This document shows, piece by piece, positions 1-52,195 of a DNA stretch of 52,195 bases. Under the pieces are notes generated by a model. It was not told the DNA's origin, made no database searches, and saw only the letters and a program-made list of their open reading frames with translations. The translations under genes were made by a program, and so were the position numbers. How positions within the stretch are numbered: position 1 is the first letter of the stretch; each line of letters opens with the position of its first letter. This DNA is from Nitrospirota bacterium (GTDB taxonomy: Bacteria; Nitrospirota; Thermodesulfovibrionia; Thermodesulfovibrionales; Magnetobacteriaceae). The stretch lies in contig JADFXF010000004.1 in NCBI GenBank assembly GCA_015233685.1, positions 1-52,195 of the forward strand, written 5' to 3'.

Positions 1-1
1 A

Positions 2-3000
2 TCCTCTAATGGCATTATTTATGTCTCACACGATCAGGGCGCGTCATGGGCAAATCGAAATGGAATGGCCAACTACGCATGGAGTGGCGTTGCGATGTCT
101 CAAGAGATGGAGACAATTGGCGTTGTAGAGAGTGCTGGCCGTGTTTATACATCAACTGATATTGGCGTGTCATGGAAACAACGAAATACCGCCTCCGGGC
201 AATCGATAGCGATATCATCAAATGGGTTAAACCTTGCTGTCGCAGAAATCCAGGCTTCTAACTCAACATTTTTCACCTCAAACGATGGAGGGGCTACATG
301 GCAACAGCGAGCCGGTGCGGGTTACAGAGATTGGAAGGCAGTCGCTTCTTCTGGGTCGGGGAATGACCTCGCTGCTGTAGTCTCTGGTGGTTATATTTAT
401 ACCTCACCCGATAAAGGTGCGACATGGTCTGAGCGAACTGGCGTGGGTAGCCGTTCATGGGGTGGAGTTGCGATGTCATCAGGTGCGGAAACACTTGCCG
501 TTGTGGATACGGCCGGTTATATTTATACGTCATCTGATAAGGGCACGTCATGGACAGAGCAAACGAATGCCGGCGGTAGATTTTGGTCATCGGTAGCGTC
601 ATCATCAGATGGGTCAAAACTCTTTGCCACAGTTAATGATGGTTATATATACACCGGTACACGCGGTGGAGTCAGTGATAATTATACCCTGAGTGTGAGC
701 AAATCCGGCACTGGCACGGGCACTGTAACAAGCTCACCATCGGGAATAAGTTGCGGCTCAACATGCTCCGCCTCCTATACTTCCGGTACATCAGTTCAGC
801 TTACGGCATGGGCGGATTCTGGTTCTACGTTTACAAGCTGGAGCGGGTGTGATTCGACAAGTGGTCAGTCTTGTACTGTGTCAATGTCAGCGGCAAAAAG
901 CGTAACCGCAACGTTTGCGGCATCTGCACCATCTACTTATACCCTGAGCGTGACGAAATCCGGTACGGGTTCAGGCACTGTAACTCCCAATTCGGGGACA
1001 ATATCATGGAGCGGTAACACGGGTACTGCATCATACACATCAGGCACATCAGTTGTACTGACGGCAACGGCCAGTTCAGGTTCTACGTTTACAAGTTGGA
1101 GCGGGTGTGATTCGACAACTGGCAGTCAGTGTAGCGTAGCTATGACCACCGCAAAAAGCGTAACCGCAACGTTTACGGCATCGTCAGCAAATACTTATCC
1201 CCTGAGCGTAACCAAATCCGGCACAGGTTCAGGCACTGTAACCGCGGATTCGGGGACATTATCATGGAGCGGCAACACGGGGACGGCGTCGTATACCACA
1301 AATACAGTCGTCAACCTTACGGCAGCGCCGGATTCCAGTTCGCAGTTTACGAGTTGGACGGGCTGTGATTCCACAAGCGGTTCAAATAACAATGTGTGTA
1401 CAGTCCTTATGTCAACGGCTAAAAGCGTTACAGCTTCGTTTAGTGGTTCATCGGCGTCGACATATACTCTAACCGTATCGAAGGGTACCAGCTCGGGCAC
1501 GGGAACGGTAACGAGTTCTCCAACGGGAATAAGCTGCGGTTCAACGTGTTCGTATTCGTTTGCTTCAGGCACGTCGGTAGTACTTACGGCAGCGCCGGAT
1601 TCCAGCTCTTCTTTTGCTGGTTGGACGGGTTGCGATTCAAGCGGCGGGATTTATTGCACCGTTGCTATGACGGGGACTAAATCGGTAATAGCGACATTTA
1701 CCGGGGCGTGTACCTCGACTTATACGCTGTCGTCTTCAAGCGCGAGTTATACGTACGCAGGCGGCAATGGAAGCGTAGGCGTTACGGCTTCAAATATCCT
1801 TTGTTCGTGGTCAGCGGCGGCTAACGTAAGCTGGATTACGATAACATCGCCCGCGTCGTTTACCGGAAGCAATACGGTAACTTACACCGCCTCGGCAAAT
1901 ACCACATCTGCCTCCCGCACCGGGACAATGTCAATAGCCGGACAGACATTTACCGTAACCCAGGACGCGCAGGGCAATAACACGCTTACCGTTACGAAGG
2001 CAGGCTCTGGTTCGGGTACCGTTACGGCCAGCACGGGCACTCTCACATGGAACGCCAATACCGGTATTGGGTCATACGCCTCAGCAACGGCAGTATCTCT
2101 GACGGCCACGGCTGCCTCGGGTTCAACATTTTCGGGCTGGACGGGATGCGATACGACAAGTGGAAACAGTGGAAACATATGTGCTGTAACAATGTCATCC
2201 TCAAAACTCGTAACCGCCACGTTTAAAGGCAGCGGAAACACCTATACCCTGACGGTAGTAAAATCAGGAACCGGCTCCGGCACGGTTACCGCGTCAACAG
2301 GCACTATCACATGGACCGGCAACACCGGCGTAATAAACAACGTCAGCGCTCAGGAAACTTTGACGGCAGTCCCAGACTCAGGCTCGACGCTTAACGCGTG
2401 GTCTGGATGCGACTCGTTATATAACACTATGTGCGGCCTTTCGCTAACCACCGACAGGACCGTTACCGTCAAGTTCGACGGCGGCAAAAAACTCAGACAA
2501 AGCAAGTTTGACTTCGACGGCGACGGCAACACCGACATCCTGTGGCGAAACAAGGTTTATGGCAATAACGCGGTTTGGCTGATGAAAGGCACGACCTTCA
2601 AAGAATCGAAGTACCTCGATACCGTCAGCGACCCTTCATGGACGATTGCCAGCACGGGACACTTCAACCAGGATAATCAGACCGGTATCCTTTGGCAAAA
2701 TAAAATGACCGGAGACACGGCCGTATGGCTTTACAACGGTTCTGTATTAAGCGGTGCCGCGCAGCTTAGTACGGTCTCAGATATAAACTGGGAAATAGTA
2801 TCGGCTGGCGATATGGACAGCGACAACAACACGGGAGTATTATGGAGAAACAATAGCACCGGATATAACCTCAAATGGAAAATAAAGAAGTCAAAAGTGA
2901 CTGCAATGGCTTTCCTGCCGACGCTTAGCGACACGAACTGGGAAATAGTCGGCACAGGGGATTTTTACGGCGACGGCAATATCGAAATCCTCTGGAGGAA

Positions 3001-3262
3001 CACACTCTACGGCTATAACGCCCTGTGGCACATGAGTGGAGAGAGCATGACCAGCGCGGAGTACCTGCCGACGTTGGCAGATACCGACTGGGCAATAGTT
3101 GGCACGGGAGACTTCAACGGCGACGGCATGACAGATATAATATGGCGGCACAAGACCTCCGGCCAAAACATCATATGGTTAATGAACGGAACCTCCGTAA
3201 CAGACATGATAACACTTCCCACGCTTTCAGATACGAACTGGGAAATCGTAGCGCCAAAGTAA
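2..3262 (+). CDS. Large secreted BNR / InlB-like repeat / BACON / FG-GAP protein, 5' partial
   Basis: The reading frame is open from base 2, and the residues before the first ATG (65) already match the repeat unit, so the gene begins outside the window; 1086 residues are visible. In order: BNR/sialidase-like propeller repeats (about 1-215, units ending YTS.D.G.SW); six divergent InlB B-repeat-like units of about 85 residues (starting near 228, 313, 398, 485, 660, 746), most with Cys pairs such as ISCGSTC and GCDS; a BACON-like domain between the fourth and fifth (about 571-656); and a C-terminal FG-GAP/VCBS-like propeller (about 835-1086) with FDGDGNTDILWRN-type calcium-loop motifs. No membrane anchor or sorting motif is seen in the visible part. 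Likely an extracellular adhesin or carbohydrate-binding surface protein; the function is inferred from domains only. Confidence 0.85.
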   Translation, partial: SSNGIIYVSHDQGASWANRNGMANYAWSGVAMSQEMETIGVVESAGRVYTSTDIGVSWKQRNTASGQSIAISSNGLNLAVAEIQASNSTFFTSNDGGATWQQRAGAGYRDWKAVASSGSGNDLAAVVSGGYIYTSPDKGATWSERTGVGSRSWGGVAMSSGAETLAVVDTAGYIYTSSDKGTSWTEQTNAGGRFWSSVASSSDGSKLFATVNDGYIYTGTRGGVSDNYTLSVSKSGTGTGTVTSSPSGISCGSTCSASYTSGTSVQLTAWADSGSTFTSWSGCDSTSGQSCTVSMSAAKSVTATFAASAPSTYTLSVTKSGTGSGTVTPNSGTISWSGNTGTASYTSGTSVVLTATASSGSTFTSWSGCDSTTGSQCSVAMTTAKSVTATFTASSANTYPLSVTKSGTGSGTVTADSGTLSWSGNTGTASYTTNTVVNLTAAPDSSSQFTSWTGCDSTSGSNNNVCTVLMSTAKSVTASFSGSSASTYTLTVSKGTSSGTGTVTSSPTGISCGSTCSYSFASGTSVVLTAAPDSSSSFAGWTGCDSSGGIYCTVAMTGTKSVIATFTGACTSTYTLSSSSASYTYAGGNGSVGVTASNILCSWSAAANVSWITITSPASFTGSNTVTYTASANTTSASRTGTMSIAGQTFTVTQDAQGNNTLTVTKAGSGSGTVTASTGTLTWNANTGIGSYASATAVSLTATAASGSTFSGWTGCDTTSGNSGNICAVTMSSSKLVTATFKGSGNTYTLTVVKSGTGSGTVTASTGTITWTGNTGVINNVSAQETLTAVPDSGSTLNAWSGCDSLYNTMCGLSLTTDRTVTVKFDGGKKLRQSKFDFDGDGNTDILWRNKVYGNNAVWLMKGTTFKESKYLDTVSDPSWTIASTGHFNQDNQTGILWQNKMTGDTAVWLYNGSVLSGAAQLSTVSDINWEIVSAGDMDSDNNTGVLWRNNSTGYNLKWKIKKSKVTAMAFLPTLSDTNWEIVGTGDFYGDGNIEILWRNTLYGYNALWHMSGESMTSAEYLPTLADTDWAIVGTGDFNGDGMTDIIWRHKTSGQNIIWLMNGTSVTDMITLPTLSDTNWEIVAPK

Positions 3263-3274
3263 GCTTAAACTACG

Positions 3275-3301
3275 AAGGGGAAGATGAATAATCTTCCCCT
3301 T
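3275..3301 (+). terminator. Hairpin after the large secreted protein
   Basis: An 11-bp perfect stem (AAGGGGAAGAT / ATCTTCCCCTT) with loop GAATA begins 12 nt after the TAA stop. There is no clear T-run, so it may act together with the second palindrome just downstream. Confidence 0.5.
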
Positions 3302-3322
3302 GAAATCTCTTGGGGTTTTATT

Positions 3323-3342
3323 CCCCGCCGCTTGCGGCGGGG
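3323..3342 (+). terminator. GC-rich palindrome CCCCGCCGC-TT-GCGGCGGGG
   Basis: A 9-bp perfect GC-rich stem with a 2-nt loop, preceded by TTTTATT and followed by AGTTTCATTT. It could work in both directions, for the secreted protein and for the minus-strand glycosyltransferase remnant. Confidence 0.45.
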
Positions 3343-3373
3343 AGTTTCATTTCGCACGTCCACACAGAATCCG

Positions 3374-3559
3374 TAGCGTGCTGGACTAAGCTCCGACCAG
3401 TTTTATAAGGGCGGCCTCTGTCTTTGCCGACATTTGTCTGGCACTAAAAAAGTCTTCGATTCTGGCGCGCGCCATGGTGCGGCATTCAGACATTTTAGCC
3501 TCCGGCCAATTCAGCATCGTATTCCATGCCGCTGCCATAGCGGCAGGGTCTCTTTTGCC
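3374..3559. repeat. Left copy of a ~185-bp direct repeat (duplicated glycosyltransferase 3' end)
   Basis: Nearly identical to 4203-4385, with about five mismatches over the 165-bp core by eye. It carries the last ~55 codons of the glycosyltransferase gene. The two copies are in the same orientation and bracket the hicBA module. Confidence 0.9.
3386..3559 (-). pseudogene. Glycosyltransferase 3'-end remnant
   Basis: The minus-strand frame encodes DPAAMAAAWNTMLNWPEAKM and continues to a TAG stop at 3386, matching the C-terminus of the intact glycosyltransferase at 4211-5344 almost residue for residue. Nothing of the catalytic part is present. The open frame runs further upstream to an ATG at 3619, but those ~20 residues do not match the enzyme. 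It is a duplicated gene tail, not a functional gene. Confidence 0.85.
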
Positions 3560-3607
3560 TTGTAGGGACACTTCCCAATTATTGACAGTGTGTGGTATGA
3601 TAACATT

Positions 3608-3880
3608 ATGACCAATCATGCGATAAAACTAAATAAAGACAAAACTTATGTCTTTACCGTTGTGGTTGAGCCGGACGAAAACGAATGGTTTGCCTATTGT
3701 CCTATTCTAAGAGCCGAGGGAGCCTCAACCTGCGGAAGCACTCAGGGAGACGCTCTGAGAAATATTCAGGAAGTCGTAGAAATGATAGTAGAAGAACTAA
3801 TTGAGGATGGTAAGCAAATACCTGAAGAAGATGTTAAAATATACTCTAATGTGGAAGTTAAAGTAGCTGTCTCAGGCTAA
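3608..3880 (+). CDS. hicB: HicB-family antitoxin
   Basis: A 90-residue protein with the HicB-like fold signature: strand FTVVVEPDENEWFAYCPIL, then a Gly-rich turn (CGSTQGDAL) and helix (RNIQEVVEMIVEELIEDG). This is the partial RNase-H-like antitoxin domain that neutralises HicA. The ATG at 3608 is preferred over the in-frame ATG at 3590 because it gives the usual HicB N-terminus; neither has a strong Shine-Dalgarno sequence. hicA follows after 3 nt, so the two are co-transcribed. Together they sit between two copies of a glycosyltransferase 3' end, which points to insertion as a unit. No separate C-terminal DNA-binding domain is seen, so autoregulation is uncertain. Confidence 0.82.
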   Translation: MTNHAIKLNKDKTYVFTVVVEPDENEWFAYCPILRAEGASTCGSTQGDALRNIQEVVEMIVEELIEDGKQIPEEDVKIYSNVEVKVAVSG

Positions 3881-3883
3881 TTC

Positions 3884-4141
3884 GTGCCTCTTGACTACAA
3901 ACGACTTCGCAGTCTTAACGCTCAACATATTGTAAGTGCGCTTTTGAAGGATGGCTTTTATTTGCGTCATCAAAAAGGAAGCCATAGGCGCTATTTTCAT
4001 CCAGATGGGAGAAAAGTAACTATTCCTTATCATACCCCAGGGGGAACTTTTAACATAAAAACATTAAAAGCTATCATTGAAGAGCAAGCATGTTGGACAG
4101 AAGAAGATTTAGTAAAACTCAAAATTCTAACATATTCATAA
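3884..4141 (+). CDS. hicA: HicA-family mRNA interferase toxin
   Basis: An 85-residue protein with the HicA double-stranded-RNA-binding-like fold: KGSHRRYFHPDGRKVTIPYH contains the GSH motif with the catalytic His of the family, and the C-terminal part (GTFNIKTLKAIIEEQ) matches the helix that follows it. The protein is expected to cleave mRNA until bound by HicB. GTG at 3884 is the start; it lies 3 nt after the hicB stop, so translation is likely coupled. The order hicB-hicA is the reverse of the best-known plasmid and E. coli arrangement but is common elsewhere. The C-terminus (about 25 residues after the core) is slightly longer than in minimal HicA proteins. Confidence 0.85.
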   Translation: MPLDYKRLRSLNAQHIVSALLKDGFYLRHQKGSHRRYFHPDGRKVTIPYHTPGGTFNIKTLKAIIEEQACWTEEDLVKLKILTYS

Positions 4142-4202
4142 CATACGTTAAAGTTGAGCTACAAAAAATTAAGTTGCCAGACTTATAGTAAAACTTTCAA
4201 GC

Positions 4203-4385
4203 GTACGGGACTAAACTCTGACCAGTTTTATAAGGGCGGCCTCTGTCTTTGCCGACATTTGTCTGGCACTAAAAAAGTCTTCGATTCTGGCGCGCGCCAT
4301 GGTGCGGCATTCAGACATTTTGGCCTCCGGCCAATTCAGCATCGTATTCCATGCCTCTGCCATAGCGGCCGGGTCTTTTTTTGCC
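4203..4385. repeat. Right copy of the ~185-bp direct repeat
   Basis: This copy is the genuine 3' end of the intact glycosyltransferase gene. Homologous recombination with 3374-3559 would remove about 830 bp, that is, the whole hicBA module. Confidence 0.9.
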
Positions 4386-5344
4386 ACCGCAACTCCCGTG
4401 CCGCCTACAATCAACCCCGAATCCCCAACATCCGTAACCACACACGGCACACCACAGGCCATCGCCTCGCAGATAACATTTGACAGGCCCTCGCTTATTG
4501 ACGACGACGTCACTATGTCCATCGCATTATATGCCCCTATTATGTCAGCCACCCAGCCGGCCCAGATGACCCTGCCATCAAGTGCGCCCTCACGGGCCTC
4601 GTCTTTCAGTCCTGCGGCGAATTCCTTTTCGCCCGACCCCACACATACAAATCGCACATCAGGTCGTTGCGCGCTCAGGATTGCCGCCGCCCGCAAAAAC
4701 GTCCGGTGGTCTTTTATCGGATCAAGCCTGCCGAATATTCCGATTAGTTTCGTCCCCTGGGGGATATTCCACTGCCGCCTCTGCGCCTGCTTAGCGCCTT
4801 CTATCGGCCTGAATCGTTCGGTGTCAATGCCGTTATGGATGACTATCATGCGCGCCGCGTGGTAGCCGCTGGAGGTGTGATGCCTCCTGCCAGCCTCCGA
4901 GTTGGCTATTATCAAATCCGGTACGCGCGAAAGTGCCGCCCCCACCTTAAACATAAACCCCGATACCCAATGATACAACGAAAAATCCATGTCCGACGAC
5001 AACAGCCCCCATACCACCTTTGCCCCAACCGCCCTTCCAACCAGGGTGGCTATCTCATTTGCAACCCCCATGTACCCGTGAACTATGTCTGGTCTTATTC
5101 TGAGTGCCTCGTTCAATATACGAAAAATTGGCACGGGGTCCCATCTGCCCCTTTGGCCAAAGGACATGACACGAACACCTTTAACGCCTTCAAGCTCGGA
5201 TTGAAACGCCCCGCCGCTGGAAAACGCCCCCACAGTTACTGAAAACTTGTCCTTGTCCAGAGCCTTTACCAGCTCTATCAACTGCCTCTCCGCCCCGCCT
5301 GTGTCAAGGGTTTGGATGAGAAAAAATACCCTTATCTTTATCAT
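4211..5344 (-). CDS. GT4-family (GT-B fold) glycosyltransferase
   Basis: A 377-residue cytoplasmic or peripheral glycosyltransferase. The N-terminal acceptor half has the GT4 loop DTGGAERQLIELV (about 14-26). The C-terminal nucleotide-sugar half has IGIFGRLDPIKDHRTFLRAA and the EX7E donor motif in SEGLSNVICEAMACGVPCVV (about 285-304). It would transfer a sugar from a nucleotide donor in surface-polysaccharide or glycan synthesis; donor and acceptor cannot be told. Its ATG overlaps the stop of the upstream epimerase gene by 4 nt, so it is the last gene of the sugar operon. Its last ~55 codons are duplicated beyond the hicBA module. Confidence 0.9.
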   Translation of the reverse strand: MIKIRVFFLIQTLDTGGAERQLIELVKALDKDKFSVTVGAFSSGGAFQSELEGVKGVRVMSFGQRGRWDPVPIFRILNEALRIRPDIVHGYMGVANEIATLVGRAVGAKVVWGLLSSDMDFSLYHWVSGFMFKVGAALSRVPDLIIANSEAGRRHHTSSGYHAARMIVIHNGIDTERFRPIEGAKQAQRRQWNIPQGTKLIGIFGRLDPIKDHRTFLRAAAILSAQRPDVRFVCVGSGEKEFAAGLKDEAREGALDGRVIWAGWVADIIGAYNAMDIVTSSSISEGLSNVICEAMACGVPCVVTDVGDSGLIVGGTGVAVAKKDPAAMAEAWNTMLNWPEAKMSECRTMARARIEDFFSARQMSAKTEAALIKLVRV

Positions 5345-6222
5345 TGCGCCGCCGCCTGCTTAACGGTTTTTCTCAGGCCCTCGTCTATGCCGCATTTCAC
5401 CACCCAGCCGAAGGCCTTGTTAATCTTATCAGTGTTTGCCGTGCAGTCGGGTATCTCGTTTTTTCTCGCCTGCCCTTCTGATATTATTTTTTTGTTAGTG
5501 CGGCATATGGTTTGGAGTTTATCTATTAACTCACGCACAGAGTAACTTGTCCCTGAGCCTATGTTAAATATTTCGGGAGATGTGCATTTATAATTGAAAA
5601 CGGCGTACAGGTATGCCTCTGTCACATCGTCTATATAGACATAGTCGCGCCTTGGCAACAGGTCTTTCACTACGATGGTGTCTGAGGTGGTGGACAGGCA
5701 TTGCCTTATTAACGATGGTATCAGAAAGTCCCTGCCCTGTCCCGGGCCGTAGATATTAAATGGCCTGAAGATAACAGGAACTATGCCGTAGTCCTCGTAG
5801 TATCCTCTGCAGAGCGCCTCTCCGATTAGTTTACTCCTGCCGTAGGGGTTTTGAATGCCGGTAGGGTGCCTCTCGTCAATCGGCAGCCGCTCTGGCCTTC
5901 CATAGACGTAGGAACTTGCGTAGACGATTTTCTTTATCGAATTCAGGCGGCAATATTCGAGGACATTTAGTGTACCGCCTATGTTTTCCCGATACACGCG
6001 GGCGGGGTTTTCAAACGCGTCGGGGACGAATGTCCTGGCCGCGAGGTGTACCACGATGTCAACCTTTTTCAGCGCGTTAAATGACTTAAAATCTGTGGCG
6101 TCTCTGCCGTTTGTTATATCAAACTCTTCGACATCAGCGCCGTTTTCCCTCAGTTTTTTCACGAGGGCACGTCCCACAAACCCGCCGCTTCCCGTTACCA
6201 GTACGCTTGTTACTCCTTCCAT
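5341..6222 (-). CDS. NAD-dependent epimerase/dehydratase (extended SDR)
   Basis: A 293-residue Rossmann enzyme. The N-terminal dinucleotide-binding motif is VTGSGGFVGRAL (about 8-19), followed by DIVVHLAA, an active-site Ser/Tyr region (YASSYVYG) and the catalytic YGRSK motif (about 131-135). The C-terminal RDYVYIDDV and FNIGSG segments are typical of nucleotide-sugar epimerases/dehydratases. It probably epimerises, reduces or dehydrates a nucleotide sugar made by its operon partners. It overlaps the nucleotidyltransferase gene upstream by 13 nt and the glycosyltransferase gene downstream by 4 nt. The exact substrate is not evident from the sequence. Confidence 0.9.
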   Translation of the reverse strand: MEGVTSVLVTGSGGFVGRALVKKLRENGADVEEFDITNGRDATDFKSFNALKKVDIVVHLAARTFVPDAFENPARVYRENIGGTLNVLEYCRLNSIKKIVYASSYVYGRPERLPIDERHPTGIQNPYGRSKLIGEALCRGYYEDYGIVPVIFRPFNIYGPGQGRDFLIPSLIRQCLSTTSDTIVVKDLLPRRDYVYIDDVTEAYLYAVFNYKCTSPEIFNIGSGTSYSVRELIDKLQTICRTNKKIISEGQARKNEIPDCTANTDKINKAFGWVVKCGIDEGLRKTVKQAAAQ

Positions 6223-6932
6223 TGGTTTATCAGCTCTACGGCCTTTTCGTAGTCCGAGAGGCGTCCAATATCAAGCCAGCGCTCACCGATGTCATAGACG
6301 TAGATACGGCCGCCGTCTTTTCTTACCGCGTCTATCAGCTCAGGCATGTCAAGCGGGTCGTCCTCCGGTATGTGCTTAAACACGGATTGGCTCAATACAT
6401 ATATACCGGCGTTTATAAAGAAATCATACGAGGGTTTTTCTGTTATCGTCTCTAACAGCCCATCGCCGCCTTTACTGACAACGGCATAGGGAATAGTGAA
6501 TTGATAGCCTTTTATGCCGATGGTGACGTCCGCGTTTGTCTCCATATGGCGCAGGTACATCTTATCAAGGGGGACATTCATTATCAAATCCCCGTTTACG
6601 ACACAAAACGGCTCAGTAAGCTGCCCCCTGATTATGCCAATTGAGCCTGCCGTGCCAAGTTTTCGCGGTTCTTTATAAAGGCGCACCGTCATGCCGTCTG
6701 CCTTGCGGCTTTCTAACCATCCCTCAAACTCCCGTGCCTTGTAGTTCACAGAGATATAGACATCGCCAAAGCCGGAGGCCCTGAGGCAATCAATAATATG
6801 GTCAAGCACCGTTGTCTCTCCAACGGGCAGCAGGGGCTTGGGCAGGATAAACGTGTACGGCCTCAGGCGCACACCCGCACCACCGGCCATTATCACGGCC
6901 TTTTTGCGCGGGGAGGAACACTTGTCAGACAT
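6210..6932 (-). CDS. Sugar-phosphate nucleotidyltransferase
   Basis: A 240-residue member of the RmlA/GMP-like nucleotidyltransferase family. The signature MAGGAGVRLRPYT...PKPLLPV (about 15-38) forms the NTP-binding loop, and the NGDLIM motif (about 114-119) carries the metal-binding Asp. At 240 residues it has only the catalytic Rossmann-like domain, without a left-handed beta-helix acyltransferase domain. It should activate a sugar-1-phosphate to an NDP-sugar for the two SDR enzymes encoded beside it. It overlaps the LegB-like gene by 8 nt. Whether it uses GTP, CTP or UTP cannot be decided; pairing with a LegB-like enzyme makes GTP plausible. Confidence 0.88.
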   Translation of the reverse strand: MSDKCSSPRKKAVIMAGGAGVRLRPYTFILPKPLLPVGETTVLDHIIDCLRASGFGDVYISVNYKAREFEGWLESRKADGMTVRLYKEPRKLGTAGSIGIIRGQLTEPFCVVNGDLIMNVPLDKMYLRHMETNADVTIGIKGYQFTIPYAVVSKGGDGLLETITEKPSYDFFINAGIYVLSQSVFKHIPEDDPLDMPELIDAVRKDGGRIYVYDIGERWLDIGRLSDYEKAVELINQWKE

Positions 6933-7914
6933 TATAAATGCCGGCCTTATATGTGTTGATGTTTTTTCTTATCCACTGAATCGTCTCACTGAGGCCCAAG
7001 TCAAGTGAATAGGAGGGCTGCCAGCCCGTACCAGCAAGCCTCGTGGTGTCCGCCCATAGCCTTTCCACTTCGCTGTTTGACGGCCTTGCCCGTTTTTCGT
7101 CGAACTCTATGGTTAGGTTGGCGCTCATCAATTCCATTATCTTTGAGGCAAGGCCGCCTATGCTGATCTCAAAATTCGAGCCGATGTTTGTCACCGTGCC
7201 AATTGAAGCATCAGTCTCCGCAAGGGCAATCATGGCCGATACGGTGTCCTTTACAAACGTAAAATCCCTTGTGGGATGCTGAGAGCCTAATTTTATCCTC
7301 TTCGCCCCGGCCTCAATCTGTGTAATTATTGTCGGGATTATGGCGCGTGCCGACTGCCTCGGCCCGTATGTGTTAAATGGCCGCACGATGGTGACTGGAA
7401 GTCCAAATGCCCTGAAGAAACTCTCCGCTATGGCGTCAGCGCCGATTTTTGTCGCGGAGTAGGGGGATTGTCCCTGAAGCGGATGCCCCTCGTCTATCGG
7501 GACATATCTGGCCGTGCCATATACCTCACTCGTGGATGTGTGAATAATACGCTGTGTATTAAAATCCTTCGCGGCCTGAACGATGTTCAATGTCCCCTCT
7601 ATGTTGGTCTTTACGTATGAGCCGGGGGCGATATAGGAATACGGGATGGCAATCAGCGCGGCAAGGTGAAAGACTATGTCCATACCTTCAAGGGCGTCTC
7701 TGACGTTATAGGCGTCTCTGATGTCGCCGCAGTAAACGTCTATCTTTGTTTTTAGTTCCTCGTCAAATGTGTCTATCCATCCCCATGAGTTGAAGGAATT
7801 ATAATAGACAAACGCGCGAACCGATGCCCCCAGACCAACGAGGGCCTCTACCAGATGGCTCCCAATGAAGCCGCAGGCACCGGTTACTATGACTTTTTTG
7901 CCTTTCCAATTCAT
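6925..7914 (-). CDS. legB: LegB-like NDP-sugar 4,6-dehydratase (extended SDR)
   Basis: A 329-residue extended SDR. The NAD-binding motif is VTGACGFIGSHLVEAL (about 10-25), the active site is HTSTSEVYG with SPYSATK (Tyr and Lys about 150-154), and RPFNTYGPRQSARAIIPTII follows. The stretch RAFVYYNSFNSWGW and the C-terminal GSNFEISIG are features I associate with the LegB group, which makes a 4-keto-6-deoxy sugar (GDP-GlcNAc in legionaminic acid synthesis). The usual legC/legG/legI partners are not in the window, so it may feed a different deoxy-aminosugar. It lies 29 nt after ilvN, so the sugar genes may be read through from the ilv promoter. Confidence 0.8.
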   Translation of the reverse strand: MNWKGKKVIVTGACGFIGSHLVEALVGLGASVRAFVYYNSFNSWGWIDTFDEELKTKIDVYCGDIRDAYNVRDALEGMDIVFHLAALIAIPYSYIAPGSYVKTNIEGTLNIVQAAKDFNTQRIIHTSTSEVYGTARYVPIDEGHPLQGQSPYSATKIGADAIAESFFRAFGLPVTIVRPFNTYGPRQSARAIIPTIITQIEAGAKRIKLGSQHPTRDFTFVKDTVSAMIALAETDASIGTVTNIGSNFEISIGGLASKIMELMSANLTIEFDEKRARPSNSEVERLWADTTRLAGTGWQPSYSLDLGLSETIQWIRKNINTYKAGIYNV

Positions 7915-7943
7915 GTCTGTTTTTTAAGCCCATCTGCTGATGT

Positions 7944-8429
7944 TCAGCCCTTGGATTTTTCCCGCGCTATGGCAATCTTCCCTGAGCGGACGAACTCCTT
8001 CACACCCATCGGCTTGACAAGCTCAAGGAATGCCTCTATCTTTTTCTCATCCCCCGTTATCTCTATCGTATAGGTCTTGGGGCTTGAGTCCACAACCCTG
8101 CCTCTGAATATCTCGGCAAGCCGCAGCACTTCGGCCTTTTGCTCCTGCGGCGGCGCTATTTTAATCAGTACCATCTCTCTTTCAACGTGGTCAACATCGA
8201 ATAGGTCCTGTACCTTTATCACGTCTATCAGCTTATTCAACTGTTTGTTGATTTGCTCGACAATCTGATTTTCTCCCCTTGTGACGATAGTCATTACGGA
8301 GATCTTAGGGTCAAGGGTCTCCCCAACGGAGATGCTCTCAATATTATAGCCGCGTCCGCTGAAAAGCCCGGCAACCCTTGAAAGTACGCCGAACTTGTTT
8401 TCTACCTGCACAGATATCGTATGTCTCAT
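7944..8429 (-). CDS. ilvN: Acetolactate synthase, regulatory small subunit
   Basis: A 161-residue protein with an N-terminal ACT domain (VENKFGVLSRVAGLFSGRGY, about 8-27, the valine-binding site of the family), and a C-terminal ALS_ss_C domain (KAEVLRLAEIFRGRVVDSSP). It activates the catalytic subunit and gives valine feedback inhibition in branched-chain amino acid synthesis. It sits 10 nt after ilvB on the same strand, the standard arrangement. The length is typical for the family (about 160). It is also called ilvH in many genomes. Confidence 0.95.
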   Translation of the reverse strand: MRHTISVQVENKFGVLSRVAGLFSGRGYNIESISVGETLDPKISVMTIVTRGENQIVEQINKQLNKLIDVIKVQDLFDVDHVEREMVLIKIAPPQEQKAEVLRLAEIFRGRVVDSSPKTYTIEITGDEKKIEAFLELVKPMGVKEFVRSGKIAIAREKSKG

Positions 8430-8439
8430 AACAGCTCCT

Positions 8440-10182
8440 CTATTTAACGGCCTTAAGTTTCTTATGCCTGGCTTCCTTTTTCGGTTCTTCCTCGTCGAAC
8501 ATCATCTGGTCAATCGCCGCACCCGCGGGAACCATCGGAAATACCTTCTCCTTCCAATCAATCACGAAGTCCATGAATACCGGTTTTTTAGTCTTCAGCG
8601 CCTCCCTGATTACCGGCTCCACCTCTGATGGTTTCTCAGCGCGCAGCCCCACCGCCGAGTACGCCTCGGCGACCTTGACAAAATCCGGCACCGTGTTCAG
8701 ATGGCTGTGTGAGTATCTCTCTTTGAAGAACAGCTCCTGCCACTGCCTGACCATGCCGAGGTAGCGGTTGTTGAGGATTGCCACCTTTACGGGGAGTTCA
8801 TAGACTACCGCCGTGGCCAGCTCCTGTATGTTCATCTGAATGCTGCCGTCACCGGCTATGTCAATAACGGTCTTATCCGGAAATGCAACCTGGGCGCCTA
8901 TTGCCGCCGGGAATCCATAACCCATTGTGCCCAGCCCCCCTGATGACAGAAACGTGCGCGGCTTGTCGAATTTAAAAAACTGCGCCGCCCACATCTGATT
9001 TTGTCCTACCTCTGTGGTGATTATGGCGTCTCCGCCGGTGGCCTCGTAGAGTTTTTCTATCACGAACTGGGGTTTTATAATCGTATCTGAGTACCTGTAA
9101 CACATAGGTTTCAGTTCTTTCCAATCGTCAAGCTGCTTAAGCCATGCCTTTCTTATCTCGCCCCACTGCGTCTTTTGCCCGGCTTTAACGATTTGATTCA
9201 GTGTCGTAAGGACATTTTTCGAATCCCCTACGATAGGAATGTCCACATGCACATTTTTCCTGATTGACGTGGGGTCAATGTCTATATGCACGATAGTGGC
9301 ATGGGGGGCAAAGGCCGAAATCTTGCCCGTGACCCTGTCATCAAACCTCATGCCTATTGCCACTATAAGGTCTGACTCCTGAATTGCCATATTTGCGTAA
9401 TATGTGCCGTGCATACCGGGCATCCCCAAAGACAGCGGATGTACCGATGGGAAACTGCCTATCCCCATGAGGGTGGTGGTGACAGGTATCTGTGTGAGCT
9501 CGGCCAGCTCTCTGAGGTCTTCCGAGGCGTTGGAGAGGATTACGCCGCCCCCTGCGATAATCACCGGCTTTTTCGATTTGGCAATCTCCTCGGCGGCCTT
9601 TTCAATCATCTTTCTGTTACCCTCTACGGTCGGGTTATAGCTGCGAATCTGGACTTTCTCCGGCCAGTTAAAATTCCCCATTCCGGCTGAAATATCCCTT
9701 GGCAGATCAATAAGCACCGGGCCGGGCCGACCGGTAGAGGCGATATGAAACGCCTCCCTGATAGTGTCGGCAAGGTCGTCTATGTTTTTTACCAGATAGT
9801 TGTACTTTGTACACGGGCGTGTGATTCCTACGATGTCCGCCTCCTGAAAGGCGTCGTTGCCGATAAGCATAGTGGGAACCTGCCCTGTTAGGACCACGAT
9901 GGGGATGGAGTCCATTGCGGCCGTGGCGATGCCAGTTACGGTGTTTGTAGCGCCCGGGCCGGACGTAACCAGCGCCACGCCGACTTTGCCGGTTGAGCGG
10001 GCATAACCGTCCGCCATGTGTGTGGCGCCCTGTTCGTGCCGTGTAAGAAGTAGCTTAATACCTTTTGCGTCATAGAGGTAATCGAAGAGGTTTAGGACAA
10101 CACCGCCGGGATACCCGAATATGTGCGTAACCCCCTCTTTCTTCAACGACTCTACGACAATCTCAGCGCCGCTAACTTTCAT
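8440..10182 (-). CDS. ilvB: Acetolactate synthase, catalytic large subunit
   Basis: A 580-residue ThDP-dependent enzyme of normal length. The N-terminal ThDP domain has FGYPGGVVLNLFD and the catalytic Glu in RHEQGATHMADGYAR. The central FAD/transhydrogenase-like domain has GMPGMHGTYYAN. The C-terminal domain has the ThDP motif GDGSIQMNIQEL...NN (GDG to NN, about 440-468). It condenses two pyruvates, or pyruvate and 2-ketobutyrate, in the first common step of valine, leucine and isoleucine synthesis. An AAGGAG ribosome-binding site precedes the ATG, and a promoter lies about 75 nt upstream. Confidence 0.96.
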   Translation of the reverse strand: MKVSGAEIVVESLKKEGVTHIFGYPGGVVLNLFDYLYDAKGIKLLLTRHEQGATHMADGYARSTGKVGVALVTSGPGATNTVTGIATAAMDSIPIVVLTGQVPTMLIGNDAFQEADIVGITRPCTKYNYLVKNIDDLADTIREAFHIASTGRPGPVLIDLPRDISAGMGNFNWPEKVQIRSYNPTVEGNRKMIEKAAEEIAKSKKPVIIAGGGVILSNASEDLRELAELTQIPVTTTLMGIGSFPSVHPLSLGMPGMHGTYYANMAIQESDLIVAIGMRFDDRVTGKISAFAPHATIVHIDIDPTSIRKNVHVDIPIVGDSKNVLTTLNQIVKAGQKTQWGEIRKAWLKQLDDWKELKPMCYRYSDTIIKPQFVIEKLYEATGGDAIITTEVGQNQMWAAQFFKFDKPRTFLSSGGLGTMGYGFPAAIGAQVAFPDKTVIDIAGDGSIQMNIQELATAVVYELPVKVAILNNRYLGMVRQWQELFFKERYSHSHLNTVPDFVKVAEAYSAVGLRAEKPSEVEPVIREALKTKKPVFMDFVIDWKEKVFPMVPAGAAIDQMMFDEEEPKKEARHKKLKAVK

Positions 10183-10256
10183 AGTTCATGCTCCTTGAAG
10201 CGTGGCAGCCATATCAACACGCTGGCCGCGCGCAATATATTTTTTTCACAGGCGTC

Positions 10257-10286
10257 AGTGTAACACATTTATTTCCATATAGTAAA
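10257..10286 (-). promoter_or_regulatory. Sigma-70-type promoter for ilvBN
   Basis: On the minus strand TTTACT and TACACT are separated by 18 nt. The leader to the ilvB start is about 70 nt and has a small inverted repeat (AGCGTG...ACGCT) but no obvious run of branched-chain codons, so a classical attenuator peptide is not evident. Confidence 0.45.
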
Positions 10287-10336
10287 CACTCCCGCTGGCA
10301 GTGCCTAAGGGAATGATATCACTGGCGTAAGGACAT

Positions 10337-10900
10337 TTATTGATGTATGTAGTAAATCCACATCCTGGTATTTATCAGGCAGCCCAGCCTTAGTTGCCTG
10401 TTGTTGGAATATTTAGCGTCATATATAAACCTGAATGTCTTACCCTGTCCAATATCGCTTTTGGTTGGGGTTTCACCTTCTACAAGGGAGACAGATTCCA
10501 ATTTATCCTTGTCGGCAATTATCCCGCCGGTCTTTGATACTGTGTATAGGGCCTTAATGCCACCTTCACAGGCCTTTTTAAACCAATCGCTTATCCCTGA
10601 GACGTCCTTAACCTCCTGAATCAATTCTTTTGGCAGATTACCAATTACCGCCGTGCCTCCGCAGTACAGTAAATTGCCCTTCACGGCCTTTATATTATTC
10701 TCGTGAATACAAAAACGGCCCCTTCTGTTGCAGAAATACGGGCCGTCAATAAGACATCCATCCAGGGACTTCTCTTCGTTATTATTAAGAACCAATATTA
10801 CATTATCCGCATTACCGGTGTCCTCGTCCACGGCGCAGGCCATCTCTCCATAAATGCACAGCGCGGTTAATATCAGCGTTATTATAATCTTACAGTTCAT
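10337..10900 (-). CDS. Exported Cys-rich protein of unknown function
   Basis: A 187-residue protein with a clear Sec signal peptide (basic MNCK, hydrophobic IIITLILTALCIYG, likely cleavage near AVDED). The mature part holds seven to eight Cys residues, including LDGCLIDGPYFC and a CIHEN segment, consistent with disulfides in the periplasm. No family is recognised. It lies downstream of queC on the same strand with only 20 nt between, so it may share a transcript, but nothing links it to queuosine. The AT/GC balance is slightly lower in GC than neighbours. Confidence 0.6.
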   Translation of the reverse strand: MNCKIIITLILTALCIYGEMACAVDEDTGNADNVILVLNNNEEKSLDGCLIDGPYFCNRRGRFCIHENNIKAVKGNLLYCGGTAVIGNLPKELIQEVKDVSGISDWFKKACEGGIKALYTVSKTGGIIADKDKLESVSLVEGETPTKSDIGQGKTFRFIYDAKYSNNRQLRLGCLINTRMWIYYIHQ

Positions 10901-10920
10901 AGAATGGTATTATATTTACA

Positions 10921-11667
10921 TCAGATATTATTGTCAATGGCCGTGGCATATTTAATGGGGTCTTTCACACCGAGGCGCTGAAAACCTTTTTGGCGTATCA
11001 CGCAGGAATCGCACCGCCCACATGCCCCGTCAGCAGGGGTTGGGTCATAGCATGAGCTTGTCAGCGAATAATCCACGCCAAGCTCCATGCCAGTTTTGAT
11101 TATCTCCGCCTTTGTCATGCTTAGCAGGGGGGCGTGGATTACGACAGTCCCCCTACCCTCTACCGCCGCCTTAGTGGCCAGATTGGCCATAGCCTGAAAT
11201 GATTTGAGATACTCTGGACGGCAGTCGGGGTAACCGCTGTAGTCAACGGCGTTTGCGCCTATGAAAATGTCAAAAGCCCCCAGAACCTCCGCCCAGGCCA
11301 GGGCAAAGGAAAGAAATATCGTATTTCTGGCCGGTACATACGTTGCCGGAATCACACACGCGCCGTTGCTGACGCCGGTGGAGGCGCTGTCTTTGGGGAC
11401 TTCCATATCGCTTGTCAGCGCAGACCCTCCAATGCCTCTCATGTCGAATTTAATAATCAGATGGCCGGACACGCCAAGAAACTCCGCAACCCTGCCCGCG
11501 CTCTGAAGCTCTGTGATGTGTCTCTGCCCGTAGTCAAATGATACGGCATAACACTCATACCCATCACTTTTTGCTATGGCAAGGGCAGTCGCAGAGTCAA
11601 CCCCGCCGCTTAGTAAGACGACCGCCTTACGCGCCAAGCCCCGGACACCGGCATTACATTGTAACAA
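10921..11667 (-). CDS. queC: 7-cyano-7-deazaguanine synthase
   Basis: The protein carries the PP-loop [19 protein letters not shown] and the C-terminal zinc site [18 protein letters not shown] with four Cys, both diagnostic of QueC. It converts carboxy-deazaguanine to preQ0 with ATP and ammonia in queuosine synthesis. Start choice: an open frame extends to GTG at 11715, but that codon and the next ~14 lie in a dispersed palindromic repeat. AAGGAG at 11674-11679 has 6-nt spacing to TTG at 11667, giving 248 residues. No other queuosine genes are nearby. The N-terminus therefore still has about 12 residues before the first strand. Confidence 0.93.
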
Positions 11668-11681
11668 TTTCAACTCCTTAA

Positions 11682-11774
11682 GGATTAACGACGAAGGGGG
11701 ATAATCCCCCTTCACCCCGTAAATCCCGCCACGCTTTATCTATTTAGTTCAGACTGCCGCTCGTTGGCGGCGGC
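11682..11774 (+). repeat. Dispersed ~90-bp repeat, copy 1
   Basis: Two modules: a palindrome (GAAGGGGG-ATAAT-CCCCCTTC) and, about 25 nt later, CTTTATCTATTTAG followed by a GCCG/CGGC stem. The same order occurs in inverted orientation at 20734-20824, and the second module at 25568-25641. This copy provides a false upstream extension to queC. Confidence 0.75.
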
Positions 11775-11787
11775 AATTACCATTTAA

Positions 11788-14700
11788 TCATATCTCTATC
11801 TTAAACTCCGCACCGCCTTCGATATTTCTTACCGTTAGGCTCCAGCCCATGTTTGTTTCGATTATCGTCTTTGACATATACAGGCCAATTCCCGTGCCCA
11901 CATTCGACGGTTTGGTTGTAAAGTGCGCGTCGAAAACTTTGCCTATTATATCTTCAGGGATGCCGCCTCCGGTGTCGCTTATGGTGATTATCATTTTTCC
12001 CCCGTCGGCATGGGAAATATGAATATCAATATTGTCTTTTACGGCAGACAGTTTTCCCCCGCGCCTTGACAGTATCGCGTCCCTCGAATTATTAATTATG
12101 TTTAAAATGACTTGCTTAAATTCGTTTGGATATCCTGTTACATCATTGAAGTCTCCTTCATCCGATATTATGTTTATAAAAATACTGTCCTTCACAAAAT
12201 ATGCCGAGAACATCCCGACCAGCTCCTCTATCGCCTGTTTGATGTCAAACCGGACTTTCTCTTTGGATGGTAGTAAGAACTTGCGAAAATCACTGACCGT
12301 GCTCACCATGAATTCTACATGGTCAACTATGGTTCTTTGCGATTTGTTTAAATAGTCGGCATCCAGTTCGCCATAGGCATATGCGTCTTTAAGGTCCTGA
12401 GCCGTTATCGCAATAACGTTCAGCGGCTGTTTCCACTGGTGGGCTATCAGGCTTATCATCTCCCCCATTGACGCCATTTTTGACTGCTGCCTAAGGAGCT
12501 GCTCGCCTTCTTGTCTTTTGTTTGTTTCCTCTATAACTTTTTCGCTGAGTTCCTCGTTAAACCTGCGGAGTTCGTCTTCCATACGCTTTCGTTCGGAGAT
12601 ATTGCGCGCGGCGGCAAATACCCCCACGACTTTGCCCGCCTCATCCTTATACACAGAGGCGTTATATAAAACGGGTGTGATATTGCCGTTGCGGTGCCTG
12701 ATGCTGAGTTCATAATCGCGCACCTCCCCATAGTCAAACACCCTTTTGTAACCCGCCTCAGCTTTGTCCGGTTCGGTAAAATAGCTAGAGAAACTGGTTC
12801 CTATTAGCTCGTCTCTCAGGTATCCTGTAACGTTCTCTGTGGCCGCGTTAACATCGCTTATCTTGCCGCCGTGTGTGATGGTCACCAGCGGGTCTAAGCT
12901 CGTCTCTATGAGATTTCTGGTATAAAGGCCGGCAGCCTTTACGGCGTCTGTGAGTCGTTTGTGTTGAATATTCTGCCACAACCAATCTATAAATATCGTT
13001 AACTGATTAACGTCAGTTTGAGTATATTCCCCATCCTTGTTTCCTACGGCCGTTACCACGGCAATCCTGCCGCCGGCAAAGGTCGGCACTACCATCAGGC
13101 TTTTCAGAGGCATATGGCCTTGCGGATATCCGTGTTTATTTAATGTGGTCGTCTCGTAATTATTAACGATGATAGACCTTCTCTGGCGTACCGCCTCAGC
13201 CCACAGGCCGGAGTGTTCTATTTTAAAATGCAAATCTTCTTTATTAACGGCACACTCTTTCATTACATTTGTAGAGAACGCGCTGGTTGTGTATTCAGAC
13301 TCGTCCTCATTGCCAAACGATATAAAACCAATCGCGCTGCCTGTTAAATCAATACTCCTTTCAAGAACAAAGGCCATAATTTCACTTACAGGTTTGTCCG
13401 TGAGCTGATGTAACTCAACCATGCTCTCAAGGCGTTTTTCGTTAACCCTCCTAAATTCCTCCATTTCCCTCTGCTTTGTAATATCTTCCACAATCGCGAG
13501 ATGACAATCGGACGCTTCACCTTCTACCCATAGAGATACAACAACAATCCTTACCCATACAACAGAACCGTCTTTACGAATATATCTTTTTTCAGCGCTG
13601 AATTTATCAACGTCACCTTCCACAAGCCTTTTACTGTTGGCAAGGTGGACCGCAAGGTCATCAGGGTGTGTAATGGCTTGAAAAGTCAGCTTTGACAATT
13701 CCTCCATCGAATATCCTGTGATGTTGCAAAATGCCTGGTTAATTTCAACAAACCGTCCGAATTGTGATTCAACAATCGCTATACCGACTGGAGACTGCTC
13801 GAAAATTGCCCTCAACCGGATTTCAGACCGTTTCATTTGATACTCTAATTCCTTGAGTTCTGTAATGTCTTCGGCAGTGCCGATGATCATCTCAATCTTT
13901 TCATTGTCATAGACAGGCGTAATGCTGAAAATGATAATTCTCTTTTCAGCGTCTTTACGTGTCAACCCGACTTCGTAATTTACCACCCTTTCCCCATCAA
14001 CGGACGCCCTGATAAACTGTTTATTTATCTGCGGCAGAACATCGTTGTCGAACAACATTGAAAATGGATGCCCTATTAACTCATCCGCCGAATATCCGGT
14101 AATAGACGATACTTTGCAGTTGATTAATAAAAATATTCCGGTCAAGTCTATTGAATAAACGGCATTTGTGGTGTTCTCTAAAACTTTCTGTAAGAAATCT
14201 TTTCTCCGTCTCAGCTCAATATGATTCTCTCTTATCTCTCTGACCATCTTGTTGAAAGAATACGCCAATTGCCCAAGCTCGTCTTTAGAGTCAACAGTAA
14301 CCACGGTATCAAGATTGCCCTTTCCCACATCACATGCGGCTTTTGTCAAAAGCAAGATTGGGCGTGTCTGCCATCTTATAATAATATTCGCAACTATTAA
14401 CGCCGCCGTAAGGTAACAAATGATAAGGACAATAACAAAACGCAATTTTTTATAATAAGGGGCAAGGACTTCGGAATAATCACGCTTAACGACTAAACCC
14501 CAGCCAGTGGATGCGTCTATGGGTATATATCTGTACGCGGCCAGCACCTTTGTGCCATTATAGTCCGTGCCGACAATAGTACCTTCGTTAGCGTCTAACG
14601 CGCGCGCCATCGCTTCAGTCTTGAGCTTGTACTGCAATGGAACAGGGTCATCGCCGCTGGGAAGCTTATGTTTCAGATTTACAAGCAACAGCCCATCGTT

Positions 14701-15369
14701 ATTTGCCAGTATCGTCTCCGAAGTGTCTCCACGCTGGGTGTTATATGACAATGCCGCCATAAAATCCGACATGGTGACGTTCATAATAACGATATACCGT
14801 GGTTGAGAATCCACATTAATAACATGGGATACGTAAAGGTCAGTAGCGCCGTCTGTTGGATCAAAGGCAAAACAGATGTGATATCGGCGCGACTTCATTG
14901 CCCCTGTGAAGTAATCAACGAATGAGACGTCCCTCCCAATGTCTTTACTCCTTGTGGACGCTATTACTTTTCCGCTTTGGATATCGGCTAACTGAATATT
15001 ATCGAAGATATTAAATGTCGTCCTGTAATCTTCCAGATATTGAATAAATTCATGATTTTCGGCAAGAGACTCGTCGTTAGAAACATATGACTTTGTTAAA
15101 TTACTCTTTACAAATGTTTCGATATTTGATGTAAATCTTAAAATCCTCCTGTTTATATTTTCCTTTCTGACATCGGCAATTTGGTTTACATTAGTAACAG
15201 CCTCATCAAATACCTTATGATAATCGCTTTCTACATCGGTAAACGGCACTCCTGTTAAATCGGTAAATATAAAAAAAGAAACTACAACTATAGTAATGAG
15301 CAGGCTAATAAACAAAAACATCTTTGCCCTGATGCTGTACGACTTTATTTCAAACGCCGGTTTTTTCAT
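11788..15369 (-). CDS. Multi-sensor histidine kinase (Cache-HAMP-PAS-PAS-GAF-PAS-HisKA-HATPase)
   Basis: A 1193-residue membrane sensor kinase. TM1 is about 17-38, a Cache-like extracytoplasmic region about 40-310, TM2 about 312-333, and HAMP about 334-386. Two PAS domains follow (about 395-515 and 520-640), a GAF domain (about 660-820), a third PAS (about 830-950), a coiled linker, an H-box with IAHQWKQPLN (His near 995), and an HATPase domain with NIINNSRDAI, DTGGGIP and GTGIGLYMSK. No receiver domain is present and no response regulator lies nearby. Its ATG overlaps the stop of the upstream periplasmic binding protein gene by 4 nt, so the two are translationally coupled and probably form one sensing pathway. 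Confidence 0.92.
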   Translation of the reverse strand: MKKPAFEIKSYSIRAKMFLFISLLITIVVVSFFIFTDLTGVPFTDVESDYHKVFDEAVTNVNQIADVRKENINRRILRFTSNIETFVKSNLTKSYVSNDESLAENHEFIQYLEDYRTTFNIFDNIQLADIQSGKVIASTRSKDIGRDVSFVDYFTGAMKSRRYHICFAFDPTDGATDLYVSHVINVDSQPRYIVIMNVTMSDFMAALSYNTQRGDTSETILANNDGLLLVNLKHKLPSGDDPVPLQYKLKTEAMARALDANEGTIVGTDYNGTKVLAAYRYIPIDASTGWGLVVKRDYSEVLAPYYKKLRFVIVLIICYLTAALIVANIIIRWQTRPILLLTKAACDVGKGNLDTVVTVDSKDELGQLAYSFNKMVREIRENHIELRRRKDFLQKVLENTTNAVYSIDLTGIFLLINCKVSSITGYSADELIGHPFSMLFDNDVLPQINKQFIRASVDGERVVNYEVGLTRKDAEKRIIIFSITPVYDNEKIEMIIGTAEDITELKELEYQMKRSEIRLRAIFEQSPVGIAIVESQFGRFVEINQAFCNITGYSMEELSKLTFQAITHPDDLAVHLANSKRLVEGDVDKFSAEKRYIRKDGSVVWVRIVVVSLWVEGEASDCHLAIVEDITKQREMEEFRRVNEKRLESMVELHQLTDKPVSEIMAFVLERSIDLTGSAIGFISFGNEDESEYTTSAFSTNVMKECAVNKEDLHFKIEHSGLWAEAVRQRRSIIVNNYETTTLNKHGYPQGHMPLKSLMVVPTFAGGRIAVVTAVGNKDGEYTQTDVNQLTIFIDWLWQNIQHKRLTDAVKAAGLYTRNLIETSLDPLVTITHGGKISDVNAATENVTGYLRDELIGTSFSSYFTEPDKAEAGYKRVFDYGEVRDYELSIRHRNGNITPVLYNASVYKDEAGKVVGVFAAARNISERKRMEDELRRFNEELSEKVIEETNKRQEGEQLLRQQSKMASMGEMISLIAHQWKQPLNVIAITAQDLKDAYAYGELDADYLNKSQRTIVDHVEFMVSTVSDFRKFLLPSKEKVRFDIKQAIEELVGMFSAYFVKDSIFINIISDEGDFNDVTGYPNEFKQVILNIINNSRDAILSRRGGKLSAVKDNIDIHISHADGGKMIITISDTGGGIPEDIIGKVFDAHFTTKPSNVGTGIGLYMSKTIIETNMGWSLTVRNIEGGAEFKIEI

Positions 15370-16505
15370 CGAACAGCCTTCACATCGTAATGGAACTCAT
15401 TAAGATTATATTTATCGGGCATATTATGGACGTCATAGATCAATTTCCTGTCAAAACTTCCGATTATTTTCTCAGTGCTCACGGCGGAGTCAATTTTACC
15501 AAAACCCTTCAGAAATTTAAGCATCAAGGCAATCTGGCCTTCTATTTTAAGACTATTTTCGGGAATAACCGGCACTTCGGACTGCCACATAATATTTTTA
15601 TCTGCTATATCCACAATCTGTTCCGTTGTTATATCAGGGGTACCTTCCATGAGAGGTTGTATGTCCGCCTTTGTCCATGTGGCGGCAAGAAATAGATTTT
15701 CTCCACTGCTCGCTATCCATTTTACAGCCTTGATTTCAGCCGCCAGCACCACCCGCGTTGCTTCGGGATGTTTTACATAATACTCCTTCGAAAAATAAAA
15801 ATAACAAAAGGCCAAAGACCTGTGGATGACGGCACCTTCGGGATAACCTTTCAGGGCAAGGCTGACAGTCAGGTCAATATCCGAAAAAGCAAATATTTTA
15901 TTATTCACCAGAGCTGCTACCATTCCTTCACGGCTAAGCGGCACAAGCGTAACGTCCTTTTCGGCAATCCCAGCGTCTGATAATGTTTTAAGCAGGGCGT
16001 AATGTCCCGTAGAGGTGGATGAGTAGCCAATTCGTTTGCCTCTCAGCTCTTCTATAAACACACGCCGCCTTGCGACTATGGATGTAGGCGACTGATGCAT
16101 TATCGCCGGAATAAAGACATCTTTTTTCGACGCCGCGGTGATCGCCGGAATTTCGCCCGCCACGCCGGCTTGCAAATCATCGCTCAGAAAGAACTTATTG
16201 ACGTCCCTTCCCGTTAAGAATGGATAGAAGACAATAGTAATTCCCATTTCCTGCAACTTACGCCGCAGGATTAAATCCCGGCTCATAACCGCGGTGATAA
16301 CACCGGCGGGCAGGTAATTCGGCTGAACCCCTATATTCAGGTAATTGTCGGATTTTGTGAATTTATATTCAGAATAATAGGGCTTATCCTCAGGCCTGGG
16401 TTGGCTATCCGCCGCATATGCAATATTCAACGCCGAAGATAATATAAGCGCTGAAACGGCAAGACAGGTAATATGTTTGACGAGTTTAAAATCCAATATC
16501 TTCAT
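15366..16505 (-). CDS. Periplasmic substrate-binding protein (NMT1/PhnD-like), kinase-coupled
   Basis: A 379-residue protein with a signal peptide (MKILDFKLVKHITCLAVSAL to about NIAYAA) and a two-lobe type-II binding protein fold: LNIGVQPNYLPAGV, a ligand loop ...GEIPAITAASKKD, and RGKRIGYSSTSTGHYAL. Binding proteins of this type deliver ligands to ABC importers, but no permease or ATPase is encoded here. The gene overlaps the histidine kinase by 4 nt, so it more likely presents a ligand to the kinase's Cache region. A close paralogue is encoded immediately upstream, with a similar promoter and leader. The ligand is unknown. Confidence 0.85.
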   Translation of the reverse strand: MKILDFKLVKHITCLAVSALILSSALNIAYAADSQPRPEDKPYYSEYKFTKSDNYLNIGVQPNYLPAGVITAVMSRDLILRRKLQEMGITIVFYPFLTGRDVNKFFLSDDLQAGVAGEIPAITAASKKDVFIPAIMHQSPTSIVARRRVFIEELRGKRIGYSSTSTGHYALLKTLSDAGIAEKDVTLVPLSREGMVAALVNNKIFAFSDIDLTVSLALKGYPEGAVIHRSLAFCYFYFSKEYYVKHPEATRVVLAAEIKAVKWIASSGENLFLAATWTKADIQPLMEGTPDITTEQIVDIADKNIMWQSEVPVIPENSLKIEGQIALMLKFLKGFGKIDSAVSTEKIIGSFDRKLIYDVHNMPDKYNLNEFHYDVKAVR

Positions 16506-16580
16506 AAAAAAACCCTCTGTACCGAATAAAAGACTTTAAAACTCCTTATCGTCTCAGATGGAAACCGTTGTTGCTGCCTT

Positions 16581-16610
16581 AATGTAACATTAAATAGCAT
16601 TTTTTTGCAA
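16581..16610 (-). promoter_or_regulatory. Promoter of the first binding-protein/kinase unit
   Basis: Minus strand TTGCAA and TACATT with an 18-nt spacer. The same elements and the GGTTTCCATCT leader motif recur in front of the paralogous gene at 17924-17952, so promoter and leader were duplicated with the gene. Confidence 0.5.
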
Positions 16611-16698
16611 TGTTGTAAGAATCCCCACGCCACGACTCCACCCTGCTTACCTCATCATCATAACGGCCTAAGGGCAAATACAAGCGGGACACCTTTAT

Positions 16699-17850
16699 TC
16701 ATTTTGCAACTGGCTCCTTTACATCATAATGGAACTTATTAAGACTATATTTATCGGGCATATCAAGGATGTCGTAGACTAATTGCATGTCAAAAATTCC
16801 AATGATTTTCTCAGTGCTCACAGAGGAATCAATTAGTCCGTGACTCTTCAAAAACTCCAGCACCGAGGCAATAGAACCATCTCTATTCAGGCTCGTTTGC
16901 GGAATAACCGGCACATCGGACTGCCACAACTTATCACTCGTCAATATAGCCTCAATCTGGTCTGGCGTTATATCAAAATTTTCTCCCTCAATAGACTTAA
17001 TCTTCGCTTGTGCCCATGTGGCGGCAAGGGATATGTTTTCCTTGTTTGCCTTTAGCCATTTTATAGCCCGGATCTCAGCGGCTATCACATGGCGTACCGC
17101 TTCGGGGTGTTTTATATAAAACTCCTTAGAAAAATAGATATAGCCGGAGGTCATAGTCCTAAAGATAACAACGCTGTCAAGGTAGTTTCGCATAGTAAAG
17201 CTGACAGTTGAGTCTGCAGCCGCAAACGCGAATATTTTATTGTTCATTAGGGCGTCTTTCATTTTTGGCTGGTCAAGCGGCACAAGCGTAACGTCCTTTT
17301 CGGTCATCCCCGAATAGGATAAGGCCTTAAGAAGGGTGTAATGTCCAACGGAGCCGGGTGCGTAACCGATACGCTTACCTTTCAGTCTTTCTATAGGCAT
17401 ATGCCGCCTTGCGACTATGGACGTAAACGACTGCTGCATTATGGCGGGGATAAAGATGTCCTTTTTCGACGCGGCGATAATCGTCGGCATACTCCCTACG
17501 ACGCCGGCTTGCAAATCATCGCTCAGAAAGAACTTGTTGATGTCCCTGCCATTGAAGAATGGATAGAAGACAATTGTTATCCCTATTTCTTGCAGTTTAC
17601 GACGCAAGATTAAATCCCTGCTTATAACCGTAGTGATAGCACCGGAAGGCAGGAAATATGGCTGAACCCCAATATTCAGATAATTGCCGGACTTTACAAA
17701 TTTATATTCGGAATAATAGGGCTTATCATAAGGCTTTGGGGCATTTGGCTCGCCCGCTGCATAGGCAATATTCAGCGGCAAAGCTATTATAAGCGCCGCA
17801 ACGGTAAGACAGGTAATATATATGATGAGCTTAAAATCCAATATCTTCAC
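16699..17850 (-). CDS. Periplasmic substrate-binding protein (NMT1/PhnD-like), paralogue
   Basis: A 383-residue paralogue of the binding protein downstream, with the same signal peptide pattern (VKILDFKLIIYITCLTVAAL) and the same ligand-loop layout (GSMPTIIAASKKD, KGKRIGYAPGSVGHYTL). GTG at 17850 is the start because it aligns exactly with the paralogue's ATG and has GAGGGC at 6-nt spacing; the open frame upstream to 17985 has no similarity. Differences cluster in the ligand-binding loops, so the two may bind different ligands or act as agonist and antagonist receptors for the kinase. No transporter genes are adjacent. The gap to the next gene is 193 nt and contains that gene's own promoter. 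Confidence 0.85.
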   Translation of the reverse strand: MKILDFKLIIYITCLTVAALIIALPLNIAYAAGEPNAPKPYDKPYYSEYKFVKSGNYLNIGVQPYFLPSGAITTVISRDLILRRKLQEIGITIVFYPFFNGRDINKFFLSDDLQAGVVGSMPTIIAASKKDIFIPAIMQQSFTSIVARRHMPIERLKGKRIGYAPGSVGHYTLLKALSYSGMTEKDVTLVPLDQPKMKDALMNNKIFAFAAADSTVSFTMRNYLDSVVIFRTMTSGYIYFSKEFYIKHPEAVRHVIAAEIRAIKWLKANKENISLAATWAQAKIKSIEGENFDITPDQIEAILTSDKLWQSDVPVIPQTSLNRDGSIASVLEFLKSHGLIDSSVSTEKIIGIFDMQLVYDILDMPDKYSLNKFHYDVKEPVAK

Positions 17851-17923
17851 AGAAACGCCCTCTTTACCGAATGTAAGAACTGGCCACTTCCGGTTTTTAG
17901 ATGGAAACCATTGTCGCAACCGT

Positions 17924-17952
17924 ATGGTAACATAAGTCACATCTTTTTGCAA
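17924..17952 (-). promoter_or_regulatory. Promoter of the second binding-protein gene
   Basis: Minus strand TTGCAA and TACCAT with a 17-nt spacer, aligned with the promoter at 16581-16610. Transcription would give a leader of about 70 nt. Confidence 0.5.
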
Positions 17953-17980
17953 TACGTAGCAACGGCATTGCGCTGCCTTT

Positions 17981-18032
17981 GTCACTGTAACTATTTGTCA
18001 CTGTAACTATTTGTTACTGAAACTATTTGTCA
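17981..18032. repeat. Three-and-a-bit 16-bp tandem repeats, operator-like
   Basis: GTCACTGTAACTATTT occurs twice perfectly, then once with two changes, then the first 4 bases again (17981-17996, 17997-18012, 18013-18028, 18029-18032). The array lies between two divergent promoters and its last unit forms the -35 box for tatA. Confidence 0.85.
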
Positions 18033-18056
18033 AATCATTGGAAGAAGGTATATAAT
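18027..18056 (+). promoter_or_regulatory. Strong sigma-70-type promoter for tatA
   Basis: TTGTCA and a perfect TATAAT separated by 18 nt. The -35 element sits in the end of the 16-bp tandem repeat array, so a protein bound to the array would compete with or contact RNA polymerase. Confidence 0.7.
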
Positions 18057-18106
18057 AGTCATCAGTTAAGGTAATCCGTGAGAGACGCGGCACATAAGGA
18101 GGGAAA

Positions 18107-18301
18107 ATGTTTGAAGGGATGTTTCAACCGATGCACTTGTTTGTTATAGCGATGATAGTTTTGATTTTATTTGGCCCGAGTAAACTCCCCCAGTTAGGAG
18201 AGGGGATTGGAAAAGGGATTCGGGGCTTCAAAAAAGCCCTCGCTGATGACGACACCGAGAGCGCAGCTAAACCTGCCGGGAAGTCAGAGATAAAACAATA
18301 A
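18107..18301 (+). CDS. tatA: Sec-independent translocase subunit TatA/TatE
   Basis: A 64-residue protein with one N-terminal transmembrane helix (MHLFVIAMIVLILFG), the conserved FGPSKLPQLGEGIGKGIRGFKKAL hinge-amphipathic helix (given as FGPSKLPQL...GIRGFKKAL), and a short charged tail. The Phe-Gly hinge is the hallmark of TatA. It forms the pore-like oligomer of the twin-arginine translocase in the inner membrane. GGAGGG precedes the ATG. No tatC is in the window. It is short for TatA but usual in this lineage type. The chromate transporter gene follows after 15 nt. Confidence 0.93.
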   Translation: MFEGMFQPMHLFVIAMIVLILFGPSKLPQLGEGIGKGIRGFKKALADDDTESAAKPAGKSEIKQ

Positions 18302-18316
18302 TTAGGGTGGCGCGAC

Positions 18317-19516
18317 ATGGCCACCGGCATTAACAGACACGCGGACGCCATGAGGCTCTTTGAGCTGGCCCGACTATTCCTGAAGCTTGGGCTAACGGCC
18401 TTTGGCGGTCCGGCGGCTCATATTGCGATGATGGAAGAGGAGGTCGTTGGGCGAAGGCGTTGGCTCACGCGGGAGGGCTTCCTTGATCTGATGGGCGCGG
18501 TGAATCTAATCCCCGGCCCTAACTCCACGCAGCTTGGACTGCTTATCGGGTACACAAGGGCGGGGGTATTGGGCCTCATAATCTCAGGGGTGCTGTTCAT
18601 CCTGCCTGCCGTAATTATCACCGGCGTCCTTGCGTGGGCTTATGTCAGGTTTGGTGCCCTGCCCAATGTGTCGCCGTTTCTGTCGGGCATTAAGCCTGTG
18701 GTAATTTCCATTATCCTTGTGGCCGTTGTCAGAATGGGAAAGACGGCGGCGAAGAATGCTCAATTGGCGGCCATAGGGATTGCGGTTGCGGCGGCGGCTT
18801 TATTGGGGGCGAACGCAATCGTTGCGCTGCTTTTGGGCGGCGTTGCCGGAGTAATTATAAACGCTGTAACTATCCGTAGTAACAGGGTTATTTCTCTTTT
18901 TACGCTCTCCATTTTCAGCGTGTTATCGGGGTGGTTTCTGAAAAATGTGGAGGCATATACCGCATCGGCTGAACATGGCACTGCGGCAGCGAGTGCATCC
19001 TTATGGAAACTGGGCTTATTCTTTTTGAAAATAGGTTCGATACTCTACGGCAGCGGTTATGTACTTACCGCGTTTATTGAGGATGGCCTGGTGAGGGACT
19101 CTGGATGGCTTACGCAGAGACAGTTGCTTGACGCGATTGCCATTGGGCAGTTCACGCCGGGGCCGGTGCTGAGCACCGCGACATTTGTTGGCTATGTGAT
19201 TTCGGGGGTGCCGGGGGCGGTGATATCAACGATAGCCATATTTCTGCCGTCATTTGTCTTCGTCCTGATATTGAATCCAGTGTTGCCGCGCCTGAAGGCA
19301 TCAGAGATGATGTCCGCATTTCTTGGCGCTGTGAATGTAAGCGCGATTGGCCTGATGGCGGCGGTGGTTGTCCAGCTCTCAAGTTCAACATTTACAGACT
19401 GGCGGGCTGTTGTCATAGCCGCGGGGGCGGCAGTTGCGGGGTGGCGATACAAGTGCAACGCGGCATGGCTGGTAGTTGCCGGGGCGGGCGCGGGATGGCT
19501 ACTTCAGATTATTTAA
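18317..19516 (+). CDS. chrA: CHR-family chromate transporter
   Basis: A 399-residue, two-domain (long-chain) CHR transporter with about ten to twelve hydrophobic segments. Each half begins with the family signature: LGLTAFGGPAAHIAMMEEEVV with GPNSTQLGLLIGY in the first half, and KIGSILYGSGYVLTAFIEDGLV with GQFTPGPVLSTATFVGY in the second. It moves chromate (or sulfate-like oxyanions) across the inner membrane, and natural substrates other than chromate are possible. It lies 15 nt after tatA and 14 nt before the outer-membrane channel gene, so the three are probably one transcript. Confidence 0.92.
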   Translation: MATGINRHADAMRLFELARLFLKLGLTAFGGPAAHIAMMEEEVVGRRRWLTREGFLDLMGAVNLIPGPNSTQLGLLIGYTRAGVLGLIISGVLFILPAVIITGVLAWAYVRFGALPNVSPFLSGIKPVVISIILVAVVRMGKTAAKNAQLAAIGIAVAAAALLGANAIVALLLGGVAGVIINAVTIRSNRVISLFTLSIFSVLSGWFLKNVEAYTASAEHGTAAASASLWKLGLFFLKIGSILYGSGYVLTAFIEDGLVRDSGWLTQRQLLDAIAIGQFTPGPVLSTATFVGYVISGVPGAVISTIAIFLPSFVFVLILNPVLPRLKASEMMSAFLGAVNVSAIGLMAAVVVQLSSSTFTDWRAVVIAAGAAVAGWRYKCNAAWLVVAGAGAGWLLQII

Positions 19517-19530
19517 ATGGAGGATTCGGA

Positions 19531-20319
19531 ATGTGTGCCAATTTACCTAAAATACTTAGGGCCTCGGCCCTATGTTTTCTCTCAATAATATTTTCATTTG
19601 GTATCAAAAACCCTGTGGCGTGGGCCGGGCCGCCGTTTATGACTGATGACCCAGAACCGGTAGAGTACTTGCATGGAGAACTCTACATTGCCTCACAGTG
19701 GGCGCGGGATAAGAATACTGGGACTATGGCAACGCTTCCTCATTTTGATATTAACTACGGGATTGCGCCGGATGTGCAGTTGACCATGTCTATACCTATT
19801 GCCTATTCAGCGCCCCGCGACTCTTCTGCCCAGTACGGCATTGGCGACATTGAAGCGGGCGTAAAGTATCGCTTTATCCATGAAGACAATGATAGCGGCT
19901 GGCTGCCTCAGATCAGCGTTTTTCCCATAGTTGACCTTCCATCAGGGGATAGTACTCGTGGACTTGGGGAGGGACACATAAAGATATTTTTTCCCCTCTG
20001 GCTTCAAAAAAGCTGGGGACAGTGGACAACATACTGCGGCGGTGGATACTGGTACCATCGCGGTGACAATAATAAAAACTATCGGTTTGTTGGATGGCTG
20101 CTGCAGCGTGAGCTTTCAAAGACGCTGACGCTTGGGGCCGAAATATTTAATACCTCATCCAGGGCAAAAGGCGACAGAGGCGAAACAGGGTTTAATATTG
20201 GGGGCTTTATCAACCTAAGCGAAGACCATCATATACTCTTTTCGGCGGGACGTGATATAAACGGCCCTAATACCATGCTTGCGTATCTTGCCTTTCAGTG
20301 GACGTTCGGCCCGAAATAA
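19531..20319 (+). CDS. Outer-membrane channel-like transporter protein
   Basis: A 262-residue protein with a signal peptide (ILRASALCFLSIIFSFG to about VAWA) followed by PPFMTDDPEPVEYLHGELYI, a start I associate with outer-membrane beta-barrels annotated as MetA-pathway-of-phenol-degradation or transporter proteins. The rest is alternating short strands with aromatic girdle residues, ending in AFQWTFGPK with an aromatic near the C-terminus, as in barrel proteins. The ATG at 19531 has GGAGG at 7-nt spacing; the open frame upstream to 19441 overlaps chrA and is not used. It may provide the outer-membrane route paired with the chromate transporter, an inference from operon position. Confidence 0.75.
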   Translation: MCANLPKILRASALCFLSIIFSFGIKNPVAWAGPPFMTDDPEPVEYLHGELYIASQWARDKNTGTMATLPHFDINYGIAPDVQLTMSIPIAYSAPRDSSAQYGIGDIEAGVKYRFIHEDNDSGWLPQISVFPIVDLPSGDSTRGLGEGHIKIFFPLWLQKSWGQWTTYCGGGYWYHRGDNNKNYRFVGWLLQRELSKTLTLGAEIFNTSSRAKGDRGETGFNIGGFINLSEDHHILFSAGRDINGPNTMLAYLAFQWTFGPK

Positions 20320-20323
20320 ATAT

Positions 20324-20389
20324 GGCAGCGCCATTCGCAAAGTTTGGCAGCGCCGTTCGTAAAGTGTGGCGGTGCCGTTCGTACGCCAC
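20324..20389. repeat. Three 22-bp tandem repeats
   Basis: GGCAGCGCCATTCGCAAAGT-type units at 20324-20345, 20346-20367 and 20368-20389 show increasing divergence. They begin 4 nt after the stop of the channel gene; there is no dyad symmetry inside a unit. Confidence 0.8.
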
Positions 20390-20406
20390 TATACCATAGT
20401 ATGTGG

Positions 20407-20676
20407 CTAAATCCTGCTGTCCTGTTTTGAAGTATCTACTAACGGCTTAATCCTGGACAGCAGGAGGCTTATCTTATATTGGCGAAGGTTAGCCTTTCCG
20501 GCCAGCAGTATGAAGACTACGAGGACGGCCTTTGAGGCGTCGAGGTCTCTGGCTATAAGGTGATACAATAGCACCGCAACCCCCATTATCGAACTCAGAA
20601 TGCTGAATAAGAAGAAATAGTTCTTTCGTCCTAAAAGCCGGTTGAAAAATTTCATGTCTTTGTCATCCAACTCCAT
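20407..20676 (-). CDS. Small membrane protein of unknown function
   Basis: An 89-residue protein with two hydrophobic helices (YFFLFSILSSIMGVAVLLYHL and AVLVVFILLAG) and charged ends. The first helix is flanked by KFFNRLLGRKN, suggesting a cytoplasmic N-terminus. No family is recognised. It is transcribed convergently to the outer-membrane channel gene, with the 22-bp tandem repeats between them. GC content is like its neighbours. It ends close to a dispersed repeat upstream and has no obvious operon partner. Confidence 0.5.
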   Translation of the reverse strand: MELDDKDMKFFNRLLGRKNYFFLFSILSSIMGVAVLLYHLIARDLDASKAVLVVFILLAGKANLRQYKISLLLSRIKPLVDTSKQDSRI

Positions 20677-20733
20677 ATATTACGCCTCCCATGTAGGTTA
20701 CCCCAATTGTCTTTTCGAAGTCAACAGAACCGT

Positions 20734-20824
20734 GAAGCCGCCAACGGCGGCAGCCCAAACGCAATAGACAAAACATTGGCAATAATACGGGTGAAGGGGG
20801 GTTACCCCCCTTCGTCTTTAATCC
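20734..20824 (-). repeat. Dispersed ~90-bp repeat, copy 2 (inverted)
   Basis: In minus orientation: GGATTAAAGACGAAGGGGGG, a matching C-run, then TTTTGTCTATTGCG and GCCGCCGTTGGCGGC. This aligns end to end with copy 1 at 11682-11774. It supplies the stop codon and last residues of the HNH nuclease gene. Confidence 0.75.
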
Positions 20825-21149
20825 TTATGCTTTCCATATACTCTGCCCACATGAATGGGAGTGTGTGTTTTTTTCTGTCGTTACAGCCCTTGCAGGCCGC
20901 GGCTATGTTGGATTTAACAGACATGCCGCCTCTTGAAACGGGGATTATATGGTCCATGGTCAGCTCTGATGGGTGGATGCTGCTATTGCAGTAGTAACAC
21001 GTACCGATTGAGCATTTGGCCTTCCACCACGGCGTCTTACGCAGCAGCCGTGCCTTCTGTTTCTCCCTTTTGACAAATGCCTCACTGACGCAAACAACCT
21101 CGCCGTCTGCCGCTGGGTTATCTACCCTTTTTTGAACTCTCTTCGGCAT
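20802..21149 (-). CDS. HNH endonuclease
   Basis: A 115-residue HNH nuclease. The zinc/metal site is C-Y-Y-C in GTCYYCNS, followed by DHIIPVSRGG (catalytic His) and SNIAAACKGCNDRKKHTLP (Asn and the second CxxC), in the normal order. It would nick or cut DNA; its cellular role is unknown. It overlaps the upstream DUF507 gene by 32 nt, and its stop codon (TAA) lies in the loop of a dispersed palindrome, so the last residues IKDEGG come from the repeat. The natural C-terminus may have been altered by insertion of that repeat. Confidence 0.82.
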   Translation of the reverse strand: MPKRVQKRVDNPAADGEVVCVSEAFVKREKQKARLLRKTPWWKAKCSIGTCYYCNSSIHPSELTMDHIIPVSRGGMSVKSNIAAACKGCNDRKKHTLPFMWAEYMESIRIKDEGG

Positions 21150-21393
21150 AGAATTTCTTGTATAATATCTCCCATTCCGAACTGCCCTCCGTGAGTTTTT
21201 TGCTGAAAGACGATAGCTTCTTCCTCACAACGGCGTCAATCTCTTCCCCTGCTTTTATCTCGGCGGCTATGGATTTCTTTATCTCTTTGCGAATTATGGA
21301 GTCATCCGCTTTCGCGGTTATTAAATTCTTTTCCTTAAGCGCGCTGAGCAGGATGTGGGATAAATGGCTAATCTTATCGTCGGAGAGCATCAT
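21118..21393 (-). CDS. DUF507 family protein (second copy)
   Basis: A 91-residue protein matching DUF507: LSHILLSALKEKNLI at the N-terminus, a central acidic helix (AGEEIDAVVRKKLSSFSK) and the family's C-terminal SSEWEILYKKFYAEE. Function is unknown; it is all-helical and probably a dimer. Its start overlaps the stop of the first DUF507 gene by 4 nt, and both follow rpsR, a linkage that suggests a ribosome- or translation-associated role. The end overlaps the HNH nuclease by 32 nt. Confidence 0.82.
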   Translation of the reverse strand: MMLSDDKISHLSHILLSALKEKNLITAKADDSIIRKEIKKSIAAEIKAGEEIDAVVRKKLSSFSKKLTEGSSEWEILYKKFYAEESSKKGR

Positions 21394-21671
21394 ATAACGA
21401 TATTTCTTTCCTTGACAAGCCTATGCTTTGTCATATCAAAGAGCGACTTGTAATCAAGACGCTTCTTTTCGATTTCACCCTCGTATGACCTTAATATCTC
21501 GCGCACCTCGTCATTGAGCCTGTCCTCGGCCATCATCTCGTAGAGTATTACCTGCTCGGTCTCTTTGAGCAGCTCTTCGCGCGGCACGTTGCTCTCAATA
21601 AGGCCGCCCTTTGCCAGATCATCAAGTATCTTGCCCGAAATAAAATGTATCCATGTCTTTGGAACCCGCAC
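21390..21671 (-). CDS. DUF507 family protein (first copy)
   Basis: A 93-residue DUF507 protein: WIHFISGKILDDLAKGGLIE, the acidic helix EDRLNDEVREILRSYEGEIE, and a C-terminal DYKSLFDMTKHRLVKE. It pairs with the adjacent DUF507 gene, with which it overlaps by 4 nt; the two may form a heterodimer. It starts 2 nt after the rpsR stop. Function is unknown. Confidence 0.82.
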   Translation of the reverse strand: MRVPKTWIHFISGKILDDLAKGGLIESNVPREELLKETEQVILYEMMAEDRLNDEVREILRSYEGEIEKKRLDYKSLFDMTKHRLVKERNIVI

Positions 21672-21673
21672 GG

Positions 21674-21928
21674 TTATTTTTCCATAAACGATAAAAGCGC
21701 TATATTTCTTGCCCTCTTAACAGCCTCAGTCAATTCCCTTTGATGCCGTGCGCATGTACCGGTCATCCTCGACGGCAGCTGTTTGCCCCTTTCCGTTATA
21801 TACGATTTAAGCGTTCTTGTGTCTTTGTAGTCTATGAACGGGGTCTTCTCCGCGCAGAACCTACAGAACTTCTTTCTCATAAATCTCTTGTACTTTACGT
21901 GCTCTGAACCTTTGCCCTTTTGTACCAT
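21674..21928 (-). CDS. rpsR: Ribosomal protein bS18
   Basis: An 84-residue protein with the bS18 signature: [10 protein letters not shown] (two Cys, the zinc-type C+ form), [20 protein letters not shown] and [20 protein letters not shown]. It binds 16S rRNA on the small-subunit platform as a pair with bS6. It lies in the usual rpsF-ssb-rpsR order with 27 nt after ssb. No rplI follows in the operon, where DUF507 genes are found instead. Confidence 0.96.
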
Positions 21929-21955
21929 TTAAATACGCTCCCGAAAATTAGTTTA

Positions 21956-22351
21956 TTAAAATGGCTCCAGGTCGGATACCTCGTCAGGGGGTGTGGAATC
22001 CCCGCCGCGTCCGCCCTTCGCTGCCGCCTCGCCTCGCCTTGGGAGAAATTTCACCGTCTGGGCAAGGACATCGAATTTACTCCTCTTTTGCCCCTCTGTT
22101 TCCCATTTTCTTTCCCTTAGCCTTCCTTCTACCAATACACCGCTGCCCTTGCTCAAATACTCTCCGCAGTTCTCCGCCTGCTTCCCCAGCACGGTTATGT
22201 CCATAAACAACACCTCTTCCTTCCACTCGTCCCCTTGCTTAGTCCTTGAGTTTACCGCAATGGTGAAAGTCGCAAAGGCCACACCCTGCGGCGAGTATCT
22301 CAACTCAGGGTCTCGTGTCAGGTTGCCCATAAAAATAACTTTGTTAAACAT
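21956..22351 (-). CDS. ssb: Single-stranded DNA-binding protein
   Basis: A 131-residue SSB. The OB fold spans about 1-105 (FNKVIFMGNLTRDPELRYSP, WKEEVLFMDITVLGKQAENC, LSKGSGVLVEGRL), and a short Gly-rich linker leads to the acidic tip SDLEPF that recruits partner proteins. The linker is shorter than in E. coli SSB. The gene is placed between rpsF and rpsR, as in most bacteria. Confidence 0.96.
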   Translation of the reverse strand: MFNKVIFMGNLTRDPELRYSPQGVAFATFTIAVNSRTKQGDEWKEEVLFMDITVLGKQAENCGEYLSKGSGVLVEGRLRERKWETEGQKRSKFDVLAQTVKFLPRRGEAAAKGGRGGDSTPPDEVSDLEPF

Positions 22352-22369
22352 ATTCCATTACCCCTCTTC

Positions 22370-22810
22370 CTACTCCGCGGGTTCTGCTGTCTCTGCGGGG
22401 ACTGAAGGGACAACTGCCTCTCCCACAGAATCTTTGACAACATCGGTGACAACATCAGGCGCGGCTTGCTCGGCGGCCTTCGCCTCCATCGCCTGCAGGG
22501 AACTTTGCAGCGCTATAACCTCTTTTTTCCTCAACTTGATTATCATAAACTTAAACACCGGGTCAAATACCTTGTATAACTCCTCAAGCGGTTTTATCGC
22601 AGTGGGAGGCGACTTAAAGACAAAAAACAGGTAGTAGCCCTTTTCGTGCTTATTGATTTCATAAGACAGCTTCCTCCTGCCCCATCTTTCGTGTTTGAGC
22701 ACTTCGCCCTGCATCTTTTCTATCAGGTCTGTTATACGTTTTTCGGCCGCGTCTATGCCCGTGTCCTCCAACGCCGCATCAAGTATGACTATGTTTTCGT
22801 AGTAGTTCAT
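22370..22810 (-). CDS. rpsF: Ribosomal protein bS6
   Basis: A 146-residue bS6. The core (about 1-95) has MNYYENIVILDAALEDTGID, KHERWGRRKLSYEINKHEKG and YYLFFVF. The remaining ~50 residues are an Ala/Pro/Glu/Val-rich acidic extension (AEQAAPDVVTDVV...), common at bS6 C-termini. It forms the bS6-bS18 pair on the 30S platform. A GGAGGG ribosome-binding site lies 13 nt before the ATG. I looked in the leader for the S6:S18-binding hairpin and could not place it confidently. Confidence 0.95.
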   Translation of the reverse strand: MNYYENIVILDAALEDTGIDAAEKRITDLIEKMQGEVLKHERWGRRKLSYEINKHEKGYYLFFVFKSPPTAIKPLEELYKVFDPVFKFMIIKLRKKEVIALQSSLQAMEAKAAEQAAPDVVTDVVKDSVGEAVVPSVPAETAEPAE

Positions 22811-23010
22811 CTATACCCCAATACCCTCCTGTCTGTGTATTTTTCGTACTTACTCGTTCAGTCATATATTTTCTAACATAACCTGACCATAAAAATCAAC
22901 CATACCCGAATCTATTGTCAAAATAAAACTCCGCGGCCAGTCAGGACAAAGAAAAAATAATCATTGATTTTGTATAGGGCAAAATAGTATCATCAGCACG
23001 AGATTGTCTA

Positions 23011-23769
23011 ATGAAAACGGCAAAGGTAATAGCAATAACCAATCAAAAAGGCGGAGTGGGTAAGACCACCACCGCAGTTAACCTGGCCGCGGGGTTAAAC
23101 AAAATGGGTATGCGGACCCTCCTTGTAGACATTGATTCACAGGGAAATGCCTCTGCCTCATTGGGTTTAATCATCGAACACGACATAAAGACCATAAAAG
23201 ACCTCCTCCTCAACCAGCAAAACCCGCGTGATTTTATCGCAAGGGTGGGCACCACAGAGATAATCCCATCGAACAATTCGTTGAAAGACATAGAAGACGC
23301 CCTGATTATAGACAAAAAATTCGACACGCTTAAAAATTCCATAGCGCCTTTGGCAAATGACTACGAATATATAATAATAGATTGTCCGCCAAGCGTGAAT
23401 GTTTTTACAAAAAATGCACTGAAGGCGAGCAATGAGATAATTATTCCGGTGGATGTTGGATATTTTTCATTGCTGGGGTTAAAACAGCTCCTTGAGGAAA
23501 TAGAACGCTTCAAAAGAGAGCTAAACCCACGGCTGGAGATACTTGGCGTACTTGCCTGCAGGTATGACCGTAGGACATCCCTCTCCGCGCAGATTTTTGA
23601 GACGCTGAGGCAGGGCTTTCCCGATAAATTATTTAACACCTATATTCGCCTGAGTATAGACATAGTGCGCGCTCAAATAGCCCAGAAGAACATATTCGAT
23701 TATAATAACAGGGGTACTGCCGCGCAGGACTACAAATCCCTGACAGAGGAGATAATAAATGGCAAGTAA
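23011..23769 (+). CDS. parA: ParA/Soj-family ATPase
   Basis: A 252-residue deviant-Walker ATPase: NQKGGVGKTTTAVNLA (about 11-26, with the signature Lys), VDIDSQGNAS (Walker A'), and IIIDCPPSVNVFTKNAL (Walker B). It is of Soj size and has no N-terminal DNA-binding extension. Proteins of this family make gradients on the nucleoid to position cargo. There is no parB or Noc-like gene; the only partner is the overlapping small ORF downstream. It is preceded by a 200-nt divergent region shared with rpsF. Confidence 0.9.
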   Translation: MKTAKVIAITNQKGGVGKTTTAVNLAAGLNKMGMRTLLVDIDSQGNASASLGLIIEHDIKTIKDLLLNQQNPRDFIARVGTTEIIPSNNSLKDIEDALIIDKKFDTLKNSIAPLANDYEYIIIDCPPSVNVFTKNALKASNEIIIPVDVGYFSLLGLKQLLEEIERFKRELNPRLEILGVLACRYDRRTSLSAQIFETLRQGFPDKLFNTYIRLSIDIVRAQIAQKNIFDYNNRGTAAQDYKSLTEEIINGK

Positions 23770-24181
23770 AAAGCAGATCATGGACAAATTAAGCGCCTTA
23801 AATCCCGCAGTGCCGACAAAGACGAGGGTTCATGGGGCTGCCGCTGTGCCGCAGACGCCGGAGATTGCCGCCGGGGCCATTGCTACCGCCCCGATTGTCG
23901 TTGAGGCGAAACAGGGTGAAGCTGTGGTTGTTGCCGGGATTACCCCCCCTGTCTTTAACAATACCGGTGCCTGCACGTTTACGTTATTTATAGACAACAT
24001 GGCCGCCATGATGAAAATAAGAGAAGAGTTTCATAATAATTTCTTTAACATCAATTCGATGATAGTTGACAGTTATAAGAAGACATTGACAATAACCTTT
24101 GACGCGATGAGACACAATTATAGCCAGTTCGTCGAGAGTTTGAAGTTTATGATGCCGACGGCAACTCAAAAAAGAAACTAA
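23759..24181 (+). CDS. Small protein coupled to ParA, unknown function
   Basis: A 140-residue protein overlapping parA by 11 nt, so it is very probably its partner. The N-terminus is a short basic helix (MASKKQIMDKLSALN), followed by an Ala/Val/Pro-rich linker (about 20-70). The C-terminus is a small alpha-beta region (TFTLFIDNMAAMMKIREEFH to YSQFVESLKFMM) of about 65 residues. ParA-stimulating partners often have a basic N-terminal tail that enters the ATPase, and this protein has that architecture. No ParB, McdB or chemoreceptor homology is recognised. It may be a cargo adaptor. Confidence 0.6.
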   Translation: MASKKQIMDKLSALNPAVPTKTRVHGAAAVPQTPEIAAGAIATAPIVVEAKQGEAVVVAGITPPVFNNTGACTFTLFIDNMAAMMKIREEFHNNFFNINSMIVDSYKKTLTITFDAMRHNYSQFVESLKFMMPTATQKRN

Positions 24182-24239
24182 GCAGTGCGCGCCGAGCACA
24201 CAGATGGGCGTTAGTGAATATTGGGATTTATGGGTGTAG

Positions 24240-24633
24240 GAGCAGACCATGCGGCCGCCCTGGGGCGACGAATGAAGCCGCCGGGGAGGAAAGTCCGAGC
24301 TCCGCATGGGCAGGACGGCTGTTAACGGCAGCCGGGGGCGACCCCAGGGAAAGTGCAACAGAAATCAAACCGCCGCGCAACGGCAGCGATGTCCGTGTGT
24401 GCGCGGTAAGGGTGAAACGGTGAGGTAAGAGCTCACCGCCTTTTGCGGTAACGCCGAAGGCAGGTAAACCCCGTCCGGAGAAAGGTTGAATAGGGCGTGC
24501 TTTTCGGGCTGCCCGCCCGATACCTTGCGATTAGCGCGGGGAGGCAAGCCGGGTACCAACCGCAAAAGGCAGTGAGTGATCTCTGTCTCAGATGAATGGC
24601 CGCGCAACACAGAACTCGGCTTACGGTCTGCTC
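24240..24633 (+). ncRNA. rnpB: RNase P RNA (bacterial type A)
   Basis: The RNA has the conserved core GAGGAAAGTCCGAGCTCC near the 5' end, ACAGAAA at 24358-24364, GGTGAAACGGTGAGGTAAGAG, and the 3' core AGATGAATGGCCG...AACACAGAAC. The terminal P1 helix is GAGCAGACC (24240-24248) with GGTCTGCTC (24625-24633). Total length of about 394 nt fits type A. It is followed by TTATTTATTTTTTT, a T-rich stretch that can end transcription. It processes pre-tRNA 5' ends. Confidence 0.96.
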
Positions 24634-24701
24634 TTATTTATTTTTTTACAAGCTTCGTTGCGGGGCATTCGTTACAGCAGGGGATTAGAAAATCAGTCTT
24701 G

Positions 24702-25274
24702 CTATTTTATTGCCACGCCAAAGAGTTTGGCAACGAGGTCGAGAACCTTAGGGTTGTTTAAAAGCATGACGAAAAGAAGGATTAGAAAATATACCCTCAT
24801 CTTCCAGTCCATGGCGGTGAATCTCTCGTTAAGCCTGCCTTCCACCCTTACTAAATCTTCTTTAACGGCATTAATCTTCTCGTTAAGTCTGCCTTCCAGC
24901 TTTGCTAAATCTTCTTTAACAGCAGCAACTTTCTCGTTAAGCCTGCCTTCCAGCTTTGCTAAATCTTCTTTCGTGGATAGTGCAACGGCGGTAATTTTCT
25001 CGTTAAGTCTGCCTTCCAGCTTTACTAAATCTTCTTTAACGGCAGCAACTTTCTCGTTAAGCCTGCCTTCCAGCTTTGCTAAATCTTCTTTTGTGACGAG
25101 TTCTTTCGTTAACTCTTCTTTTATCTCCGCCTTCTTTTGGATGACAACGGTCTCTGCCTTTTTTTCGATAGCGTCAAATGATGCCGTCAGGAGCTTCCCG
25201 AAGTCACGGGCCTCCTCTTTCCCTACCCTCTTTTCAAGCATGTCATACATCTCAATCGGCAATGTCGTAGGCAT
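24702..25274 (-). CDS. Coiled-coil protein with C-terminal membrane helix
   Basis: A 190-residue protein. The N-terminus (about 1-70) is charged and helical; about 70-165 holds five near-identical 18-residue units of the type KEDLAKLEGRLNEKVAAV, a long parallel coiled coil; the C-terminus (about 170-186) is a transmembrane helix (VYFLILLFVMLL). The arrangement resembles DUF1640/CCDC90-type proteins. ATG at 25274 is preferred: a promoter with TATAAT ends 7 nt before it, so the mRNA is probably leaderless. The TTG at 25310 lies in the -35 box and cannot be a start. Function is unknown. The DNA repeats allow copy-number change. Confidence 0.7.
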   Translation of the reverse strand: MPTTLPIEMYDMLEKRVGKEEARDFGKLLTASFDAIEKKAETVVIQKKAEIKEELTKELVTKEDLAKLEGRLNEKVAAVKEDLVKLEGRLNEKITAVALSTKEDLAKLEGRLNEKVAAVKEDLAKLEGRLNEKINAVKEDLVRVEGRLNERFTAMDWKMRVYFLILLFVMLLNNPKVLDLVAKLFGVAIK

Positions 25275-25280
25275 GATTTC

Positions 25281-25310
25281 ATTATAACCTGACAGCAAAG
25301 AGGAAATCAA
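25281..25310 (-). promoter_or_regulatory. Promoter giving a leaderless mRNA
   Basis: Minus strand TTGATT (25310-25305), 18-nt spacer and perfect TATAAT (25286-25281), then 6 nt to the ATG at 25274. The start site would be at or next to the A of the ATG. Confidence 0.6.
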
Positions 25311-25347
25311 TGCTCAGGTTTTATCTGGGGCGGGCGGCTTTAAAAAT

Positions 25348-25418
25348 AGGTCTCTGCGTATTCCTTGAGCCAGCGTTCAAATAGCGGCACACGCATTTTG
25401 TATTTATCTGAGCTGTGA
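25348..25418 (-). pseudogene. Possible 3' fragment of a displaced gene
   Basis: The minus-strand frame encodes KYKMRVPLFERWLKEYAETY before a TAA, but a TGA lies a few codons upstream and the apparent end of an insertion sequence lies at 25419. It looks like the tail of a gene cut by that insertion; no family is recognised. Confidence 0.25.
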
Positions 25419-25550
25419 TGTCAATAGTGGATACTAAATCATTCATGCCACATCTTTTTTTTCATAGAGCTTTTTTTCATAAGCGGCTGGGGATAGGTAT
25501 CCGAGCCGAGCCAGCTCCATTTCCCCTTCGCTCAGTACCCGATGTTTTTT
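25419..25550 (-). pseudogene. Remnant of an IS3-type transposase, C-terminal end
   Basis: The minus-strand frame reads ELARLGYLSPAAYEKKLY and ends ...KKDVA then TGA at 25443. The LGYLSPxxYE motif, a dozen residues from the stop, is characteristic of the C-terminus of IS3-family orfB. Just after the stop, the plus-strand sequence TGTCAATAGTGGATAC at 25419 looks like a terminal inverted repeat starting TG. Catalytic residues are absent. Confidence 0.4.
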
Positions 25551-25567
25551 GCCTACATCCGATAACT

Positions 25568-25641
25568 TCCCGTCATTATCACCCCGTAGTCTCGTCGGCG
25601 TTTTATCTATTTAGTTTGGGCTGTCGCCTGTTGGCGGCTTC
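25568..25641 (+). repeat. Dispersed repeat, copy 3 (second module)
   Basis: TTTTATCTATTTAGTTTGGG followed by CTGTCGCCTGTTGGCGGCTTC-like sequence matches copies at 11735-11774 and 20734-20780. The G-run palindrome is degenerate here. From 25642 to about 25960 I see no gene, only AT-rich DNA and a TTGACA at 25889 that may be the -35 box for the next gene. Confidence 0.65.
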
Positions 25642-25961
25642 GGTATTCCGGCTTAATGCTATTACGACACAGTCTGTTCACAGCGATGATAACAGTAAAG
25701 TACATAGTGCGTTTGCCCTGGCCTACTATCGCAGCAATTCCCAATGAACTAAAATATCTTTCAATATTAATGTGTTACAAGTATTCAATAATATATTATT
25801 CGCGATATTCTTAATGTATATTGCTTACATATCGATGGCTTATATTTATTTTCATTGAGAATTGCTGTGACAAATTGCTGGAGCTTGCTTGACATCTATA
25901 TGTTAGTATATGGTACACTGCCGTAGTTCCTCAAATCATGAGGATATCACGAAATTAGGGA

Positions 25962-26003
25962 GGGCAATATGGAAAGGGCAATATGGAAAGGGCAATATGG
26001 AAA
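25962..26003 (+). repeat. Three perfect 14-bp tandem repeats across the start codons
   Basis: GGGCAATATGGAAA is repeated at 25962-25975, 25976-25989 and 25990-26003. Every unit has an ATG, and because 14 is not a multiple of 3 the three ATGs are in three different frames. The ATG at 25983 (middle unit) opens the long frame. Confidence 0.95.
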
Positions 26004-27686
26004 GCAAGCATTGGATATTTATTTACTAACAGTATAAAATATGTTTTTCTTTTGATTCTTTTGCTTGGTGCTGTCGAAACAGCCTCTGCTGACATCGCCT
26101 TTTCTATCGTGAATAAACAAAGTGGTAAATGCGTAGACGGTGTGACAGGGCTTCCATTACAGGCGACCTGCACTGGTGCTGACAGCCAAAGCTTTAATTT
26201 ATCACCAGGTACGGGTTCCTATACCGGCTACTATACTATTGTGAATGTCGCAAGTGGGAATGCTTTTAGTGTCGGAGACGATAATAATGTAGGCCCGGGA
26301 TCAAAGATATATATGGGAGGGAACTATTATACTGAAGTCTTTGCAATAAGTACCGTTGACGTTAACATCTATGCTATTCAGTCTAAAAGAGCAGGAGTGG
26401 GGAACTCATGCCTGTCATTCCCAGACAGCATTGATGGAACAAATTTACAGTTAGACACCTGCAACTCAAGCAATAGTAGGCAACTCTTTTTTTGGGGGTA
26501 TGTTCTAACCGTGAGCAAAACAGGCAAAGGTACGGTGACAAGCTCAAATTCGCAAATAAGCTGTGGTTCTACATGTGTTTCAGTGTATTCCACAGGCACA
26601 TCCGTAACACTAACCGCAACGCCGGATACTGGTTATACTTTTTCAGGCTATACAGGGTGTGATTCTCAAAATGGCTCTCAATGTACTGTTCAAATATCAG
26701 CTAAAACGGCTGTAAAGGCAACATTTTTACCACTATATACCCTTAATGTAAGCACAACTGGCAGCGGTACGGTGGTAAGCACACCATCGGGAATAAGTTG
26801 TGGTTCCTCATGTTCTACCCAATATGCATCCGGTACATCCGTAGTGCTAACTGCAACGCCAAGCTCTGGTTACGGTCTTTCAAGCTGGACTGGGTGTGAT
26901 TCGACAAACGGTACTCAATGCACTGTTTCGATGGCATCGGCCAGAAACGTAACCGCAACGTTTTTACCATACTATACCGTGAGCGTAACAAAAACCGGCA
27001 CAGGTACGGGCACAATAACGAGCAAACCAGCAGGGGTAAGCTGCGGCTCAACCTGTTCATCGTCATTTATATCAGGGACGGGGTTATATCTGACAGCCAC
27101 GGCTGCCTCCGGTTCGACATTTTCAGGTTATACGGGATGCGATACGGTAAACGGCAGCGGGTGTTACGTGTTGGTGTCATCGGCTAAAAACGTAACCGCA
27201 ACATTTACATTGTCAGTATCAGCGGACTATAGCGCTGCAAGCACGATGGTTAACACGATATATAGTCAATATCCATCAGTTTTTGGCACTAAATCAGGCG
27301 CTGTGATAACAGGGGCTGACGCAAGCGGCACATACTATATTCAATGGTTTACGAATGGTTCTGCCATTATGGCGTATTCAGACGGGCATATGTATTACTA
27401 TTATGGCGGTAACTGGTACTCTCTTGGGGTAGTTTGGAACTACTATGCTGCTGCAAGCGCGATGATTAACACAGTATATAGCGAATATTACTCGTTTTTT
27501 GGGACAAAATCTGGAAGTATAGTTACAGGAACATCCGGTTCAGCCACGTACTATACACAGTGGTTTACAAATGGTGCCGCGCTTGTCGCTTGGACAGACG
27601 GAACTATATATACTTACTATAATGGCACATGGTACCCTCTTGGGGTGAAGTGGTCATCAGAACCAGAGCATGAACCTGAGCAATAG
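25983..27686 (+). CDS. Secreted ricin-type lectin / InlB-like repeat protein
   Basis: A 567-residue exported protein. The signal region spans about 1-36 (IKYVFLLILLLGAVETASA). A ricin-type beta-trefoil follows (about 37-175, AFSIVNKQSGKCVDG and SCLSFPDSIDGTNLQL), then three InlB-like B-repeats (starting near 178, 256, 335) with paired Cys as in the protein at the left edge. The C-terminus has two ~68-residue repeats (YYIQWFTNGSAIMAYSDG and YYTQWFTNGAALVAWTDG, each ending WY.LGV) that resemble LGFP-type wall-binding repeats. It probably binds glycans at the cell surface. Start choice is uncertain: the best Shine-Dalgarno (AGGGAGGG) faces an ATG in another frame. Confidence 0.82.
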   Translation: MERAIWKASIGYLFTNSIKYVFLLILLLGAVETASADIAFSIVNKQSGKCVDGVTGLPLQATCTGADSQSFNLSPGTGSYTGYYTIVNVASGNAFSVGDDNNVGPGSKIYMGGNYYTEVFAISTVDVNIYAIQSKRAGVGNSCLSFPDSIDGTNLQLDTCNSSNSRQLFFWGYVLTVSKTGKGTVTSSNSQISCGSTCVSVYSTGTSVTLTATPDTGYTFSGYTGCDSQNGSQCTVQISAKTAVKATFLPLYTLNVSTTGSGTVVSTPSGISCGSSCSTQYASGTSVVLTATPSSGYGLSSWTGCDSTNGTQCTVSMASARNVTATFLPYYTVSVTKTGTGTGTITSKPAGVSCGSTCSSSFISGTGLYLTATAASGSTFSGYTGCDTVNGSGCYVLVSSAKNVTATFTLSVSADYSAASTMVNTIYSQYPSVFGTKSGAVITGADASGTYYIQWFTNGSAIMAYSDGHMYYYYGGNWYSLGVVWNYYAAASAMINTVYSEYYSFFGTKSGSIVTGTSGSATYYTQWFTNGAALVAWTDGTIYTYYNGTWYPLGVKWSSEPEHEPEQ

Positions 27687-27705
27687 CATACAATAGCATC
27701 GTTTA

Positions 27706-27731
27706 CGAAGGCGGCTTAAAAGCCGCCTTCG
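27706..27731 (+). terminator. Hairpin after the secreted lectin-like protein
   Basis: A 12-bp stem (CGAAGGCGGCTT / AAGCCGCCTTCG) with a 2-nt loop, 19 nt after the stop. No T-run follows, so termination strength is uncertain. Confidence 0.5.
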
Positions 27732-27739
27732 CATTGTTG

Positions 27740-27890
27740 GTGCGCCCGGCATGGGCGCATACTTGGTGGTGTAAGTCCACTACGGGGTCTGATAGCGCCA
27801 ACCGTTAGCCAAAGGCAAGGGTGTCCGTTGTGAAGCGGAATCTGAAGGAAGTCGGCGGCAAAGCTCCGGGCTGAGGAACACGAACCGTAT
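27740..27890 (+). mobile_element. Group II intron fragment (5' part of domain I)
   Basis: The DNA opens with GTGCGCCCGGCATGGGCG and contains AAGTCCACTACGGGGTC, GAATCTGAAGGAAGTC, GGCAAAGCTCCGGGCTGAGG and AACACGAACCGTAT, which are typical of the start of bacterial group II introns. No reverse transcriptase ORF and no domain V hairpin follow, so this is a truncated 5' end. The rest of 27687-28012 holds the hairpin above and no gene. Confidence 0.75.
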
Positions 27891-28012
27891 ATTATTGACA
27901 GTATTGGGACAACTCCCAATTATTATAATGTGGCCTTACATAAGTGCCTCGTTTCGTTACGTGCCCTCTTACTTAAACCAGTGCATCAGAAAAAGCTGTT
28001 CTTAAATCAATT

Positions 28013-28534
28013 TCAGTCCTCGAACACGTCTTTGATATTGATTTCAAGCCCACCAATGACCTTAGATGTAACCACACCCTCACTTTCGGCATAGGAATGG
28101 AGCTTATACTTGCCTTCCTCAATCGTAAAGACTTCAAATATTTTAAGCTCCGGTATGATTACCCAATATTCCGGTACGCCGTATTTCTCGTATATATCTT
28201 TTTTTATATTGGTATCCCATCGGAATGACCCTTGTGAAACTATCTCACACACCATATCCGGTACACCTCGTATCCAATCCTGAATGATTGCCGTGTTATT
28301 TTTCCTGATAAACAATATGTCAGGCTGAAGCCTGTTTAAGCCTTCCTCAAGGATTACGTCAAGTGGAGAGTAAAGCACATTACCTAAATCGTTTTTCTTG
28401 ACATGGGACAGGACTGCCCACAGTATTCTTTGACTGATTATCTGATGTTTACTAAAAGGGCTTGGCGACACGACTTCCTCCCCGTTAATTATCTCTGTTA
28501 AGTCTAACTCTCGTTGCAGTGTAAGCGTTTCCAT
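28013..28534 (-). CDS. Uma2-family (PD-D/EXK-like) endonuclease
   Basis: A 173-residue protein of the Uma2/DUF820 family: EVVSPSPFSKHQIISQRILW (N-terminal helix), LYSPLDVILEEGLNRLQPDILFI with the Asp-Ile-Leu active-site strand, VPDMVCEIVSQGS (E..S motif), KKDIYEKYGVPEYWVI. This matches the restriction-endonuclease-like core, with Asp, Glu and the motif after Ser in the right order. Uma2 proteins are numerous in some bacteria and their role is unsettled. It is monocistronic and faces the upstream intron fragment. The start ATG at 28534 is clear. Confidence 0.88.
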   Translation of the reverse strand: METLTLQRELDLTEIINGEEVVSPSPFSKHQIISQRILWAVLSHVKKNDLGNVLYSPLDVILEEGLNRLQPDILFIRKNNTAIIQDWIRGVPDMVCEIVSQGSFRWDTNIKKDIYEKYGVPEYWVIIPELKIFEVFTIEEGKYKLHSYAESEGVVTSKVIGGLEINIKDVFED

Positions 28535-28670
28535 GATTATATTCTACAATCAAGCATATTGATTTGTCTACGGGACAGCAAGAAGGGAATCAATTCTCTG
28601 AATTTGCAAAAAAACCGTTAACAACGTTACTATACACACATTATTTATACATCAGCGTGGGGAGGTGTTA

Positions 28671-29810
28671 TTGAAACCGTTGCGAGGGCACCACAGGGAT
28701 ATGTACCGGTACTGCGGGCCGTTGTTCGATGGCTTTTATGTCGCGATACAGTCAGATGGCCAGGTGGTGTGTAGCTGCCGCGACGCGTGGGATGTGCTTA
28801 GTTTGGGAAGGGTTCCCGATAACCGCCTTTATGATGTCTGGCACGGTGAGGCAGCAGAATCTATCAGAGAGTTGTTCAGACAAAACACCCCGTCCAAGAC
28901 CTGCCTGAGCTGCCCTTTTATCGTCTCTACACATAATAAGGACAGGCTCTACCGCCCGATTAACACCCCTTATATGATCTTCTTAGAGACCAATGCAACC
29001 TGTAATCTGAGGTGCAAACGCTGTGACCGCAAAAAGATATTAGAGGCGCGTGAAATGCCGCACATGCCGATTGACCTCTTCAAAGAAATAATCAATGATT
29101 TAAACACACTTGAGAATTTTAAGGCGCTAATCCTGCACAACTACGGCGAGCCATTCCTACATAAAGACATCTACGATATGCTCCTGTACACCAGACATAG
29201 CGCCCCTTTTATTAACACATATATCTCTACCAACGGCCTACTCATAGACAGCGAAGAGAAACAGCGCATCGTGGCCAACACGGTTGACCAGATAGTCTTC
29301 TCTATTGATGGCAGCTCCGAAGCCTCTTATATACAGTACCGGCAGGGGGGGAATTTTGAGAAAGCCTTTAACAATATGGCCGCCCTCGCGGCACAAAAGA
29401 GGCAGGTGGCGTCAGATATTGATATCATATGGCGGTATCTGCTGTTTCGCTGGAACGACTTCGACGAGGAGATGCAGAGGGCTGTGCAATTAAGCGAAGC
29501 GGCGGGGGTCAGACTATTCTGGCACATAACGACTAATCCACCCGGTGACCAGTCCGCCAAATACACAGTAGGGGACACAATTAACACGCCAAAGATTCAG
29601 GACAGACTGTGGCTTGAGCCGCCCTTTGGCGTATTAAACGTTAAGAGAAATGACTGTGACCCAAAAAAATGGGAGCGAATCGCAGCGTGCGGAGTGAGCG
29701 ATTATTTTGCTCGCTACAAAAACGCAAATGCGCAGCCGGGTGCTCAGGCTGGTAGTATTGCCGGAAAAATTATCGCTATGCTTGGCTCCATATTAAACAA
29801 GAGGGGTTAG
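28671..29810 (+). CDS. Radical SAM enzyme with N-terminal SPASM-like domain
   Basis: A 379-residue protein. The N-terminal region (about 15-85) looks like a SPASM/twitch cluster-binding domain: C-GPLF...VAIQSDGQVVCSC, LGRVPDNRLYDVWHG and CLSCPF. The radical SAM core follows, with CNLRCKRC (about 112-119), NYGEPFLHKD (GE motif), YISTNGLL and VDQIVFSIDGSS. The SPASM domain normally follows the core; here it precedes it. TTG at 28671 has GGGGAGG at 5-nt spacing; GTG at 28665 overlaps that site. A peptide or protein may be the substrate; no candidate peptide was found beside it. Confidence 0.8.
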   Translation: MKPLRGHHRDMYRYCGPLFDGFYVAIQSDGQVVCSCRDAWDVLSLGRVPDNRLYDVWHGEAAESIRELFRQNTPSKTCLSCPFIVSTHNKDRLYRPINTPYMIFLETNATCNLRCKRCDRKKILEAREMPHMPIDLFKEIINDLNTLENFKALILHNYGEPFLHKDIYDMLLYTRHSAPFINTYISTNGLLIDSEEKQRIVANTVDQIVFSIDGSSEASYIQYRQGGNFEKAFNNMAALAAQKRQVASDIDIIWRYLLFRWNDFDEEMQRAVQLSEAAGVRLFWHITTNPPGDQSAKYTVGDTINTPKIQDRLWLEPPFGVLNVKRNDCDPKKWERIAACGVSDYFARYKNANAQPGAQAGSIAGKIIAMLGSILNKRG

Positions 29811-29830
29811 TTTAACCCCAAACTGTCGGC

Positions 29831-30208
29831 TTATCTGTCATGCCATCGCTTTTTGGCGTCTTCGTAAAAGAGGTCGAGTTCTTTACTCTGTGCCTCGGTG
29901 AGTTTCGTTTTCATTTCGGAGATAGCCGCCTCAATAATCCTCTCGGCCTCCGGCTGGTGCCTTTGTCTCAACTGTTTTAATTCTATGTGTGCCCTGTCCA
30001 CAATAGGCTCTATATCCCGCAGTTGATCCTTCGTAAGATTTAGTTCACCCGATAGTTTCGATAAAATCAATCTCTTAAACGCCGGTGGCCCTTCGTGAAA
30101 GACTGCCTCCATCTTGTGTTTCGTGATAATACCGCCAATAACGGCACCCGCTAAGATTCCAGACAGAAATATCGCAAGGCACCCAGTGAAGACCTTCCAG
30201 TTTTTCAT
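29831..30208 (-). CDS. Periplasmic Spy/CpxP-like helical protein (membrane-anchored)
   Basis: A 125-residue protein with an N-terminal membrane helix (CLAIFLSGILAGAVIGGIIT) and a helical periplasmic part: LSGELNLTKDQLRDIEPIVD and KLTEAQSKELDLFYEDAKKR, the LTxxQ patterns typical of Spy/CpxP/CnrX-type sensors. It is the last gene of the sigma/anti-sigma unit, 24 nt after the anti-sigma candidate, so it may be the periplasmic signal sensor that controls the sigma factor. GGAGGTATTAAG precedes the start. Confidence 0.72.
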   Translation of the reverse strand: MKNWKVFTGCLAIFLSGILAGAVIGGIITKHKMEAVFHEGPPAFKRLILSKLSGELNLTKDQLRDIEPIVDRAHIELKQLRQRHQPEAERIIEAAISEMKTKLTEAQSKELDLFYEDAKKRWHDR

Positions 30209-30232
30209 CTCTTAATACCTCCATAATCAGGT

Positions 30233-30541
30233 TTATAAAAACAACTGCAACGCGCTAATGCCGGAGGGGTCATCAACAAACACCCCGAAGGCGGCGTAAC
30301 CGCCGTCACTGCCGGACAACACCGCGTACAGAGCGACCGTCAGGGCGCACGCGGCCGTTGCGGCGGCAAAAGGCCAGATAAATCTCTGGAGTTCATCTGC
30401 CTTTGTGGCGTGTACCGCTTTGACCCGCGCCATTACACCGTTATACCACTTTTCGTCTGGCGGCGTGACATGGCGCCCTCTTTGATGGCCTTCTCTGAGG
30501 GCTTCTTCTATTTTTGTTATCATGCCATTGTTGTTTTTCAT
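30233..30541 (-). CDS. Candidate anti-sigma factor, single transmembrane helix
   Basis: A 102-residue protein: a cytoplasmic N-terminal half (MITKIEEALREGHQRGRH, PDEKWYNGVMARVKAV) and a membrane helix (FIWPFAAATAACALTVALYAVL), ending with a short periplasmic tail. Its start overlaps the sigma factor stop by 4 nt. Size, topology and position fit an anti-sigma factor, but the zinc-binding HxxxCxxC motif of ZAS proteins is absent, so the call is inference. It may pass the signal from the Spy-like protein encoded next. Confidence 0.6.
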   Translation of the reverse strand: MKNNNGMITKIEEALREGHQRGRHVTPPDEKWYNGVMARVKAVHATKADELQRFIWPFAAATAACALTVALYAVLSGSDGGYAAFGVFVDDPSGISALQLFL

Positions 30542-31155
30542 TGTACGCCCTCCTTTAGTTTATTAAAATCTATGTGGCCCAGTATTTTTTTTCTAAGTTT
30601 AGTCCTTGCCCTATGTGCCCTGACCTTTACATTAACCATGCTGAGATTGAGCATTTGAGCCGCCTCCTTAACGCTGTAACCCTCAAGATATATCAACGTG
30701 ACGGCCATTCTTTCAACAGGGGCAAGAGAACTCATTGCCCAGTTAATAATTTCTACGGTTTCCCTTTGCATCTGTGCATCCCTGAACCGCCCTACAGAGT
30801 CTTCATTGACAACCCTTTGGAACCACCGCTGGTGGTCATCAGTCAACGAACTCATCGTAAGTTCCCGTCTTTTATAGTGCGTCCTCCAGTAGTCATAGCA
30901 AGAGCGTACGGTAATGGTTCTAAGCCAGTACTTAAACTGGCCTTTCGCGTTAAAAGACGATAGGCCCTCAAAGGCATTGACAAACGTCTCCTGTGCGGCC
31001 TCGGAAACGGCCTCCTGAGGTACATACGAAGCGGCGATTTTGAATACATACGCGCTGTATTTCCTGACGATGGCCTCAAACTCATCGGTGTCTCCGGCTA
31101 TGACGCGTCCGATTACCTCGTTATCCAGTGAATCTTCGCTCAGCGTATCGGGCAT
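30538..31155 (-). CDS. ECF-type RNA polymerase sigma factor
   Basis: A 205-residue sigma-70-family protein with region 2 (FEAIVRKYSAYVFKIAASYV, EAAQETFVNAFEGLSSFN, FKYWLRTITVRSCYDYWRTH) and region 4 (LAPVERMAVTLIYLEGYSVK, NLSMVNVKVRAHRARTKLRK). Regions 1 and 3 are absent, as in ECF sigma factors. ATG at 31155 is preferred: an upstream ATG at 31227 falls in a Rho-independent terminator, and a TATAAT (31179-31174) lies just in front. The operon continues with a candidate anti-sigma factor (4-nt overlap) and a Spy-like protein. Confidence 0.88.
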   Translation of the reverse strand: MPDTLSEDSLDNEVIGRVIAGDTDEFEAIVRKYSAYVFKIAASYVPQEAVSEAAQETFVNAFEGLSSFNAKGQFKYWLRTITVRSCYDYWRTHYKRRELTMSSLTDDHQRWFQRVVNEDSVGRFRDAQMQRETVEIINWAMSSLAPVERMAVTLIYLEGYSVKEAAQMLNLSMVNVKVRAHRARTKLRKKILGHIDFNKLKEGVQ

Positions 31156-31197
31156 TGTATTTGATCCATCCCTATTATACTTGAAGTTAATGTAAAA

Positions 31198-31222
31198 GGG
31201 GCAAGGGTTTGCGCCTTGCCCC
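31198..31222 (-). terminator. Rho-independent terminator between Spy-like and sigma genes
   Basis: Minus strand GGGGCAAGG, 7-nt loop, CCTTGCCCC, then TTTT, 14 nt after the stop of the upstream gene. It ends the transcript from that gene, so the sigma operon needs its own promoter. Confidence 0.85.
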
Positions 31223-31235
31223 TCCATCTGAATAA

Positions 31236-31754
31236 CTATCCGCCGTTATTGCTTATCCAAAGGTCAACGATGGAATGAATGTTCTGCATTTTGCTCTTGA
31301 CGCGCGCGTACATATCTGTTCTGAACTGAGTTGCCGCGGCCAACTGTTCGGCACTCAGGACGCCCTGAACTTGTGCGGCGACCTGTGCCCTTAGCACGGC
31401 GAGTTCCTCTTCGGCTGCGGCCGCTGTCTTTGCCGCCTGACGCACCTTGCTCTCATCATACGCCGTACTGTGGATGGCGTCGCACAGGTTTTTCTTTGCC
31501 TCTGCCACGGTTGCAACACTACTTCCCATTGTCTGGCGATAGGACTTCAGTATTGCGGCTATCTGCTGCTTCTGCGAATCGCTGAGTTTCAGTCCGAGCA
31601 TGAATTTCAGAAACGGTGCTTCGATGCCGTCCGTGGCTCCGGCAGCCGCAAATCCATACGCCTTGTTAACGTTTAATCCTCCAACAAACACCGTGGCACA
31701 TAGGGCTGCAAAGAGAGCTACCGCCAAAAACCTTTTACCGTTTTTACACATCAT
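31236..31754 (-). CDS. Spy/CpxP (LTXXQ)-like periplasmic protein
   Basis: A 172-residue protein with a signal peptide (KRFLAVALFAALCATVFVGG, cleavage near AYG) and long helices: LGLKLSDSQKQQIAAILKSY, AKTAAAAEEELAVLRAQVAA, VQGVLSAEQLAAATQFRTDM. The two LSxxQ motifs are typical of Spy chaperones and related metal or envelope-stress sensors. ATG at 31754 has AAGGAGG at 8-nt spacing; the open frame upstream to 31856 is not used. It is transcribed just before the sigma unit but ends at its own terminator, so it may be a target or second sensor of the system. Confidence 0.78.
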   Translation of the reverse strand: MMCKNGKRFLAVALFAALCATVFVGGLNVNKAYGFAAAGATDGIEAPFLKFMLGLKLSDSQKQQIAAILKSYRQTMGSSVATVAEAKKNLCDAIHSTAYDESKVRQAAKTAAAAEEELAVLRAQVAAQVQGVLSAEQLAAATQFRTDMYARVKSKMQNIHSIVDLWISNNGG

Positions 31755-31917
31755 ACGTACTTCCTCCTTAAATTTTATTCTGGGAATCATCCAGTCAGGC
31801 TGGCCTTCTGTTCCCTTAACTACTAAGTCGCGCTTCAATTGCGAAAGGTTACACATTACTGGATATTGCTAAACTCAATAAGTTAAAATTGTAGAAATAA
31901 TTTTTGGAGATAGAACC

Positions 31918-33381
31918 ATGAAAAGGGTGTTGACTCTGGCGTTATTACTTGTTTTGCTGATGGCAGGAGCTGGCTCTGCCGAGGTTTATCTAAGCCGCTA
32001 TGAGGCGGTGTTTGAGGCGGCTCAAAACAGCGCAGGGCAGTATGCCAACGTGCAGGTTGTGCTGCGGATTACCTACGCGGCTGACCAGCCTCTGACCGGC
32101 GGTTTTAAGTTTGTCGGCCCGGGGAAGATTTCAAATGTCATGGTGGCCGATAGCGACGGCGGACCTGTCGGCCTTAGTGTGGAGCAGTTAAAAGAGACTA
32201 AGATAAGCTATGATTTCCCGCGTGTTACATCGGGAAGTAAGACAATCGTTATCACCTTCATCATGGAAGACGCCATTGAAGACAGGCTGCTTTACAGCTC
32301 ATTTGACTCCCAATGGGTTGGTAAATGGCAAATTCCCGTCAATAACGCGGTATATACGTTTATCTTTCCACCGGGGTTTGTTGACAACCAGATTGACACG
32401 AACTTCACGTCATTTAACAAGACGACGGCAGACGGCAGGCAGGCGATTCAAATAGTTCAGCCCCTGCTTGCCGAGACGGCGTTCAGCCTGAGAGTGAAAC
32501 CTTCGTTTGGTGGACATTCATTTGGTTTTTTTGTGGTTCTGCTGGGCGCGGCACTGTTTTTAGTCCTGTACATAGTTATTAATATCAGGAATCTCCCTGA
32601 TTGCTCACGGCTTGACACAAGAGAGATTACCCCGGCAGAGGTCGGATTCTTAAAGAAGGGGATAAAACACTCTATCTGTGTGGCGGTATTTGACTTGCTC
32701 CAATTAGGGCACTTAATAAAGACACCGCCAAATGAACTGCAAGCCCTGAAAGCTGACGACACGCTCTACGCGTATGAAACACTGCTCATGGGGTTTTTTA
32801 GTGGTCGGCGTACACTGAAGCATTTATTCCGGGATGATGAGCCAAAGCGAGGGTACAAGAAAGAGATGCTTAATGCCCTGACATGGAAGGGGCTGCTGAA
32901 AGACGCCCCTGCGGCGAGGGCGGCGGCGGGAAGGATTATATCGGCCTCAGTGCTTGCCGCGATAATTATGGCCGCCGCGTGGAAATTCTCACGGGTGGAC
33001 AGTCTCTATTTGATGGTCTCTCTTATTGCCCCTGTGGTTGGCGCGGCGGTGGCTGTGGTGTTGTATACGCGCCGTCCCAAGTCTGGAAGGGCCAGGTATG
33101 CGTTAGAAAAATGGGAAAAGACGGTGGAAGACCATTCGTTTGTCGTACGGGCGGGCAATCCTATTATTAGTTATGGGGTAGCGATTTTAGGGCTTCAAAT
33201 CCTTGCGGGGACGGTTTTCGAAGGAGACTTAGGCTATGCTTCGTACGCTCGTGTATTACAGGGCGGCTCATCGTCGGGGTGTTCAGGCTGCGGCAGCAGT
33301 GACTCCTCAGGCAGCGGTGGTGGTGACGGTGGTGGTGGCAGCGGCGGCTGCGGTGGTTGCGGCGGTGGCGGAGGCGATTAG
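31918..33381 (+). CDS. Membrane protein with Gly/Cys-rich C-terminal tail (TIGR04222-like)
   Basis: A 487-residue protein with a signal peptide (RVLTLALLLVLLMAGAGSA), a beta-rich extracytoplasmic region (about 20-200), a membrane helix (FGFFVVLLGAALFLVLYIVI, about 202-221), a cytoplasmic region (about 222-330) with LDTREITPAEVGFLKKGIKH, and three further hydrophobic segments. Layout recalls DUF2207 and TIGR04222 proteins. The last ~35 residues are Gly/Ser with GCSGCG and GGCGGCGGGGGD. It ends in TAG, and the same frame continues directly into the radical SAM enzyme. The tail may be a target of that enzyme; this is inference. Confidence 0.72.
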   Translation: MKRVLTLALLLVLLMAGAGSAEVYLSRYEAVFEAAQNSAGQYANVQVVLRITYAADQPLTGGFKFVGPGKISNVMVADSDGGPVGLSVEQLKETKISYDFPRVTSGSKTIVITFIMEDAIEDRLLYSSFDSQWVGKWQIPVNNAVYTFIFPPGFVDNQIDTNFTSFNKTTADGRQAIQIVQPLLAETAFSLRVKPSFGGHSFGFFVVLLGAALFLVLYIVINIRNLPDCSRLDTREITPAEVGFLKKGIKHSICVAVFDLLQLGHLIKTPPNELQALKADDTLYAYETLLMGFFSGRRTLKHLFRDDEPKRGYKKEMLNALTWKGLLKDAPAARAAAGRIISASVLAAIIMAAAWKFSRVDSLYLMVSLIAPVVGAAVAVVLYTRRPKSGRARYALEKWEKTVEDHSFVVRAGNPIISYGVAILGLQILAGTVFEGDLGYASYARVLQGGSSSGCSGCGSSDSSGSGGGDGGGGSGGCGGCGGGGGD

Positions 33382-33387
33382 GCCATT

Positions 33388-34383
33388 CTGAGAATATCGG
33401 GATTTGACGACTATTTTTACCTTCAATGGCACATCACAAACCGCTGCAACTTACGCTGCAGCCACTGCTATATGGGGGATAGTAAGCCTCAATCAGGCCG
33501 CGATGCCCTCATAAGCGTCATTGAAAAGTATGATGACTTCTTAAAACAAATGCGCCTAAGGGGCAGGATACAGATTACCGGAGGTGAGCCGCTCATGTCA
33601 GAGGACTTGTTTGTCCTTCTTGAGGAGGCTCGAAAAAGGAAGATGCCCACGAGGATTCTATCCAACGGCACACTGCTGAGCAGGGACAATGCGAGGATGC
33701 TGACAGAGACCAACTGCAGGATAGTGCAAATATCTCTGGACGGGGATAAAGAGACACATAATGCCATAAGAGGGGAGTTTGCCTACGAAAAGGCAATGGA
33801 AGGTGCGGCAATACTAAAAGAAGCAGGTATCGCCGTAACTATAATGATGACCCTGTCGGGGGCCAATCACACGCGGCTTAGATCTGTTTATGACGAGGCT
33901 ATAGCCCTGAAGGTGGAGAGGTTTACGTTTTCGAGGCTTGTCCCCATAGGAAGGGGGGCGTCTTATCACGACGGCACGCTGTCTAAAGGCGAGGTGAAAG
34001 ACCTGTTTCATTTGTGCCATAGGCTGAAGCTGGAAAATCGCGTGGAAATGCCGTTGAGAGACCCCCTGTGGGGTCCATATTTAAGACCGCGGGCGCGCCC
34101 CAGAGTTGTAAGCGGCTGCTCAATAGGATATAACGGCATTTGCATAGACAGCGATGGCTCAGTCTATCCATGCCGGAGGCTGCCGGTATTATTAGGCAAT
34201 ATAATGGTTGATGATTTCGTGAAGCTCTGGGAACACGAGATATTAAATTCACTGAGAGACAGGGACGCACTCACGGGCAAGTGCGGAGAATGCCGTTACA
34301 GATGGCAGTGCGGCGGCTGCAGGGCAGTTGCCTATGCAATGAACGGGGATTACTCAGGAGAAGACCCGCAGTGTTTTGTATAG
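33388..34383 (+). CDS. Radical SAM/SPASM enzyme, non-canonical start
   Basis: The core motif CNLRCSHCYMGD lies at 33445-33480, followed by ITGGEPL, LSNGTLL, IVQISLDGDKETHN and a C-terminal SPASM domain (CSIGYNGICIDSDGSVYPC, GKCGECRYRWQCGGC). An annotation starting at the first ATG (33472) would lose the cluster Cys residues. Between the TAG at 33379 and that ATG the frame contains no ATG, GTG or TTG; candidates are ATT (33385) and CTG (33388), with GGAGG at 33370-33374. The protein from CTG is 331 residues. Readthrough of the TAG is an alternative. It probably modifies a peptide or protein. Confidence 0.8.
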   Translation: MRISGFDDYFYLQWHITNRCNLRCSHCYMGDSKPQSGRDALISVIEKYDDFLKQMRLRGRIQITGGEPLMSEDLFVLLEEARKRKMPTRILSNGTLLSRDNARMLTETNCRIVQISLDGDKETHNAIRGEFAYEKAMEGAAILKEAGIAVTIMMTLSGANHTRLRSVYDEAIALKVERFTFSRLVPIGRGASYHDGTLSKGEVKDLFHLCHRLKLENRVEMPLRDPLWGPYLRPRARPRVVSGCSIGYNGICIDSDGSVYPCRRLPVLLGNIMVDDFVKLWEHEILNSLRDRDALTGKCGECRYRWQCGGCRAVAYAMNGDYSGEDPQCFV

Positions 34384-34394
34384 CAACTATTGAC

Positions 34395-34422
34395 TTGACG
34401 GCCCATTATATGTGATTATATA
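34395..34422 (+). promoter_or_regulatory. Promoter for the HtrA protease gene
   Basis: TTGACG and TATATA with a 16-nt spacer, about 45 nt before the ATG at 34467, which has AAGGAGG at 11-nt spacing. Confidence 0.45.
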
Positions 34423-34466
34423 TGCCAATTGGAGATGCCGTTCAATAAAAAGGAGGATTCAGAGTT

Positions 34467-35948
34467 ATGTTCAACGGTAAAAAAACTATTGTCGGGGTAA
34501 TGCTTATCGTGTGCGGGCTGATAGCCGGGCTTGTTATCGCGTCAAACTTTAACATACAAAACCAGTCGTCGGCTCAGGCTAAAGAAGTCTCGGCCCAAAG
34601 CAGGGATGTACTTGTACAACTAAGCAACGCAATGGCCGAAGTCGCTGATGTGGTCAAACCATCGGTGGTCAATATCTCCACCCAAAAAACAGTAGATACG
34701 AAGGATAACCAGATGGGGCGTTTCTTTGATGACCCTATGTTCAAGAAATTCTTCGGCGACGAATCCCCGTTTCACATGCCAAAAAAATATGAGTCCAGGG
34801 CACTCGGCTCAGGTGTTATCATAAAAGAAGACGGCTATATCGTCACCAACAGCCATGTCGTCAAAGATGTGGACGAGATAAAGGTTATTCTTGCGGACAA
34901 GACCGAATATAAGGGCAAAATAATCGGGGCTGACCCAAAGACCGATGTGGCGGTTATAAAGATTGACGCTCATAACTTGCCGGTAATCAAAATGGGCGAC
35001 TCAAGCAAGATGAGAGTTGGTGAGATAGTCATAGCGGTTGGCAACCCCTTCGGCCTTAACCAGACCGTCACCATGGGCATTGTCAGCGCAGTGGGAAGGT
35101 CAGAGGTCGGTATCGCTGACTACGAAGATTTTATTCAAATTGACGCCCCAATCAATCCCGGAAACTCAGGCGGCGCCCTCGTTAACGCAAACGGCGAACT
35201 GGCAGGGATTAATACCGCTATCTTTTCAACCAGCGGCGGTTATCAGGGCATAGGCTTTGCTATCCCAAGCAGCATGGTCAAAAGCGTAATGGACAAACTA
35301 ATTAAATCCGGCAAGGTAATTCGCGGCTGGCTGGGCGTAAATATTCAACCACTGACCCCCGAACTAGCCAAATCCTTCGGACTTAAAGAAAAAGATGGCG
35401 TCCTGATTGCGGATATAGTCGAAGGCGGCCCTGCCGAAAAGGCCGGCATAAAACGCGGTGACCTCATCGTCTCCTTTGACGGCAAAGACGCCTCCAACAC
35501 GAGGCAACTGCGAAATCTCGTTGCCAATACCCCCCCCGGCGCGACTCTTGATCTCAAAGTTATCAGAGATGGGAAAGAAGTCGCGTTTAAAGTAAAAGTA
35601 GGAGAACTCCCCGATATTAAACAAGCGGCGGCTGAGACGCCATCGTCAACAGAATTCTCAAACAGACTCAAAGGCGTAAGCGTACAGGACTTAACGGCGT
35701 CTATTAGGGAGCGCTTTAACTTTCCCGCAAAAGTCTCCGGCGTTATCGTCACAAATATCGCCGACGACAGTGCCGCCTTTAATGTTCTCAAGCAAAGCGA
35801 CATCATTCAGGAAGTCAATAGAAAGCGCGTCAATAATGTCAGAGAATATGATTCCATCGTCTCCGCCATCAAGGCAGAGGAAGATATTCTGCTGCTCGTC
35901 TATCGTGGAAGCGCCTATTCATATGTAACAATCACGGGTAAGAAATAA
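34467..35948 (+). CDS. htrA: DegP/HtrA-type periplasmic serine protease
   Basis: A 493-residue Do-family protease. An N-terminal signal or anchor (IVGVMLIVCGLIAGLVIAS) leads to a trypsin-like domain with the triad His in TNSHVV, Asp in KTDVAVIK, and Ser in NPGNSGGALV. Two PDZ domains follow (about 270-365 and 390-490: GWLGVNIQPLTPELAKSFGL and the ASGVIV-like KVSGVIVTNI). It degrades or chaperones misfolded envelope proteins. It is monocistronic, between its own promoter and a pair of strong hairpins. Confidence 0.95.
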   Translation: MFNGKKTIVGVMLIVCGLIAGLVIASNFNIQNQSSAQAKEVSAQSRDVLVQLSNAMAEVADVVKPSVVNISTQKTVDTKDNQMGRFFDDPMFKKFFGDESPFHMPKKYESRALGSGVIIKEDGYIVTNSHVVKDVDEIKVILADKTEYKGKIIGADPKTDVAVIKIDAHNLPVIKMGDSSKMRVGEIVIAVGNPFGLNQTVTMGIVSAVGRSEVGIADYEDFIQIDAPINPGNSGGALVNANGELAGINTAIFSTSGGYQGIGFAIPSSMVKSVMDKLIKSGKVIRGWLGVNIQPLTPELAKSFGLKEKDGVLIADIVEGGPAEKAGIKRGDLIVSFDGKDASNTRQLRNLVANTPPGATLDLKVIRDGKEVAFKVKVGELPDIKQAAAETPSSTEFSNRLKGVSVQDLTASIRERFNFPAKVSGVIVTNIADDSAAFNVLKQSDIIQEVNRKRVNNVREYDSIVSAIKAEEDILLLVYRGSAYSYVTITGKK

Positions 35949-35955
35949 TAACGAA

Positions 35956-35986
35956 GGAGGGGGAAGGGCACCGCCCTTCCCCCTCC
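35956..35986. terminator. 14-bp GC-rich hairpin, convergent genes
   Basis: GGAGGGGGAAGGGC, loop ACC, GCCCTTCCCCCTCC, 7 nt after the htrA stop. The G-run palindrome type recurs at the dispersed repeats. Confidence 0.7.
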
Positions 35987-35998
35987 ACCCCCTTCCCG

Positions 35999-36021
35999 CT
36001 TAAGGGGATAATCCCCTTAAG
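35999..36021. terminator. 10-bp hairpin, convergent genes
   Basis: CTTAAGGGGA, loop TAA, TCCCCTTAAG, 13 nt past the ispE stop on the minus strand. With the adjacent hairpin it insulates htrA from ispE. Confidence 0.65.
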
Positions 36022-36033
36022 AATCCGTACTTT

Positions 36034-36927
36034 TTAGGGGATTTGTACGGCTCGATTTGTATGGCTTATAGTTGTGGCTTTCTTTAACAAGCAATCAGGA
36101 TAAATAGCGGCTAAAGCCGCATTTGCCTTGTCTCTTGCAGTCGCGTCTTTAAATACCCCGAAAACCGCACTGCCACTGCCGCTTAACATGGCCGCCACTG
36201 CGTCTTCTTTTAATAAGGCGTTTTCTATTTCATGGATTTTGGGAAATTTGTCTTTTAATATATCCTCTATGTCGTTTTTCATAAGGGCGCGTATACGCTC
36301 AAAATTGTATGACTCTAAGGCGGCTGTAAGACCATCTCTTAGCTCCGTGCGGGACGAGATGGGATTAAAGACCCTCCCATCGAATTGTCTGTATGCCCAG
36401 GCCGTGGATATCGAAAATGACGGCTTTACGAGTAAAAGATTGATGGTGGAATTCACCTTGTGAGGTACTACTATCTCGCCCCTGCCCTCTGCAAAGGCAA
36501 AATCGCCGTGAATGAAAAATGGTACGTCAGAGCCGATTTGGGCGGCAATAGACGACAAGCCACTTATTGTAAAAATATTGCCAAACAGCCTGTTCAGGCC
36601 AATTAACGTATGCGCGGCGTCTGAACTGCCTCCACCAAGCCCCGCCTCAGCCGGAATTTCCTTCTTTAATGTGATTCGTGCGCGATTAGTCAGGGCATTT
36701 AACTCCTTACGGGCAAAAAAGGCCGTCGCTGCCTTGTAGACGAGGTTTTCCGTTACTGGTATGGGGATATCAGATATTAGCTCAAATGTGTCTGAAGGCT
36801 CAATAATAAGTGTGTCATACAACGATGCGGCCTGCATTGCCGAGTAGATTTCATGATACCCGTCTGCCCTCTTTCCTGTCACGCGCAGAAACCAGTTTAT
36901 TTTTGCCGGGGCTGACAAGGTAATCAA
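36034..36927 (-). CDS. ispE: 4-diphosphocytidyl-2-C-methyl-D-erythritol kinase
   Basis: A 297-residue GHMP kinase. The N-terminus SAPAKINWFLRVTGKRADGYH is the IspE signature, followed by the ATP-binding glycine loop EIPAEAGLGGGSSDAA and the C-terminal LSGSGSAVFGVF. It phosphorylates CDP-ME in the MEP pathway for isoprenoids. It starts 7 nt after the TPR lipoprotein gene ends, so the two share a transcript; that pairing also occurs in other anaerobes as far as I recall. Confidence 0.94.
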   Translation of the reverse strand: MITLSAPAKINWFLRVTGKRADGYHEIYSAMQAASLYDTLIIEPSDTFELISDIPIPVTENLVYKAATAFFARKELNALTNRARITLKKEIPAEAGLGGGSSDAAHTLIGLNRLFGNIFTISGLSSIAAQIGSDVPFFIHGDFAFAEGRGEIVVPHKVNSTINLLLVKPSFSISTAWAYRQFDGRVFNPISSRTELRDGLTAALESYNFERIRALMKNDIEDILKDKFPKIHEIENALLKEDAVAAMLSGSGSAVFGVFKDATARDKANAALAAIYPDCLLKKATTISHTNRAVQIP

Positions 36928-36934
36928 TGGGGAC

Positions 36935-38878
36935 TCACCGCCTGGTTTTATTTATTTTCTCCTCAACCCGTTCCTTCAGACCGCGCTCGTCTTTAAAAAA
37001 CTTTATTGACTTCTGCCATGCCTGCACTGCCTTGTCCGGCATGTTCAGCTTGATGTATATATCGCCAAGGTGCTCATATATCACCGCATCATCCTTCATC
37101 AAAACAATTGCCCTTTCTACTTCCTTTAAGGCCTCGTTATATAAACCCTTCTTAAAATACACCCACCCCAAGCTGTCTATGAAGGCACCGCTGTCAGGTT
37201 TAAGCACCAATGCCCGCTTGACCAGGTCGTTGGCTTCGTCCAGATTTATCCCTTTCTCCGCATACGAATACCCAAGGTAGTTCAATGTCTCGGAGTTCTT
37301 TGGATTTATCGCTATGGCCTTTTTTAATACCGCAACCATTTCGTCAAAATTATTCTCCTTTTCACATACAACAGCAAGGTCTAACAGGAGCTCGTCGCTT
37401 TCAGGAAATTTGGCTATTCCACGTTTCAACACCTCTTTTGCCCTGCCATAATCGCCCGCGCTTAAATACGTAATTGCAGGATATCTGAAAAAATCAGGCT
37501 TGCTGCTGTCATAACTCAATATTTCTTCATAATACTTTGCAGCCGCGCTGTAATCCTTTAATTCGTTATTTATATAACCCAGCCTCAAAAATGCCTTTGT
37601 GTTTTCAGGGTCTATGTTGACTATCTGCTTTAACTCCTCAATGGCCTCAGGATATTTCTTCATGGCCTCGTAACATAAGGACAGGTAGTATCTTGACATG
37701 ATGTTGCCGGGCACTGTGGATTTGACTATCATAAACTCCTCAATGGCCTTATTGTAGTCATCCGCGTCAAGATATAGTTGCCCTATTTTGAAGTGTATCT
37801 CAAGATTTTCAGGAATTTCCTTGCTTAACTCCCTGAGTTCCTTGATGGCCTTGCCGAAGTCCTTGTCCTGTATATAGACACGGGAGAGCATATCGCGCGC
37901 CTTTACGTTTTGCGGGTTTATCTCAATGGCACTTTTATAGAACTGTGCCGCCTTGTCAAGGTTTTTCTTCTTTTCCTCTATTATCCCCATATATACATAG
38001 GCGTTGTCCAGCGATGGATCAACTTGTATCGCCTTCATTATATGTTTTTCGGCGTTTTCTGTATCTCCCATCTCAAGATATATAACCCCTATGTAGTAGT
38101 TCCCCATGGTGTTGCTATCGTCACTATTAACATATATGTTTAACACCCTCAGCGCGTTAGTATAGTCCTTTTGAGATAAATACATGGCGCCTAAAAATAC
38201 GAACGCAGACATGTCAGTGGGTGCAAGGCGTATTACCTTTTCGTATATCTCTACGGCTTCCCTGATTCTTTTTTGTGAGTTATAGAGTTCGCCAAGGAGT
38301 TTTAGCGCCAGCACATACTCAGGATTTCCTTTGACAATCTCAGCGGCACTTTTTACAGCTTCCTCTATCTTGCCCTGCCTGACATAGATTTGGGCAATCT
38401 GTAATCTTAAATATGGAGAATTCGGGTCATCCTTTAATGCCAGCCGGTACTCCTTCATGGCCTTATCCCAATCGGCGTCAACCTCTGCGATGGCTCCAAG
38501 CATAAAGTGGTACTCAGAGTCTTTGGCATCCGCATCTGCAGCCTTAGGTGTGGGCGGCCTTTTCCCCTCACCGGCAACCTGAAGGGATTCCTTTGTCTCT
38601 GGTTTTGTTTTGGTTTTTATTTTTGGTTTCGCGTTGGGGTTTGCTTCGGGTTTCGCCGCAGCGACCTTTGCTGCCTCTGCCATGGTTTGGTTATCGGTTG
38701 CCATTGCAGTGTGGGCAACCGGCTCGGTCAGCGCCGCTGGTGCCGCGCTTTCCCGCGTCTCAGTCTGGCTGCCCTTTGCCCCAAAGGCACACCCCGACTG
38801 CACAACAACCATCGCGGCTAATATACAGTAGGCCGTTATTACAAAAAAGACTTTCATCGCACTCATCTTGCCGTTCAT
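36935..38878 (-). CDS. TPR-repeat lipoprotein
   Basis: A 647-residue protein. The signal peptide ends at VVVQSGC, a lipobox-like site with Gln at -3, so lipidation is likely but not certain. Residues about 20-100 are Ala/Lys/Pro-rich (KIKTKTKPETKE), then about 13-15 TPR motifs fill the rest (LRLQIAQIYVRQGKIEEAVK, NYYIGVIYLEMGDTENAEKH and so on). Such proteins scaffold complexes at the outer membrane. ATG at 38878 is chosen; ATGs at 38866 and 38857 are alternatives. A GGGGGG/CCCCCC hairpin lies just upstream of the start. Confidence 0.85.
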   Translation of the reverse strand: MNGKMSAMKVFFVITAYCILAAMVVVQSGCAFGAKGSQTETRESAAPAALTEPVAHTAMATDNQTMAEAAKVAAAKPEANPNAKPKIKTKTKPETKESLQVAGEGKRPPTPKAADADAKDSEYHFMLGAIAEVDADWDKAMKEYRLALKDDPNSPYLRLQIAQIYVRQGKIEEAVKSAAEIVKGNPEYVLALKLLGELYNSQKRIREAVEIYEKVIRLAPTDMSAFVFLGAMYLSQKDYTNALRVLNIYVNSDDSNTMGNYYIGVIYLEMGDTENAEKHIMKAIQVDPSLDNAYVYMGIIEEKKKNLDKAAQFYKSAIEINPQNVKARDMLSRVYIQDKDFGKAIKELRELSKEIPENLEIHFKIGQLYLDADDYNKAIEEFMIVKSTVPGNIMSRYYLSLCYEAMKKYPEAIEELKQIVNIDPENTKAFLRLGYINNELKDYSAAAKYYEEILSYDSSKPDFFRYPAITYLSAGDYGRAKEVLKRGIAKFPESDELLLDLAVVCEKENNFDEMVAVLKKAIAINPKNSETLNYLGYSYAEKGINLDEANDLVKRALVLKPDSGAFIDSLGWVYFKKGLYNEALKEVERAIVLMKDDAVIYEHLGDIYIKLNMPDKAVQAWQKSIKFFKDERGLKERVEEKINKTRR

Positions 38879-38885
38879 GGTGAAA

Positions 38886-38904
38886 GGGGGGCACTTAACC
38901 CCCC
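38886..38904 (-). terminator. G6/C6 hairpin downstream of the small peptide gene
   Basis: Minus strand GGGGGG, 7-nt loop, CCCCCC, then TTTCA, 16 nt after the peptide stop and 7 nt before the TPR gene ATG. It could limit read-through from the peptide unit or hide the TPR ribosome-binding site. Confidence 0.5.
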
Positions 38905-38919
38905 TCAACCGGATTCCTC

Positions 38920-38982
38920 TTAACATGAACCCTTACACTTACACGTCAAAGCTGCCTTCCTCGTCAGTTTCCTTATGGTCAT
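38920..38982 (-). CDS. 20-residue Cys-rich peptide, candidate radical SAM substrate
   Basis: The small ORF encodes MTIRKLTRKAALTCKCKGSC, ending TAA. A perfect AGGAGG (38995-38990) has 7-nt spacing to the ATG, one of the best ribosome-binding sites in the window. The N-terminal 12 residues are basic and leader-like; the tail has three Cys (14, 16, 20) in a CxCxxxC pattern. It lies 96 nt downstream of a radical SAM/SPASM gene on the same strand, and has an extended -10 promoter of its own. PqqA and some other RiPP precursors are about this size. It could also be a leader peptide or a metal-binding peptide; no homologue is known to me. Confidence 0.6.
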   Translation of the reverse strand: MTIRKLTRKAALTCKCKGSC

Positions 38983-39063
38983 ATTTCCACCTCCTGTTAT
39001 GTTTTAATCTCTCACAGGGTGTCAATCACTCACCCCTACTGCTTTACCCTTGCCCTATCTGAA

Positions 39064-39072
39064 ATTATAACA
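39064..39072 (-). promoter_or_regulatory. Extended -10 promoter for the small peptide gene
   Basis: Minus strand TGTTATAAT, that is TGn plus a perfect TATAAT, giving a 5' leader of about 75 nt to the peptide ATG. It overlaps the last base codons before the radical SAM stop, so the peptide can be expressed apart from the enzyme. Confidence 0.45.
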
Positions 39073-39078
39073 TAGATG

Positions 39079-40245
39079 TCAATATAAAATGGAGTGGCAT
39101 TTAAATAAATCTTTCCCAAATGGGTCGCCAAGGGCTGCCGCCCTGTATCTGCAACCACCTCTGCATGTCTCTATCTCCGCGCAGTCACACTTAAGTTTGC
39201 TGAGGGGCAGTGGCTCAATCCGGCCCCAGCAGTGTTGAAGGCCGTCCTCTGCCGTACCTGCCGGTGTGTCGGCGTAGTACAGGCATTTAGAGGCGACTCC
39301 GTCTGCGGATATGGACATCAGATGTGCCCCGCAGGCCCATCCCCCCTCATCGCTACCGCAATGAATGCCGCCGCCATGGGAAAAACCATATGATAAAAGT
39401 TTACCCACCGATTCAGGCGGCAGGCACAGAGATTTGTTTCTCAGCAGGCTGCCCTTTGGCACCGGCACATCCACCGTCCAGTCCTTTATGTTCATATTGA
39501 TGAACATCTCTTCCATCGCGGCGAACTCTCCCATATTTTCTGAATGTATCGTTGTGGCCACAGACACATCGAACCCCACCTCCTGCGCCCGTTTTACGGC
39601 TTGAATTGCCTTATTGTACTGGCCCTCACCGCGCACGGCGTCGTGGCCCGCGGCAAGTCCATCTATGCTTATCTGTATCTCGTCCACATTCAGGCATTTT
39701 AGCAGCTCATCGGTCAGCAGTACACCGTTTGTGAGGAGGATTTTTCTCAGGGCAAACTCTGGAAGCCTCCTGTTAAGTCCGGCAAAATCGGGATACATCA
39801 GGGGTTCGCCGCCTGTCAATAGCAGCCGCAGCCCCTGCATGGCCTCAAAGTCTTTTAAAACCCGCACAACGGTATCCAGCGGCAGATGTACCGCACGGCT
39901 ATCCCCGACGAAACAATGTCGGCATTTCAGATTACACGCGGCGGTCAATTGCAGCTCAAGATATCTTAGTGATGGTATAGGGGATTGATTATCAGGGGGC
40001 CGCGCCACCAGGACAGGCGTAGTTGTAATAAGCCCCTCTTCGACGCAGTAAGAGACAAAAGCGCTGTCACCATCCCGGGCGCCGACACCGCAGCCACCAG
40101 CCTGTTTTAAGAAATCAAAGGCCGCGCTGTCAAGTTCATATAGTTCGTCTTTACCGGCATCATAGACACACGGGGTCTCTAAACGCTTTAAAAAGCATCT
40201 CTCGCTGAGGTAGTATTTAGTGCCATCAGAAGGCTTAGTTTCCAT
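39079..40245 (-). CDS. Radical SAM/SPASM peptide maturase-like enzyme
   Basis: A 388-residue protein. The N-terminal ~80 residues (YYLSERCFLKRLETPCVYDA, LDSAAFDFLKQAG) look like a PqqD-like RiPP recognition element. The radical SAM core has CNLKCRHCFVGD (about 109-120), LLTGGEPLMYPD, LLTNGVLL and EIQISIDG. The C-terminal SPASM region has CGAHLMSISADGVASKC, KCDCAEIETCRGGC and a final KCHS. This architecture is the usual one for enzymes that install thioether or other crosslinks in ribosomal peptides. The only neighbour that fits a substrate is the 20-residue Cys-rich peptide downstream. The enzyme is not tied to any known named family from what I can see. Confidence 0.85.
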   Translation of the reverse strand: METKPSDGTKYYLSERCFLKRLETPCVYDAGKDELYELDSAAFDFLKQAGGCGVGARDGDSAFVSYCVEEGLITTTPVLVARPPDNQSPIPSLRYLELQLTAACNLKCRHCFVGDSRAVHLPLDTVVRVLKDFEAMQGLRLLLTGGEPLMYPDFAGLNRRLPEFALRKILLTNGVLLTDELLKCLNVDEIQISIDGLAAGHDAVRGEGQYNKAIQAVKRAQEVGFDVSVATTIHSENMGEFAAMEEMFINMNIKDWTVDVPVPKGSLLRNKSLCLPPESVGKLLSYGFSHGGGIHCGSDEGGWACGAHLMSISADGVASKCLYYADTPAGTAEDGLQHCWGRIEPLPLSKLKCDCAEIETCRGGCRYRAAALGDPFGKDLFKCHSILY

Positions 40246-40385
40246 AAGTCAGCGTAAGTTTACTATATTTTGCCCGCGTTTGAAAAGAGCGCGAATTGCC
40301 TCACGAAAAAACTACACGAAGGGTCTGGCTTGACACGAATATGGGTAGTGTCTCAGTTTGGAAAAACCACTAAAAAAGTTGGCTG

Positions 40386-40836
40386 TCAATCTCTGCTGTT
40401 TAATTTATTATTTAGCCAGTCGTATACTGCTTTTTGCTCATCTATGCCAGCCCGTCTAATCTGCGTTAGCAACCAAATAAGACTAGGCTTCTCTGTTGTA
40501 ATATTTTTTGCTCCTTGATTACATGTTGAACATAAGGCACGTAAATCCATTGCGGTCAAGAACCATAGCCCGTAATCGGGCATTAATCAGAGGTGAAACG
40601 GTAACACCCGCTTTCTCTGGTGGTTTTTCTCGCAACAAATATTGCCCTGGTTTTAAGTCAGCACTATCATGGTTTGAAAGAATCGGCCAGCCTTCTTGTT
40701 CACGCAATTCTCTCAATCGGCGGCCATATTGACCTGCACCTCCTGATGCTGCTTGTATTTCGTGTGATTCAATAACTCTACCAACATTGGCAAGAAGGAA
40801 TTTGCGTATTTTTTCTTTGGAGCCTATCCTTGCCAT
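40386..40836 (-). pseudogene. HNH restriction endonuclease with internal deletion
   Basis: The N-terminal part (from ATG at 40836, MARIGSKEKIRKFLLANVGR, ...ARLRAMVLDRNGFTC) stops at TAA at 40519. The same DNA, in another frame, continues as DLRALCSTCNQGAKNITTEK to 40386. Homologues of this HNH type have about 35 residues between GFTC and LRALC, including the His of the HNH motif (from memory). Here both motifs share the 8-nt sequence TTACGTGC, so a deletion between two short repeats probably removed the segment. The ATG overlaps the methyltransferase stop (TAATG). Confidence 0.8.
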
Positions 40837-41801
40837 TATGCTTGCAACCGTATTGCTTGACGAGCCGATAGACAATTATAAATCTGTGTAGCCACTGCAC
40901 AAGCGACAGGTGGCGGGAAGGCATTGCCTATTTGACGGTAAGCCTGTGTTTTTTTGCCATAAAATACCCAGTCATCAGGGAATCCCTGAATCCGTGCCAC
41001 CATAGGTAAAGTTAATCGTGGCATACCTACAAAATTAGTGTCAGGTGGTAAATCCGCAATACCAAGCCCATCAATCCCTAAAGCAGCCCACGCCTTCCTT
41101 GCACGTGTGGGGCCTAAATCGGGGCCGCCGTGCTTCTTTGAACCACCAACAACAGTAGGTGCTATTTCGTTCGCTTTATCACGCAATAATGAAGCACCGC
41201 GCCATGATTTCGAAGCCATAATGTCATAGATTGTCTCGCCAACAGATAATGGTTTTTGTTTGTAAGGCATAGGCCATTCAAACAAATCTGAATATTGATT
41301 AAGAATTGCAACAAAAACAACACGGGGACGCAGCTGTGGTACACCAAAATCTGAGGCATTTAACAATTTCCAATCAGTTTTATATCCGAGTTTTGAGATT
41401 TGCCCGGAAATATATAGACGGTAATCCTCAAAGATAGAATCAAGGATACCTCTGACATTTTCAATCATTATAGCGCGTGGACGGATTTTGTCAATCAACC
41501 GAATAGCCGCAGGGAATAAATTACGCTCGTCAGATGTGCCAAGTTGTTTTCCTGCTTTAGAAAATGGCGGACAAGGCAACCCACCAGCAAGAAGGTCAAT
41601 CCCTTTAAATGGAGAACCATCAAATGTCTCAATATCTTGTTCAAAAACTTGCCAATGTGGACGATTTAATCTAAGAGTGTTACAACAGTGTGGGTCAATT
41701 TCTACAAGCCCCTTATGTACAAAGCCAGCACGTTCTATTCCAATTGCCTGCCCACCACCAGCACACAACTCCAAAGACGTAAGCCCTTTCCCTTTAATCA
41801 T
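40836..41801 (-). CDS. C5-cytosine DNA methyltransferase
   Basis: A 321-residue enzyme with all main motifs in order: SLELCAGGGQAIGIERAGF (I), GGLPCPPFSKAGKQ (IV, catalytic Cys), MIENVRG (VI), PQLRPRVVF (VIII), a short target recognition domain, RIQGFPDDWVF (IX) and QIGNAFPPPVACAV (X). It should transfer a methyl group to cytosine C5. ATG at 41801 is used: TTGACT-N17-TATAAT ends 6 nt before it, indicating a leaderless mRNA. Its partner nuclease gene is broken, so it is now effectively an orphan methyltransferase. Recognition sequence unknown. Confidence 0.92.
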   Translation of the reverse strand: MIKGKGLTSLELCAGGGQAIGIERAGFVHKGLVEIDPHCCNTLRLNRPHWQVFEQDIETFDGSPFKGIDLLAGGLPCPPFSKAGKQLGTSDERNLFPAAIRLIDKIRPRAIMIENVRGILDSIFEDYRLYISGQISKLGYKTDWKLLNASDFGVPQLRPRVVFVAILNQYSDLFEWPMPYKQKPLSVGETIYDIMASKSWRGASLLRDKANEIAPTVVGGSKKHGGPDLGPTRARKAWAALGIDGLGIADLPPDTNFVGMPRLTLPMVARIQGFPDDWVFYGKKTQAYRQIGNAFPPPVACAVATQIYNCLSARQAIRLQA

Positions 41802-41807
41802 GTATGG

Positions 41808-41836
41808 ATTATATCGAAATATATAGAGAAAGTCAA
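41808..41836 (-). promoter_or_regulatory. Promoter of the methyltransferase (leaderless)
   Basis: Minus strand TTGACT (41836-41831), 17-nt spacer, TATAAT (41813-41808), then 6 nt to ATG 41801. It lies inside the cassette's right inverted repeat, so it travels with the cassette. Confidence 0.75.
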
Positions 41837-41959
41837 TAAAGCGAGGTAAAAAATTCAAACTGAGACACTACCCAAATCCGGCTAAACTTGACAAACAGGC
41901 CAGCTTAGTTATAGCCTTATAAAGGGGCTGGGAATCGCAGACTGAATCTGCCGATACTT

Positions 41960-41968
41960 TGTTATAAT
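41960..41968 (+). promoter_or_regulatory. Extended -10 promoter for the hydrogenase operon
   Basis: TGTTATAAT (TGn plus a perfect TATAAT) with no good -35 box, 16 nt before the hydB ATG at 41985. I saw no sigma-54 -24/-12 pair here. Confidence 0.5.
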
Positions 41969-41984
41969 AGGACAGACTAGGAAT

Positions 41985-43010
41985 ATGGCGTATGTTGTTC
42001 TAAGAAAAGACCGCTTCGACGACTTCGTCAGTGCGTTGTCCGCACAGAGGAAGGTCATGGCGCCCGTCTCAAGGGGGTACAACCAGTTTGAGTTTGACGA
42101 GGTTCACTCCGGCAGAGAGATTGCCCTGAGTTATATTCCTACAATATTACCCCCAAAAAAATACTTCATGCCCCAGCGCGAGACCCTCATACAGTTCAAC
42201 TCTGACTCCGCGGAGGCGGTCGTTGATTTCTATAACATGGTCATATTGGGTGTGCACACGTGCGACCTTGCCGGCATTCAGTGTCTCAATATGGTCTTCT
42301 CTGAGCGCCCTAAGGACTATAACTACCTCGTCAGAAAGAACAATATCACCATTATCGGCCTTGAGTGCAATGATTACTGCGACAAATATGCAAGTTGCAC
42401 GCTGATGAGTGCTGAGCTGCCTAATGGCGGCTACGATTTGTTCATCACCGAATTTGACGAATATCTGTTGTTTCATGTATCCACACAAACCGGAGAGGAT
42501 ATTATTAATAGTGTCGGTATCTTTGAACCCGCAAACGCCTCCCACATGTCGCGGCTTGCAGGGTACCGCAGACAAAAGAGGTCTATATTCAACAAAGAAC
42601 TGCCTGTTGATTCTAAAGATATTGCGGCATTGTTTGACAAAAGTTTCAACAGCAGGGTGTGGGATGGGCTTAATGAGCGGTGTCTTGCGTGCGGAAATTG
42701 TACCAACGTATGTCCGACATGCTATTGTTTTGACGTTATAGATGAGCCTGCACTTGATTTAACTACCGGACGGCGGTATCGCAGGTGGGATTCCTGCCAG
42801 CTTGAGCCGTTTGCGCGGGTCGCCGGCGGCGCTAATTTCAGAGAAAGCCGCGGACATAGACAAAGACACAGATATTATCGTAAATTCAGCTATCCTGTCA
42901 GAAAATTCTTTAGATATTTTTGCACCGGATGTGGCCGCTGCAGCCGCGCCTGTATGGCAAACATTGTGCTGAAAGATGTGCTCAGAGACTTATTAAGGGA
43001 ACACCAATGA
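41985..43010 (+). CDS. hydB: Sulfhydrogenase beta subunit, iron-sulfur protein
   Basis: A 341-residue protein of the HydB/AsrA type. The conserved region VHTCDLAGIQCLNMVFSERP matches HydB proteins. Two cluster motifs lie at CLACGNCTNVCPTCYC (about 233-248) and CTGCGRCSRAC near the C-terminus. It carries electrons between the NAD(P)-binding gamma subunit and the hydrogenase dimer. It is the first gene of a tight operon in the order beta-gamma-delta-alpha, the same as hydBGDA of Pyrococcus. It overlaps the next gene by 4 nt. Confidence 0.9.
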   Translation: MAYVVLRKDRFDDFVSALSAQRKVMAPVSRGYNQFEFDEVHSGREIALSYIPTILPPKKYFMPQRETLIQFNSDSAEAVVDFYNMVILGVHTCDLAGIQCLNMVFSERPKDYNYLVRKNNITIIGLECNDYCDKYASCTLMSAELPNGGYDLFITEFDEYLLFHVSTQTGEDIINSVGIFEPANASHMSRLAGYRRQKRSIFNKELPVDSKDIAALFDKSFNSRVWDGLNERCLACGNCTNVCPTCYCFDVIDEPALDLTTGRRYRRWDSCQLEPFARVAGGANFRESRGHRQRHRYYRKFSYPVRKFFRYFCTGCGRCSRACMANIVLKDVLRDLLREHQ

Positions 43011-43843
43011 ACAGGCAGATACTCAACAGTTCCCACTTCAGTGTGGAAAGAGGGGTTATCGTTAAGGCGAGGGAACTTTCTCCTCATGATAAATTATTTG
43101 AAATAGCCCTGCCAGAGGGGAAAAGACTTCATCACGACCCGGGACAGTTCGTTGAGGTTTCTGTCTTTGGAGCCGGTGAAGCGCCGATTTCAGTGTGTTC
43201 ATCGCCTACACAGGGCGACACCTTCGATCTATGTATAAGAGATGTAGGCCGGGTAACACATACGATACACACCCTCAGGGAAGGCGACACATTAGGGGTT
43301 CGCGGGCCGTTTGGGCGTGGGTTTCCTGTAAGACTTTTTGAGGGCAATGACCTTGTACTAATAGCCGGTGGGCTTGGAATTGTCCCTCTTCGCTCCCTTG
43401 TCCAGTATGTCATAAGCAACCGCAGGGATTTCGGTAAGGTTTCCATATTGCTTGGCTGCAAGACGCCCGAAGATGTGCTCTTTGGAGACGAAATCGAGCA
43501 GTGGAATAAGAGAATTGACGTACATTTTGTGTGCACAGTGGATAAGGCCGACCCCGAGTGGTGCGGCCATGTCGGGGTCATAACATCACTTATCCCCGAA
43601 GAGATGCTCATTCCTGAAAGGACCTTCGCAGTTATCGTAGGGCCGCCTGTGATGTATAAATACGTTATCGGTGAACTTTTGAAAAAACACATCCCTGACA
43701 GACAAATAATCGTATCCCTTGAAAGGCACATGAAGTGCGGGATGGGCAGGTGTGGCCACTGTCAGATTGAAAATCTCTACTGCTGCTGCGACGGGCCGGT
43801 ATTTCATTACGACGAAATAAAACACATTGAGGAGGCGATTTAA
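43007..43843 (+). CDS. hydG: Sulfhydrogenase gamma subunit, FAD/NAD(P)-binding
   Basis: A 278-residue ferredoxin-reductase-like protein. The FAD site is PGQFVEVSVFGAGEAPISVC, the nucleotide site LVLIAGGLGIVPLRSLVQY, and the 2Fe-2S site CGMGRCGHCQIENLYC at the C-terminus. It links NAD(P)H to the iron-sulfur chain. ATG at 43007 overlaps the hydB stop (ATGA); an upstream in-frame ATG at 42920 would run inside hydB. The next gene begins directly after the stop. Confidence 0.92.
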   Translation: MNRQILNSSHFSVERGVIVKARELSPHDKLFEIALPEGKRLHHDPGQFVEVSVFGAGEAPISVCSSPTQGDTFDLCIRDVGRVTHTIHTLREGDTLGVRGPFGRGFPVRLFEGNDLVLIAGGLGIVPLRSLVQYVISNRRDFGKVSILLGCKTPEDVLFGDEIEQWNKRIDVHFVCTVDKADPEWCGHVGVITSLIPEEMLIPERTFAVIVGPPVMYKYVIGELLKKHIPDRQIIVSLERHMKCGMGRCGHCQIENLYCCCDGPVFHYDEIKHIEEAI

Positions 43844-44593
43844 ATGGCAAGGCCAAAGGCGGCGTTTTTTGATTTTTCGTGCTGTGAGGGCTGCCAATTG
43901 CAGATAGCCAACTTTGGAGAGTCTCTGCTTGACATATTGAATGTAATAGAGGTGGTCGAATTTCGTGAAATAATGTCGGAGAAATATGACGGTACCCTTG
44001 ACGTGGCAATCATAGAAGGCAGCATAAACACGCCGCGCGCGGTCGAGAGGATAAAGGCCATCAGGGCGAGGTCTAAGACGCTCGTTGCCATCGGGGCATG
44101 TGCGACTACAGGCGGCGTAAATGGTATTAAAAACGTATTTCCTTTAGATGAAATTGCCGGATATGTCTATGGTGGCAATTTCAGAGACTATGAGACGATT
44201 CAGACGATGGCGGTGCATCAGGTTGTCAGGGTGGATTATTTTGTCCATGGCTGCCCAATCTACCCACCTGAGTTTGTGGCGGTTCTGAAGGCGCTGCTTA
44301 TGGCAATACCGTACGATGTGCCCGATTATCCGGTGTGCGTGGAGTGTAAGCTCAATGGAAACGTCTGCATGTACGACAGGGGTGTGTCGTGTCTTGGCCC
44401 GGTTACAAGGGCGGGATGCAATTCGTGGTGCATAAATAACGATAACATTTGCTACGGCTGCCGCGGCATGGTAAGCAATCCAAATGAAACAGGGGCAATT
44501 GACGTTATCAAACAATATGGACTGTCAATTGAGAGAATTGTAAATAAACTGGAGATGTACAACAAGTGCAGGGAGCTGAACCCTCATGGGTGA
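43844..44593 (+). CDS. hydD: Sulfhydrogenase delta (small) subunit
   Basis: A 249-residue [NiFe]-hydrogenase small subunit related to NADH dehydrogenase 20-kDa proteins: FDFSCCEGCQLQIANFGESL (proximal cluster Cys), AIGACATTGGVNGIKN, VHGCPIYPPEF, and a C-terminal cluster region (CVECKLNGNVC, RAGCNSWC, CYGCRG) for two more 4Fe-4S clusters. It pairs with the large subunit, which overlaps it by 8 nt. It has no Tat signal, so the enzyme is cytoplasmic. Confidence 0.93.
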   Translation: MARPKAAFFDFSCCEGCQLQIANFGESLLDILNVIEVVEFREIMSEKYDGTLDVAIIEGSINTPRAVERIKAIRARSKTLVAIGACATTGGVNGIKNVFPLDEIAGYVYGGNFRDYETIQTMAVHQVVRVDYFVHGCPIYPPEFVAVLKALLMAIPYDVPDYPVCVECKLNGNVCMYDRGVSCLGPVTRAGCNSWCINNDNICYGCRGMVSNPNETGAIDVIKQYGLSIERIVNKLEMYNKCRELNPHG

Positions 44594-45908
44594 AAATATT
44601 AAGATAAACATCCAACACCTAACCCGTGTCGAGGGACACGGCAACATCGTAGTTGACCTCAAAGACGGCGCTATCATAAAGTGTAATCTTGAGATAGTTG
44701 AGGCGCCGAGGTTTTTTGAGGGAATGCTCAGGGGGCGGTCAATATTTGAGGCCCAGCACCTGACAAGCCGCATCTGCGGAATTTGCGCCTGCGGCCACAC
44801 GCTTGCCTCAATACAGGCGGCGGAGGACGCACTGGGACTGACACCGTCAGACCAGACAATAAAACTCCGAAAACTCCTTCTGCACATGGAGCTGCTTGAC
44901 AGCCACATCCTGCACATTTATCTGCTTGCCCTGCCTGACCTTCTCGGCGTCCGGAGTTTTATGCCCCTCATCGCAACCCACAACGACGTGGTAAGAAGGG
45001 CGCTGCGGCTAAAGAAGGCCTGTAACGACGTATGTAATATTCTCGTAGGTCGGCACGTTCATCCCATCAGGGCGACAATCGGTGGATTTACAAAACTCCC
45101 CTCAGAAAATGACCTTGATACGATGCTCAATAACTTGTCAAACCTGCATGAGGATTTGGACGAGACAGTTGAGCTGATTTCGAAGCTGCAATTCCCTCAA
45201 TTTCAACGCGACTCACAGTACGTAGCCCTCGTGTCAGACGATGGCGAGTATCCCCTGCTGAGCGGTGATGTAGGCTCTACACGCGGCGTGAGGATTAATA
45301 AAAGTGAATACAAAAAGATAACTAATGAATACATGGTGCCTCATTCAAGCGCCAAATTTACGAATCTTAACGGTGAGCCATACGCGGTAGGCGCCCTTGC
45401 AAGACTGAACATGAACTGCCGGAAACTCCATTCAAAGGCTGTGGAGGCGGCAAAGAAGTTAAATCTATCCAATGGCGGCAACAACCCATTTTTAAATACA
45501 GCGGCGCAGACGGTGGAATGTGTCCATTGCCTGAACGACGCGATTGGGATTTTAGAAGCTCTGAAAACCTCCGGAATAGACTACAAGGAGGAAATATTGG
45601 TGGGGGCGAATGAGACATCGGCCATAGCCGTCAAGGCGGGCAGAGGGGTTGGGGCGGTTGAGGTGCCGCGCGGTGTGCTCTTCCACGCATACGAGATAGA
45701 CGAGGAAGGCAGGATACTAAATGCCGACATCATAGTGCCAACCAGCCAAAACATTGCAAACATAGAGGGGGACATGAGAGCCATTATACCCGGCATAAAG
45801 CACAAAAGCGAGGAGGAAATAACCCTTGCCCTTGAGATGTTAGTCCGGGCATATGACCCGTGCATATCGTGTTCGGCCCATTTCCTTGACGTCAGGTTTG
45901 TTGACTGA
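44586..45908 (+). CDS. hydA: [NiFe] sulfhydrogenase alpha (large) subunit
   Basis: A 440-residue large subunit. The four metal ligands are in RICGICACGHTLAS (L1, near residue 60) and DPCISCSAHFLDVRFVD (L2, at the C-terminus). The residues after the L2 His (FLDVRFVD) form the short tail that is cut by a maturation protease, which the next gene encodes. It belongs with group 3 bidirectional hydrogenases, probably 3b. The overlaps make the hyd genes one transcript. Confidence 0.93.
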   Translation: MGENIKINIQHLTRVEGHGNIVVDLKDGAIIKCNLEIVEAPRFFEGMLRGRSIFEAQHLTSRICGICACGHTLASIQAAEDALGLTPSDQTIKLRKLLLHMELLDSHILHIYLLALPDLLGVRSFMPLIATHNDVVRRALRLKKACNDVCNILVGRHVHPIRATIGGFTKLPSENDLDTMLNNLSNLHEDLDETVELISKLQFPQFQRDSQYVALVSDDGEYPLLSGDVGSTRGVRINKSEYKKITNEYMVPHSSAKFTNLNGEPYAVGALARLNMNCRKLHSKAVEAAKKLNLSNGGNNPFLNTAAQTVECVHCLNDAIGILEALKTSGIDYKEEILVGANETSAIAVKAGRGVGAVEVPRGVLFHAYEIDEEGRILNADIIVPTSQNIANIEGDMRAIIPGIKHKSEEEITLALEMLVRAYDPCISCSAHFLDVRFVD

Positions 45909-46404
45909 CGAGGTAAGAGACGCCCTCAGGCCGGCCCAAATCGGCAAGACCGTAGTGTTGGGCGTGGGCAACACAATGCGTTCAGACGACGGCGTCGGCC
46001 CTTATGTTGTCAACCGGCTGGCTTCGATAGCTCAGGTGTCGCTGTCAGGCACTGTGTTTATAGACGCTGGCAGCGCACCGGAGGACTTCGTAGAGGACAT
46101 AATCGCCATCAGGCCGTCTAAAATAGTCATAATAGACGGGGCTGACTTTGGCGGGTATGCCGGTGAGTTGCGCTTAATAGCTGAGGAGAATATCCCATCC
46201 TCTACACTGACAACTCACTCGTTTCCCCTGAGTATTACAACTCGGCTGATTGCAACAGAGACCGGCTGCAAGGTCTTCTTTATTGGCATTCAGGTAAAAT
46301 CAACGGCCTTTGGAGAGAGTATCTCAAAAGAGATTTGCAGCGGGGCGGACAGTATCGTTGATTTCATAACTAAGGAAGCCTTGCGGGGAGCCGATTATGA
46401 CTGA
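45898..46404 (+). CDS. Hydrogenase maturation protease (HycI/HyaD family)
   Basis: A 168-residue protease with VVLGVGNTMRSDDGVGPYVV (first Ni-binding Asp) and FIDAGSAPEDFVEDI, then HSFPLSI with the third ligand. It removes the C-terminal tail of the large subunit after nickel insertion. TTG at 45898 or 45901 is the start; an ATG at 45853 lies well inside hydA. It overlaps hydA by 11 nt and ends 10 nt inside the convergent NifA-like gene. Confidence 0.87.
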   Translation: MLTDEVRDALRPAQIGKTVVLGVGNTMRSDDGVGPYVVNRLASIAQVSLSGTVFIDAGSAPEDFVEDIIAIRPSKIVIIDGADFGGYAGELRLIAEENIPSSTLTTHSFPLSITTRLIATETGCKVFFIGIQVKSTAFGESISKEICSGADSIVDFITKEALRGADYD

Positions 46405-47903
46405 CCCCTCCCTATCCCGTATTTCTTCACCTTATATCCTATCTGCCTGGGTGTAATGCCCAGTAATTTTGCCGCCTTGGCGTAAATCCAATCGGTTGTT
46501 TTCAGGGCGTCAATGATGCCCTCTTTTTCGGCCTGATTGAGCGGCGTAATCTTATGGCCTTGTATATGGCTGGCCGCGGTTCTTATATTTAACGGCAAAT
46601 CCCGCGGTTGTACCATTTTCCCCGGCGACATGATGACGAGGCGTTCTATCGTGTTTTCGAGTTCCCTGATGTTGCCCGGCCACCAGTACTCTGCCATAGA
46701 GTTCATTACCTCCGGCGATATTTCCACACTTGTTGAATTTTCCTTGTTGAATTTAGCCAGAAAAAAGGCAATCAACTCGTCCATGTCTTCCTTCCTCTGC
46801 CTCAGCGGGGGAAGGAACATCGGCACTACGTTGAGCCTGTAGTAGAGGTCTTCTCTAAACCCACCCTCTCCAACCAATCGGACGAGGTCTTTGGCCGTAG
46901 CGGCAATTACCCTTACATCAACCTTTATCGTTCTTTCTGAACCTACCCTTTCAAACTCCCTTTCCTGTATAACGCGGAGAATTTTGGGCTGAAGCCCAAG
47001 GGACAAGTCCCCGATCTCATCAAGAAAGATAGTGCCCCTGTGGGCAAGTTCAAACCTGCCCCTTCTCACCCCCGCAGCACCGGTGAAAGCACCCTTTTCA
47101 TGGCCAAATAACTCTGTCTCCAAAAGGCCTTCCGGTATTGACGCGCAGTTTAGTTTTATAAAAGGTTGCTTTGCCCGAGGGCTCATATAGTGGACGGCCT
47201 TTGCAATAAGCTCCTTGCCCGTGCCGCTTTCCCCTGTTATCATCACGGTTGCCCTTGAGCCTGCAACCCTGTGGACGGCCTCAAACACCTCCTGCATTAT
47301 TGAGGATTTTCCAATCACGTTTTCTATCCGGTATCTGCTCTTGAGTTCCACTTTCAGCGTATCGCGCTCGGCTATCAACCCCTGCACTTCCTGTTCCACC
47401 TGTCGGCTGAGTTTTATGTGTTGGGCTATCAGCGAGGCGATTATCTTCAGTAGCCTGAGGTCAACGTCGAAAGAGGCCGTGGCATCCGCAAACAGCCTGT
47501 CAACGCTCAATACCCCAAGCACATCCCTTTTAAACATAATCGGCACGCACAAAAATGCGATGTTATTTTTACTAATATCCTTTCTTGAGCCTGTCCTGTT
47601 TAAGAACACAGGTTCGTCTCCAATGTTCGGCACCACTATGGGATAGCCGGACTTTGCCACTTGCCCGATGATTCCCTCGCCCAGTTTATATCTGCCCAAC
47701 TGAAGCTCTTCTATTGTAAGGCCGTGGGCGGCCTTGATGATGACCTCGCCTCCTTCCACAAGGGCTACCGTGGCGCGTTGCATGTCAAGGAAATCGGAAA
47801 GCGCCTTCATTGCCCCTTTAAGCGTCTTATTTAAATCAAGGGAGGCACCTAGTAGCTTGCTTATCTCGTATAGTGTTGTCAGTTGCTGTGAATGTCTGTC
47901 CAT
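46395..47903 (-). CDS. NifA-like sigma-54-dependent activator (GAF-AAA+-HTH)
   Basis: A 502-residue protein. An N-terminal GAF domain (about 15-165) is followed by a sigma-54 AAA+ domain with GESGTGKELIAKAVH (Walker A), ELFGHEKGAFTGA (GAFTGA loop), GTIFLDEIGDLSL (Walker B), and a C-terminal Fis-type HTH (AKAAKLLGITPRQIGYKVKK). The HTH is close to that of NifA, but no nif genes are in the window. It may regulate the convergent hydrogenase or nitrogen functions elsewhere; no sigma-54 site was recognised upstream of hydB. radC lies directly upstream on the same strand. Confidence 0.88.
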   Translation of the reverse strand: MDRHSQQLTTLYEISKLLGASLDLNKTLKGAMKALSDFLDMQRATVALVEGGEVIIKAAHGLTIEELQLGRYKLGEGIIGQVAKSGYPIVVPNIGDEPVFLNRTGSRKDISKNNIAFLCVPIMFKRDVLGVLSVDRLFADATASFDVDLRLLKIIASLIAQHIKLSRQVEQEVQGLIAERDTLKVELKSRYRIENVIGKSSIMQEVFEAVHRVAGSRATVMITGESGTGKELIAKAVHYMSPRAKQPFIKLNCASIPEGLLETELFGHEKGAFTGAAGVRRGRFELAHRGTIFLDEIGDLSLGLQPKILRVIQEREFERVGSERTIKVDVRVIAATAKDLVRLVGEGGFREDLYYRLNVVPMFLPPLRQRKEDMDELIAFFLAKFNKENSTSVEISPEVMNSMAEYWWPGNIRELENTIERLVIMSPGKMVQPRDLPLNIRTAASHIQGHKITPLNQAEKEGIIDALKTTDWIYAKAAKLLGITPRQIGYKVKKYGIGRGQS

Positions 47904-48608
47904 TTAGAGCAGCCCCCTGTCGGAAAAACTCAAAAAAGAGTGTTTTGTGACAATTAAATGGTCGTGAATGGCAATCCCAAGCCCCGCTGCGGTCTCCTGT
48001 ATGCTCTGCGTGAGGCTTAAGTCATAGCCTGACGGCTCTGTGGAGCCAGCCGGGTGGTTATGTACCAGAATCAGCGCGCTTGCCTTATGTTTCAGGGCGT
48101 TTTCGAATATCTTTCTTGGATACACGGTGAGGCGGTTGACGATTCCATCTCCCATTACCTCCTCGGCTACTATTTCGTTAATCGTGTTGAGATAAAGTAC
48201 AAGAAATTGCTCATTTGCGTTTGAGCCGATGGAAGTCCTCAGGTAGTCAATTATATCTTCCGGGCTATTTATCGCCTTTCTTTTGATTTGTTTTTGCCTT
48301 AGATATATGGTACCGAGGTCTTTGACAAGTTTAATCAGCGTGGCAGATTGAAGGCCTATGCCTTCGACTTCCATCAGTGTCTCTTTGTCGGCGTCGAGGA
48401 TGTTTTGGATGCTGCCGAGTCGGCGTAACAGCCGCTTGGCCTCCGGCTTGACGTCTTTTTGAGTACGGGCAAAGGTCAGAAGAAGCTCAAGCATCTCGTA
48501 TTCGGCCAGCGAATTCGCCCCTTTCTCTACATACCTCTGCCTCAGTCGCCCGCGATGCCCCGCGTGATGAGGTTTGCCGGATTTACCGTTATTGGGTTTA
48601 ATATCCAT
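47904..48608 (-). CDS. radC: RadC-family JAMM protein
   Basis: A 234-residue protein. An N-terminal helix-hairpin-helix region (LRQRYVEKGANSLAEYEMLE, VEGIGLQSATLIKLVKDLG) leads to the JAB/MPN+ domain with HNHPAGSTEPSGYD (JAMM zinc motif) near the C-terminus, ending SFSDRGLL. The family is found with DNA repair or mobile elements; its precise biochemistry is unsettled. It adjoins the NifA-like gene with no gap, so the two are likely co-transcribed. The length is normal. Confidence 0.92.
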   Translation of the reverse strand: MDIKPNNGKSGKPHHAGHRGRLRQRYVEKGANSLAEYEMLELLLTFARTQKDVKPEAKRLLRRLGSIQNILDADKETLMEVEGIGLQSATLIKLVKDLGTIYLRQKQIKRKAINSPEDIIDYLRTSIGSNANEQFLVLYLNTINEIVAEEVMGDGIVNRLTVYPRKIFENALKHKASALILVHNHPAGSTEPSGYDLSLTQSIQETAAGLGIAIHDHLIVTKHSFLSFSDRGLL

Positions 48609-48874
48609 TTTTCGTTGTGGCCTTCGTTGTGGCCGGGTGTCGCTTAGGCCGGTTTTGAAACTCTGTGCCGTTTACCGACTGCCGCCCACATAAAGGTAAC
48701 ATATTTTCACGTAACTTATCAATAAAATCGTTTGTCGCTGCATTTGATATGAATATAGCGGCGGCACTACCGGCTTTTCCTGGCATTAGAAGCCGTCAAA
48801 ATATCCTGTTTCAATTACTGAATTCTTTTTTAGTTGCGGACAATACCGCTACTATGATACTATCTACGTTTACT

Positions 48875-49312
48875 ATGCAAAGAGACATTGGCAATGAAGA
48901 CGAACTACAGGGCGCTCTTACAGAGAACCGGTATCTGAAAGATACGATAGAGGCGATGCGCAAACAACTCGAATTCTGCCACTTTGACAAAGAGGACTCT
49001 ATCAGAAGGGCGGCCGTGGCGGCCAATGCGGAAATCTCGCAGCTTCAGGCCACCATAGTTGAGCTGAGAAAGGAACTCCAGCGCGTGGGCAGGGAAAAGG
49101 AGGCGGAGGTTCAGAAAACTGCCGCCACGATGACCGACGAGGCAAATCAGATTAAGGCGATAGTTGCTGGTATGCGCCGTGAGATGGAGGCAATGTCCTT
49201 TGAGTTTGACAAACGCCTTGATAATGAGCGCGCTGCCCATCGGGCCGAAATCAAACAGTTGCACAAGACTATTCAGGTACTCAGAGAGGAATTAGAGGTC
49301 AAACACACATAG
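48875..49312 (+). CDS. Coiled-coil protein paired with a cyclase
   Basis: A 145-residue, almost wholly helical protein rich in Glu, Lys, Arg and Gln (ELQGALTENRYLKDTIEAMR, AAHRAEIKQLHKTIQVLREE). It has no membrane segment. ATG at 48875 is chosen: a TTGCGG-N18-TACTAT promoter ends about 11 nt before it, so there is little or no leader. An ATG at 48854 and longer in-frame extensions cover the promoter. It sits 2 nt before the cyclase gene, so it is probably a dimerisation or regulatory partner. No family is recognised. Confidence 0.6.
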   Translation: MQRDIGNEDELQGALTENRYLKDTIEAMRKQLEFCHFDKEDSIRRAAVAANAEISQLQATIVELRKELQRVGREKEAEVQKTAATMTDEANQIKAIVAGMRREMEAMSFEFDKRLDNERAAHRAEIKQLHKTIQVLREELEVKHT

Positions 49313-49314
49313 AT

Positions 49315-51612
49315 ATGAAAAAGAATACTGACAATCCCGCAGCCACCCCGGACACTATGCAGGGCAAGCTCCATGAGCTTGAACAGGGCCTTAAGCAGGC
49401 GGAGATGCTGCTCAGCATATCAAACAAGCTGGCCGCAATAGACTCAATGGATGGGATTTTGGAAGTATTTGTTAATATGGCCATCTATGAGCTTTCAGCC
49501 GAGCGCGGCTCTATTTTCCTCAATGACAGGGGCACGGGGGAGCTGTACTCCATTGTAGCCCAGGGCGGTTTTAAACGCCAGATTCGCTTTCTCAACACGA
49601 GTGGTATCGCTGGCGATGTCTTTAAAATGGCCAAGGGCGTCATTGTCAACGACGCATACAAGGATAAACGTTTTAATCGGGAAATAGACCAGCAGACGGG
49701 CTATAAGACCAGGAACATGGTCTGCGTCCCGATAGTTACGGGAAAGTCTGATGTGCTTGGCGTTGTGCAGGTTCTCAATAAACAAGCGGGTAAGTTTACC
49801 ACTGATGACATGAATCTCCTTGAGGCAATGACAACTCAGGCGGCAATAGTGCTGCAAACCGCCCAGTTTGTGGAGCAGATGCAGTGCTCACGCGCCCAGG
49901 AGCTGGAGTTTCTTGACATAGTGGCAGACATCACGTCGGAGATTGAGTTGAGCACGCTGCTTCAGAAGGTGATGTCCGAGGCCACAAAAATGCTCCATGC
50001 CGAACGCTCCACGCTCTTTATCAACGACGCCAAGACCAATGAGTTATGGTCAATGGTCGGCGAGGGTATTGACGCCACGCAGATACGCTTCCCCAATCAT
50101 TTAGGGATTGCGGGGGCGGTCTTTTCAAGCGGCAAGTCGGTGAACATACCCTATGCGTATGCTGATTTGCGTTTTAATCCGGCGTTTGATTATAAGACGG
50201 GATTTTTCACGCGCTCTATACTCTGCACCCCTGTGGCAAACAAGCAGGGCAAGGTAATAGGCGTCACACAGGTGCTGAACAAGCGCGGCGGCCCGTTTAC
50301 CGATGAGGATGAGTCCCGGCTGAAGGCCTTTACCGCACAGATCTCTATTGCCCTTGAAAACGCAAAGCTCTTTAATGACATTCAAAACATGAAAAATTAT
50401 AATGAAAGTATGCTCCAGAGTATGAGTAACGGGGTTATTACGCTTGATGAGGAAGGAAAGATAATCACATGCAACGCATCAGGGCTGCGCATATTAAAGA
50501 CAGACATAGACCAGATAATCGGCAAAGAGACAGGCATTTTTTTCACAGGACAAAACTCATGGATTCTTGACAAGGTAAGACAGGTTGAGCAGACGCGAAG
50601 CGCCGAGATAACTATGGACGCCGTGCTCATTTTTAACGGGGAGAGTGTGTCGGCCAACGTGACGGTGCTGCCGCTGGTAAGTGACGAAAAGAAGAAGCTC
50701 GGAAATATGATAATACTGGAGGACATCTCCGGCGAGAAGCGTATGAAATCCACAATGTCGCGCTATATGGACCCGGCGCTGGCTGATCAGCTCCTCGCCG
50801 GGGGCGACGACATCTTAGGCGGCAAGAGCACGCTGGCCACGGTGTTATTTTCTGACATACGCGGCTTCACCACCTTTACCGAGGAGCTTGGGGCGCACGG
50901 CACAGTAAGTCTGCTCAATGAGTATTTCACCCTGATGATGGAATGTATTCAGGCCGAAGGCGGGATGTTGGATAAGTTCATAGGCGACGCCATAATGGCG
51001 GGCTTTGGCATCCCTATCCCGTATGACGATAACGAGGACAGGGCGCTGCGCTGCGCCATTGAGATGATCAAGTCCCTGTGGCAGTGGAATATCAAACGCG
51101 TCGCCGACAAGAAGAAACCTATTGACATAGGCATTGGCCTCAACACTGACACCGTGGTATCGGGAAATATCGGTTCACCAAAGAGAATGGATTTTACGAT
51201 GATAGGAGACGGTGTCAATCTGGCGTCAAGGCTTGAGTCGGCGTGTAAGCAGTATGGAACGAGGATTCTCATCTCCGAAAATACGTACCACAAACTGCGC
51301 GGCATATATCAGGTGCGGGATATTGATGATGTCATAGTGAAGGGAAAGACGAGGGCAGTGAGGATATATGAGGTACTGGATTACCATACTGAGGAGACAT
51401 TTCCGCGCCTCATGGAGGTAGCGGGATATTTCAGAGAGGGGCGCAAGGCATACCAGTCAGGAGACTGGGACCACTCGGCAAAACTATTCAGGGAATCGCT
51501 GAAGCTGCACCCTGCGGACAAACTTTCACAAATCTATGTCGAACGCTGTGAACAACTCCAAGCCGCCCCGCCAACAACATGGAACGGCGTCTGGAAGATG
51601 ACCTCGAAGTAG
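49315..51612 (+). CDS. GAF-GAF-PAS adenylate/guanylate cyclase with TPR-like tail
   Basis: A 765-residue soluble class III cyclase. An N-terminal coiled coil (LHELEQGLKQAEMLLSISNK) is followed by GAF1 (about 30-185), GAF2 (about 200-355), a PAS domain (about 370-485), and the catalytic domain (about 500-690) with VLFSDIRGFTTFTEELG, MLDKFIGDAIMAGFGIP (metal Asp), and GSPKRMDFTMIGDGVNLASR. A C-terminal helical tail resembles TPR repeats (FREGRKAYQSGDWDHSAKLF). It would make cAMP or cGMP in response to ligands bound by the GAF domains. The gene pairs with the small coiled-coil gene upstream. Confidence 0.93.
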   Translation: MKKNTDNPAATPDTMQGKLHELEQGLKQAEMLLSISNKLAAIDSMDGILEVFVNMAIYELSAERGSIFLNDRGTGELYSIVAQGGFKRQIRFLNTSGIAGDVFKMAKGVIVNDAYKDKRFNREIDQQTGYKTRNMVCVPIVTGKSDVLGVVQVLNKQAGKFTTDDMNLLEAMTTQAAIVLQTAQFVEQMQCSRAQELEFLDIVADITSEIELSTLLQKVMSEATKMLHAERSTLFINDAKTNELWSMVGEGIDATQIRFPNHLGIAGAVFSSGKSVNIPYAYADLRFNPAFDYKTGFFTRSILCTPVANKQGKVIGVTQVLNKRGGPFTDEDESRLKAFTAQISIALENAKLFNDIQNMKNYNESMLQSMSNGVITLDEEGKIITCNASGLRILKTDIDQIIGKETGIFFTGQNSWILDKVRQVEQTRSAEITMDAVLIFNGESVSANVTVLPLVSDEKKKLGNMIILEDISGEKRMKSTMSRYMDPALADQLLAGGDDILGGKSTLATVLFSDIRGFTTFTEELGAHGTVSLLNEYFTLMMECIQAEGGMLDKFIGDAIMAGFGIPIPYDDNEDRALRCAIEMIKSLWQWNIKRVADKKKPIDIGIGLNTDTVVSGNIGSPKRMDFTMIGDGVNLASRLESACKQYGTRILISENTYHKLRGIYQVRDIDDVIVKGKTRAVRIYEVLDYHTEETFPRLMEVAGYFREGRKAYQSGDWDHSAKLFRESLKLHPADKLSQIYVERCEQLQAAPPTTWNGVWKMTSK

Positions 51613-51723
51613 GCTTTAATTTGTTTGCCGCCACGTCAGAAGCAAGGTTGAGAGGGATGATGCGAAAGGATAAGTATGATGTCCCCGTGATATTTGACCT
51701 CATTCAGTAGATTGTGTACCCGT

Positions 51724-51993
51724 TTAGTTTTTATATACCTCGCTTCGGTGTCTTACCGCATAAATAGTAATGGATTGTTGAGAATGTTCTAAAGAATACA
51801 CAACTCGCCAGTTTCCAATCCTGAGTTTGTATTTCCCTTTGAATTGTCCCTTTAGCGGCACATGGAGCGTGAATTCGACATTTTCGGAAAGCCAGAATAT
51901 TTTGTCTGCAATATTCTGGGCTACAGATTTATCTATTCGTGACATGTCATCTTCCGCGTGAGGTGTAATACTATTTCTAATACTAATATGCAA
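51724..51993 (-). CDS. RelE/ParE-type toxin, 5' end uncertain
   Basis: About 89 residues: SITPHAEDDMSRIDKSVAQN (N-terminal helix), KIFWLSENVEFTLHVPLKGQ, GKYKLRIGNWRVVYSLEHSQ, and the C-terminal ITIYAVRHRSEVYK strand with the Arg/Tyr active-site residues of RelE toxins. No ATG fits the expected N-terminus: candidates are TTG at 51993 or ATT at 51981. A TTGATA-N17-TAGTAT promoter-like pair overlaps this region. No antitoxin gene is next to it in the window, and an IS630-type transposase gene begins 31 nt upstream on the other strand, which may have cut the operon. Confidence 0.75.
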   Translation of the reverse strand: MHISIRNSITPHAEDDMSRIDKSVAQNIADKIFWLSENVEFTLHVPLKGQFKGKYKLRIGNWRVVYSLEHSQQSITIYAVRHRSEVYKN

Positions 51994-52023
51994 TAATACA
52001 CTTATCAAGAAGGAGGTAAGTGT

Positions 52024-52195
52024 ATGGCAAGACGATCAGGAGGTAGGGAGCAATTGGAGCAGGCAAAAAAGGTACTGTCAAAGGCACGTACTGTAGGAGA
52101 GTTGAAGCAAGCGCAAGCAGTGATATTGCCACTGGAATACGGGTTTTCGATAGAGCAAACAGCATCGGTAATAGGAGTGTCGAAAGGTTGGGCAT
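52024..52195 (+). CDS. IS630-family transposase, N-terminal part (runs off right edge)
   Basis: ATG at 52024 has AGGAGG at 7-nt spacing. The 57 visible residues (MARRSGGREQLEQAKKVLSK, TVGELKQAQAVILPLEYGFS, IEQTASVIGVSKGWA) match the N-terminal helix-turn-helix of IS630-type transposases. The DDE catalytic part is outside the window. The region before it probably contains the element's left inverted repeat, adjacent to the RelE-type toxin. Confidence 0.75.
   Translation, partial: MARRSGGREQLEQAKKVLSKARTVGELKQAQAVILPLEYGFSIEQTASVIGVSKGWA

Follow-up and report, generated by a model that had tools for sequence, protein, structure and literature searches.

The window analyzed here, a stretch of 52,195 nucleotides from a Nitrospirota bacterium, carries a radical SAM (rSAM) gene followed after 96 nt by an open reading frame of 20 codons. 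The gene order, the gap and the AGGAGG at a spacing of 7 nt were all read directly from the sequence and agree with a preliminary description of the locus (Table 1). That description also gave the short gene an extended -10 promoter of its own and a hairpin past its stop. The -10-like element is an exact match, but two such matches occur in the window as compared to 2.35 expected by chance. The hairpin is present (-21.6 kcal/mol) but gains only modestly over shuffled sequences (z -1.8) and lacks a T-run; among relatives, terminator-like hairpins do follow the peptide stop in 41 of 110 cases as compared to 2 of 110 random stretches. In total, 43 open reading frames of at least 20 residues were listed in the 2.2 kb of the locus.

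Directly upstream of the enzyme gene lies a C-5 cytosine DNA methylase gene (40836-41858, minus strand) with a small unannotated ORF (40519-40875), and the two may be a mobile or defence insertion. Downstream of the peptide gene is a gene for a TPR-repeat lipoprotein (36935-38926, minus strand) whose true start is probably near 38880; this protein scored 198.6 bits against the MamA model, just under the cut-off of 200. A second SPASM-type rSAM protein is encoded at 33472-34383 (plus strand) and was closest to heme- and ACGX-type families, far under their cut-offs.

Table 1. Positions of the enzyme, peptide and partner features
Feature	Position	Strand	Basis
Radical SAM enzyme, 388 aa	39079..40245	minus	sequence, alignment, structure model
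Enzyme N-terminal alpha/beta domain	about residues 10-75 (gene 39079..40245)	minus	structure model
Enzyme rSAM core motif CNLKCRHC	residues 104-111 (gene 39079..40245)	minus	alignment, invariant
Enzyme C-terminal domain, seven invariant Cys (C305, C321, C353, C355, C361, C365, C383)			alignment
Extended -10-like element TGTTATAAT	39064..39072	minus	exact match, chance-level, weak
AGGAGG ribosome-binding site, 7 nt from ATG	38990..38995	minus	read directly; same feature in 82/84 relatives
Candidate precursor gene, 20 codons, MTIRKLTRKAALTCKCKGSC	38920..38982	minus	ATG at 38982; read from sequence, homologues, selection
Putative core, codons 14-20 (CKCKGSC), near-invariant	38923..38943	minus	peptide alignment
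Hairpin 3' of peptide stop, without T-run	38879..38910	minus	folding against shuffles
Cys-rich partner in the window's own genome, other contig	G000:C44:21571-21861		search of relatives

The enzyme contains the rSAM core motif C104-x3-C108-x2-C111, which is invariant in the family, and matched PF04055 with an E-value of 1.6e-20. It had been described as an rSAM/SPASM protein with a PqqD-like N-terminus. The Pfam SPASM model did not match the window enzyme and matched 1 of 24 family members (E 0.014), but the C-terminal Cys are spaced as in the SPASM pattern Cx9-15Gx4C...CxxCx5Cx3C...C (C305-x10-G316-x4-C321; C353-x1(2)-C355-x5-C361-x3-C365; C383) and all seven are invariant in the alignment. 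Pfam and PDB searches returned no PqqD/RRE domain for the N-terminus, and it is the structure model that points in this direction: residues 11-69, with no sequence match to a recognition element, are predicted to form three to four strands and two helices and would have the position and rough make-up of one. The model as a whole (pLDDT 89) gave its best full-length matches to SkfB, SuiB and CteB over 409-452 alignment columns, and SkfB was also the best PDB profile match. Against the NCBIfam rSAM equivalogs the best score was 84.6 bits for a cut-off of 650 and none of the 25 best matches reached its own cut-off; the families below cut-off include SCIFF/ranthipeptide, sactipeptide, PQQ, mycofactocin, SbtM, GeoRSP and ACGX. 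The enzyme family itself is sharply bounded, with full-length members scoring at least about 430 bits against their own profile and the next rSAM proteins at most 161.

A 20-codon ORF of the same pattern lies 3' of most enzyme orthologues. Across all loci we collected 84 distinct coding sequences encoding 77 distinct peptides, 74 of which are exactly 20 residues long; overall the bacterial and archaeal peptides range from 19 to 21 residues and have three, rarely four, Cys. The 74 peptides as a rule follow the consensus [KT]-I-[KR]-K-[VIL]-x-[KR]-x-x-x-x-x-C-K-C-[K]-x-[STN]-C. C14, K15, C16 and C20 are invariant, S19 is present in 72 of the 74, and Glu and Tyr are missing from the aligned core save for Glu18 in two peptides. 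Codon substitution had been proposed as a check on the reality of the gene, and it demonstrated strong purifying selection, with a pN/pS of 0.161 overall, 0.246 for residues 2-13 and 0.041 for residues 14-20. Codons vary freely at the invariant residues (TGC/TGT, AAG/AAA and several Ser codons) and conservation drops to nil right past the stop. Of the 84 distinct coding sequences, 82 have within the 18 nt upstream a hexamer that agrees with AGGAGG in five or all six of its bases, as compared to 8% of random positions. Because the protein is conserved across phyla, is under purifying selection and is preceded by these Shine-Dalgarno-like hexamers, the ORF goes far beyond chance and is a real gene, and the CxCxxxC tail is where selection acts most strongly. 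Any sequence contains many ORFs of 20 codons, so a chance ORF near an ordinary rSAM gene was weighed as well; all of the conservation evidence, together with the co-occurrence described below, refutes this explanation and leaves it a negligible probability. No model in the family libraries holds the 20-residue peptide: one of 26 peptides matched the SbtA model weakly (E 0.14) and the other 25 did not match. Nearly all bacteria that have the peptide carry a single copy.

Pairing of enzyme and peptide was surveyed in 396 Nitrospirota genomes using a strict DNA pattern for the peptide (CKCKx[ST]C-stop) and an E-value of 1e-40 or lower for the enzyme. The pattern was found in 111 genomes and the enzyme in 118; both were present in 105, neither in 272, the pattern only in 6 and the enzyme only in 13 (Fisher 9e-73, not to be read literally as the genomes are related). 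The reversed-pattern control gave 0 matches in the same 396 genomes. The enzyme-only genomes mostly dissolved as counter-examples. Seven of the 13 (G227, G078, G100, G054, G320, G124, G378) carry a variant peptide (CKCKNSC, CKCKESC or CKCHSSC) with a proper leader-like half and Shine-Dalgarno sequence, two (G061, G354) show a peptide start cut by the contig end, and three (G070, G089, G094) carry the enzyme where a short or broken contig ends; G304 alone of the 13 had no peptide found. The peptide was present without a detectable enzyme in G031, G294, G316 and G397, some of which are incomplete MAGs. The match in G051, counted among those with both, is a chance match that reads CKCKCCC without a leader, and the match in G346 is doubtful. 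G316 has two near-identical peptide genes 1.5 kb apart (L207, at about 4055 and 5600). The motif is wholly absent from one large Nitrospirota family (f29).

The preliminary description had expected the short ORF downstream of the enzyme. The ORF lies next to the enzyme in the majority of cases, in most Deltaproteobacteria and in 21 of the 37 near relatives with a genuine peptide, but unlinked genes were frequent: in the other 16 the peptide is elsewhere in the genome or, in G031, without a detected enzyme. As the peptide is unlinked from the enzyme in many near relatives, the pairing is not explained by linkage alone, and the putative precursor is either encoded with the rSAM enzyme or strictly accompanies it, as expected of a RiPP system.

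The TPR gene stays beside the peptide in many Nitrospirota, as do ispE, prs, rplY and pth, including genomes that have the enzyme at another locus. The position of the ORF just upstream of the TPR-ispE-prs genes in several Nitrospirota, and the hairpin that follows it, would fit a role as leader or attenuator in regulating the TPR lipoprotein gene or ispE downstream. However, the downstream genes differ between lineages, it is the amino acids and not the nucleotides that are conserved, with synonymous codons varying freely, and the ORF tracks the enzyme when the two are unlinked. The co-occurrence with the enzyme and the codon pattern led us to reject a regulatory role for the ORF, which we consider very improbable.

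The number of anaerobic bacteria and archaea in which enzyme and peptide co-occur is well above one hundred. Within the phylum of L050, a record titled Deltaproteobacteria, the enzyme was found in 30 of 297 genomes and the peptide in 28 of these 30; the usual deltaproteobacterial order is peptide, Cys-rich protein, enzyme. One Spirochaetes MAG carries the same operon, the sole case in 149 genomes of its phylum. Among Methanoperedens-family archaea the enzyme was found in 27 of 34 genomes, and 21 have a 21-residue homologue ending in CKC[HK]SSC[AV] (for example MKIRKLKKVARGTCKCHSSCA). Some archaeal genomes hold two or three peptide copies (G857 has three, at L318, L333 and L338), and some of the archaeal copies lie near a P-type ATPase gene or an ABC exporter-like gene pair, which we take to be of the MacB/FtsX type. 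Immediately upstream of the archaeal enzyme, a short Cys protein (ICxxCEFFKEDDIELECAAFK) can be read from the DNA. The enzyme tree unites the archaea in a single clade (0.999). Bacteria mostly cluster with others of their phylum, though there is some mixing, a pattern that an old family would be expected to show.

Besides this archaeal spread and the frequent unlinking of the peptide, the comparison added to the preliminary description a third component and its fusion to the enzyme. This partner is a protein of about 65-140 residues with the motifs C-x3-C, C, C-x2-C-x-F-x3-C-D and PPCGG, for which there is no Pfam or NCBIfam model. It was found in 41 of 60 relatives and in 36 of the 39 that have the enzyme. 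The operon peptide-partner-enzyme is present in other genomes, and at seven deltaproteobacterial loci (L247, L248, L249, L252, L254, L257, L263) the partner forms the N-terminal part of an in-frame fusion with the enzyme. The fusion ORFs are about 500-570 residues long, and the one at L280:7116-8651 reads without stops. The structure model of the partner is all-helical (pLDDT 83) and matched no solved fold in the PDB.

The partner is fused to a cupin in two Nitrospirota, and what seems to be this cupin is encoded separately next to the enzyme at seven loci. This small cupin (THACYMxYG...GHEEI; L044:3249-3953, L183:6099-6788, L273:8450-8875), fused to the partner or adjoining the enzyme, is a possible fourth component. 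Genes for a pyruvate/2-oxoacid:ferredoxin oxidoreductase and a rubrerythrin-like protein are found next to the enzyme-partner pair in several families of Nitrospirota; at L150, L152, L176, L181, L183 and L044 the oxidoreductase beta and alpha subunits, the rubrerythrin-like protein and the partner are all beside the enzyme. These neighbours offer only hints of a redox role. In one deltaproteobacterial group (L279, L284, L286, L290) an ATP-grasp-like protein, possibly a second modifying enzyme, is encoded directly downstream of the peptide. No transporter, protease or immunity gene was constant around the loci compared.

The system was compared with known rSAM peptide pathways. SCIFF/ranthipeptide maturation (CteA/CteB) is alike in having an rSAM enzyme with an N-terminal recognition domain and a C-terminal two-cluster domain, and a short Cys-rich substrate that is conserved throughout an entire lineage; such conservation has been argued to speak against an antimicrobial role for SCIFF (PMC8326336). 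CteB (5why) was among the best structural matches of our enzyme model. In contrast, the SCIFF precursor has about 45 residues and six Cys and is found in Clostridia, while the peptide here has 20 residues and three Cys and is found in Nitrospirota, Deltaproteobacteria and archaea with an extra Cys-rich partner. SkfB and the SuiB-type cyclase gave the best full-length fold matches (6efn, 5v1t), but at 21% and 16% identity and with unrelated precursors and neighbourhood genes; the window enzyme reached 52.9 of 300 bits on the SkfB model TIGR04403. PQQ (PqqA-PqqD-PqqE) and mycofactocin (MftA-MftB-MftC) share with our system a very short single-copy precursor with a conserved core, a cofactor-like phyletic pattern and a small accessory protein beside the rSAM enzyme, and mycofactocin was first found by comparable co-occurrence. 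Unlike in those systems, the accessory protein here is helical and Cys-rich and not PqqD-like, the enzyme has its own N-terminal domain, and the core lacks both the conserved Glu and Tyr of PqqA and a Val-Tyr; the enzyme scored 54.6 of 381 bits against PqqE and 66.7 of 265 against MftC. The SbtA/SbtM thio(seleno)oxazole system also has an rSAM enzyme that acts on Cys/Sec of a short peptide, forming a heterocycle (PMC11002830), but there is no Sec here and the SbtM model reached 70.1 of 350 bits over the core region only. The pathway looks undescribed: it works like known rSAM RiPP systems but belongs to no named system among those tested. There is no curated model for the enzyme, the peptide or the partner as a family, the literature searched (main texts of papers open without subscription) held nothing relevant on the peptide sequence or on rSAM peptides in these taxa, and the main text of a large published rSAM-SPASM map (PMC9062424) makes no mention of Nitrospirota or Deltaproteobacteria.

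The preliminary description had presented the locus as a candidate RiPP system of an rSAM enzyme and a Cys-rich peptide, and co-occurrence and purifying selection support this interpretation. We put the probability that this is a RiPP-type maturation system with the 20-residue peptide as substrate of the neighbouring rSAM enzyme at about 0.78. The basic N-terminal half (xIxK[VIL]x[KR]) would most likely be the leader, gripped by the recognition-like N-terminal domain of the enzyme, and the C-terminal CKCxxSC would be the modified core, a split consistent with the conservation of the peptide. The 5'-deoxyadenosyl radical would be generated at the [4Fe-4S] cluster bound by C104/C108/C111, with two auxiliary clusters on the seven C-terminal Cys. 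Our first guess for the chemistry, held at rather less than even odds, is a Cys-based cross-link, with a thioether to Ser19, Lys15 or a backbone carbon. A core Cys thiolate could bind the auxiliary cluster nearest the active site and lead to such a cross-link, and cluster binding of the substrate Cys thiolate has been proposed for CteB (PMC8326336). C14 and S19 are five residues apart, the same spacing as Cys32-Thr37 first reported for CteA (PMC8326336). Cys/Ser oxidation or heterocycle formation, the latter as carried out by SbtM, would be the next guess. The Cys-rich partner would work alongside the enzyme and probably serve as an electron donor, a cluster or metal carrier, or a holder of the product; a role in donating electrons or clusters agrees with its Cys and with its fusion to the enzyme.

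The CxCxxxC tail is a plausible metal site, and the peptide could instead bind a metal or cluster unmodified, with the enzyme acting in the same process on a small molecule or on the Cys-rich partner. The frequent unlinking of the two genes would agree with this, as would the presence of NirJ and AhbC/D, SPASM-type enzymes with small-molecule substrates, among the sub-threshold family matches of the enzyme. The strict co-occurrence, the adjoining genes in the majority, the full-length likeness of the enzyme to peptide maturases and an N-terminal half of the peptide that is short and basic, as is typical of leaders, all argue against an unmodified peptide, making it quite improbable.

If the peptide is modified, it could be a secreted antimicrobial or signalling RiPP of the sactipeptide/ranthipeptide bacteriocin type, whose maturases share the architecture of this enzyme. 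The Cys-rich core and, in some archaea, the ABC exporter-like genes and the two or three peptide copies would suit secretion. However, the core is almost invariant from Nitrospirota to archaea, the gene is single copy in nearly all bacteria and often unlinked from the enzyme, and transporter, protease and immunity genes are not constant, so that a secreted product appears unlikely. A near-invariant core without constant export or immunity genes suggests a cofactor or a metal/redox peptide, and the product is somewhat more likely to be a conserved peptide or cofactor with a redox or metal-handling role inside the cell than an antibiotic. A housekeeping cofactor of certain anaerobes would fit with the invariance of the core, the predominance of single copies, the varying linkage of the genes, the absence of the motif from f29 and the finding that no exporter, protease or immunity gene is constant. 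That the whole is an ancient three-part bacterial and archaeal pathway for a Cys-based peptide cofactor, a redox or metal carrier, with a new helical Cys-rich family as its regular partner, is a tentative reading that we hold at slightly below an even chance.

Precursor genes of 20 codons fall under the usual reach of annotation, as the preliminary description had noted, and under that of neighbourhood-based genome mining. That the core of this one has hardly changed between Nitrospirota, Deltaproteobacteria and Methanoperedens-family archaea suggests a fundamental function in the metabolism of anaerobes.
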